A stretch of 35,027 bases of DNA from Sandaracinaceae bacterium. Its GTDB lineage: Bacteria; Myxococcota_A; Polyangia; Polyangiales; Sandaracinaceae. Below the pieces are notes generated by a model. It had not been told where the DNA came from, did not search any database, and worked only from the letters and a program-made list of their open reading frames with translations. The stretch is taken from assembly GCA_019637095.1 (NCBI GenBank), contig JAHBWG010000090.1, positions 1-35,027 on the forward strand. The letters are read 5' to 3'. Of the stretch, positions 1-35,027 are shown one piece after another. Numbering within the stretch: position 1 is the first letter of the stretch; every line of letters starts with the position of its first letter. The position numbers and the translations under genes are program-made.

Positions 1-694
1 GCGGCGCCGGCTCATCGGCGCGCGGCGTGCCCGCCTCGCGCGCGAGCACGTCGGCGAGCACCGGACCGCCAGGCGGCGCGGGCACCACCTCCTGCTTCGT
101 CTCGACCCAGCGGGGCGGCCGCTCCGGCGCGTCGGCGCGCGCGACGATCCAGCGCGGCGTCGCCGTGGGCCCGAGCCGATCCGTCGAGAGCGTCGCGCGC
201 CGCGGCGGCACGGCGGCCATCGCTCCGAGCGCGCCCGCGAGGAGCGTGACGGTGAGCGCGCCGAGCGCGAGCGTCGAGCGCAGCGCGCGTCGATCCCAGC
301 GCGGCGTGGGCGGCGCGTCCTCGGTCAGCGCGACGCGCAGCCAGAAGCCGTCGAGCGCGAGCCACGCCTCGACGCGCGCGCAGATGGCGGCGCCCGGCAC
401 GAGCCCGCGCGCGCGCGCGATCGGCCGCAGGCGCACGCGCGCCGCGCCGCGCGCGCACGGGTCGGGCGTGACGCAGCCGAGCACGCGCAGGGTGGCGAGG
501 TCGCGCCAGCCGTTCGCCGTGTGCACCCACGCGCGCGCCCGCGGCGGCACGAACAACAGCACGTCGTCGCCCTCGGGCTCGAGCGGCGCGAGCGCGCCGA
601 ACGGCCCGCCCGGATCGAACCGCGCGCCGAGCGGGTGCACGCCCGCGGCGAGGCGCTCGTCGCCCCACGCGAGCTCGCTCTCGACGCTCGGCAC
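1..694 (-). CDS. AgmX/PglI-like single-pass membrane protein, N-terminal part (3' end cut by window)
   Basis: The minus-strand frame opens with GTG at 692-694, directly after an in-frame TGA at 701-703, and stays open to the window edge (231 residues seen). Residues 1-125 form a compact region (ELAWGDERL, VLLFVPP, WVHTANGW) resembling the FHA-like head seen on myxobacterial AgmX/PglI proteins. One hydrophobic segment at about 141-162 is followed by a Pro/Arg/Glu-rich linker, as expected for an inner-membrane protein with an extended periplasmic part. The AgmX/TonB-like C-terminal domain would lie outside the window, so the family call is inference. Amino-acid composition and third-position GC favour this frame over the Arg/Ala-rich overlapping frames. 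It is divergent from the propeller gene starting near 966. Function is unknown; AgmX relatives act in gliding motility or envelope complexes. Confidence 0.6.
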   Translation of the reverse strand, partial: MPSVESELAWGDERLAAGVHPLGARFDPGGPFGALAPLEPEGDDVLLFVPPRARAWVHTANGWRDLATLRVLGCVTPDPCARGAARVRLRPIARARGLVPGAAICARVEAWLALDGFWLRVALTEDAPPTPRWDRRALRSTLALGALTVTLLAGALGAMAAVPPRRATLSTDRLGPTATPRWIVARADAPERPPRWVETKQEVVPAPPGGPVLADVLAREAGTPRADEPAP

Positions 695-952
695 GCACGC
701 TCAGACGCCGCCGCGCGCGCCGAGTTCCTGATGAGCCTCGCGACGCGCCGCGGCGCCCGACGGGAGCTCATCGACAGACCTCGAGGGCAGGGCACGCACC
801 CGGAGGCGCCCCGGGAGCTCGCGTGGCGCATCCCGACCGTGTCCTCGAGTCGCTGCACCTCGCCGTCGACATGGTGTGGCTACGCGAGGCACACCGGCGC
901 ACGCGCGATCCCCTCGCCGTACCGCCGGCGGCTGCCGAGCGCCCCAAAGGCG

Positions 953-958
953 TATGCT
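953..958 (+). promoter_or_regulatory. putative -10 element for the propeller gene
   Basis: TATGCT lies 7 nt before the GTG at 966. The same close spacing of a -10-like hexamer to the start codon recurs at several genes in this window and suggests a leaderless transcript. No convincing -35 is visible. Confidence 0.35.
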
Positions 959-965
959 CGCGTCG

Positions 966-1823
966 GTGCTGACGTACCGCTCGCTCCATGCCGGTGGCGA
1001 CTGGCTGGCCGCCGTTCCGTACGAGGCTCCGCGCACGCTCGAGCTCTTCGCGTGGCGTGACGGAACCCATCTCGCCCGCGTCGAGCTCCCCCTGGAGACC
1101 TCGCCGCATGCGGGGGCGCTCGTGCGCGGCGCGGACCTCTTCGTGCTCGCCGGCTGGCGCGAGGGCCTGGTCGCGCTGGCGATGCCCGGCGGCGCGCCGC
1201 GGTGGGCCTGGCCGGATCTGCGGCACGGCGTCGTGCGCTGGCTCCCGCGTGCAGAACGCATCGCCTTCGTCCGCACTCAGGGCCGCTCCACGGGTCTCCA
1301 CCTCGTGGACCCGACGACCGGTCGGTGGCGCGTGCGCGTCCCGAACGTCACCTGCGCGGCGGATCTCGACGGCCCTGGATCTAGCCTGCTCGTCGCCGGC
1401 GACGCAGGCCCGCCGCTTCGGGTCGAGCGCGACACGGGGCGGGTCCTTCGCCGGTTCGAGCGCGCCACCGCCGACCCCGCGCTGGCGTGCCTCGGCGCGC
1501 ACGGCCTCGCCCTCTTCGCGGGCGAGCGGCTCGACGCGTTCGACCTCGACACGGGCGCGCGCCGATGGTGGTTCGACCCGGGGCCCGGCGAGCGCATCGT
1601 CGCGATGTGCGAGGTCGACGGCGGCGTCGCGTCGATCGCCACGGGCCGCGCCGCGCCGGCGCGCCTGATCGTGTTGGATCCGAGCGGGGCGGTGCGAAGC
1701 GACCGCGAGATCCGCGGCAGCGAGCTCGTCTTCCTCGACGGCGGGCACGTCGCGAGCAACGACGGTACGGTGCGGCGCATCGCCGATCACGCGGTCCTCG
1801 CCACGCTCGTCGCGCCCGCGTGA
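966..1823 (+). CDS. PQQ/WD-like beta-propeller protein
   Basis: This is a 285-residue protein with repeated short beta-strand units of the PQQ/quinoprotein type: LVDPTTGRWRVRVP, VERDTGRVLRRF, FDLDTGARRWWFDPG and VLDPSGAVRSDREI. These D-x-x-T/S-G-x units are typical of propeller blades that accumulate scaffold or sensor functions. No signal peptide or membrane helix is visible, so it is probably cytoplasmic. The start is chosen at GTG 966 because TATGCT at 953-958 gives a -10 element 7 nt upstream; an in-frame ATG at 954 (adding MLAS) has AAAGG only 3 nt before it and is the alternative. A longer in-frame extension to 876 is Arg/Ala-rich and unlikely. It runs convergently towards the DUF6940 gene. 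Specific function is not recognisable. Confidence 0.8.
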   Translation: MLTYRSLHAGGDWLAAVPYEAPRTLELFAWRDGTHLARVELPLETSPHAGALVRGADLFVLAGWREGLVALAMPGGAPRWAWPDLRHGVVRWLPRAERIAFVRTQGRSTGLHLVDPTTGRWRVRVPNVTCAADLDGPGSSLLVAGDAGPPLRVERDTGRVLRRFERATADPALACLGAHGLALFAGERLDAFDLDTGARRWWFDPGPGERIVAMCEVDGGVASIATGRAAPARLIVLDPSGAVRSDREIRGSELVFLDGGHVASNDGTVRRIADHAVLATLVAPA

Positions 1824-1875
1824 GCGGCGCGAGGGCGAGCCGCGGCAACGCCCGGATCGGCTCGACAGGCCTTCA

Positions 1876-2463
1876 TCAGCGAGCGTAGCGGGCGTAGTGG
1901 AAGCCCTTCGCGCTCGTCCCGACGCGGATGGAGAACCACGACGCGCCGGGCGCGGACGAGCTCAGGCACACCGCCTGGGTGGCGAGCGCCTTCTGGGCCG
2001 TCTGCGCGACCGCGAGCAGGAGCGCGTCCTGCTGCGCGACGTGGATGCGCCGCAGAAACGTGGACAGGTCGCTGTACCACCCCTCGACCTGCCTCGGGGC
2101 CGGCGCGACGAGCGTCCCGTTCCCGTCGGGGCTGTCGAAGACCGCGACGCTCGCGCCGTCGTCGAAGTGCGCCGCGTACGTGGCCGGGTCGATCTTGACC
2201 TTCTTCGGGACGGACACCTCGGTGAGCGCGCACTCGAAGTCGCCCGCGCGGTTGCAGCAGGGCGTCTCGAGGACGAACGCGCGCGCGTCGGTCTCGGCGA
2301 TCAGAGAGATGAACTGGGCGCGCAGGCTCGGCTCGGCCACGAGGTCGTCGATCACCTGCCCGACGCTCATGCGATCGGCCATCGAGTCGATGAACCAGAA
2401 GATCGATGTGCGCGCGTTCGCCCGCTGCCGGCGCACGTGCCACTCCTTCGCTGGCTTGCTCAC
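1876..2463 (-). CDS. DUF6940-like protein
   Basis: This is a 195-residue soluble protein. The order of motifs (a VLETPCC stretch near residue 67, AAHFDDGASVAVFDSPDG, then a C-terminal GASWFSIRVGTSAKGFHYAR) matches what I recall of DUF6940 proteins, where the middle is usually an ETPP stretch and the end a W-x-x-V/I-R-x-D-x-x-x-K-Y-Y segment. The family has no known biochemical role to my knowledge. The start is GTG at 2461-2463, supported by a good promoter (TTCACT, 17 bp, TACAGT) ending 6 nt before the codon. No signal peptide is visible. It lies downstream of, and in the same direction as, the amidohydrolase gene but has its own promoter, so it is probably an independent unit. The family assignment is from memory of the pattern, without a search. 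Confidence 0.7.
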   Translation of the reverse strand: MSKPAKEWHVRRQRANARTSIFWFIDSMADRMSVGQVIDDLVAEPSLRAQFISLIAETDARAFVLETPCCNRAGDFECALTEVSVPKKVKIDPATYAAHFDDGASVAVFDSPDGNGTLVAPAPRQVEGWYSDLSTFLRRIHVAQQDALLLAVAQTAQKALATQAVCLSSSAPGASWFSIRVGTSAKGFHYARYAR

Positions 2464-2469
2464 GCGGGC

Positions 2470-2498
2470 ACTGTATCCGCCGAGCGCGGTGGAGTGAA
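2470..2498 (-). promoter_or_regulatory. sigma-70-like promoter of the DUF6940-like gene
   Basis: On the minus strand, TTCACT (2498-2493), a 17-bp spacer and TACAGT (2475-2470) lie just before the GTG at 2463, leaving 6 nt between -10 and start codon. Transcription would start about at the start codon, giving a leaderless mRNA. Confidence 0.5.
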
Positions 2499-2627
2499 CC
2501 CAGCGCGCCGGTTTCGAGGCGAGCCACGGCGCGGGCGAGGTAGGTCGCGTTCAGCGCGCAGCGGCCCGCGTCGGTCGCTCGCGCGCCGCTCGGGACCGCG
2601 CAGTACGCGCGGGGCCAGCGCCCGCCT

Positions 2628-3878
2628 TCATCCTGGCGACTTCTCGAGGGCGCCGCTCTTCCAGACGTGGGTCACGTTCGCGGGGTCGGAGAGCACGGCG
2701 ATGTCCGCGAGGGGGTCGGCGCGCACGCCGATCACGTCCGCGTCCCAGCCCGCGAGGAGCTGACCGGCCTTGCGCGCCTGCGGGCCGACGGTGAGCGGGC
2801 CGTTGGCGGTCGCGGCCTCGATCGCGGCGAGCGGCGTCATCCCCGCCTCGACGAGCAGGACGAGCTCGAGCCCGTGCAGGCCCCACGGCAGCGCGGTGTC
2901 CGCGCCGCACGTGATGCTGTCGGTCCCGAGCGCGATCGTCACGCCGCGGCGGACCGCGAGCTCGATCGCGCGCTTGTGGATGTCGCCGGTCGCGACGAGC
3001 TTCTGGTAGGCGTAGTCGGGCAGCCCCGTGCGCTGGCCGTGCTCGAGCATCCGCACCTTCACGAAGCGCGTCGTGACGAGCACCGCGCCCGCGGCCTTCA
3101 TCGCGTCGGCCGCCTCCTCGTCGAGGTACGTGCCGTGCTCGATCGTCCGCACGCCGGCGCGCAGCGCGGCCATGATCCCCGCCTTGCCGTGGCAGTGCGC
3201 GGCGACCACGCGCTCGGCGCGCGCCGCCTCCTCCACGATCACCCGCAGCTCGTGATCGGTGAACTGCTGGTGCATCGGGTCGTCGTACTCGGTGAGCACG
3301 CCGCCCGACGCGCAGATCTTCACGACCTTGGCGTTGCGACGGAGCTGGAGGCGCACCGCGCGCAGGCACTCCGCCTCGCCGTCGCAGGTGCGCAGCCAGC
3401 CCGCGCGCTCCGCGAGATCGGTCACGCAGCCCGTCGAGTAGGTGTGCAGGTCCGCGTGCCCGCCCGTCTGCGAGATCAGGTCGCCCGCCGCGTAGATGTG
3501 CGGGCCGCGCGCGGTGCCCTCGTCGATCACGCGCGCGACGTGCACGCCGTAGCCGCCGACCTCGCGCACGCTGGTGAAGCCCGCGTCGAGCGCGCGGGCC
3601 GCGTCGATCACCGAGCGCGCGGCGGCGACGGGCACCGGCACGCGCATCACGTCGTCGAGGCTGGTGCGCGTGAGGCCGGTGAGGTGGACGTGGCAGTCCC
3701 AGAGCCCCGGCAGCACCGTGTCGACGCGGTGCGTGGGCAGGCGCCCGCTCGTGTCGGGGGCGCTCGCGCGCGGGCCCACCCAGTCGATGCGCCCCTCGGA
3801 CAGGATCACGCACGCGTCGTGGAGGACCTCGCCGCGGCCGGGCACCAGCTGGCGAGCCTCGATGCGATGGCCAGTCAT
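2628..3878 (-). CDS. amidohydrolase, imidazolonepropionase/Xaa-Pro dipeptidase-like
   Basis: This is a 416-residue metal-dependent hydrolase of the amidohydrolase superfamily with a binuclear-zinc site. Visible ligands are the HVH pair at 63/65 (PGLWDCHVHL), a Lys in VVKICASGG at 187 (expected to be carbamylated), His 228/230 in AAHCHGKAG, His 248 in IEHGTYLD, and the Asp of ALGTDS. The SQTGGHAD segment near 136-143 is typical of the prolidase-like branch that hydrolyses N-acyl or Xaa-Pro/Xaa-Arg dipeptides. No signal peptide is visible, so it is probably cytoplasmic. The start is ATG 3876-3878, 8 nt after a TAACGA -10-like hexamer; a GTG 18 nt upstream lies within that promoter region. It is divergent from the PRC-barrel gene. 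The precise substrate cannot be told from sequence alone. Confidence 0.9.
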   Translation of the reverse strand: MTGHRIEARQLVPGRGEVLHDACVILSEGRIDWVGPRASAPDTSGRLPTHRVDTVLPGLWDCHVHLTGLTRTSLDDVMRVPVPVAAARSVIDAARALDAGFTSVREVGGYGVHVARVIDEGTARGPHIYAAGDLISQTGGHADLHTYSTGCVTDLAERAGWLRTCDGEAECLRAVRLQLRRNAKVVKICASGGVLTEYDDPMHQQFTDHELRVIVEEAARAERVVAAHCHGKAGIMAALRAGVRTIEHGTYLDEEAADAMKAAGAVLVTTRFVKVRMLEHGQRTGLPDYAYQKLVATGDIHKRAIELAVRRGVTIALGTDSITCGADTALPWGLHGLELVLLVEAGMTPLAAIEAATANGPLTVGPQARKAGQLLAGWDADVIGVRADPLADIAVLSDPANVTHVWKSGALEKSPG

Positions 3879-3886
3879 ATGGGGGC

Positions 3887-3892
3887 TCGTTA
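3887..3892 (-). promoter_or_regulatory. putative -10 element of the amidohydrolase gene
   Basis: TAACGA on the minus strand lies 8 nt before the ATG at 3878. A weak TTCGTC lies 18 bp further upstream (3916-3911). It faces the PRC-barrel promoter. Confidence 0.3.
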
Positions 3893-3921
3893 CCACACGC
3901 CTCGCGCGAAGACGAACGTGG

Positions 3922-3927
3922 TATGAG
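3922..3927 (+). promoter_or_regulatory. putative -10 element of the PRC-barrel gene
   Basis: TATGAG lies 7 nt before the ATG at 3935. The upstream in-frame ATG at 3923 falls inside this element, which argues for 3935 as the true start. No good -35 is visible. Confidence 0.35.
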
Positions 3928-3934
3928 TCGCCCC

Positions 3935-4267
3935 ATGAGCGAGATCCGGTTCTCGGACCTGAAGGGCAAGGGCGTCCTCACACAGGACGGGCGCATCTGT
4001 GGCGAGATCACCGACGTCGTCCTCGACCACGGCTCGTGGGGCGTCCCGGCGATCGTCGTGAAGCTCGAGCGCGAGCTCCTCGAGCTGTTCGCGATGAAGA
4101 AGCCGATGTTCGGCTCGCAGACGATCCGCGTGCAGACGGGTCACGTCAGCGGCGTCGGCGACAAGGTGATCCTCCACAAATCGCTCGCCGATCTGAGCGC
4201 GCTCTACCGCGACGGGAGCGACTCGTCGGTCGTGGCGGAGGAGGGGGGCGAGGGCGCGTCCGAGTAG
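3935..4267 (+). CDS. PRC-barrel domain protein
   Basis: This is a small (110-residue) single-domain protein. The N-terminal half reads KGKGVLTQDGRICGEITDVV followed by LDHGSWGVPAIVVKL, the standard PRC-barrel beta-rich pattern (a G-K-x-V-x-T-x-D-G-x-x-x-G motif). The second half, GSQTIRVQTGHVSGVGDKVIL, resembles archaeal and bacterial stand-alone PRC-barrel proteins. The last 20 residues are acidic and probably disordered. PRC-barrels mediate protein interaction in RNA processing (RimM) and photosynthetic reaction centres; stand-alone copies have no defined role. The start is ATG 3935, using the -10 at 3922-3927; ATG 3923 is the alternative (four more residues). It ends 10 bp before the convergent YcxB-like gene. 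Confidence 0.8.
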   Translation: MSEIRFSDLKGKGVLTQDGRICGEITDVVLDHGSWGVPAIVVKLERELLELFAMKKPMFGSQTIRVQTGHVSGVGDKVILHKSLADLSALYRDGSDSSVVAEEGGEGASE

Positions 4268-4277
4268 CCCGCCGCGC

Positions 4278-4820
4278 TCACTCCTCCCAGCGCGTGTGGG
4301 CGCGGAGCAGCTCGCGCAGGGCGATGGGATCCTCGACGACCCGGAGCGGGATCGTCGCGCGGCTCCCGCCCCGCAGCTCGTACCAGACGTACTCCTTCGA
4401 CGCGCCCGCGCGCACGACGTCCGGCCACGCGATCTCCTGCTTCACGGTGCCGTCGTCGATGCGGATGCCGCTCGGGCCGACGCGCACCTCGAGCTCGACC
4501 TTCGCTCGGCCGCTCTTGGCGCGCCGATCGCGGAGCATGCGCGCCCCGAGCAGCGGCTTGAGCGCGTACCAGAGCCCCATCACGATCGCGGCGCCGCCGA
4601 CGATCCGGCTCACGAGCTCCTCGCTGCGGGTCAGCCCGAGGCCGAGCAGGATGAAGCACGGGCCGCCGACCACGCGCCACACGCGCCAGCCCGGCCGCCG
4701 GTAGTACTCGCGCAGCCACGCGCGCGCGTACTCGTCGTCCGAGAGCGCGAACCGGTACGCCAGCCCGCGCTCCGCCGGCGTCGCCTTCTTCTTCCTCTTC
4801 TTGTCGGAGCGCGGGCTCAC
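4278..4820 (-). CDS. YcxB-like membrane protein
   Basis: This is a 180-residue protein with a Lys/Arg-rich N-terminus (SDKKRKKK), the sequence YRFALSDDEYARAWLREYYRR, and two adjacent hydrophobic segments at about residues 48-62 and 70-87. A C-terminal soluble part follows with VELEVRVGPSGIRIDDG and IAWPDVVRAGASKEYVWYEL, which is the YcxB-like C-terminal pattern. It is probably an inner-membrane protein of unknown function. The start is GTG at 4818-4820, whose last bases overlap the TGA (4817-4819) of the protease gene in a 4-nt GTGA overlap. It is therefore almost certainly translated by coupling from the upstream protease mRNA. No independent promoter or ribosome site is visible. The frame is open further upstream inside the protease gene, but that extension is Arg-rich antisense-like sequence. 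Confidence 0.85.
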   Translation of the reverse strand: MSPRSDKKRKKKATPAERGLAYRFALSDDEYARAWLREYYRRPGWRVWRVVGGPCFILLGLGLTRSEELVSRIVGGAAIVMGLWYALKPLLGARMLRDRRAKSGRAKVELEVRVGPSGIRIDDGTVKQEIAWPDVVRAGASKEYVWYELRGGSRATIPLRVVEDPIALRELLRAHTRWEE

Positions 4821-6631
4821 TCGGGCAGCGCGCGCGCCCGCGCGAGGGCCCGCTCCTCGTGCGCGATCCGGCCGTAGAACGGCGCGCCGATCGGCTCGCC
4901 GGTCTCGCGCACGATCGTGATCACCTCGGAGGGCGTGAGGCGCGGGCGCACCGCGAGGATCTTCGTCGCGAGGTTGGCGAGGTTGGGCGCGGCCATCGAG
5001 GTGCCGCTCAGCGGGACGGTCTGCCCGTTCGGGATGAGGCTCGGCACCTCGACGCCCCAGTCGAAGACCTGCACGAGCTCCGGGTTGCTGTTCGTGAACG
5101 TCGCCCACTCGCCGAAGCGATCGACGGCGCCGATGGTGATCAGGTTCGGCAGCGACAGCGCGGCGGGGACGTCCCCGTACTCGACGATGTCGCGGTTGGA
5201 GTTGCCCGCGGCCACCACGAAGAGCGTGTCCGGGCAGCTCGCGATCACCTCGCGCCAGCTCTCGGTGCGGTGCTGGTGGACGAGCTCGGCGCGCGCGCGC
5301 ACCGCCGCGTCGGTCGGGTAGGCGTCCTGCTCGTAGCGGAGCTGGTTCTCGACGTAGTCGCGCCCGAAGCCGAGCGAGGCGTTGACGACGCGGACGCGGT
5401 GCTCGCGCACGAAGCGCGCGATGGCGCGGACGTTCTCGCGCTCGGCGGCGAGCTCGGCGTCGGTCGGGCCGCGCTGATGGTAGAGGCGCGCCTCGCCGGC
5501 CCACGCGCTGCGGAACACCGCGACGCGCGCCAAGGGGACGCCGGCGAGCATAATCCCGGCGACGTGCGTGCCGTGCGCCCACTCGCCGACCGCGTCGAGG
5601 TTCTGCTCGAGCGCCTCGAGGGCCGCCGCGTCCTGCGCCGCGCCCATCAGCCCGAGCACGCGCTGCGCCGCCTCCGTGGAGGCGAGCCCGGCGCGCAGGT
5701 CCATGATCCCGCGCAGGAACGGCGCGTACTCGGTGACCACCGCCTCGCCCGGCTCGTAGGTCAGGCCGCGCTGTCCCTCCGTCGGATCGGAGACGACGCC
5801 GTGCGATCCATCGGGCGCGGTGAAGAGCTGCGCCGCGAAGAGATCCTCCGCGACGCCCGTGTCCCAGACCGCGACGACGAGCGGCCGCGCGTCCGCCGCG
5901 CCCGTGAGATCGACGGTCGAGAACGCGTACGCGGCGGGCTCCGGCTGCGCGTCGTGCGCGGCGCGCACCTCGTCGATCACCGCGAGGAACATCGGCCGGT
6001 TCGCCACGATCGGGCGCAGGATCGCGTCGTAGAAGAGGGCGCTCGTCGCGGTGTCGAGCGACAGCAGCTGCGAGCGCACGCGATCGACGCGCGCGTCGAT
6101 CTGCCCCTCGTTCTGGAAGAGCTGGAACACCACGGTGGCGCCGCCGAAGCGGTTGCGCGGCAGCGCTTCGAACACGGCGCGGATCGCGGCGCGCGCCTCG
6201 TCGTCGCTCCCGGCGCGGCGGCGCGCGAGCTCCGAGAGCAGCGTCGTGCCGACGTAGGCGTTGTTCCGGTTGCGCGCGCGCTCGCGCACGAGGCGCACGA
6301 GACCCTGCGCGAGATCGGGCTCGCCGGCGGCCGCCGCCGCGACCGCGAGGTTGATCACCTGCTCCGAGACGCGATCGCCGAGGGCCGGCGCGGCGCTCGG
6401 GTCGGCCGCCCACGCCGCGAGCTGGTCCACGTCGAGGCTCGGCTCGACCTCGCGGATGCGCGCGATCGCGCCGTCGCGGACCACCGCGACGAGGTCGGCG
6501 CCTCCCCAGCCGGTCGCCTCGCCGCCGGCGCTGCCGCCGTGATCGGTGCCGTCGCCGTCGCTCGGGCCGCCGCAGCCGAGCGCGAGGAGCGCGCCGAGCA
6601 GCGGGCCGGCGAGAGAGTGTGCTCGCTTCAT
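4817..6631 (-). CDS. subtilisin-like (S8) serine protease, lipoprotein
   Basis: This is a 604-residue peptidase S8 protein. It starts with a lipoprotein-type signal (MKRAHSLAGPLLGALLALGC, Cys 20, so probably lipid-anchored). A Gly/Asp-rich linker and a helical region of about 180 residues without a recognised domain follow. The catalytic triad is Asp 257 in VVAVWDTGV, His 353 in HGTHVAGIM and Ser 545 in SGTSMAAPNLAN, with oxyanion Asn 477 in VVAAGNSNR, so the enzyme looks intact. The usual subtilisin spacing is stretched by about 80 residues between Asp and His and about 120 between His and Asn. The start is ATG 6629-6631; an upstream extension has no signal and is Arg-rich. It is co-transcribed with the YcxB-like gene and divergent from the PPC-repeat gene. 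Confidence 0.92.
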   Translation of the reverse strand: MKRAHSLAGPLLGALLALGCGGPSDGDGTDHGGSAGGEATGWGGADLVAVVRDGAIARIREVEPSLDVDQLAAWAADPSAAPALGDRVSEQVINLAVAAAAAGEPDLAQGLVRLVRERARNRNNAYVGTTLLSELARRRAGSDDEARAAIRAVFEALPRNRFGGATVVFQLFQNEGQIDARVDRVRSQLLSLDTATSALFYDAILRPIVANRPMFLAVIDEVRAAHDAQPEPAAYAFSTVDLTGAADARPLVVAVWDTGVAEDLFAAQLFTAPDGSHGVVSDPTEGQRGLTYEPGEAVVTEYAPFLRGIMDLRAGLASTEAAQRVLGLMGAAQDAAALEALEQNLDAVGEWAHGTHVAGIMLAGVPLARVAVFRSAWAGEARLYHQRGPTDAELAAERENVRAIARFVREHRVRVVNASLGFGRDYVENQLRYEQDAYPTDAAVRARAELVHQHRTESWREVIASCPDTLFVVAAGNSNRDIVEYGDVPAALSLPNLITIGAVDRFGEWATFTNSNPELVQVFDWGVEVPSLIPNGQTVPLSGTSMAAPNLANLATKILAVRPRLTPSEVITIVRETGEPIGAPFYGRIAHEERALARARALPE

Positions 6632-6689
6632 GGGCGCGCATTCGAGCGCAGCCCTCGGCCTCGCGCAAGCGGTCGCCCGAAGCGAGGGC

Positions 6690-6718
6690 TTGCGCCGGAG
6701 GGCGTGCGGCGTTGTAAT
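6690..6718 (+). promoter_or_regulatory. sigma-70-like promoter of the PPC-repeat gene
   Basis: TTGCGC (6690-6695), a 17-bp spacer and TGTAAT (6713-6718) form a well-spaced promoter, leaving a leader of about 70 nt before the ATG at 6798. It overlaps the oppositely directed protease promoter. Confidence 0.5.
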
Positions 6719-6738
6719 CCGCGCGAGGTGGGCGTGAA
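6711..6738 (-). promoter_or_regulatory. sigma-70-like promoter of the protease-ycxB unit
   Basis: On the minus strand, TTCACG (6738-6733), a 16-bp spacer and TACAAC (6716-6711) point towards the protease gene, with a leader of about 75 nt. The two divergent -10 boxes share bases 6713-6716, so the two genes probably compete for polymerase or are co-regulated. Confidence 0.4.
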
Positions 6739-6797
6739 TGATCGGCGTGGGTCGATCGTCGATGCCTCCGCGAGTCGAGCGAGAGCCGGGAGCCACG

Positions 6798-8195
6798 ATG
6801 CGCATGAAGGTCTGGTCGGTCGCCGCGGTCGGCGTCCTCTTGATGGTCGGAGCCGGCGAAGCGTCGGCGCAGTTCGCGCCGCGGGCGCGCGGGCTCTACG
6901 GCGAGGCGAGGCTCCGCCCCGGGTTCATGCCGGACCCGCACGTGATGAACGGGCAGCTCGGCGGCCCGGTGCCGGCGTCGCAGATCGACCCGAGCTGCCG
7001 CGGCTTCGTCAGCGGCCCGCCGAGCCACGTCGTCTACACGACGGGCTCCTTCCGTCAGCTCCGCTTCGTGGTCAACGCGGGGCAGGACTCGACGCTCATG
7101 GTCATGATGCCGAACGGGCAGGTCGTGTGCGACGACGACGGCGGCGAGGGGCTCAACCCGCTCATCGCGCTCGCGACCGGCGCGGGCCGCATCGCGATCT
7201 GGGTCGGCGCCTACTCGCAGGCCGCCGTCGGCGTGCCGTACACGATCGGGCTCACCGAGCTCGGTCACGTCACCGCGTCGAGCCTCGCCAGCGGAGGCGG
7301 GCCGGGGCCCGTGGTCGTGCAACCGACGCAGCCGGTGTCCGGCCTCCAGGCGCAGGCGCCGCCGATCTTCGGCTCGGTGAGCTTGCGCTCCGGCTTCATG
7401 CCCGATCCGCACGTGCTGTCGGGCTCCGTGGGGGGCGGTCCGATCCGCGGCAGCGACGTCAGCGGCAACTGTCGGGGCTACTACACCTCGCAGCCGAGCC
7501 ACGTCTTGATGACGCCGACGGGCTTCCGCCAGATCCGGTTCCTCGTGAACGCGGGCGTCGACACCACGCTGCTCGTGATGCTCCCCGACGGACAGGTGCT
7601 CTGCGACGACGACGGCGGCGAGGGGCTCAACCCGCTCGTCGCGGCGTCCTCGTCCCCGGGCCCGATCCGCGTGTGGGTCGGCGGCTACAGCCAGAGCGCG
7701 GCGGGCGCGTACAACATCGGCTTCACCGAGCTCGGCCACGTCACCACCTCGAACATCCCGCCCGCGGGCGGCGGTCGCCCGGGCCCCGGCCCGGGTCCGG
7801 TGGTGGTGCAGCCGACGCAGCCGACGGTGCAGGCGCAGGTCGTCCAGCTCACCGCCGGGATCCCGGCGACGCTCCTCGGGCCGGCGATGACCGACCCGGT
7901 GATCGCGACGTGGGCGCCGCGCGGTGGGCCGCCGGTCCAGGTGCAGCTGCAGGGCGTGCACGTGATGGCGAACAGCACGCGCCTCGAGTCGCTGCCGCCG
8001 ACGCTGCGCGATCCGACGGTGACGGTGACGCAGCTGCGCAACGGCAACCTGATCGTGCGTGCGGAGCAGCCGCCGATGGATCGCGGCGACCGCGGGCAGA
8101 CGTTCCTGCTGCACGTGACGTGGCGCGGTCAGCCGATGGTGATCGACCGGTGGAGCGGCACCGCGGTCGAGCGCGGGCCCCGCTGGGCGCGTTGA
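6798..8195 (+). CDS. secreted protein with two tandem PPC-like domains
   Basis: This 465-residue protein has a Sec signal peptide (MKVWSVAAVGVLLMVGAG, cleavage probably after EASA). It contains two tandem copies of a domain of about 120 residues, offset by 158 residues. Each copy carries GFMPDPHV, a CRG motif, PSHV, FRQ-x-RF-x-VNAG, CDDDGGEGLNPL and a WVG-x-YSQ...TELGHVT end. These resemble bacterial pre-peptidase C-terminal (PPC)-like beta-sandwich domains that recur in myxobacterial secreted proteins. Gly/Pro linkers ending VVVQPTQP follow each copy, then a C-terminal region of about 110 residues (ATWAPRGGPPVQVQL, LLHVTWRGQPMVIDRW) without a recognised fold. The start is ATG 6798 with GGGAG at 6788-6792; ATG 6804 is possible. 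It is probably periplasmic or secreted. The acidic CDDD loop could bind a metal, which is inference. Confidence 0.85.
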   Translation: MRMKVWSVAAVGVLLMVGAGEASAQFAPRARGLYGEARLRPGFMPDPHVMNGQLGGPVPASQIDPSCRGFVSGPPSHVVYTTGSFRQLRFVVNAGQDSTLMVMMPNGQVVCDDDGGEGLNPLIALATGAGRIAIWVGAYSQAAVGVPYTIGLTELGHVTASSLASGGGPGPVVVQPTQPVSGLQAQAPPIFGSVSLRSGFMPDPHVLSGSVGGGPIRGSDVSGNCRGYYTSQPSHVLMTPTGFRQIRFLVNAGVDTTLLVMLPDGQVLCDDDGGEGLNPLVAASSSPGPIRVWVGGYSQSAAGAYNIGFTELGHVTTSNIPPAGGGRPGPGPGPVVVQPTQPTVQAQVVQLTAGIPATLLGPAMTDPVIATWAPRGGPPVQVQLQGVHVMANSTRLESLPPTLRDPTVTVTQLRNGNLIVRAEQPPMDRGDRGQTFLLHVTWRGQPMVIDRWSGTAVERGPRWAR

Positions 8196-8217
8196 GCCCG
8201 TCGACGCTCGCGCGCCT

Positions 8218-9426
8218 TCACGCGGGCGGGTGTGCTTCGAGCCAGCGGCGGTAGTGCTCGCCGAGCTCGCGCGCCTGCTCGCGCGTGGCGATCGCGTGGC
8301 GGCGCTCGAAGCCCTCGCCGGTGAGCAGGACGAGCTCGTTCACGACGGCGGCGCGGCGCTCGGGGTCGGGTTGATCGAGCGCGTCGATCAGCCAGCTCGC
8401 GCGGCCGCGCCGGCCGTGCACGGCGTGCCACGCGTGCCACTGCAGCCGGAAGCGGCCGACGTCGCGCCCGACCAGGAGCACGAGGGCCTCGCGGCACGCC
8501 GCCTCGAGCTCCGCGTCGCCGAGCAGATCGATCAGCCGCTCGACCGCGCGCTCGTCGCGCAGCTGCGCGATCATCGCCGCGGCGCGCGCGCGCCACTTCG
8601 GCTCGACCGAGCGGCTCTCGACGACGCGCAAGAGCTCCTCGCGCACCGCCGCGGTCTCGGGCAGATCCCGCACCGCGTGCAGCGCGCGCGAGGCGGTGTG
8701 GCGGATGACGGGGACGTCGTCGAGGAGCCGCGCGGCGAGCGGCTGCACGAGCGCGCCGAGCCGGAGGTCGGTCGCGACGAGCGCCGCGGCGAGCCGCGTC
8801 TCGGGGCGCTTCGCGCGCAACAGCGAGGTCAGGTAGGGCGCCGCGCGCGCCTCGAACGCGATGAGCGTGTTCGCGAGCCCGCTGACCAGGCGGCCGCTCT
8901 CGAGCGGGCGATGCGGCCGCGCGAGGTCGACCCACAGCACGCCGGGGAACGCGGCCGCGACGGCGGGGAGCGCGTCGTTACCGAACGCGACCAGCTGCCG
9001 CACCAGCGGGCCCGCGTCGTCGGGGCCCGAGCGCGCGAGCTGCGTGACCAAGCGGCCGATGCGCTCGCTGCGGTCCGGCGGCAGCGGGTCGGGCGCCGCG
9101 CTCTCGCGCGCGTCGAGCGCTGCGCCGCGGACGAGCTCGGCGAATACGCCGCCGCCGTCGCCGCGCGGATCGCCCTTGGGCGGACGGCTGCTCGGCCGTC
9201 GCCGCGGTGCCTCCGAGGCGGGCGGCGGGTACGAGCTGCGACTCGGCGGCGGGTACGAGGACGTCGGTCGCTTCGCCGCGCCCTCGGCCGGCGCGGGGCT
9301 CGCGGCGCGTGGCGGCGGGCTCGACCGCGGCCGGCGCGCGCCCGGCAACGCGACGCGGTCCTCACGCCCCGGCGCAGGGGGGCGGAGCGTGTCGGGCTTG
9401 GGGCCGGGTCGCGGGGGCTCCGCCAT
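8218..9426 (-). CDS. HEAT-repeat protein with disordered N-terminus
   Basis: This is a 402-residue protein. The first 95 residues are Pro/Arg/Ser-rich (SSYPPPSRSSYPPP) and almost certainly disordered. From about residue 105, helical repeats follow of the HEAT/PBS-lyase type: GRLVTQLARSGPDDAGPLVRQLVAFG, LLDDVPVIRHTASRALHAV, KWRARAAAMIAQLRDERAVERLIDLLGD. It ends with a conserved-looking segment (HAWHAVHGRRGRASWLIDAL, LVLLTGEGFERR). The array of aligned repeats with D-x-x-V-R and A-x-x-A patterns supports HEAT repeats. It has no signal peptide and is probably a cytoplasmic scaffold. The start is ATG 9424-9426, before the Pro-rich tract. It is divergent from phoH and convergent with the PPC-repeat gene. 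Confidence 0.82.
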   Translation of the reverse strand: MAEPPRPGPKPDTLRPPAPGREDRVALPGARRPRSSPPPRAASPAPAEGAAKRPTSSYPPPSRSSYPPPASEAPRRRPSSRPPKGDPRGDGGGVFAELVRGAALDARESAAPDPLPPDRSERIGRLVTQLARSGPDDAGPLVRQLVAFGNDALPAVAAAFPGVLWVDLARPHRPLESGRLVSGLANTLIAFEARAAPYLTSLLRAKRPETRLAAALVATDLRLGALVQPLAARLLDDVPVIRHTASRALHAVRDLPETAAVREELLRVVESRSVEPKWRARAAAMIAQLRDERAVERLIDLLGDAELEAACREALVLLVGRDVGRFRLQWHAWHAVHGRRGRASWLIDALDQPDPERRAAVVNELVLLTGEGFERRHAIATREQARELGEHYRRWLEAHPPA

Positions 9427-9483
9427 GAACGGTGGCCGATCGTGACACGCCGGATCGAGGCGGGCACGCCGCGCGTAACCGCG

Positions 9484-9512
9484 TGGAGACCGCGAGGTGA
9501 GGGTGGTAGTGT
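9484..9512 (+). promoter_or_regulatory. putative promoter of phoH
   Basis: TGGAGA (9484-9489), a 17-bp spacer and TAGTGT (9507-9512) lie 19 nt before the ATG of phoH at 9532. The match to consensus is moderate. Confidence 0.35.
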
Positions 9513-9531
9513 TCTCGCACCGACGACGACC

Positions 9532-10539
9532 ATGGCGCGCACGGCCAGCCCCGATCCCGCTTCCAGCGTTCACGCAGACCTCGAGGTCGAGGACAGCGAC
9601 CTCTTGATCGACCTGTGCGGTCCGGCGGGCGAGCACCTCGAGCTGATCCAGCGCGAGTACGGCGTGAGCGCCGGCGTGCGCGGCAATCGCCTGATGCTGC
9701 GCGGCCCGGCCGCCGCCGTCGCGGCCGCGCAGCGGGGGCTCACGCAGGTGCTCGAGCAGATGGCCAAGGGGCGCGTCTCCGGCCCGGGGATCGCGAGCGC
9801 GATGCGAGCGCTGCGCGACGACCCCGGCCTGCGCCTCGGCGACATCATGGACGAGCCCGTGCTCGTCGCGCGGCGGCGCACGATCGTCCCCAAGGGCCGC
9901 GCGCAGAGCACGTACGTGCGCGCGATCCACGACCACGACGTGGTCTTCGGGATCGGCCCCGCCGGCACGGGCAAGACCTACCTCGCGATGGCGATGGCCG
10001 TGCGGGCGCTCTCGGAGCGGCGCGTCGAGCGGATCATCCTGACGCGCCCCGCGGTCGAGGCCGGCGAGAAGCTCGGCTTCTTGCCGGGCGACCTCGCGGA
10101 GAAGGTGAACCCGTACCTGCGCCCGCTCTACGACGCGCTCCACGACATGATGGACTTCGACCGCGCCCAGCAGCTCATCGCGCGCGGAGCGATCGAGGTC
10201 GCGCCGCTCGCGTTCATGCGCGGCCGTACGCTCAACGACTGCTTCGCGATCTTCGACGAGGCGCAGAACAGCACCACCGAGCAGATGAAGATGTTCCTGA
10301 CGCGCCTGGGCTTCGGATCCAAGGCGGTGATCACCGGGGACATCACCCAGACCGACCTGCCGGTCGGCCGCACGAGCGGGCTCGCCGACGCGACGCGCGT
10401 GCTCGACGGCGTCGACGGCATCGCGTTCTGTCGCTTCCAGGACGAGGACGTCGTGCGCCACCCGCTCGTGGCGCGGATCATCCGGGCCTACGACCGCCGC
10501 GACGCGGCGGCGCGTGAGCGCGGGGGCGAGGATGGGTAG
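9532..10539 (+). CDS. phoH: PhoH family ATPase
   Basis: This is a 335-residue P-loop ATPase of the PhoH family. An N-terminal KH-like region (residues 20-80, IDLCGPAGEHLELIQREYGV) is followed by the PhoH ATPase. Walker A is GPAGTGKT at 142-149, Walker B is FAIFDEAQN at 238-246, and there is a conserved TRPAVEAGEKLGFLPGDL segment. VITGDITQTDLP and a C-terminal VRHPLVARIIRAYD complete the fold. The length is typical. PhoH-type ATPases are thought to act in RNA metabolism and stress response. The start is ATG 9532. The gene overlaps the following GAF-HD-GYP gene by 8 nt (ATGGGTAG), so the two are co-transcribed and probably coupled. Confidence 0.96.
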   Translation: MARTASPDPASSVHADLEVEDSDLLIDLCGPAGEHLELIQREYGVSAGVRGNRLMLRGPAAAVAAAQRGLTQVLEQMAKGRVSGPGIASAMRALRDDPGLRLGDIMDEPVLVARRRTIVPKGRAQSTYVRAIHDHDVVFGIGPAGTGKTYLAMAMAVRALSERRVERIILTRPAVEAGEKLGFLPGDLAEKVNPYLRPLYDALHDMMDFDRAQQLIARGAIEVAPLAFMRGRTLNDCFAIFDEAQNSTTEQMKMFLTRLGFGSKAVITGDITQTDLPVGRTSGLADATRVLDGVDGIAFCRFQDEDVVRHPLVARIIRAYDRRDAAARERGGEDG

Positions 10540-12457
10540 CGCCCACGTCGACCCGGACGTGGTCGTGGCGCAGCTCGCGGGGCTCGCGCTCGGTCGCACC
10601 GAGGTCGTCGTGCAGGGACAGGTCGTCGAGGTGCGCCGCGACGAGGCGCTCGCGGTGATCGTCGGCGTCGACTCGCTGCCGCGGGGCGCGCTCACGCCCT
10701 ACACCGAGCGCTTCTCGATGGGCCTCGTCGGCGTGGTGCTCGTCGGCCCGCCGCCGGAGGACGTGCTCGCGCGCCTGCCCGACCGCGTCGTGGTCGCGAC
10801 CCTCGCCGACGCGAGCGCGACGAACGCGCTCAAGCTCACGCTCGACGGCACGCTCGAGCGCGTCCAGCTCCGCATCAAGGCGGAGAGCCGCTCCCGCTCG
10901 ATCCGCCGCTACCGCTACGAGCTCGGCGAGCTCGTCGAGATCGCCCGGGCGATCACGCAGGAGCGCGACATCGATCGGCTGCTCGATCTCATCCTCGAGA
11001 AGAGCCGGTTCATCACCGGAGCGGACGCCGGGAGCATCTACGTCGTCGAGCACGCGGAGGACGGCACGCCGAGGCTGCACTTCAAGCTCAGCCAGAACGA
11101 GTCGTGCGAGTTCGAGTCGAGCGAGTTCACGATCCCGGTCTCGACCCGCTCGATCGCCGGCGCCGCGGTGGTGACGCGCCGCCCGATCAACATCCCGGAC
11201 GTCTACGAGATCGGGCCCGGGGAGCCGTTCAGCTTCGACCGCAGCTTCGACGAGCGCGTCGGCTACCGCACCAAGTCGATGATCACGATGCCGATGATCT
11301 CGGCCGAGGACGAGGTCATCGGGGTCATCCAGCTCATCAACAAGAAGACGATCCCCGAGCGCCGCCTCACGAACACGCAGGAGGTCCACCAGGAGGTGGT
11401 CGCGTTCGACCCGCGAAGCCAGGACCTGCTCGCCACGCTCGCGTCGCAGGCGGGCATCGCGCTCGAGAACGCGCTCCTCTACGCGGAGATCCGCGAGATC
11501 TTCGAGGGCTTCGTGCGCGCGAGCGTGCAGGCGATCGAGCAGCGCGACCCGACGACGAGCGGTCACTCGCTGCGCGTCAGCGTGTTGTGCACGCGGCTCG
11601 CGCAGGTCGTCGATCGCGTCGACCACGGGCCCTACGCGGCGGAGCGCTTCACGCGCCGCGACCTCCAGGAGCTCGAGTACGCCGCGCTCCTCCACGACTT
11701 CGGGAAGATCGGCGTGCGCGAGCAGGTGCTCGTGAAGGCCAAGAAGCTCTACCCGCACCAGCTCGAGCGCGTGCGCGCGCGGCTCGACTACGCGCTGCGC
11801 GCGACCGAGGCCGAGTACCTCCGGCGCCGCGTCGCGGCGATGGCGCACGGCGCGGGCGGCTCGGACCTCGCCGCGCTCGACGAGGAGCTCGCCGCCAAGA
11901 GCGCCGAGCTCGAGGATGCCTGGCGCGTGATCAGCGAGGCCAACGAGCCGACGGTGCTGAGCGAAGGCGACTTCACGCGCATCGCCGAGCTCGGCGTGCG
12001 CGCGTTCCCTGCCGTCGACGGGCAGGCGCCGCTCTTGTCGCCGCACGACGTCGAGTCGCTCCAGATCACCCGCGGCTCGCTCAACGCGCGCGAGATCGAC
12101 GAGATCCGCTCGCACGTCGTGCACACGTTCAACTTCCTCTCGAAGATCCCCTGGGGGAAGAACTTCCTGCGCGTCCCCGAGATCGCGGGCGCGCACCACG
12201 AGAAGCTCAACGGCACGGGCTACCCGGCGGGCCTCACCGCCGAGCAGATCCCGCTGCCCTCGAAGATCATGACGATCGCGGACATCTACGACGCGCTCAC
12301 CGCCCGCGACCGCCCGTACAAGAAGGCGGTGCCGCGCGATCGCGCGCTCGCGATCCTCGGCTACGAGGTGAAGGACGGGAACATCGATCGGGATCTCGTG
12401 GCGCTCTTCGTCGAGGCCGAGGTGTACCTCGAGGTCGAGAAGGACCTCGACTACTGA
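10532..12457 (+). CDS. GAF-HD-GYP cyclic-di-GMP phosphodiesterase
   Basis: This is a 641-residue signalling protein. Residues 1-130 form an N-terminal region of unknown fold. Residues 135-315 form a GAF domain (ELVEIARAITQERDIDRLLDLIL to ASQAGIALENALLY). The C-terminal half is an HD-GYP phosphodiesterase: SGHSLRVS near 344, HDFGKIGV from 388, His 531, and HHEKLNGTGYP at 555-565, followed by ADIYDALTARDRPYK. The intact HD and GYP signatures predict an active c-di-GMP phosphodiesterase, probably sensing a small ligand through GAF. A helical insertion of about 105 residues (roughly 415-520) separates HD from the GYP part. There is no membrane segment. ATG 10532 overlaps the end of phoH; a GTG at 10514 is the alternative. 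Confidence 0.93.
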   Translation: MGSAHVDPDVVVAQLAGLALGRTEVVVQGQVVEVRRDEALAVIVGVDSLPRGALTPYTERFSMGLVGVVLVGPPPEDVLARLPDRVVVATLADASATNALKLTLDGTLERVQLRIKAESRSRSIRRYRYELGELVEIARAITQERDIDRLLDLILEKSRFITGADAGSIYVVEHAEDGTPRLHFKLSQNESCEFESSEFTIPVSTRSIAGAAVVTRRPINIPDVYEIGPGEPFSFDRSFDERVGYRTKSMITMPMISAEDEVIGVIQLINKKTIPERRLTNTQEVHQEVVAFDPRSQDLLATLASQAGIALENALLYAEIREIFEGFVRASVQAIEQRDPTTSGHSLRVSVLCTRLAQVVDRVDHGPYAAERFTRRDLQELEYAALLHDFGKIGVREQVLVKAKKLYPHQLERVRARLDYALRATEAEYLRRRVAAMAHGAGGSDLAALDEELAAKSAELEDAWRVISEANEPTVLSEGDFTRIAELGVRAFPAVDGQAPLLSPHDVESLQITRGSLNAREIDEIRSHVVHTFNFLSKIPWGKNFLRVPEIAGAHHEKLNGTGYPAGLTAEQIPLPSKIMTIADIYDALTARDRPYKKAVPRDRALAILGYEVKDGNIDRDLVALFVEAEVYLEVEKDLDY

Positions 12458-12484
12458 CCTCGCTGGTGTCGGGGGCGCCCCGCC

Positions 12485-12898
12485 CTACGGCGAACGCGAG
12501 CCGGGCTCGAGACCGGCGGCGCGGAGCTGATCGACCGCCCATCTCTCTGCTTCTTCGTAGGTCGCGAAGACGCGGTGGCCGCCGGGGATCGGGCTCATCC
12601 AGAGGATCGCGGTGAGCACCCCGCGGATGAGCCCGCGGGTGATGACGAAGGCCGTCCCGAGCGAGTCGCGCTCGAGCAGCGTCCGGTGCGCGTCGAGCCA
12701 CTCCGCCTGCATCTTGCGCTGCCGCGCCGGCGTGTCCCCTGCCTCGCGCGCGTCGAGGACGACGACGGTCTTGCCATGGCTGCTCCGCAGGGCGCTCATC
12801 GCGGCGAGGTACTCTCCGAACTGCGCGTCCGTCGCGGCGCCGCGGAAGCGGACCACGACGAGCGGGAGCCGTGAGGAGTCGACCTCGATGGGTGACAC
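12485..12898 (-). CDS. small STAS/SpoIIAA-like protein
   Basis: This is a 137-residue protein with alternating strands and helices: LPLVVVRFRGAATDAQFGEYLAAM, VVVLDAREAGDTPARQRKMQ and GTAFVITRGLIRGVLTAILW, ending FATYEEAERWAVDQLRAAG. The pattern resembles SpoIIAA/STAS-type proteins, which occur in many copies in Polyangia genomes (the placing is from memory, not a search). The RQRKMQAEWLDAH segment is characteristic of that group. Its role is unknown, with anti-sigma or regulatory partner function a possibility. The start is GTG 12896-12898, supported by a promoter with perfect spacing ending 7 nt before it. It is divergent from the RCC1 lipoprotein gene and convergent with the HD-GYP gene. 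Confidence 0.78.
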   Translation of the reverse strand: MSPIEVDSSRLPLVVVRFRGAATDAQFGEYLAAMSALRSSHGKTVVVLDAREAGDTPARQRKMQAEWLDAHRTLLERDSLGTAFVITRGLIRGVLTAILWMSPIPGGHRVFATYEEAERWAVDQLRAAGLEPGSRSP

Positions 12899-12905
12899 GG
12901 CGAGC

Positions 12906-12934
12906 AGGGTCGTCGCCCGCGGGGGCCGCGACAA
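12906..12934 (-). promoter_or_regulatory. sigma-70-like promoter of the STAS-like gene
   Basis: On the minus strand, TTGTCG (12934-12929), a 17-bp spacer and GACCCT (12911-12906) lie 7 nt before the GTG at 12898, again implying a leaderless or near-leaderless mRNA. Confidence 0.5.
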
Positions 12935-12985
12935 GTCCCCGGTCGGGGGCGCGCGTCGCGTCCGCCCGTTCAGGCGCCAGACCGG

Positions 12986-12991
12986 TATAGT
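12986..12991 (+). promoter_or_regulatory. putative -10 element of the RCC1 lipoprotein gene
   Basis: TATAGT matches the -10 consensus at five of six positions and would give a leader of about 20 nt that carries the strong ribosome-binding site at 13007-13014. A clear -35 is not visible. Confidence 0.4.
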
Positions 12992-13006
12992 CGGGCCGTC
13001 GGACGT

Positions 13007-13014
13007 GGAGGAGG
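13007..13014 (+). promoter_or_regulatory. strong ribosome-binding site
   Basis: GGAGGAGG ends 4 nt before ATG 13019 and only 1 nt before GTG 13016, so ATG 13019 is the likelier start. Such a perfect Shine-Dalgarno is rare among the genes in this window. Confidence 0.6.
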
Positions 13015-13018
13015 CGTG

Positions 13019-15751
13019 ATGGCGCGACGGTGGCTGCCCGCTGGGCTCGTGCTCGTGCTCGCGGGGTGCGGGATGCTCGGCGGTGACGAGCCGAGCGAGG
13101 GAGAGGGCGAGGGACAGGGCGCGCCGCCGGCGGAGGCCGCGCCGCCGCCGCTCCCGGACGCGCCGCCGATCTCCGCGGGCGAGGACCACACGTGCGCGGT
13201 GAGGCCGACCGGCGAGCTCTTCTGCTGGGGCCGCAACCTCGACGGAGAGCTGGGCGACGGGACGAGCCGCAACCGCCGCGTGCCGGTGCCCGTCCGCGAC
13301 CTCGCGCAGGTCCACCAGGTGTCGGCGGGGCGCTACCACACGTGCGCGCTCCGCCGCGACGGCAATGTGTTTTGCTGGGGACGGAACGATCACGGCCAGC
13401 TCGGCGACGGCTCGACCGAGAACCGCGCGGCGCCCGTGCAGGTCGCTGGGATCGCCGACGCGGTGCAGGTCGGCGCGGGGCACGAGCTCTCCTGCGCGCT
13501 GCTGCGCGCCGGCACGGTCACGTGCTGGGGCAACGGGCAGTCCGGCCGGCTCGGGCGCGGCTCGACCCAGAGCAGCCCGACGCCGGTCCCCGTCGAGGGC
13601 GTGACCGGCGCGACGCGCATCGCCGTCGGCGGCTGGCACGCGTGCGCGCTCGTCGAGGGCGGTCGGCTGTGGTGCTGGGGCGCCGACGACAACGGCCAGC
13701 TCGGGCTCCCCGGCGACGCGCCGCGCGAGCAGCTCTCGCCGCAGCCCGTGCCGGGGCTCGAGGGGGTGACGGCGGTCGCGGCGGGTCACCTCGCCACCTG
13801 CGCGGTCCACGGGGGCAACCTCTCTTGCTGGGGCGACGCGTACTACGGGCTGCTCGGCAACGGCCAGAGCGGCTCGGGCGCCGCCGACGGCCAGACGCCC
13901 GCGCTCGTCGCGGGGCTCGCCGAGGTCGCGGACGTCGACGTCGGCGTCTACCAGGCGTGCGCGCGGCTCGGCGACGGGACGGTGCGCTGCTGGGGCAACG
14001 ACGGCTACGGCAACCTCGGCGCCGCCGAGCGCGGGCATCAGGTCACGCCCGCGGAGGTCTCGGGCCTGAGCGACGCGACGCACCTCGCCGTCGGCGCCTA
14101 CCACGTGTGCGTGCGCCGCGCGTCGGGGGCGATCGCGTGCTGGGGCAAGAGCGGCGATGGCCAGCTCGGCGCGCACGAGATCCAGGACGCCTACCACGCG
14201 ATCGACCGGATCGCGTCGCTCGCGGAGCTCACCGCGGACGCGCCGCCCGTGCACACGTTCGCGCCCGCGGCGGCGCCGCCGCCGACGGCGCCCATGGTCT
14301 CGACCTCCGACGGGTACGCGTGCGGCGTGCGCAGCGACGGGCGCGTGCTCTGTTGGGGCGGCGCGGCCTCGAGCGGTCAGCTCGGCAACGGCGGCGCGCG
14401 CCCCGCGACGAGCGGCGCCGTCGAGGTGGCCGGCATCACCGACGCCGTCGAGGTGCGCACGAGCCAATCGGCGGCGTGCGCGCGGCGCCAGAGCGGCGAG
14501 GTCGCCTGCTGGGGTTACCTCGGCCGCGTCGACGGCTCGCCCGACCACGTGCGCACGAGCCGGCCGATCCCGCTGCCCGGCGTGACCGACGCGATCGGGA
14601 TCGCGTTGAGCACGAGCGGTCCATGCGTCCTGCACCGCGCGGGCACGGTGAGCTGCGCCGCCGCGACCGCGCTCGAGCCGGTCGAGGGCCTCACGGGCGC
14701 GGTCGAGATCGTCGCGGGCGGTACGTCCGCGTGTGCGCGGCTCGAAGGCGGCGGCGTGCGCTGCTGGGGCTCCGGGAACCGCGGCCAGCTCGGCAACGGC
14801 GCGGATCAGTCCTCGCGCACGCCGGTCGAGGTCGCGGGGCTGACCGACGCCGAGCAGCTCTCGGCCTCGTTCTCTTACACGTGCGCGCTCCGGCGCGGCG
14901 GCGCGATCTCGTGCTGGGGCTCGAACGAGAAGGGCCAGCTCGGCAACGGCCGCAGCGGCGAGGGCGCGTACGAGAACCGCCCCGTCGCGGTGCGCGGCGT
15001 GCGCGGCGCCGTGGAGGTCGCGGCGGGCGTGCACCACGCGTGCGCGCGCTTCGCCGATCACTCGCTGCGCTGCTGGGGCGCGAACGACGCGGACCAGCTC
15101 GGCACCGGGCAGGAGCGCAGCGAGCGCACCCCCGCGATCGTCGCGAGCCCGGTCGCGGTCGCCGCGCCGGAGGCGCCGCTCGGCCCGATCGCGCAGCTCT
15201 CCTGCGGCTGGCACCACTGCTGTACGGTGCACGAGAACGGGCAGCTCCAGTGCTGGGGTCGCAGCTCCGTGCTCGGGGAGGGCACGCTCGGCGGGCTGGT
15301 CAGCTCGCGCAGCAACCGCCCGCGCGCGATCACCCTCGCGGCGCTCGGCAGCGCGCCGCCGCCCGCGCCGCCCGCGCCGCCCGCGGAGCCGGCGCCGGAG
15401 CCGGCGCCGGTCGTCGCGGTAGAGCGCGTCGAGGTGCCGCCCGAGGCGGCTTCGCCCGAGGAGCCGGCCGCGCCCGACGCGCGCGAGCCCCGCGCCGGCG
15501 ACCCGCGCTCGGCGGTCGAGCAAGCGGTCCATCAGGCCTCGCGCACGTGCTACGGCCGGCTCGGCGCGCGCGGCCGCGTCACGGTGCGCGTCACCGTCGG
15601 GCCCGACGGGCGCGTGCAGACCTCGCGCGTGATCTCGAACGGCACCGGCAACGACGAGACCGGCCGGTGCATCAGCGGCGCGCTCGTCGGCCGCCGCTTC
15701 TCGCGCCCTCGCCAGGGCGCCGTCACCTACGACATCGCGTTCGGGGGATGA
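13019..15751 (+). CDS. lipoprotein with 14 RCC1-like repeats and a C-terminal AgmX/PglI domain
   Basis: This is a 910-residue lipoprotein with a canonical lipobox (LVLVLAGC, Cys 17). An acidic/Pro-rich linker is followed by RCC1-type repeats of the form V-x-A-G-x-x-H-x-C-A-x-x-x-x-G-x-x-x-C-W-G and by GQLG turns. I count 14: seven, a Pro/Ala linker, then seven more, which fits two seven-bladed propellers. Repeat 10 is degenerate (SCAA instead of CWG). Almost every blade has a Cys pair about a dozen residues apart, suggesting disulfides outside the cytoplasm. A Pro/Glu-rich linker (about 780-825) leads to a C-terminal AgmX/PglI TonB-like domain (SRTCYGRL, VTVRVTVGPDGRVQTSRV, TGRCISGAL). It is probably on the outer-membrane periplasmic or outer face. 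Function is unknown. The start is ATG 13019, justified by the ribosome site. Confidence 0.93.
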   Translation: MARRWLPAGLVLVLAGCGMLGGDEPSEGEGEGQGAPPAEAAPPPLPDAPPISAGEDHTCAVRPTGELFCWGRNLDGELGDGTSRNRRVPVPVRDLAQVHQVSAGRYHTCALRRDGNVFCWGRNDHGQLGDGSTENRAAPVQVAGIADAVQVGAGHELSCALLRAGTVTCWGNGQSGRLGRGSTQSSPTPVPVEGVTGATRIAVGGWHACALVEGGRLWCWGADDNGQLGLPGDAPREQLSPQPVPGLEGVTAVAAGHLATCAVHGGNLSCWGDAYYGLLGNGQSGSGAADGQTPALVAGLAEVADVDVGVYQACARLGDGTVRCWGNDGYGNLGAAERGHQVTPAEVSGLSDATHLAVGAYHVCVRRASGAIACWGKSGDGQLGAHEIQDAYHAIDRIASLAELTADAPPVHTFAPAAAPPPTAPMVSTSDGYACGVRSDGRVLCWGGAASSGQLGNGGARPATSGAVEVAGITDAVEVRTSQSAACARRQSGEVACWGYLGRVDGSPDHVRTSRPIPLPGVTDAIGIALSTSGPCVLHRAGTVSCAAATALEPVEGLTGAVEIVAGGTSACARLEGGGVRCWGSGNRGQLGNGADQSSRTPVEVAGLTDAEQLSASFSYTCALRRGGAISCWGSNEKGQLGNGRSGEGAYENRPVAVRGVRGAVEVAAGVHHACARFADHSLRCWGANDADQLGTGQERSERTPAIVASPVAVAAPEAPLGPIAQLSCGWHHCCTVHENGQLQCWGRSSVLGEGTLGGLVSSRSNRPRAITLAALGSAPPPAPPAPPAEPAPEPAPVVAVERVEVPPEAASPEEPAAPDAREPRAGDPRSAVEQAVHQASRTCYGRLGARGRVTVRVTVGPDGRVQTSRVISNGTGNDETGRCISGALVGRRFSRPRQGAVTYDIAFGG

Positions 15752-15825
15752 CGCACCCGCCTCGCGCGCGCGAGCGCAAGTCGCCTCGCTTCGCTCCAGC
15801 CCGCCCGCGAGGCCGCTGAGCCACC

Positions 15826-17202
15826 ATGGCTGCGCCTCTTCCGCCCGCGCCCGCGCCTCGCCGTCACGGCCTGGGCGTGCGCGTGCAGCTGATGGTCGTG
15901 CTCGGCCTCGGGTTCGCGCTGTCGGTCCTCTTGCTCGGCTTCGCGACGACGCGCCTCGGGGCGCGCGCGATCGATCGCGAGCGGAGGGAGGCGGCGGCGG
16001 GGATGGCGCGCGCCTTCCTCGCGCTCGACGCGGTCGAGGCCGAGCACCTCGAGCAGCTCGTCGGCGCGGGTGGCGTCGTCGGGGTCGAGGTCTTCGACGG
16101 TGACGCCGTGGTCGCGGTCGCCGGCGAGGTCGGACACGCCGCCATCGAACGCCGCGACGGCGCGCGCCTCGTCCGGGTGCACCTCGACTCGGCGGAGGTC
16201 AGCACCGCGGGCGCCCTCCCGGGACTGCTCTTCCTCTACGTCGGCCTCACCGCGGCGGTGATCCTGCTGCTCACGTACGTGCTGCTGACGCGGCTGATCG
16301 TGCGGCCGCTCGCGGCGCTGACGCGGGCGTCGGAGCGCGTCGCGGCCGGCAAGGAGACGCAGGTGCCGATCGAAGGGACCGCGGAGCTCGCGCGGCTCGC
16401 CGTGTCCTTCAACGACATGCAGAAGCAGCTCCTACGCGACCGCGAGGAGCTGCGCGCGCGGCTCGAGGACCTCGAGGCGACCACCACCGAGCTGCGCGCG
16501 ACCCAGCGCTCGCTCGTGCGCAGCGAGAAGCTCGCGTCGGTCGGCCGCCTCGCGGCGGGCATCGCGCACGAGATCGGCAACCCGCTCAGCGCCATCCAGG
16601 GCCTGCTCGAGCTCGTCGAGGGCGGCGACCTCGACGCGCAGACCGAGCGCGAGTTCCTCGCCCGCGTGCGCAAGGAGACGGAGCGGATCCACCGCATCAT
16701 CCGCGACCTGCTCGACTTCGCGCGGAGCGAGCCGACCGCGCACGAGGTGGGCGCGACGTGCGACCTCGCCGAGGTCGTCGAGGACGCGGTGCGCCTCGTA
16801 GGACCGCAAGCCGATTTGCGACAGATCACGCTCGAGCGGCGCTTCGATCCGGACGTGCCGCGCGCGGTCGGCTCCCCCGCGCGGCTCGCGCAGGTGGTGC
16901 TCAACCTCCTGCTCAACGCGGCCGACGCGATCGACGGCGAGGGCGCCATCCGCCTCGAGGTCGGCGGCGAGGACGGCTGGGTGACGCTCGTGGTCCACGA
17001 CAGCGGGCCGGGCATCCCCGAGGAGATCCTCGACCACCTCTTCGAGCCGTTCGTGACGACCAAGCCCGCTGGCGAGGGGACCGGGCTCGGGCTCGCCGTC
17101 TGCCACACGCTCGTCGAGCAGCTCGGCGGGACGCTGCGCGCAGAGAACCCGCCCGAGGGCGGCGCGCGCTTCACGGTGCGCCTCCCCGCCGCGAGCTCGT
17201 GA
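15826..17202 (+). CDS. membrane sensor histidine kinase
   Basis: This is a 458-residue kinase. Transmembrane helices lie at about 20-42 and 133-156 and flank a short periplasmic sensor of roughly 90 residues. A HAMP domain follows (157-205, IVRPLAALTRASERVAAG) with a coiled coil, then HisKA with the phospho-acceptor His 248 in GIAHEIGNPLSAI. HATPase boxes are N (LNLLLNAADAI, 359-369), G1 (HDSGPGI), F (FEPFVTTK) and G2 (GTGLGLAV). All motifs are intact. No response regulator is adjacent, so it is an orphan here. It starts 74 bp after the RCC1 lipoprotein gene in the same direction with no promoter or terminator visible between, so the two may share a transcript. The ribosome site is poor. Confidence 0.95.
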   Translation: MAAPLPPAPAPRRHGLGVRVQLMVVLGLGFALSVLLLGFATTRLGARAIDRERREAAAGMARAFLALDAVEAEHLEQLVGAGGVVGVEVFDGDAVVAVAGEVGHAAIERRDGARLVRVHLDSAEVSTAGALPGLLFLYVGLTAAVILLLTYVLLTRLIVRPLAALTRASERVAAGKETQVPIEGTAELARLAVSFNDMQKQLLRDREELRARLEDLEATTTELRATQRSLVRSEKLASVGRLAAGIAHEIGNPLSAIQGLLELVEGGDLDAQTEREFLARVRKETERIHRIIRDLLDFARSEPTAHEVGATCDLAEVVEDAVRLVGPQADLRQITLERRFDPDVPRAVGSPARLAQVVLNLLLNAADAIDGEGAIRLEVGGEDGWVTLVVHDSGPGIPEEILDHLFEPFVTTKPAGEGTGLGLAVCHTLVEQLGGTLRAENPPEGGARFTVRLPAASS

Positions 17203-17231
17203 GGCCCTGGCGCCGCGCAACCCCAGAGATC

Positions 17232-17259
17232 TTGCGCGCGCGCGCACTTCGGTTATCAG
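17232..17259 (+). promoter_or_regulatory. putative promoter of the Sel1-repeat gene
   Basis: TTGCGC (17232-17237), a 16-bp spacer and TATCAG (17254-17259) end 9 nt before the GTG at 17269, leaving almost no leader. Confidence 0.4.
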
Positions 17260-17268
17260 TGTCGAATC

Positions 17269-19194
17269 GTGCGGTGGGTGGTCACGCTCGCGCTCCTCGG
17301 CGCTCCCATGGCGGCGCTCGCGCAGTCGCCCGAGGAGGCGTGCCGCTCGGACCTCGACGGCTGCGTCGCGGAGGCCGACGCCCTGCTCTCGCGCGACGAG
17401 CAGCTCGACCGCGTCGTCGGCCTGCTGCGCGTCGCGTGCAACCGAGGGCAGTGGGAGGGCTGCCGGCGCCTCGGCGCGCTCTACGCGATCGGCCGCGGCG
17501 TGCCCCGCGAGCTCCCGCGCGCCGCGACGATGTTCGAGCTCGCCTGTGACAACGGCAACCAGGCGGCGTGCCTGCACCTCGGGCTCATGCGCCTCCACGG
17601 GCACGGCGTGCGCGAGGATCGCGCGGCCGGCGTGCGGCTCATCCAAGGCGCGTGCGAGGCCGGGGCGCGCGGCGCGTGCGGGCACCTCGCGACCTGCTAC
17701 GCGGACGGCGTCGGGGTCGCGGCGGATCCCGCGCGCGCCGCGGCGCTGCGGCAGCGCGAGTGCACGAACGATCCCGGCTCGTGCGGCGGCAGCGCGAGCG
17801 AGGCGGAGGAGCGCGATCCCGCCGAGGCGCTCGCCGAGTACCGCGCCGCGTGCGAGCGCCGGCAGGACGCGAACGCGTGTCTGCGGCTCGGCGTGCTGGT
17901 GCGCGACGGGCGCGGGATCGCGGCGGATCCCGCGGGCGCGGTGTCGTGGTTCGCGCGCGCGTGCGCGGGCGGAGAGCACGCGGCCTGCAACCACGTCGGC
18001 GTCGCCTACGAGGACGGCGTCGGGGTGCGCCGCGACCTCGTGCGCGCGGCGCAGCTCTTCCAACGCGCGTGTGACGCAGGCTTCCAGCTCGCGTGCAGCA
18101 ACTACGGCCGGATGCTCGAGACGGGGCGCGGCGTCGCGCAGGACATCGCGCGGGCGCGCGCCCTCTACGAGGCGGCCTGCGAGGCGGGCGCGCTGATGGG
18201 CTGCAACAACCTCGGGCTCGTCTACGAGGAGGGCGTCGGCGTGCCCGTGGACCTCGCGCGCGCGGCGCAGCTCTACCAGCGCGCGTGCGACGGCGGGACG
18301 CGCCTGGGCTGCTATCACCTCGGCCTGCTGACGGAAGACGGGCGCGGCGTGGCGCGCCGCCCCGCGGCCGCGCTCGAGCTGCACCGGCGCGCGTGCGAAG
18401 GCGGCGTCGCGCTCGGGTGCACGGCGCTCGGCGCGATGTACGCGGGCGGGCGCGGCACGCGGCAAGACCTCGCGATGGCGGCGCGGCTCTACGCGAGCGC
18501 GTGCGACCGCCGCGATCACTACGCGTGCGTCCAGCTCGGCATCTTCTACGAGGAAGGCCGCGGCCTCGCCCGAGACGTCGCGGGTGCGGCGCGGCTCTAC
18601 GAGCACGCGTGCGAGGCGGAGGAGTGGAGCGGCTGCACGCGCTTCGGCCTGCTGCTGCAGAGCGGCGAGGGCGTCGCGCAGAACGACGCGCGCGCGCTCG
18701 AGATGTTCCGCCGCGGTTGCGAGCACGACGACTTGCGGGGGTGCATCGGGCTCGGGTTCTTGCACGAGCGCGGGCGGGGCGTGCGGCAGGACTACACCGC
18801 GGCGCGCGCGCTCTATACGCGCGCGTGCGACGGCGGCGAGCTGCGCGGCTGCAACAACCTCGGGTTCCTCTACCTGCGCGGGCTCGGGGTGACCAGCCAG
18901 CCGGGCCGGGCGGTCGAGCTCTTCCGCCGCGCGTGCGACGGGCGCAACGCGCTCGGCTGTTCGAACCTCGGGAGCCTGTTCCTGTCGGGCTCGGGCGTCG
19001 CCGCCGATCCGTCCCAGGCGGCGCCGCTCTTCGAGCGCTCGTGCTCGATGGGCGCCGCGCAGGGCTGCTTCAACCTCGGCCTGCTCCACGAGCAGGGCAA
19101 CGGCGTCCCGGCGAACGCGGCGCGCGCGCGCGAGCTGTTCGTGCAGGCGTGCGAGGGCGGCTACGCGCCCGCCTGCCAGCGCACCGGCTCGTGA
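17269..19194 (+). CDS. secreted cysteine-rich Sel1-repeat protein
   Basis: This 641-residue protein has a Sec signal peptide (MRWVVTLALLGAPMAALAQ). About 15 Sel1-like repeats of 36 residues follow, each with the signature L-G-x-x-Y-x-x-G-x-G-V-x-x-D-x-x-R-A-A-x-L-Y-x-x-A-C. Almost every repeat contributes a C-x7/8-C pair (for example CDNGNQAAC, CEAGALMGC, CDGGELRGC), the hallmark of the Helicobacter cysteine-rich (Hcp) type in which each helix pair is disulfide-linked. An irregular spacer of about 30 residues interrupts the array near residues 165-195. It is expected to be periplasmic or secreted and to act as a protein-binding scaffold; Hcp proteins bind beta-lactams weakly or host partners. 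Start is GTG 17269. It ends 3 bp before the convergent tetR gene. Confidence 0.9.
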   Translation: MRWVVTLALLGAPMAALAQSPEEACRSDLDGCVAEADALLSRDEQLDRVVGLLRVACNRGQWEGCRRLGALYAIGRGVPRELPRAATMFELACDNGNQAACLHLGLMRLHGHGVREDRAAGVRLIQGACEAGARGACGHLATCYADGVGVAADPARAAALRQRECTNDPGSCGGSASEAEERDPAEALAEYRAACERRQDANACLRLGVLVRDGRGIAADPAGAVSWFARACAGGEHAACNHVGVAYEDGVGVRRDLVRAAQLFQRACDAGFQLACSNYGRMLETGRGVAQDIARARALYEAACEAGALMGCNNLGLVYEEGVGVPVDLARAAQLYQRACDGGTRLGCYHLGLLTEDGRGVARRPAAALELHRRACEGGVALGCTALGAMYAGGRGTRQDLAMAARLYASACDRRDHYACVQLGIFYEEGRGLARDVAGAARLYEHACEAEEWSGCTRFGLLLQSGEGVAQNDARALEMFRRGCEHDDLRGCIGLGFLHERGRGVRQDYTAARALYTRACDGGELRGCNNLGFLYLRGLGVTSQPGRAVELFRRACDGRNALGCSNLGSLFLSGSGVAADPSQAAPLFERSCSMGAAQGCFNLGLLHEQGNGVPANAARARELFVQACEGGYAPACQRTGS

Positions 19195-19197
19195 GCC

Positions 19198-19884
19198 TCA
19201 GCGCGCGCGCGCGGCGCGCCGCAGCGTCTCGACCTGCAGCGCGATCGCGCGCTCGGCGACGGTGAGGCGCTCGGCGTCCGTCTCGACCCGTCGGAACAGC
19301 CGCTCGACCACCAGGCCCGCGAGGCCATGCGCGAGCGCCCAGAGGATCCGGTACTGATCGTCCACCTCGTCCTCTGGCACGAGCACGCCCAGCGCGTCCT
19401 TCATCGCGTGCTCGGCATGCACGGCGGTGCGGAACGGTTCGGGCACGTCGTCGGGATCGACCTTCGCGTTCGGTCCCGCGCTCGGCCGAGGCCAGACCTC
19501 GTCCTGGAAGCCGCGCGACGCGAACAGCCGGAACCAGTGCGGGTGCGCGACCGCGTAGCGCAGGTAGCCGCAGCCCGCGGCGCAGAGGCGCGCCTCCGGC
19601 GAGTCGGCCGCCGCGAGCGCGGCCGTGACCTCGGCCATCGCGCGCCCGAGCCCCTCGAGCCCGACCTCTCGCAGCAGCGCCTCGCGGCTGTCGAAGTGGC
19701 GGTAGATCGCGGGGTCGCTCACGCCGAGCGCCCGCGCGATCTCCCGGACGGAGACGGCCTCGGCGCCGCCGCCGTCGACGACGCGCGTCGCGACCTCGAG
19801 CGTCGCCGCGCGCAGGTCACCGTGGTGGAAGCGCGCGCGCGGCTTGCGTCGAGCTCGCGCCGCTTGCTTGGCGTCCGACTTCAT
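19198..19884 (-). CDS. TetR family transcriptional regulator
   Basis: This is a 228-residue TetR regulator. The N-terminal arm is basic (KQAARARRKPRAR). The DNA-binding domain spans about residues 22-72, with the helix-turn-helix VREIARALGVSDPAIYRHF at about 46-64. The ligand domain includes GCGYLRYAVAHPHWFRLFAS, which resembles the WHG-type C-terminal domain found in TetR relatives, and ALAHGLAGLVVERLF near the end. Start is ATG 19882-19884. A perfect inverted repeat at 19883-19901 spans its own start codon and lies between it and the divergent cupin gene, so autorepression and joint control are likely. The inducer is unknown. Confidence 0.95.
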   Translation of the reverse strand: MKSDAKQAARARRKPRARFHHGDLRAATLEVATRVVDGGGAEAVSVREIARALGVSDPAIYRHFDSREALLREVGLEGLGRAMAEVTAALAAADSPEARLCAAGCGYLRYAVAHPHWFRLFASRGFQDEVWPRPSAGPNAKVDPDDVPEPFRTAVHAEHAMKDALGVLVPEDEVDDQYRILWALAHGLAGLVVERLFRRVETDAERLTVAERAIALQVETLRRAARAR

Positions 19885-19901
19885 GTTAGCGTCTCTAACA
19901 T
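19883..19901. promoter_or_regulatory. TetR-type operator between tetR and the cupin gene
   Basis: ATGTTAGCGTCTCTAACAT is a perfect 7-bp inverted repeat with a 5-bp spacer, the usual size of a TetR dimer site. It overlaps the tetR start codon on the minus strand. It also covers -10-like boxes for both directions: TAACAT (19896-19901) for the cupin gene and TATGTT (19902-19897, minus) for tetR. Binding should block both genes. Confidence 0.8.
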
Positions 19902-19906
19902 AGGTT

Positions 19907-19912
19907 GGGAGG
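19907..19912 (+). promoter_or_regulatory. ribosome-binding site of the cupin gene
   Basis: GGGAGG, followed by TGA, lies 7 nt before ATG 19920 and decides that start over the upstream TTG at 19905, which precedes it. Confidence 0.55.
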
Positions 19913-19919
19913 TGACGGT

Positions 19920-20519
19920 ATGCCGAGCGTACAGGCGCTGAAGGATACGGCGACGGTGGCGGACGAGGGAGCGCGGAGCGCGAGGTCCTCCGCTGGACCG
20001 CTCCGCCTCGCGATCGAGGCGGCCGGCGAGGAGTTCGTCTTCGTGCAGTCGGCCCACGGCCCCGAGGGCACGTTCCGCTTCCGCTGGACCCTCGGCCCGA
20101 AGAAGAAGGGTCCTCCGCCGCATCTCCATCCGCACGAGGCGGAGACGTTCCGCGTGGTCTCGGGGAAGCTCCAGATCTGGCTCGACGGGGTGCGCCACGA
20201 CTGCGGCCCCGGCGACGAGGTGACGGCGCCGCGCGGCGTGATGCATCGCTTCTTCAACCCCGGCGACGAGCCCGTGATCGTCGACGTCTCGCTCGACGGA
20301 GGCCTGCAGGAGGCGAGCCTCGTCGGGCTCGCGGAGCACGCGCGACGGGTGGGGCGCCCGCTCCGGCTCGGCGAGATGCTGCGGCAGACGGTCGTGCAGT
20401 TCCACCGAGGCGCGATCGGCGCGCCGGGGCTCGTCGGCGCCATGGTGCGCGGCACCGCGTCTCTCCTGGTCGCGCTCGGGGTGCGCGGCTACGAGCCCAC
20501 GGCGGGCTGGGACGCCTGA
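19920..20519 (+). CDS. cupin-domain protein
   Basis: This is a 199-residue protein with one conserved cupin barrel. Motif 1 is PPPHLHPHEAETFRVVSGKL (His 68, His 70, Glu 75), and motif 2 is CGPGDEVTAPRGVMHRFFNPGDE (His 109), a standard metal-binding set. The N-terminal 45 residues and the C-terminal tail (GLVGAMVRGTASLLVALGVRGYEP) carry no further domain; the tail has a mildly hydrophobic stretch. The bound metal and substrate are unknown; small-molecule dioxygenase, isomerase or ligand-binding roles are all possible. It is controlled by the divergent TetR through the operator at 19883-19901, so it may be induced by the compound it handles (inference). Its stop codon lies in the hairpin at 20517-20535. 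Confidence 0.9.
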   Translation: MPSVQALKDTATVADEGARSARSSAGPLRLAIEAAGEEFVFVQSAHGPEGTFRFRWTLGPKKKGPPPHLHPHEAETFRVVSGKLQIWLDGVRHDCGPGDEVTAPRGVMHRFFNPGDEPVIVDVSLDGGLQEASLVGLAEHARRVGRPLRLGEMLRQTVVQFHRGAIGAPGLVGAMVRGTASLLVALGVRGYEPTAGWDA

Positions 20520-20535
20520 CGCGGCGGCCGCGTCA
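20517..20535. terminator. hairpin spanning the stop codons of the convergent cupin and uvrC genes
   Basis: TGACGCGGCGGCCGCGTCA is a perfect 8-bp inverted repeat with a 3-nt loop. The left end is the TGA of the cupin gene and the right end is the complement of the TGA of uvrC. There is no T-tract, so it may act as a bidirectional, T-less terminator or a transcript end stabiliser. Confidence 0.5.
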
Positions 20536-22434
20536 CTCGACGTCCTCGAACGCGCTGTCGAGCGCGGCGCGCTCGGCGGCGGCGGGGTCGGCGTCGGGCT
20601 CGAGCGCGTTCTCTGCGAAGGTCCGCACGATCGCCTCGGCCTGCCTGCGGTTCGCGCCTGCTGCCACGAGCGCGTCGAGCGGCGCGGCGCGGATCGCCTC
20701 GAGCGAGCCGAGCCGCGAGAGCAGGCGCGCCTTCGTCCGCTTGCCGATGCCGGGGACGTCGTCGAGCCGGCTGCCGAGGCGCCGCCGCTTGCCGACGCTC
20801 TTGCGCAGCGCGTTCGAGCGGCGGTGCGCCTCGTCGCGCGCGAGGGTCAGCAGGTACGTCGCGGCGCTCCGCGGCGGCAGCACGATCGGGTTCTTCTGGC
20901 CGGGCACGAACACGCGCTCGACCGCCGTCGTCTCGCCGCCGGCGCGCCGCTCCTTCGCGAGCCCGACCACGTCGAGCTCGCTCACGCCGAGATCGCGCAG
21001 CGCGGCGAGCGCGACCTCGAGCTGGCCGCGGCCGCCGTCGACGACGAACAGATCCGGCAGGTCCCAGCCCTCGTCGCCGTCGCGGCCGCGCGCGAAGCGG
21101 CGCGACAGCACCTCGTACATCGCGCCGTAGTCGTCCCCGCCGCTCGCCCGCGCGATGCGAAACGATCGATACCGCTTCTTGTCGAGCTCGCCGTCGGTCA
21201 CCGCCGTCACCGCGGCGACGGTGTCGGCGCCGCCGAGGTGCGAGACGTCCGCGCACTCGATCCGACGCGGCGGCCGGCGGAGCCGCAGGAGCCGCTCCAG
21301 CTCGCCGAGCCGCGCCTCGATGTCCTCCTTCGCGCGCGCCTTCTCGCGGAACGCGTGCGCGGCGTTCTCCGTCGCCATCTCGATCAGGCGCCGCTTCGCG
21401 CCGCGTCGAGGCACGAGGACGCGCACGCGGCGCGCCCGCTCGTCGGCGAGCCACGCCTCGAGCCCCGCTTGCGCCTCGACCTCGAGCGGCAAGAGCACCT
21501 CGTCGGGCACGTGCCCGCCGCGCCGGTAGTACTCGCCGACGAAGCTCGAGAGCAGCTCGTCGTCGGGGAGCGAGGCGCCCGAGAGCGCGTACGTGCGGAC
21601 GGAGTTGAGGTGCCCGCCGCGCACGGACAGCACCGCGACCTCGACCTGATCGCCTGCGCGGTGGAGGCCGAGCACGTCCTGGTCGATCGTCTCGACGGTC
21701 GCGATGCGCTGGCGCGCGCGGACGCGGTCGACGGCGCGGAGCTGATCGCGAAAGCCCGCCGCCTCCTCGAAGCGCAGGCCGGTGGACGCCTCGCGCATGC
21801 GGCGCTCGAGGTCCTCGACGAGCGTGTCGTGGCGCCCCTCGAGGAAGAGCCCGACGAGCTCGACCTGCGCCATGTACGCCTCGCGATCGACCTCCATCAC
21901 GCACGGCGCGGGGCAGCGCTTGATCTGGTACTGGAGGCACGGGCGCACGCGCGAGCGCAGCTCGCTGTCGCGGCAAGTGCGCAGGCGGAAGAAGCGGTTG
22001 ATCTGCCGCAGCGTCTGGCGTGCGCTCGTCGCGGAGTCGACCGGCCCGTAGTAGCGCGCGCCGTCGGGCTTGGGGCGGCGCACCACCGTCAGCCGCGGCC
22101 AAGGCTCGCTCGGGTCGATCCGTATCGAGAGAAAGTCCTTGTCGTCCTTGAGCTTGACGTTGTAGCGGGGCTGGTGCTCCTTGATGAGCTCGTTCTCGAG
22201 CAGCGCCGCCTCCTTCTCGTTTCCAACGACGTGGGTCGTGAGGTCTGCGACCTCGGAGGCGAGGAACGGGATGAACGCGCGCTCGTCGCGGCTGCCCGCG
22301 GAGAAGTAGCTGCGCACGCGGCTCTTCAGGCTCCGGGCCTTGCCGACGTAGAGGACCGCGCCCGCGCGGTCCCGGAAGAGGTAGACGCCGGGCGCGGCGG
22401 GGAGGGCCTTGAGCTTCTCTTCGACCGAGGCCAC
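20533..22434 (-). CDS. uvrC: UvrABC excinuclease subunit C
   Basis: This is a 633-residue nucleotide excision repair nuclease that makes the dual incision with UvrB. The GIY-YIG nuclease is at the N-terminus (GVYLF at 16-20, YVGKA at 29-33, catalytic Glu 80 in AALLENELI). Four Cys at 154, 166, 174 and 178 (TCRD, PCLQYQIKRCPAPC) match the reported iron-sulfur ligands of the E. coli enzyme. A UVR (UvrB-binding) segment follows (about 206-240), then the RNase H-like endonuclease (CADVSHLGG, VVDGGRGQL). Tandem helix-hairpin-helix motifs close it (DVPGIGKRTKARLLSRLG). The start is GTG 22432-22434; a TACAGC -10-like box lies 11 nt upstream. Length and motifs are those of a functional enzyme. Convergent with the cupin gene. 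Confidence 0.97.
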   Translation of the reverse strand: MASVEEKLKALPAAPGVYLFRDRAGAVLYVGKARSLKSRVRSYFSAGSRDERAFIPFLASEVADLTTHVVGNEKEAALLENELIKEHQPRYNVKLKDDKDFLSIRIDPSEPWPRLTVVRRPKPDGARYYGPVDSATSARQTLRQINRFFRLRTCRDSELRSRVRPCLQYQIKRCPAPCVMEVDREAYMAQVELVGLFLEGRHDTLVEDLERRMREASTGLRFEEAAGFRDQLRAVDRVRARQRIATVETIDQDVLGLHRAGDQVEVAVLSVRGGHLNSVRTYALSGASLPDDELLSSFVGEYYRRGGHVPDEVLLPLEVEAQAGLEAWLADERARRVRVLVPRRGAKRRLIEMATENAAHAFREKARAKEDIEARLGELERLLRLRRPPRRIECADVSHLGGADTVAAVTAVTDGELDKKRYRSFRIARASGGDDYGAMYEVLSRRFARGRDGDEGWDLPDLFVVDGGRGQLEVALAALRDLGVSELDVVGLAKERRAGGETTAVERVFVPGQKNPIVLPPRSAATYLLTLARDEAHRRSNALRKSVGKRRRLGSRLDDVPGIGKRTKARLLSRLGSLEAIRAAPLDALVAAGANRRQAEAIVRTFAENALEPDADPAAAERAALDSAFEDVE

Positions 22435-22445
22435 GACGCGAGTCA

Positions 22446-22451
22446 GCTGTA
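22446..22451 (-). promoter_or_regulatory. putative -10 element of uvrC
   Basis: TACAGC on the minus strand lies 11 nt before GTG 22434 in the 52-bp gap after the TAXI gene. The -35 match is poor, so read-through from upstream is also possible. Confidence 0.25.
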
Positions 22452-22486
22452 GAACGACGCCCCGGCTCGCGCCATCCGCGCCGCGC

Positions 22487-23773
22487 TCACGCGCTGGCCT
22501 GTCCGTCTCGCTCTTCGAGGCGGCGCTCGAGCGCGGCGAGCTCGCTCCGGAGGTAGTCCTGGAAGATCGTGAACGCCTGGTTCGCCTCGAGCCGGTCCGC
22601 GATCAGCTCGCGCAGGGCCTCGCGCTGCAGCTCGCGCAGCGCGCGCGCCCCCTGGGAGGGGTCGGCCTCGGCGACCGACGCCTCGACGCGCCGGTAGTAC
22701 TCGTCGATCCGGCGGCGCCGGCGGCGCACCAGGTGCTGCCGCAGCCCGAGCAGGGCGGAGAGCGTCGCCATGAACGTCGCGAACGCGAAGCTGAGCGCGG
22801 GGGCGTTGCGCTGCAGGAACGAGGGCTGGTCACGCCGGAGGTACGCCTCCGCGCCGGGGTGGAGCGCGAAGCGGAGCTCGGCCGGATCGTAGCGCTCCGT
22901 GATGTGACGCGCGGCGCGGTGGTGGCGCATCATCTCGACGCGGTTCTCGTAGATCGCGCGGGTCACGTCGTGGACCAGCTCGGCGTCGAGATCCGGGCGC
23001 GCGACGAGGACCGCGCGCAGCCCCACCGTGCCCACCGCCGTGGCGGGGTGCCGGCCGTAGGCGCCCTGCGGCACGAGCGCCGGAACGACGAAAGGAAAGT
23101 TGACCTCGAAGCCGTCGAGCGTCGAGCCGGGGACGCCGGGCGGACCGAGGCTCAACAGGTGCGCGCCGTCGACCGCGAGCAGCTCGTCGACCGCGTCGGC
23201 GCGCAGCGCCGCGACGAGCGCGACCGCGTCGAGCTCGCCGCGACGGAAGGCGGCCACCGCGTCGGCCGTCGTCGGGTGCACGACCGCGACGCGTCCGGCG
23301 AGGCCGAAGTGCCCGAGGACGCTCGCGACGAGCCGCGCCGTCCCGCTCCCTTCTGCGCCTCCGGCGATCCGCCGGCCGCGCAGCGCGTCGAGGTCGTCGA
23401 TCCCCGCGCGCGCCACCACGTGCAGCACCTCCGGGTAGATCGGCGCGACCGCGCGCGCCGGGCTCGTGGCCGGCGTGTCGTTCTGCACGAGCGCGAGCTC
23501 GCAGCCACCGCGGGCGAGCAGCTCGTGGTTCTCGACCGTCCCCGAGGTCTCGAGAACGGTCACGCGCACGCCGGGGACGTCGCGCTCGATCGCCGCGGCG
23601 ATCCCTTCGCCGATGGGGTAGTAGGTGCCGCCCCGGCCTGCGGTGGCGATGCGCAACGTGACGTCGCGCGGGCGCGTGACGAAGTACGCGGCGAGCGCGA
23701 TCGAAGCGAGCACCGTGAGCCCGACCGCCGCTCGCCCCCGCCGCCCTCGCCGCGCCGCGCCCGCCTCGCCCAT
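22487..23773 (-). CDS. membrane-anchored TAXI-family TRAP solute-binding protein
   Basis: This is a 428-residue protein of the TAXI group of TRAP transporter binding proteins (VTLRIATAGRGGTYYPIGEGIAAAIE, LVQNDTPATSP, DGFEVNFPFVVPALVPQGAYG). Unlike classical TAXI proteins it has an uncleaved N-terminal helix (about 15-33) and a second helix near 325-345. The latter is followed by a run of Arg residues and a cytoplasmic helical tail of 74 residues with coiled-coil character (ALRELQREALRELIADRL). The binding domain would thus sit in the periplasm between two anchors. No TRAP permease (DctQ/DctM-like) gene is nearby. Start ATG 23773 follows the hairpin at 23856-23878; an in-frame GTG at 23851 is a weaker alternative. 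Confidence 0.88.
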   Translation of the reverse strand: MGEAGAARRGRRGRAAVGLTVLASIALAAYFVTRPRDVTLRIATAGRGGTYYPIGEGIAAAIERDVPGVRVTVLETSGTVENHELLARGGCELALVQNDTPATSPARAVAPIYPEVLHVVARAGIDDLDALRGRRIAGGAEGSGTARLVASVLGHFGLAGRVAVVHPTTADAVAAFRRGELDAVALVAALRADAVDELLAVDGAHLLSLGPPGVPGSTLDGFEVNFPFVVPALVPQGAYGRHPATAVGTVGLRAVLVARPDLDAELVHDVTRAIYENRVEMMRHHRAARHITERYDPAELRFALHPGAEAYLRRDQPSFLQRNAPALSFAFATFMATLSALLGLRQHLVRRRRRRIDEYYRRVEASVAEADPSQGARALRELQREALRELIADRLEANQAFTIFQDYLRSELAALERRLEERDGQASA

Positions 23774-23855
23774 CGGCGGCGATGATGCCTCGAAACGCGC
23801 CGCCGCGCCGAGGTTCGCGACGCTCGCCCCATCGCCCCATCGCCCCGCCACGGGG

Positions 23856-23878
23856 GGAGGGGCTGGAACAGCCCCTCC
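23856..23878. terminator. GC hairpin after fthC
   Basis: GGAGGGGCTG, a 3-nt loop and CAGCCCCTCC form a perfect 10-bp stem just past the fthC stop codon (23885-23887). It lies between fthC and the TAXI gene on the same strand, so it is a terminator-like hairpin, though without a T-tract. Confidence 0.5.
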
Positions 23879-23884
23879 GAAGAC

Positions 23885-24493
23885 TCAGCGGGCCGCGGTC
23901 CGGATCACGCGCTCGTCCGTGACGACGACGTCGACGGGCTCGTCGCCCGGGCGGTTCGGGACCTCGACGATGCGCTCGAAGTCGAACACGAGCGCGACGC
24001 GCGTCGCGTCGAGGCGCGGGAGCAGCCGATCGTAGAAGCCCTTGCCGTAGCCGATGCGGTGGCCGCGCTCGTCGACGGCGAGCGCGGGCACGAGCACGAG
24101 GTCGATCGCCGCGTCGTCGACGCGCGGGGCGCTCGCGAGCGGCTGGCGGAACATCATCCCGCTCTCCTCGAGCGCGTCGCCCTCGCGCCAGGCGAAGAGC
24201 TCGAGCTCGTCGCGCGCGGGGCTCATGCGCGTGGTCGCGACGGTCTTGCCGTCGCGCCACGCCGCCTCGACGAGCGCGTCGGTCTGGACCTCGCGCGCCA
24301 TCGACACGAACGCGAGCACCGCGCGCGCCGCCTCCCACTCGGGCAGCGCGCGGACGCGCGCGGCGATCGCCGCCGAGCGCGCGTCGCGCGCCTCGGCGGG
24401 CAGCGCGCGGCGCGTCGCGAGCCGCCGCGTGCGGATCTCCGCCTTGAGCTGCGCGCGGACCGAGTCCTCGTCGGGCTCGCGCAAGGCGCTCAC
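23885..24493 (-). CDS. fthC: 5-formyltetrahydrofolate cyclo-ligase
   Basis: This is a 202-residue enzyme that converts 5-formyl-THF to 5,10-methenyl-THF using ATP. The N-terminal basic helix (AQLKAEIRTRRLATRRALP) and FVSMAREVQTDALVEAAWRDGKTVATTRM are followed by the signature RIGYGKGFYDRLL, the ATP-binding loop of the family. The C-terminus VALVFDFERIVEVP...EPVDVVVTDERVI is also characteristic. The length is usual. Start GTG 24491-24493 overlaps the zapA TGA in a GTGA quartet, so it is translationally coupled to zapA. The pairing of zapA with fthC is widely conserved; in many proteobacteria the 6S RNA gene lies between them, but here there is no room. Confidence 0.94.
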   Translation of the reverse strand: MSALREPDEDSVRAQLKAEIRTRRLATRRALPAEARDARSAAIAARVRALPEWEAARAVLAFVSMAREVQTDALVEAAWRDGKTVATTRMSPARDELELFAWREGDALEESGMMFRQPLASAPRVDDAAIDLVLVPALAVDERGHRIGYGKGFYDRLLPRLDATRVALVFDFERIVEVPNRPGDEPVDVVVTDERVIRTAAR

Positions 24494-24783
24494 GCGTCGA
24501 GGCGCTCGTCGATCCGCGCGATGGCGCGCTCGACGGTCTCGCGGGTCATGCGCTCGACGTCTTGGCGGCGCCGCTCCGCCGTGACGAGGTCGTCCGCGAG
24601 CCCGAGCGCGACGACCGCGAGCAGCTGCGCCGGCGTCGCCGTGCGCTGCGCCTTGGGCCCGAGATCGTCGATCCGGTCGTTGATCATCCGCGCGAGCGAG
24701 TGCAAGTGCTCCTCGTCGGCGTCCGACGTCATGCGGTACTTCGAGCCCGCGATCTCCAACGTGACGGTTCGCTTGTCGCCCAC
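24490..24783 (-). CDS. zapA: cell division protein ZapA
   Basis: This is a 97-residue FtsZ-associated protein that bundles FtsZ filaments. The N-terminal part (RTVTLEIAGSKYRMTSDADEEHLHSLARMINDRID) is the typical ZapA globular head. The C-terminal part (LLAVVALGLADDLVTAERRR...ERAIARIDERLDA) is the expected long helix for dimerisation. The start is GTG 24781-24783, with GAGG 4 nt upstream. A clean promoter (TTGACG, 18 bp, TACAGT) lies between it and a longer in-frame GTG at 24822, so the longer form cannot be made from this promoter. It is the first gene of the zapA-fthC unit and is divergent from the large TPR gene. Confidence 0.9.
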   Translation of the reverse strand: MGDKRTVTLEIAGSKYRMTSDADEEHLHSLARMINDRIDDLGPKAQRTATPAQLLAVVALGLADDLVTAERRRQDVERMTRETVERAIARIDERLDA

Positions 24784-24802
24784 CTGACCTCGATCCGTCG
24801 CG

Positions 24803-24832
24803 ACTGTAAGTGCGCCGATCACGACACGTCAA
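24803..24832 (-). promoter_or_regulatory. sigma-70-like promoter of zapA-fthC
   Basis: On the minus strand, TTGACG (24832-24827), an 18-bp spacer and TACAGT (24808-24803) lie 19 nt before GTG 24783. This is one of the best matches to the housekeeping consensus in the window. Confidence 0.65.
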
Positions 24833-24843
24833 GCGCGACGCCA

Positions 24844-24852
24844 TGATACCCT
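24844..24852 (+). promoter_or_regulatory. putative extended -10 of the zinc-ribbon/TPR gene
   Basis: TGATACCCT has a TG-N extension and a TACCCT hexamer. It would give a leader of about 45 nt before ATG 24904. No clear -35 is seen. Confidence 0.3.
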
Positions 24853-24903
24853 CCGACGTCCTTCGTACGAGCTCGTCGAGGCGCGACCTCGCCCGGTCAT
24901 CTC

Positions 24904-27900
24904 ATGCAAGTCGCCTGTCCGTCCTGCTCCGCCGAGTACCCCGTCGACGAGCGCCGTCTGCCGGCGAGCGGGCTCAAGATGCGTTGTCCGAAATGCGGCG
25001 CGCGCTTCCACGTCCAGGCCGACGGCGGCGTCTCGCCGGTCGCCGACGGCCCCGCGCCGGCGGCCGCCAAGCCGCCGCCCGCGATCCCGAAGCCGGGGGC
25101 GATCCCCAAGCCGCCGCCGCCGCCGCCGCGCGGTGCCAAGCCGCCCGGCCCGCCCGCCGGCGCGTTCGGCGACGCGGACGACCTCGACCTCGATCTGCCA
25201 GCGCCGCGCGGCGCGGCGCCGCCCGTCGCGGCGCCGCCCGCGTTCGCCGACGGGCTCGAGGACCTGCCGGCGCCGCGCGCGGCGAAGAAGGCGCCGATCG
25301 CGCCGCCCGCGTTCGACGGGCTCGAGGACTTGCCGGCGCCGCGCGCGGCGAAGAAGGCGCCGATCGCGCCCCCCGTCATGGCGCCGCCCGCGGCCAAGCC
25401 CAAGCGGCCGATCGCGCCGGCGCTCGACTCGCTCGATCTGCCCGCGCCGAAGGCCGCGCGCGCCGCCGTCGCGCCGCCCGTGGAGGACTTCGACCTCGAC
25501 CTGCCGGCGCCCAAGTCGGGCGCGACGCCCGCGGCGGACGACCTCGAGCTCGATCTGCCGGCACCGCGGCGCGGCGCGGCGGCGCTCGCGGCTAGCGCGG
25601 GCGCGTTCGATCTCGATCTGCCGGCGCCTCGCGATCCGAAGAAGGCCGCGCTCGCGGAGGAGGGCTACACCCCGTTCGACGACCTCGACCTGCCGGCCGC
25701 CAAGAGCGCCGCGGACCTGCCGGTGCTCAAGGGGTTCGACGACGTCGACCTGCCGCGACCGAAGGCGTCCGTGCTCGAGCAGGCGGACGAGGCGTTCGGC
25801 GATCTCGATCTGCCGATGCCGAAGAGCCGCGCCGACGACGGCTTCGGCGATCTCGACCTGCCGATCCCGAAGTCGCACGCCGACCTGCCCGCGCCGCGCG
25901 GGTTCGAGCAGGCGAGCTCCGGCTCCGACGAGGTGGACTTCGGCGAGCTCGATCTCCCGACGCCGCGCGACCTCGCGGACCTGCCGGCGCCGGCCGAGCA
26001 ACTCGACTTGCCCGCTGCGGCAGGTGCGATGGACCTGCCGGCGCCCCGCGGCGGCTTCGCGGGCTTCGACGACGATCTCGCGCTGCCCGAGCCGCGCGCG
26101 CACGCCGCGCCGGCGCGCGCGCCGGAGCCGGAGCCGGCGCGCGCCGGGCCGCCGGGGGGGACCGCGTACGGCGAGCTCGACCTCGGCCCCGGAGGCGGCG
26201 GCGGCGACGACATGGAGTTCGCGGACCTGCCGCAGGCGGACGCGGACGCGCGCGACTCGATGCCGCCGATGCGCGTGGCCGGCGCGGTCGGGAAGAAGTC
26301 ACCGGGGGCGGTCGCGGCGCCGAAGAAGAGCCGCGCGGCCGTGATCGCGGTCGTCGTGCTCGTGGCGCTCCTCGGCGGCGGCGCCGCGCTCGGGCTCACG
26401 CCCTACGGGCTCTTCGGCATCAACCTCCTCGATCCGTACCTCCCGGGCGCCGGCGACCCGGCGGCGGTGCAGGCCGCGATCCGCACCGCGGAGCAGCGCG
26501 CGACGAGCGACACGTGGGCCGACATCCACGCGGCCCGCGTGACGCTCGGCAACGCGCGCCGCGACGCCGGGATCAACCGCGAGATGCTCGCGCGGAGCCT
26601 CCTGCACGAGGGTCTCTTCCGCATCCGCTTCGGCGCGAGCGCGAGCTCGCAGCAGGCGTCCGCGATCCGCGCGCGCATCACGGAGCGCGAGATGTCGGGT
26701 CCCGAGATCTCGCTCGCGATGGCGGCGGACCTCTTGGCCGGTAACAACCCGGCGGGCGCGCGCAACCAGCTCGGCGGCGCGCTCTCGCGCGCGTCGAGCG
26801 ACCCTTACGTGCACCTCGTCTCGGGTGAGCTCGAGCTCGCGACGGGCAACCTCGCCGAAGCCGAGGCGGCCTTCGCCGCGGCGGCCGAGGCGGGCGCGGG
26901 CGCGCGCGGGCTCTGGGGCGTCGCGCGCGCGCGGCTCGCCGGCGAGGACCGCGCGCGTGCGCGCGAGGCGGTCGACGCGACGCTCGCGGCGAGCCCGGCC
27001 CACGGCGAGGCGGTCGTCGCGCGCGCCGAGCTGCTGCGCCAGGGCGGCGACGAGGACGGCGCGCTCGCCGAGGCCCGCCGCGCGGTCGGCGAGGCAGAGG
27101 GCGCGGAGCCGGTGAGCGCGTCGCCGCTTGCGCGCGCGACCGCCTGGGCGATGATCGGCGAGATCCAGGAGCGGCGCGGGCGCCAGACGGCCGCGCTCGC
27201 CGCGTACGAGGCGGCGCTCGGGGCGCTCGACGCGCACGTCCCCGCGCTGCTCGGCGCGGGCCGCGTGCTGCTCACCGATCGCCCGTCCGACGCGCTCCCG
27301 CGCTTCGAGTCGGTGCTCCAGTCGCAGGTGGCCGCCGAGGCGGTGCTGCCGAACGGCCGCAACGCGCGCCAGGAGGCGCAGCTCGGCGCGGCGCGCGCGA
27401 TGCTCTCGTTGACGCGCGTGCAGGAGGCGAAGGCGACGCTAGAGGCGCTCGCGGCCGAGCGTGACGAGGACGGTGAGGTCCTCTTGTGGCTCGGTCGCGC
27501 CGAGCTCGCCCTGTCGTCGCCCGCGTACGCGTCCGCCGAGGAGCACTTCCGCAGCTCGATCCAGGTCGGCCCCGAGCGCTTCGAGGCTTACCTCGCCCTC
27601 GCAGAGCTGTTCCGCGCGACCGAGCGCGGCGCCGACGGAGACCTCGTGCTCCAGCAGGCGGTCGCGCGCGTCCCGGAGACGGCGGAGATGCGCTACCAGC
27701 TCGGCCTCTTCGAGCTGCGCCGCAACCGACACGACCACGCCGTCCGCGAGCTCACGCGCGCGCTCGAGCTCGACGACTCGCTGCCGCCGGCGCTCTTCTC
27801 CCTCGGCGTCGCGCAGCGGCGCTCGGGCCGGCTCGCGCAGGCCGCGGCGAGCTTCGATCGGCTCGCCGAGATCGACAACGGCTACCCCGGCCTCTCGCTC

Positions 27901-28782
27901 GAGCGCGGGCTGCTCTACGAGGCGCGTGGCGAGTCGGCCCGCGCCGTCGCCGCCTATCGCGCCGCGCTCGACGCGAGCCCCGACGACATGGATCTCTTGC
28001 TGCGCCTCGGCGCGGCGCAGGTCTCCGCCGGTCAGATCGACGCGGCCGAGGAGACCCTCGAGCGCGTGCGTCAGACGCGACCGAGCTCGGCCGAGGCGAA
28101 CCACTTCGTCGGGCGCGTCGCGTTCGCGCGAGGGCACTACGCCGAGGCGTTGTCGCACTTCCGCCGCGCCGTGCAGCTCGATCCGGCGCGCGGGGAGTTC
28201 CACCTCTACGTCGGCTGGGCCGCGCTCGAGAACCGGCAGCTCGGCGAGGCGCTCGTCGCGGTCGACGACGCGATCGAGCGCGACCCGAGCCTCGGCGACG
28301 CGTACTGGATCCGCGGCACGATCAAGCTCCGGTCGGGTCGGCCAGCCGACGCGCTGACGGATCTGCGGCGCGCGCTCGAGCTGCGGCCGGGTCGCTACGA
28401 GGCGTACGCGGTGATGGGCGACGCGTACGATCAGCTCCGCCGCGTCGACCAGGCGATCGAGGCCTACACGACGGCGACCACGCACGTCGACGACAACGGG
28501 CAATGGTTCTACCGGCTCGGCCGCCTGCTGCTCGATCGCGGGCGCGCGGCCGACGCGACCCGGGCGCTCCAGCGCGCGACGCTGCTCGGCGACGCGACCG
28601 ACCCCACGCCGGGCTGGCTCGCCGACGCGCACCGCGTGCGCGGCGAGGCGCTGATGCGCGGAGGGAGCTCGCGCGAGGCGATCCCGCACTTCCGCCGCTA
28701 CCTGGAGCTCGCCCCCGCGGGCGCGATCGATCGGCGAGAGGTGCGCCAGCGGCTCATGGACCTCGGCGTCGTCCCCGAGTGA
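24904..28782 (+). CDS. zinc-ribbon / DLPAP-repeat / TPR membrane protein
   Basis: This is a 1292-residue protein. It starts with an MJ0042-type zinc ribbon (CPSC at 5-8, CPKC at 28-31). A disordered region of about 430 residues follows with roughly 18 copies of a D-L-D-L-P-A-P-R/K-like motif. A single transmembrane helix (AAVIAVVVLVALLGGGAALG, about 478-500) comes next, then a long array of TPR repeats to the C-terminus (for example DDGEVLLWLGRAELALSSPAYASAEEHF-type units; VHLYVGWAALE, AYWIRGTIKL). The zinc ribbon and repeats would be cytoplasmic and the TPRs periplasmic. This layout resembles AgmU/GltD-type and other myxobacterial gliding or envelope TPR proteins, but that is a guess by architecture. 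Its neighbours give no hint. It is a single-gene unit convergent with the deaminase. Confidence 0.9.
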   Translation: MQVACPSCSAEYPVDERRLPASGLKMRCPKCGARFHVQADGGVSPVADGPAPAAAKPPPAIPKPGAIPKPPPPPPRGAKPPGPPAGAFGDADDLDLDLPAPRGAAPPVAAPPAFADGLEDLPAPRAAKKAPIAPPAFDGLEDLPAPRAAKKAPIAPPVMAPPAAKPKRPIAPALDSLDLPAPKAARAAVAPPVEDFDLDLPAPKSGATPAADDLELDLPAPRRGAAALAASAGAFDLDLPAPRDPKKAALAEEGYTPFDDLDLPAAKSAADLPVLKGFDDVDLPRPKASVLEQADEAFGDLDLPMPKSRADDGFGDLDLPIPKSHADLPAPRGFEQASSGSDEVDFGELDLPTPRDLADLPAPAEQLDLPAAAGAMDLPAPRGGFAGFDDDLALPEPRAHAAPARAPEPEPARAGPPGGTAYGELDLGPGGGGGDDMEFADLPQADADARDSMPPMRVAGAVGKKSPGAVAAPKKSRAAVIAVVVLVALLGGGAALGLTPYGLFGINLLDPYLPGAGDPAAVQAAIRTAEQRATSDTWADIHAARVTLGNARRDAGINREMLARSLLHEGLFRIRFGASASSQQASAIRARITEREMSGPEISLAMAADLLAGNNPAGARNQLGGALSRASSDPYVHLVSGELELATGNLAEAEAAFAAAAEAGAGARGLWGVARARLAGEDRARAREAVDATLAASPAHGEAVVARAELLRQGGDEDGALAEARRAVGEAEGAEPVSASPLARATAWAMIGEIQERRGRQTAALAAYEAALGALDAHVPALLGAGRVLLTDRPSDALPRFESVLQSQVAAEAVLPNGRNARQEAQLGAARAMLSLTRVQEAKATLEALAAERDEDGEVLLWLGRAELALSSPAYASAEEHFRSSIQVGPERFEAYLALAELFRATERGADGDLVLQQAVARVPETAEMRYQLGLFELRRNRHDHAVRELTRALELDDSLPPALFSLGVAQRRSGRLAQAAASFDRLAEIDNGYPGLSLERGLLYEARGESARAVAAYRAALDASPDDMDLLLRLGAAQVSAGQIDAAEETLERVRQTRPSSAEANHFVGRVAFARGHYAEALSHFRRAVQLDPARGEFHLYVGWAALENRQLGEALVAVDDAIERDPSLGDAYWIRGTIKLRSGRPADALTDLRRALELRPGRYEAYAVMGDAYDQLRRVDQAIEAYTTATTHVDDNGQWFYRLGRLLLDRGRAADATRALQRATLLGDATDPTPGWLADAHRVRGEALMRGGSSREAIPHFRRYLELAPAGAIDRREVRQRLMDLGVVPE
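25249..25380 (+). repeat. 66-bp tandem duplication in the DLPAP region
   Basis: Two 66-bp units (25249-25314 and 25315-25380) are nearly identical over their first 55 bases and both encode DGLEDLPAPRAAKKAPIAPP. The near-identity suggests a recent duplication of a coding unit of 22 codons. Confidence 0.7.
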
Positions 28783-28803
28783 TCCGCGCTCGGTTCCTTC
28801 CGC

Positions 28804-30192
28804 TCACGGCGCGCGGCGCGGGTCTCGGCTGGCCCGGGGCTTCGCCTTCGGCGGCGCGAGGCCCGCGCGCGCGAGGATCCGCCCGCCCTCGCGGCGCGCC
28901 GCGCCCGCGACCTTCGCGGGGTCGAGCGTGGTGAGCTGCCCGTCGCGCACGATCCAGCGGCCGTCGACGAACGTGTGCCGCACGTCGGCGGCGGTCGCCG
29001 CGTAGACGAGCCGGCTCACCGGGTCGCCGCCCGGGAGCGCGTGCAGCCGCTCGAGGTCGACGACGATCACGTCCGCCTTCTTGCCCGCCTCGAGCGAGCC
29101 GATCGAGCCGTCGAGCCCGAGCGCCCGCGCGCCGTCGATCGTCGCGAGCGCGAGCGCGTCCATCGCGGAGAGCGCCGCCGCGTCGAGGTGCTTCACCTTC
29201 GCGAGGAGCGCGGCCTGACGCAGCTCGGTGAACGCGTCGAGGCGGTTGTTGCAGGGCGCGCCGTCCGCGCCGATGCCCACCACGATCCCCGCGTCCCGCA
29301 TCGCCGGCACGTCGGCGATCCCGCTCGCGAGCTTCAGGTTCGCGCTCGGACAATGCACGATGCGCGTCCCGGCCGCCGCGACCCTCTTCATCTGCGCGCG
29401 CGTGAGCTGTACGCCGTGCGCGAGCACGACGTGCGGGCCGGCGATCCCGTAGGCGGCGAGCGCGTCGACGTCGTCCATCCCGAGCTGCGCGCGCACCTCG
29501 GCCTTCTCGCCGGCGTGCTCGGCGACGTGGCTGTGGATCCGCAAGCCGCGCTGCGTCGCCTCGCGCGCGACGTCGCGCAGGAGCCCCTCGGAGCACGAGA
29601 GGATGAAGCGCGGCCCGAACGCGTAGCCGAGCCGTCCGCCCGCGGCGCCGTCCCAGCGCGCGGCGAGGCGCAGGCTCTCTTCGAGGCTCGCCCGCCGCGA
29701 CTCGCGCAGGCCGCGGGGCACGCCGGCGCCGACGTCCATCATCGCCTTGCCCGAGATCCCCCGGATGCCCGAGCGCGCCATCGCCGCGAACACCGCGTCC
29801 TGGTGGTGTACGGTGCCGAGGTCGAGGATCGTGGTCGTGCCGCCGAGCAGGAGCTCCGCCAGGCCCAGCTCCGCGCTCACCCGCAGGCTCCGTGCGTCGT
29901 GCGCGGCCTCGAGCGGCCAGATCCGCTCCCGCAGCCAGCGCATCAGCGGGAGCTCGTCGGCCATGCCGCGGAGCAGCGCCTGGCAGAGGTGGACGTGCGC
30001 CTGGACGAGCCCCGGCAGGACCGCGCAGCCGCGCGCGTCGATCAGGTGCGCGGCGCCCCTCGGGCGCACGCGCGGCCCGACCGCCACGACGCGGTCGTCC
30101 TCGATCAGGACGTCGCCGGTGCCGAGCACGCGCCGGCTCGCGTCCATCGTGACCACGGCGCCGCCGCGGATCAGCACGGAGCGCTCAATCAT
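28804..30192 (-). CDS. MTA/SAH/5'-deoxyadenosine-type amidohydrolase deaminase
   Basis: This is a 462-residue amidohydrolase of the TrzN/MtaD group. Metal ligands are His 66/68 (PGLVQAHVHLCQ), His 222 (RIHSHVAEH, with Glu 225), His 259 (VVLAHGVQLT) and Asp 310 (GADGAPCNN). GMADELPLMRWLRERIWPLE matches the MTA/SAH deaminase branch (expected GxADDLPLMxWLxxxIWPxE). It should deaminate methylthioadenosine, S-adenosylhomocysteine or 5'-deoxyadenosine to the inosine form. Guanine or triazine deamination cannot be excluded. Start ATG 30190-30192 overlaps the cytidine deaminase stop by 8 nt (ATGATTGA). It is the last gene of the salvage operon and its context supports a nucleoside substrate. Confidence 0.92.
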   Translation of the reverse strand: MIERSVLIRGGAVVTMDASRRVLGTGDVLIEDDRVVAVGPRVRPRGAAHLIDARGCAVLPGLVQAHVHLCQALLRGMADELPLMRWLRERIWPLEAAHDARSLRVSAELGLAELLLGGTTTILDLGTVHHQDAVFAAMARSGIRGISGKAMMDVGAGVPRGLRESRRASLEESLRLAARWDGAAGGRLGYAFGPRFILSCSEGLLRDVAREATQRGLRIHSHVAEHAGEKAEVRAQLGMDDVDALAAYGIAGPHVVLAHGVQLTRAQMKRVAAAGTRIVHCPSANLKLASGIADVPAMRDAGIVVGIGADGAPCNNRLDAFTELRQAALLAKVKHLDAAALSAMDALALATIDGARALGLDGSIGSLEAGKKADVIVVDLERLHALPGGDPVSRLVYAATAADVRHTFVDGRWIVRDGQLTTLDPAKVAGAARREGGRILARAGLAPPKAKPRASRDPRRAP

Positions 30193-30592
30193 CGGCACCG
30201 AGGTAGCTCCCGTCGAAGGCGTGCGGCTGGAGCGAGGCGACGTCCGTCTCGAGCCGGGCGCCGCCGCTCGCGGCCACGCACCGGACGGGGAAGCTCGGCG
30301 CGAACTCCACGAGCACCTGGCGGCACATCCCGCACGGGGCGGCGGGGGCGGGGCCCGCCGTCGCGACCACGATCGCCGAGAAGCGCGTCGCGCCGGCGGC
30401 GACGGCGGCGGCGACGGCCGCGCGCTCCGCGCACAGGCACAGCCCGTAGCTCGCGTTCTCGACGTTCGCGCCGCGGAAGATCGTCCCGTCCTCGGCCAAG
30501 AGGGCCGCGCCGACCCGATAGCGGGAGTAGGGCGCGTACGCGCGCTCGCGCACCTCGAGGGCCGCCGCCTCGAGCGCGTCCCAGTCGATCAA
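30185..30592 (-). CDS. cdd: cytidine deaminase
   Basis: This is a 135-residue homotetrameric-type cytidine deaminase that converts cytidine and deoxycytidine to uridines. Residues AYAPYSRYRVGAALL, GANVENASYGLCLCAERAAV (Cys 54 and Glu 56) and PCGMCRQVLVEFAP (Cys 87, Cys 90) are the zinc-binding and proton-shuttle motifs of the family. All are intact. The start is TTG 30590-30592, which overlaps the stop codon of the purine nucleoside phosphorylase gene (TTGA), so it is translationally coupled. No alternative start in the frame gives a better N-terminus. The following deaminase also overlaps it, forming a tight three-gene operon. Confidence 0.95.
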   Translation of the reverse strand: MIDWDALEAAALEVRERAYAPYSRYRVGAALLAEDGTIFRGANVENASYGLCLCAERAAVAAAVAAGATRFSAIVVATAGPAPAAPCGMCRQVLVEFAPSFPVRCVAASGGARLETDVASLQPHAFDGSYLGADD

Positions 30593-31428
30593 GACCGCCC
30601 CAGCCGCGTCAGCACGCCGGTGAGCAGGCCAGAGAACCGATCGCGCACGCGCGTCGCGGTCTCCGTGACCTCGTCGTGGCTCAGCGCGTGCGGCGAGATG
30701 CCGGCGGCGAGGTTGGTGATGCACGAGACGCCGAGCACGCGCATGCCCACGTGCCGCGCCGCGATGACCTCGAGCACCGTGCTCATCCCGACCGCGTCGG
30801 CGCCGAGCGTGCGCAGCATGCGGATCTCCGCCGGCGTCTCGTAGGAGGGGCCGAGGAGCCCCGCGTACACCCCGCGGCGGAGCGAGAAGCCCGCCGCCGC
30901 CGCGACCTCGCCGGCGATCGCGCCGAGCGCCGGATCGTACGCGCGCGACATGTCGGGGAACCGTGGCCCGAGCGCGTCCTCGTTCGGCCCCTCGAGGCAG
31001 CTCCGTCCGGTGAGGTTCAGGTGGTCCTCGATCAGCATCAGGTCGCCCGCGACCATTCCGTCCGCGCAGCCGCCCGCCGCGTTCGTGATCACGAGCGTGT
31101 CGGCGCCGAGGTGGTGCATGAGCCGCACGCCGAAGACGACGTCGGCGGGGGAGTGGCCTTCGTAGAGGTGGACGCGGCCCTGCATCGCGACGACGTCGAG
31201 CGCGCCGACGCGTCCGAAGACGAGGTTGCCCGCGTGCCCGACGATCTTCGACGCGGGCATGTGGCGGATGGCCTCGTACGGGACCACCTCGCGGTCGGCG
31301 AGGGTGTCGGCGTACCCGCCGAGGCCGGAGCCCAGGACGAGCGCGGCGCGGGCTCGCCGCTCGGTGCGCGCGCGGACGTCGGCCGCCGCCTCCGCGATGC
31401 GCGGGACCTCGAGTGCGCCTTCGTGCAT
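30589..31428 (-). CDS. purine nucleoside phosphorylase (trimeric type)
   Basis: This is a 279-residue PNP of the trimeric (PunA/XapA) class, cleaving inosine or guanosine with phosphate. Motifs are LVLGSGLGGYAD (phosphate loop), MQGRVHLYEGHSP, LVITNAAGG, GLLGPSYETPAEIRML and DAVGMSTVLEVIAARHVGMRVLGVSCITN, which carry the phosphate- and base-binding residues. Length is standard. It is the first gene of the nucleoside salvage operon with cdd and the MTA-type deaminase. Start ATG 31426-31428 gives MHEGALEVPR; a weak -10-like CACCAT ends 6 nt before it. Divergent from the double bPH gene. Symbol left open because punA, deoD-like and xapA types cannot be told apart here. Confidence 0.95.
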   Translation of the reverse strand: MHEGALEVPRIAEAAADVRARTERRARAALVLGSGLGGYADTLADREVVPYEAIRHMPASKIVGHAGNLVFGRVGALDVVAMQGRVHLYEGHSPADVVFGVRLMHHLGADTLVITNAAGGCADGMVAGDLMLIEDHLNLTGRSCLEGPNEDALGPRFPDMSRAYDPALGAIAGEVAAAAGFSLRRGVYAGLLGPSYETPAEIRMLRTLGADAVGMSTVLEVIAARHVGMRVLGVSCITNLAAGISPHALSHDEVTETATRVRDRFSGLLTGVLTRLGRS

Positions 31429-31523
31429 GCGTGCATGGTGGGCGATGAGCCGCGCCCACGTCCAGAACCATGGAACGGGGTCCGACCGAGGGTGTCCGAC
31501 GAGCCACGAACGATGGTTGGTGG

Positions 31524-31529
31524 TACCCT
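31524..31529 (+). promoter_or_regulatory. putative -10 element of the bPH gene
   Basis: TACCCT lies 7 nt before GTG 31537. It has the same layout, nearly base for base through the start codon, as the STAS-like gene promoter (GACCCT-7-GTG). Confidence 0.35.
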
Positions 31530-31536
31530 GCTCGGC

Positions 31537-32676
31537 GTGACGGAGCCGGTCGAGCGAGCGTTCCGGCTCCTGCCCTCCGAGCGAGTGCTCTGGGAGGGTG
31601 GGCCTCGCCGCGGCGCGCCGCGTGGGCAGGCCTGGCGGCTCGTCCCCGCGCTCCTCGTCACCGTCGCGGTGATCGCGGCGCTCTTCGCCGCGCTCCTCGC
31701 CGTGGCCGAGCTGCCGGGCGCGACGCAGGTCGGGCTCGTCAGCGGCTACCTGGTGCTCACGGCGACGGCCGTCGCCATCGCCCCGAGCGTGCTCTACGGC
31801 TCGAGCCGCTACGTCGTCACCGATCGGCGCGTGATGTGGAAGCGCGGCAAGATCCGGCGTGCGATCGAGCGCCACGGCATCACGTTCGCGCGGATCCGCT
31901 GGAACCCCGCCTTGCCGACGGTCGGCGACCTCGAGCTCGTGCGCGCGGTGCCGTTCGGGCCGCTCGCGCGGCAGCAGCGCGTGGTGCTGCACGACGTGGA
32001 GGCGCCCGACGCGGTGCTCGCGATCATCCGCGGCGTCGAGCCGAGCCCTCACGCGGGCGACTGCACCACGCCGCTCACCGACCGGCTCGATCCGGGCGAG
32101 GAGGTCGTGTGGGGTGCCTCGCCCGACGCGGCGGGCATCGACTGGCGCGACGTGCTGACGACGCTGTTCGGCCTCGGCGTGCTGTTCGTCGGCCTCCCGG
32201 TCGGCGTGCGCTCGGCGGCCGTCCTGGCCGACCTCGAGCAGGCGGGGCTCCCCATGCAGTCGGGCACGTGGCTCCTGCTCTTCGGCGCGATGGCGCTCAC
32301 CGCGACGCTGCTCCTCGCGGTGGGCATCGGCCTGACGTGGGCCGGGATCCTCCGCGCCCGGGCGATGGGGCGCGACACCGAGTACGTCGTGACGGACGAT
32401 CGGATCCTCATCCGGCGCGGCACGACCGAGCTCTCGCTCGCGCGAAAGCGCGTCGTCGACGTGGCCGAGACCCGCGGCTGGCGCGGGCTGACGAACCTCT
32501 ACCTCGTGCTCGACGGGCCGGACGCGCGAGCGCTCGCGGACTCCGGCGCGCTGTCGGTCATCGCCCCGTCGCGCGACGCGGTGCAGCCGGTCCTCTTCGA
32601 CCTCGAGGACCCGGGCGCGATCCGGCATCTGCTGGGCGCGCGGACGTCTCGACCCTCGCTGCCCCACGCCGCTTGA
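31537..32676 (+). CDS. membrane protein with two bacterial PH-like (bPH) units
   Basis: This is a 379-residue protein made of two similar halves. Each half begins with a P-S/G-E-x-V-L/V-W-x-G motif (LLPSERVLWEGGP at 11-23; LDPGEEVVWGASPD in the second). Each then has two transmembrane helices, then Y-V-V-T-D-x-R-x-x-x-R/K-x-G, as in bPH domain proteins of the YdbS/YdbT type. Four transmembrane helices are expected overall. A basic, soluble portion lies at the end of each half. The family probably acts in membrane or transport processes but its role is not established. The start is GTG 31537 because a -10-like box ends 7 nt before it; an in-frame ATG at 31513 lies upstream of that box. It is divergent from the PNP gene. 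Confidence 0.8.
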   Translation: MTEPVERAFRLLPSERVLWEGGPRRGAPRGQAWRLVPALLVTVAVIAALFAALLAVAELPGATQVGLVSGYLVLTATAVAIAPSVLYGSSRYVVTDRRVMWKRGKIRRAIERHGITFARIRWNPALPTVGDLELVRAVPFGPLARQQRVVLHDVEAPDAVLAIIRGVEPSPHAGDCTTPLTDRLDPGEEVVWGASPDAAGIDWRDVLTTLFGLGVLFVGLPVGVRSAAVLADLEQAGLPMQSGTWLLLFGAMALTATLLLAVGIGLTWAGILRARAMGRDTEYVVTDDRILIRRGTTELSLARKRVVDVAETRGWRGLTNLYLVLDGPDARALADSGALSVIAPSRDAVQPVLFDLEDPGAIRHLLGARTSRPSLPHAA

Positions 32677-32821
32677 GTCGGCGGCGGCGTTGCCCCAACC
32701 CCTCCTCCCACGCGGCAGAGCCGCATGGGGGGTCTGCTCTGCGAGTCGCCGCCCGCTCGCCGATTGAGGAAGGCCACGGGCGCGCTGGCGTAGATGTGGT
32801 CTACTGGAGTCCTCCACTACC

Positions 32822-32829
32822 GGGAGGGG
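32822..32829 (+). promoter_or_regulatory. ribosome-binding site of the MopE-YfaP lipoprotein gene
   Basis: GGGAGGGG ends 8 nt before ATG 32838 and decides this start. Confidence 0.5.
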
Positions 32830-32837
32830 TTGTCGCC

Positions 32838-33479
32838 ATGAAGAAGGTGCTGCTGCATCTGTTGGTTGGTGCGCTGATCGTCGTGGGGCTGACGTCGTGC
32901 GGGCGCCGTCGCGTCCGCACCGCGCGCCAGGTGGTCGTCGCCGCGCAGCCGGCGCCGAGCGCCGGGGTGAGCGCGGGGGTCCGCGTGAGCCTCGGGGGCG
33001 TCGGCGTCCAGGCGGTCACGCACGCGTGCAACCCGGGCGCGGCCGAGGTCTGCAACGGCCTCGACGACAACTGCAACGGCGTGATCGACGAGGGCTGCGG
33101 CTACAGCGGCGGCAATATCCAGATCACGCTCGCCTGGGGGACGGGCGCGGACCTCGACCTCTACGTCACCGATCCGACGGGCTTCACGATCAGCTACTCG
33201 CGCACCCGCTCGCCGAGCGGCGGGCACCTCGACCACGACGCGCGCGGCGCGTGCGTGCGCTCGCAGGCCGGCGCGACGATCGAGAACGTGTACTGGAACA
33301 CCCCCAACCCGCCGCGGGGGAGCTACCGGATCGAGGTCCACAACTACAGCGGCTGCAACGTGTCGAACCTCACGCAGGCGACGCTCGCCATCGCCGTCGG
33401 CGGGCAGACGATCGGCGCGTACAGCCTCGCGCTCCACCCCGGGGAGCGGCAGGCGATCGCCGAGTTCTACATGCCGTGA
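32838..33479 (+). CDS. lipoprotein with MopE motif and YfaP-like domain
   Basis: This is a 213-residue lipoprotein with a canonical signal (MKKVLLHLLVGALIVVGLTSC, lipobox LTSC, Cys 21). A low-complexity stretch follows, then one MopE-type motif (CNGLDDNCNGVIDEGC), a Cys/Asp-rich loop that binds copper or calcium in its relatives. The C-terminal domain starts IQITLAWGTGADLDLYVTDPTG and includes YSRTRSPSGGHLDHDARGA, IENVYWNTPNPPRGSYRIEVHNYSGC, a YfaP/DUF2135-like beta-sandwich. It is probably outer-membrane or surface bound and secreted by the Lol pathway; its function is unknown. Such MopE-YfaP fusions are familiar in Polyangia by my recollection. Start is fixed by GGGAGGGG. It is a separate gene, transcribed as its neighbours on both sides. 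Confidence 0.9.
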   Translation: MKKVLLHLLVGALIVVGLTSCGRRRVRTARQVVVAAQPAPSAGVSAGVRVSLGGVGVQAVTHACNPGAAEVCNGLDDNCNGVIDEGCGYSGGNIQITLAWGTGADLDLYVTDPTGFTISYSRTRSPSGGHLDHDARGACVRSQAGATIENVYWNTPNPPRGSYRIEVHNYSGCNVSNLTQATLAIAVGGQTIGAYSLALHPGERQAIAEFYMP

Positions 33480-33547
33480 GGTGTAAGGCCGCCCCCTCGT
33501 TGAAAGGTCGCGACCTGCATGCGAAGGTGACTTCCTCGATTCTCCGC

Positions 33548-33553
33548 TAAGTT
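33548..33553 (+). promoter_or_regulatory. putative -10 element of the kinase gene
   Basis: TAAGTT lies 6 nt before ATG 33560, another leaderless-type layout; no ribosome site is present in the intervening bases. Confidence 0.35.
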
Positions 33554-33559
33554 TTGGTC

Positions 33560-35027
33560 ATGCGCGTCTGTCCGTTCTGTCGCCTCGTCCTCGGCGAGGA
33601 GGAGCCCACCTGCCCGCGTGACGGGCACGCGCCGGCTCCGTCGGAGGAGCGCCCGCTCGCGGGCGAGCTCTCCGCACGGTTCGCCGTCGTCGCGCCGTAC
33701 GCGTCGGGCACCGCGGGCGATCTCTACCTCGCGGACGACCGGGAGACGGGCCGGCGCGGCATCCTGAAGGTGCTGCGGCTGCCCGACAAGGTCACGCCGG
33801 CGGAGCGCACGCGCCTCAAGCGCGAGCTGACCAAGCAGGCGACCCTCGACGGCAGCGTGCTCGCGGTGCCGCTCGCGACGGGCGCCGTCGACGAGGCGCC
33901 GTGGATCTTCCGCGAGTGGTACGAGGGCGTCTCACTCCGCGTGCGCCTCGCGCGCAACGGCGCGATGCCGGTGACGGAGGCGCTCGCGGTCGGCGCGCAC
34001 CTCGCGTCCGCGCTCGACGAGCTGCACCGCGCGGGGCTGCTCCACCGCGACCTCAAGGCGGGCCACGTCATCCTCAACCCGCAGCCGTCGGGCCTGCCCG
34101 ACGTGGCGCTCATCGACGCGGGCGTCGCGAGCCGCGTGGACGTCGGCACGGTGTTCGACGTCGTCGGCACACCCGAGTACCTCTCGCCCGAGCAGGCGCG
34201 GGGCAAGCTCGTGAGCTTCCGGAGCGACCTCTACGCGCTCGGCTGCCTGCTCTACGAGATGCTCACCGGCGCGCCGCCCTTCGCTGGCACGGCGAGCGAG
34301 CTGCTCGAGGCGCACGCCAAGCAGGACCCGCCGTCCCCGTCGGTCGCCCACCTGCCGGCCGACCTCGCGACGCTGATCACCAAGCTGCTCGCGAAGGAGC
34401 CGCGCGATCGGCCGTTCTCGGCGCAGCAGGTGCGCCGCGCGCTCGAGCCCTTCCTGCCGGAGACGCGGCGGGACGCGACCCAGACGTTCGAGAAGCTCAC
34501 CGACCGGCGCCGCACGCCGGCCGCCGGGTCGGGGACGCTGCGTCCCCCGGAGAAGCGAGGACCAGAAGGAACCATGATGGGCATTCCCGCACCCCAGTCC
34601 AACGGCAAGGATCTCTCGCCGCCCGTCGCCGCGAAGCCGAGCGCGCCGCCCCCCCCGCCGCCGGGCAAGGCGCCGAGCGCGGAGGGCACCGAGGAGCTCC
34701 TCGCGCTCGACCTCGACGCGGCGGAGCAGGCCCTCTCGCCCGACTTCATCCCGGGCGTCCCGACGAAGCCGGCGCGGCCGGACTCGACGGAGGAGCTGTC
34801 TGCGCTCGACCTCGACAAGGCCGAGGAGGTCCTCGCGCGCGCGCCGCGGATCGCCAAGACGCTGTTCGGGATGCCCGCCGCGCCCGCCGGCCGCATCAGC
34901 GCGCCGCCGCCGCCCCCTCCCGGCGCGCGCGCGGGCGAGGCGGTCGCGTCGGCGCCGCCGCCTCCTCCTCCTCCTCCGTCCCCTGCGCCAGAGCTCGAGC
35001 TGGAGCTCGGGGCGCCGAGCGCGACGC
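33560..35027 (+). CDS. Ser/Thr protein kinase, C-terminal part beyond window
   Basis: Open from ATG 33560 to the right edge (489 residues). A zinc-ribbon-like head (CPFC, CPRDG) precedes a kinase domain at about 38-300. Visible residues are Lys 70 (ILKVLRLP), His-Arg-Asp 162-164, Asp 186 in LIDAGVA (DAG replaces DFG) and SPE at 209-211. The catalytic loop reads HRDLKAGH, so the usual metal-binding Asn at +5 from Asp is His 169. Activity may be weak or lost; this is inference. The tail is Pro/Ala-rich, with TEELLALDLD and TEELSALDLD repeats and two TMMGIP/TLFGMP motifs. The substrate and partners are unknown. It is the last gene in the window. Confidence 0.9.
   Translation, partial: MRVCPFCRLVLGEEEPTCPRDGHAPAPSEERPLAGELSARFAVVAPYASGTAGDLYLADDRETGRRGILKVLRLPDKVTPAERTRLKRELTKQATLDGSVLAVPLATGAVDEAPWIFREWYEGVSLRVRLARNGAMPVTEALAVGAHLASALDELHRAGLLHRDLKAGHVILNPQPSGLPDVALIDAGVASRVDVGTVFDVVGTPEYLSPEQARGKLVSFRSDLYALGCLLYEMLTGAPPFAGTASELLEAHAKQDPPSPSVAHLPADLATLITKLLAKEPRDRPFSAQQVRRALEPFLPETRRDATQTFEKLTDRRRTPAAGSGTLRPPEKRGPEGTMMGIPAPQSNGKDLSPPVAAKPSAPPPPPPGKAPSAEGTEELLALDLDAAEQALSPDFIPGVPTKPARPDSTEELSALDLDKAEEVLARAPRIAKTLFGMPAAPAGRISAPPPPPPGARAGEAVASAPPPPPPPPSPAPELELELGAPSAT

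Follow-up and report, generated by a model that had tools for sequence, protein, structure and literature searches.

A double RCC1-propeller lipoprotein with an AgmX/PglI-type C-terminal domain in a Sandaracinaceae bacterium

We analysed the 910-residue protein encoded by the open reading frame (ORF) at 13,019–15,751 (forward strand) in a 35,027-nucleotide stretch of DNA from a Sandaracinaceae bacterium (contig JAHBWG010000090.1); the whole stretch is called the window and the protein the window protein. The window protein brings familiar parts together in an unusual way: it is a membrane-anchored, putative binder whose translation comprises a lipobox, 14 RCC1 blades, a linker, and an AgmX/PglI C-terminal domain. 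The novelty lies in the fusion of the tail and not in the double propeller. We tentatively propose, with a confidence somewhat short of even, that the window protein is a divergent paralogue of double RCC1 lipoproteins, a disulfide-stapled binder that gained a periplasmic docking tail and serves as an adaptor, not a motor.

Architecture of the window protein

The following features were assigned, with the evidence for each in brackets.

13007..13014, + strand: possible ribosome-binding site, GGAGGAGG, 4 bases before the ATG (putative, read from the sequence)
13019..13069, + strand: signal peptide and lipobox, ...LVLAGC17, with Gly at +2 (translation; family alignment)
13157..14212, + strand: RCC1 propeller 1, blades 1–7, residues 47–398 (Pfam, Cys pairs, model, fold matches)
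14213..14293, + strand: inter-propeller linker, residues 399–425 (63% Pro/Ala/Glu; pLDDT <50 at 386–422)
14294..15340, + strand: RCC1 propeller 2, blades 8–14, residues 426–774 (Pfam, Cys pairs, model)
14588..14695, + strand: blade 10, residues 524–559, short, Cys pair kept and CWG lost (model, family alignment)
15203..15223, + strand: blade 14 motif CGWHHCC, residues 729–735, with the extra Cys pair 729/734 (family alignment)
15341..15502, + strand: Pro/Ala/Glu-rich linker, residues 775–828 (71% Pro/Ala/Glu over residues 775–832; pLDDT <50 at 749–827)
15503..15748, + strand: AgmX/PglI (TonB_C-like) C-terminal domain, residues 829–910, with the Cys pair 844/884 (profile and alignment)

The assignment as a lipoprotein, already made in the initial annotation, is a motif reading of the signal peptide and the lipobox L-A-G-C17, and the lipobox Cys was aligned in all eight family members that have residues at this position (ten proteins aligned). 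No TM-like stretch was detected after the lipobox, the highest 19-residue hydropathy past residue 20 being 1.32. The GC content at the third codon position was even along the ORF up to the tail (0.94–0.98) and was 0.82 in the last ten codons. This even codon bias and the recurrence of the double propeller in nine other proteins speak against an assembly misjoin; the joint between the linker and the tail is known from one contig.

The Pfam profiles WD40_RLD (1.1e-109, 367.6 bits; cut-off 150), RCC1 (7.8e-83, 273.3 bits; cut-off 21.7), and RCC1_2 (253 bits; cut-off 22) all scored above their cut-offs, and by E-value chance is far from explaining either the number of blades or the tail. Seven Cys pairs in propeller 1 (59/69, 109/119, 159/169, 209/219, 261/270, 314/324, and 364/374) and seven in propeller 2 (435/445, 487/497, 536/546, 572/582, 622/632, 675/685, and 735/745) were split into two groups by the Pro/Ala-rich stretch at about 399–425. 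These results bear out the fourteen repeats in two blocks of seven, separated by a linker, that had been read from the sequence. The Cys pair, described earlier as present in almost every blade, is in fact present in 14 of 14, and the CWG motif is present in 13 of 14. In blade 10, which comprises 36 residues, CWG is replaced by C-A-A-A, and four predicted strands and the Cys pair are retained. The spacing of the paired Cys, as opposed to model coordinates, suggests a disulfide within each blade. Pairing blade i with blade i+7 gave the best register between the two propellers, which was reached by 51 of 5040 permutations. A direct duplication of propeller 1 to give propeller 2 was considered and is not established, because several single propellers match propeller 1 better than propeller 2 does.

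The AlphaFold model, built with 12 aligned sequences, had a mean pLDDT of 75.5, with 444 of the 910 residues at or above 90, and contained 14 blades in two groups, which are the two seven-bladed propellers that a structure prediction had been expected to reveal. The linkers and the tail were of low confidence in the whole-protein model (pLDDT of the tail blocks, 33–61). The top fold match of propeller 1 was UVR8 (Z 52.8, rmsd 1.9, 352 residues aligned; Foldseek, VIA), followed in the ranking by RPGR, HERC, RCC1, BLIP-II (Z 29.6, rmsd 2.2, 242 aligned), and the CRINKLY4 (CR4/ACR4) ectodomains (7a0k and 7a0j, Z 27.5 and 26.5). The VIA list consists mostly of propeller 1 matches, and the absence of a fold from it is uninformative. 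Evidence for propeller 2 comes from its strands, its pLDDT, and weaker fold rows at 421–749 (Z about 17). The tail modelled alone (pLDDT 58.6) gave one helix and three strands, and this low-confidence model had no Foldseek match under 0.001. Support for both propellers is good, and the probable TonB_C-like character of the tail is read from its sequence.

UVR8, RCC1, RPGR, and HERC are intracellular eukaryotic proteins. They share the same seven-bladed RCC1 fold and are the best PDB matches by both sequence and structure, whereas the window chain is exported, has two propellers, and carries paired Cys in all of its blades. The CRINKLY4/ACR4 ectodomain is likewise exported, has seven blades, and shows paired Cys ahead of CWG; its repeats follow a C(X~10)CWG pattern, for which disulfides have been proposed (PMC4617170), whereas 8–9 residues separate the paired Cys of the window protein. 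Moreover, CRINKLY4/ACR4 has one propeller, borne by a receptor kinase of plants, whereas the window protein has two propellers, a lipid anchor, and no kinase. BLIP-II is described as a secreted bacterial protein binder with the RCC1 fold (PMC9218822). Its solved chain is a single propeller without anchor or tail, whereas the window protein has two propellers and both of these elements; nothing in the window protein pointed to binding of beta-lactamase.

The double-propeller family

A search with propeller 2 at 1e-40 gave matches in 10 of 96 genomes of the order and in 12 of 317 genomes of the class. From 13 places, those in G049, G045, and G063 were excluded from the family since they are not colinear doubles (12, 7, and 9 blades, respectively), which gave ten colinear double-propeller proteins in nine genomes, the window protein and L189 of the same genome included. 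The nine relatives (L189, L218–L223, L229, and L230) were 36–42% identical to the window protein; L222 lacks its 5′ end at a contig edge, and L230 lacks the first residues. L189 matched the window protein over residues 51–768 with 38.8% identity (blastp, 1e-135). The seven other proteins of the order were 46–68% identical among themselves and 37–42% identical to the window protein, and the two members from another family of the class were 36% identical to it. In the nine other genomes of the bacterial family, the propeller 2 search gave no colinear double, and the best matches that were read were single propellers. Like the window protein, the nine relatives have two colinear propellers, a lipobox Cys wherever that position is covered, and a blade 10 devoid of CWG; they differ from it in having no tail.

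In a tree of the propeller halves, from which the two outer members were omitted, the first propellers formed one clade (94/88) and the second propellers another (100/99), so the doubling predates the window copy. The window protein was sister to the order's other seven in both clades. On these groupings the doubling is old, L189 is the copy grouping with the other proteins of the order, and the window protein is a diverged paralogue. It diverges more than any other member in its order and is alone in carrying a tail, none having been found in the nine other members. The gain of the tail in the window lineage is a simpler reading than its loss in the others.

The absence of CWG from repeat 10, noted in the initial annotation, is real but not peculiar to the window protein; none of the ten proteins has CWG there, and the loss is thus a family trait. 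Two members keep only CW, and L189 additionally lacks the Cys pair of this blade. The extra Cys 729 and 734 of blade 14 were both present in eight of the ten members and both absent in two. At position 52 Cys was found in 9 of 9, and at position 103 in 8 of 8, of the other members with residues there, whereas the window protein has Ser and Ala, respectively. These joint changes are weak evidence and may hint at 52/103 and 729/734 disulfides; they give only a hint because each pair seems to have changed together in one step. The relative from G043 (L220, 5049–7766) contains a long Ser/Glu/Ala repeat between its two propellers.

RCC1 proteins are numerous in this genome. The window and 18 stretches with RCC1 matches elsewhere held 19 RCC1 ORFs with 139 detected blades, of which 133 have a Cys pair (window protein included), and a lipobox-like Cys precedes the blades in many of these ORFs. 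The Cys pairs are therefore a trait of the exported type and not of the window protein. Most of the ORFs are single propellers ending no more than 8 residues past the last blade. The exceptions are the window protein (136 residues past the last blade), L189, which is a double (6 residues), and the RCC1 lipoprotein-like L187 (1028–3736, G000:C1), whose extension of about 185 residues consists of two similar stretches with no Pfam match. Other arrangements were also observed: a deltaproteobacterial contig (L069, 1–7510) carries four ORFs in a row with 13–14 short RCC1 blades each, and in L061 (2–8773) and L065 (5668–9213) one ORF holds about 28 RCC1 blades.

Searches of the open-licence literature brought up no description of an RCC1–AgmX/PglI fusion or of the double-propeller family, and no described function for exported RCC1 lipoproteins, in line with the initial annotation, where none was known for the fusion. 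The sole mention of RCC1 in myxobacteria brought up by these searches was MXAN_0889, an RCC1 protein of Myxococcus xanthus found in outer-membrane vesicles (PMC4158809).

The C-terminal domain and its partners in fusion

The score of the tail with NF033768 lay near the cut-off of 40, at 34.3 bits with the whole protein, 38.8 bits in a six-frame search, and 40.1 bits with the domain alone. The NF033768 domain of AgmX (GltJ) and PglI (GltG) is TonB_C-like and has two invariant Cys, as does the window tail: the only two invariant columns among 19 aligned tails are both Cys, corresponding to C844 and C884, and the conserved Gly residues are also kept. A profile of the 19 tails matched TonB structures (chain 2gsk) at 1e-6. 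In a 75-tail tree with few columns and many weak forks, the window tail grouped with zinc-ribbon/TM/linker proteins of this genome, G002, and G008 (98/87), and was placed just outside their own clade (100/99). Its nearest relatives are thus zinc-ribbon/single-TM/linker proteins of the same bacterial family, and a protein of the same kind was also found in G005. The two Cys and the place in the tree uphold the earlier assignment of an AgmX/PglI TonB-like tail. In GltJ and GltG the domain is borne by inner-membrane TM proteins of the gliding machine (PMC3169522), whereas the window tail is on a lipoprotein without a TM helix.

The six-frame search gave 35 tail matches in this genome. In the fetched stretches of this genome the tail was also found on kinase/TM proteins and on other zinc-ribbon proteins, and AgmX/PglI tails were found on the lipobox-like chains L176 (1266–2177, two tails) and L173 (637–2529), the motif being read partly by eye. 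The occurrence of the tail on kinase/TM, zinc-ribbon, and lipobox-like chains indicates a widely used end module.

We searched for further copies of the fusion with a 190-residue query comprising blade 14, the linker, and the tail. Among the matches listed, the query hit 71 of 96 genomes at 1e-3 (with 34 candidates per genome scored), 10 of 317 at 1e-7 (10 scored), and 23 of 377 at 1e-6 (8 scored). Most of the matches cover the blade portion or the tail portion and not both, and some span the linker or the blade end into the tail. G002:C273 and G000:C3 gave such spanning matches and were rejected as fusion copies since they have no RCC1; G038:C27 (17–187, 27% identity) and G015:C34 (26–178) gave similar matches and stand as candidates. 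RCC1 and the tail occurred together in only three of 77 tail-bearing ORFs in 159 loci, all of them overlapping copies of the window gene, and none of 19 RCC1 ORFs in 13 loci from a contig scan had a tail. The fusion architecture, for which a search across Myxococcota had been suggested, was therefore found nowhere else among the genomes searched, where a weaker or differently built fusion could be missed; the double propeller, on the other hand, is shared with the nine relatives.

Proposed role and alternatives

According to our proposal, the exported chain would be lipid-anchored at its N-terminus, most likely in the outer membrane, and would face the periplasm. The two propellers, with seven predicted within-blade disulfides each, would form a rigid non-catalytic binding platform such as BLIP-II or the CRINKLY4 ectodomain, the ligand-binding role being suggested by analogy with BLIP-II. 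The window copy would then have acquired a flexible linker followed by a TonB_C-like domain that a disulfide closes. By analogy with TonB_C, the tail would most likely dock the platform to a periplasmic partner, which may be an outer-membrane protein, through a TonB-box-like peptide, or a second protein with a TonB_C/AgmX tail. The RCC1 protein in M. xanthus outer-membrane vesicles counts in favour of the proposal. The low-confidence model of the tail and the lack of conserved neighbours count against it, as does the possibility of surface exposure, under which a periplasmic docking domain would serve no purpose. The window protein may still be an envelope interaction hub, as the initial annotation suggested.

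The N-terminal lipid anchor and the absence of a TM helix confine the propellers and the tail to one side of a single membrane. A propeller at the surface combined with an arm in the periplasm, which the initial annotation had allowed for, is therefore impossible for this chain alone. An alternative is a surface-displayed adhesin or a prey or ligand binder in the outer leaflet or in vesicles, with a tail that is only a stabilising or inherited end domain. The periplasm is where the TonB_C domains described so far function, which argues against it. The retention of both Cys and the conserved Gly, which indicates that the tail is not decaying, also argues against such a surface binder. It would, however, agree with the absence of the tail from nine other family members, with the RCC1 protein in the vesicle fraction of M. 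xanthus, and with the fit of within-blade disulfides to an oxidising exterior, as proposed for CRINKLY4 (PMC4158809, PMC4617170). We regard this alternative as possible but rather unlikely.

The term "energy-coupled binder" used in the initial annotation is unsupported, since no TM helix follows the lipobox and known coupling runs through a TM helix. TolA, like TonB and GltG, couples via an inner-membrane TM helix. In GltG/GltJ and TonB the domain belongs to an inner-membrane protein and extends to the outer membrane, the TM helix of that protein being in contact with the motor, and GltG binds the motor subunit AglR (PMC3169522, PMC5349195). On its own, a lipoprotein is unable to do this. Coupling of the window tail to the proton-motive force through an ExbB/TolQ/AglR-type motor or an inner-membrane AgmX-type tail, with the propellers moved or a ligand released, would be in line with these TM proteins and with the single-TM proteins nearest to the window tail; nevertheless, the missing helix and the lack of motor genes in the scan of six neighbours in the window make it improbable. 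That the window protein is a dispensable paralogue, drifting and with no specific role, seems equally improbable. Its identity of 36–42% to all other members, compared with 46–68% among the seven others of the order, and the loss of Cys at positions 52 and 103 are what drift would leave, but the reading frame is open, 28 of 28 blade Cys are kept, and the codon bias is maintained.

The neighbourhood offers a further candidate partner. A histidine kinase (15,826–17,202) with HAMP, HisKA, and HATPase domains lies 75 bases downstream on the same strand, and its sequence was read as having a short segment flanked by two hydrophobic ones; the window protein could be a co-transcribed input lipoprotein acting as an accessory sensor. 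However, kinase matches at 1e-40 or better were found in 10 of 10 genomes of the bacterial family, whereas none of seven stretches around these matches in relatives contained an RCC1 ORF (L134 and L138 are short), and several had an ORF near the kinase that we take to be MalQ-like. The synteny of the kinase with the RCC1 gene is not conserved, and we consider this partnership very unlikely. A SpoIIAA-like protein is encoded upstream on the opposite strand (Pfam score under its cut-off). The GAF/HD gene upstream also matches strongly in relatives, where it lies on a different contig or a long way from the kinase, and the neighbours of double-propeller genes were common only to close pairs; no conserved partner gene emerges from the neighbours of the kinase matches or of the double-propeller genes. 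At 17,269–19,194 (+ strand) there is a Sel1-repeat protein (Pfam Sel1, 2.5e-79) with a signal-like start and a Cys in nearly every repeat, which is another exported Cys-rich repeat protein near the RCC1 gene.

The docking adaptor described above remains our preferred reading. An extension of it, which is speculative and to which we give the least credence, is that the tail pairs with AgmX-tailed inner-membrane proteins, in the way that TonB C-terminal domains can dimerise, bridges the membranes, and relays the ligand state of the propellers to a zinc-ribbon/TM protein, as part of a trans-envelope wiring code of exchangeable TonB_C tails.

The ten-member colinear family offers a defined target through its Cys pairs, blade 14 motif, and extra Cys positions. 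Its sole tailed member is a natural experiment in which a widespread end domain was moved from an inner-membrane protein to a lipoprotein.
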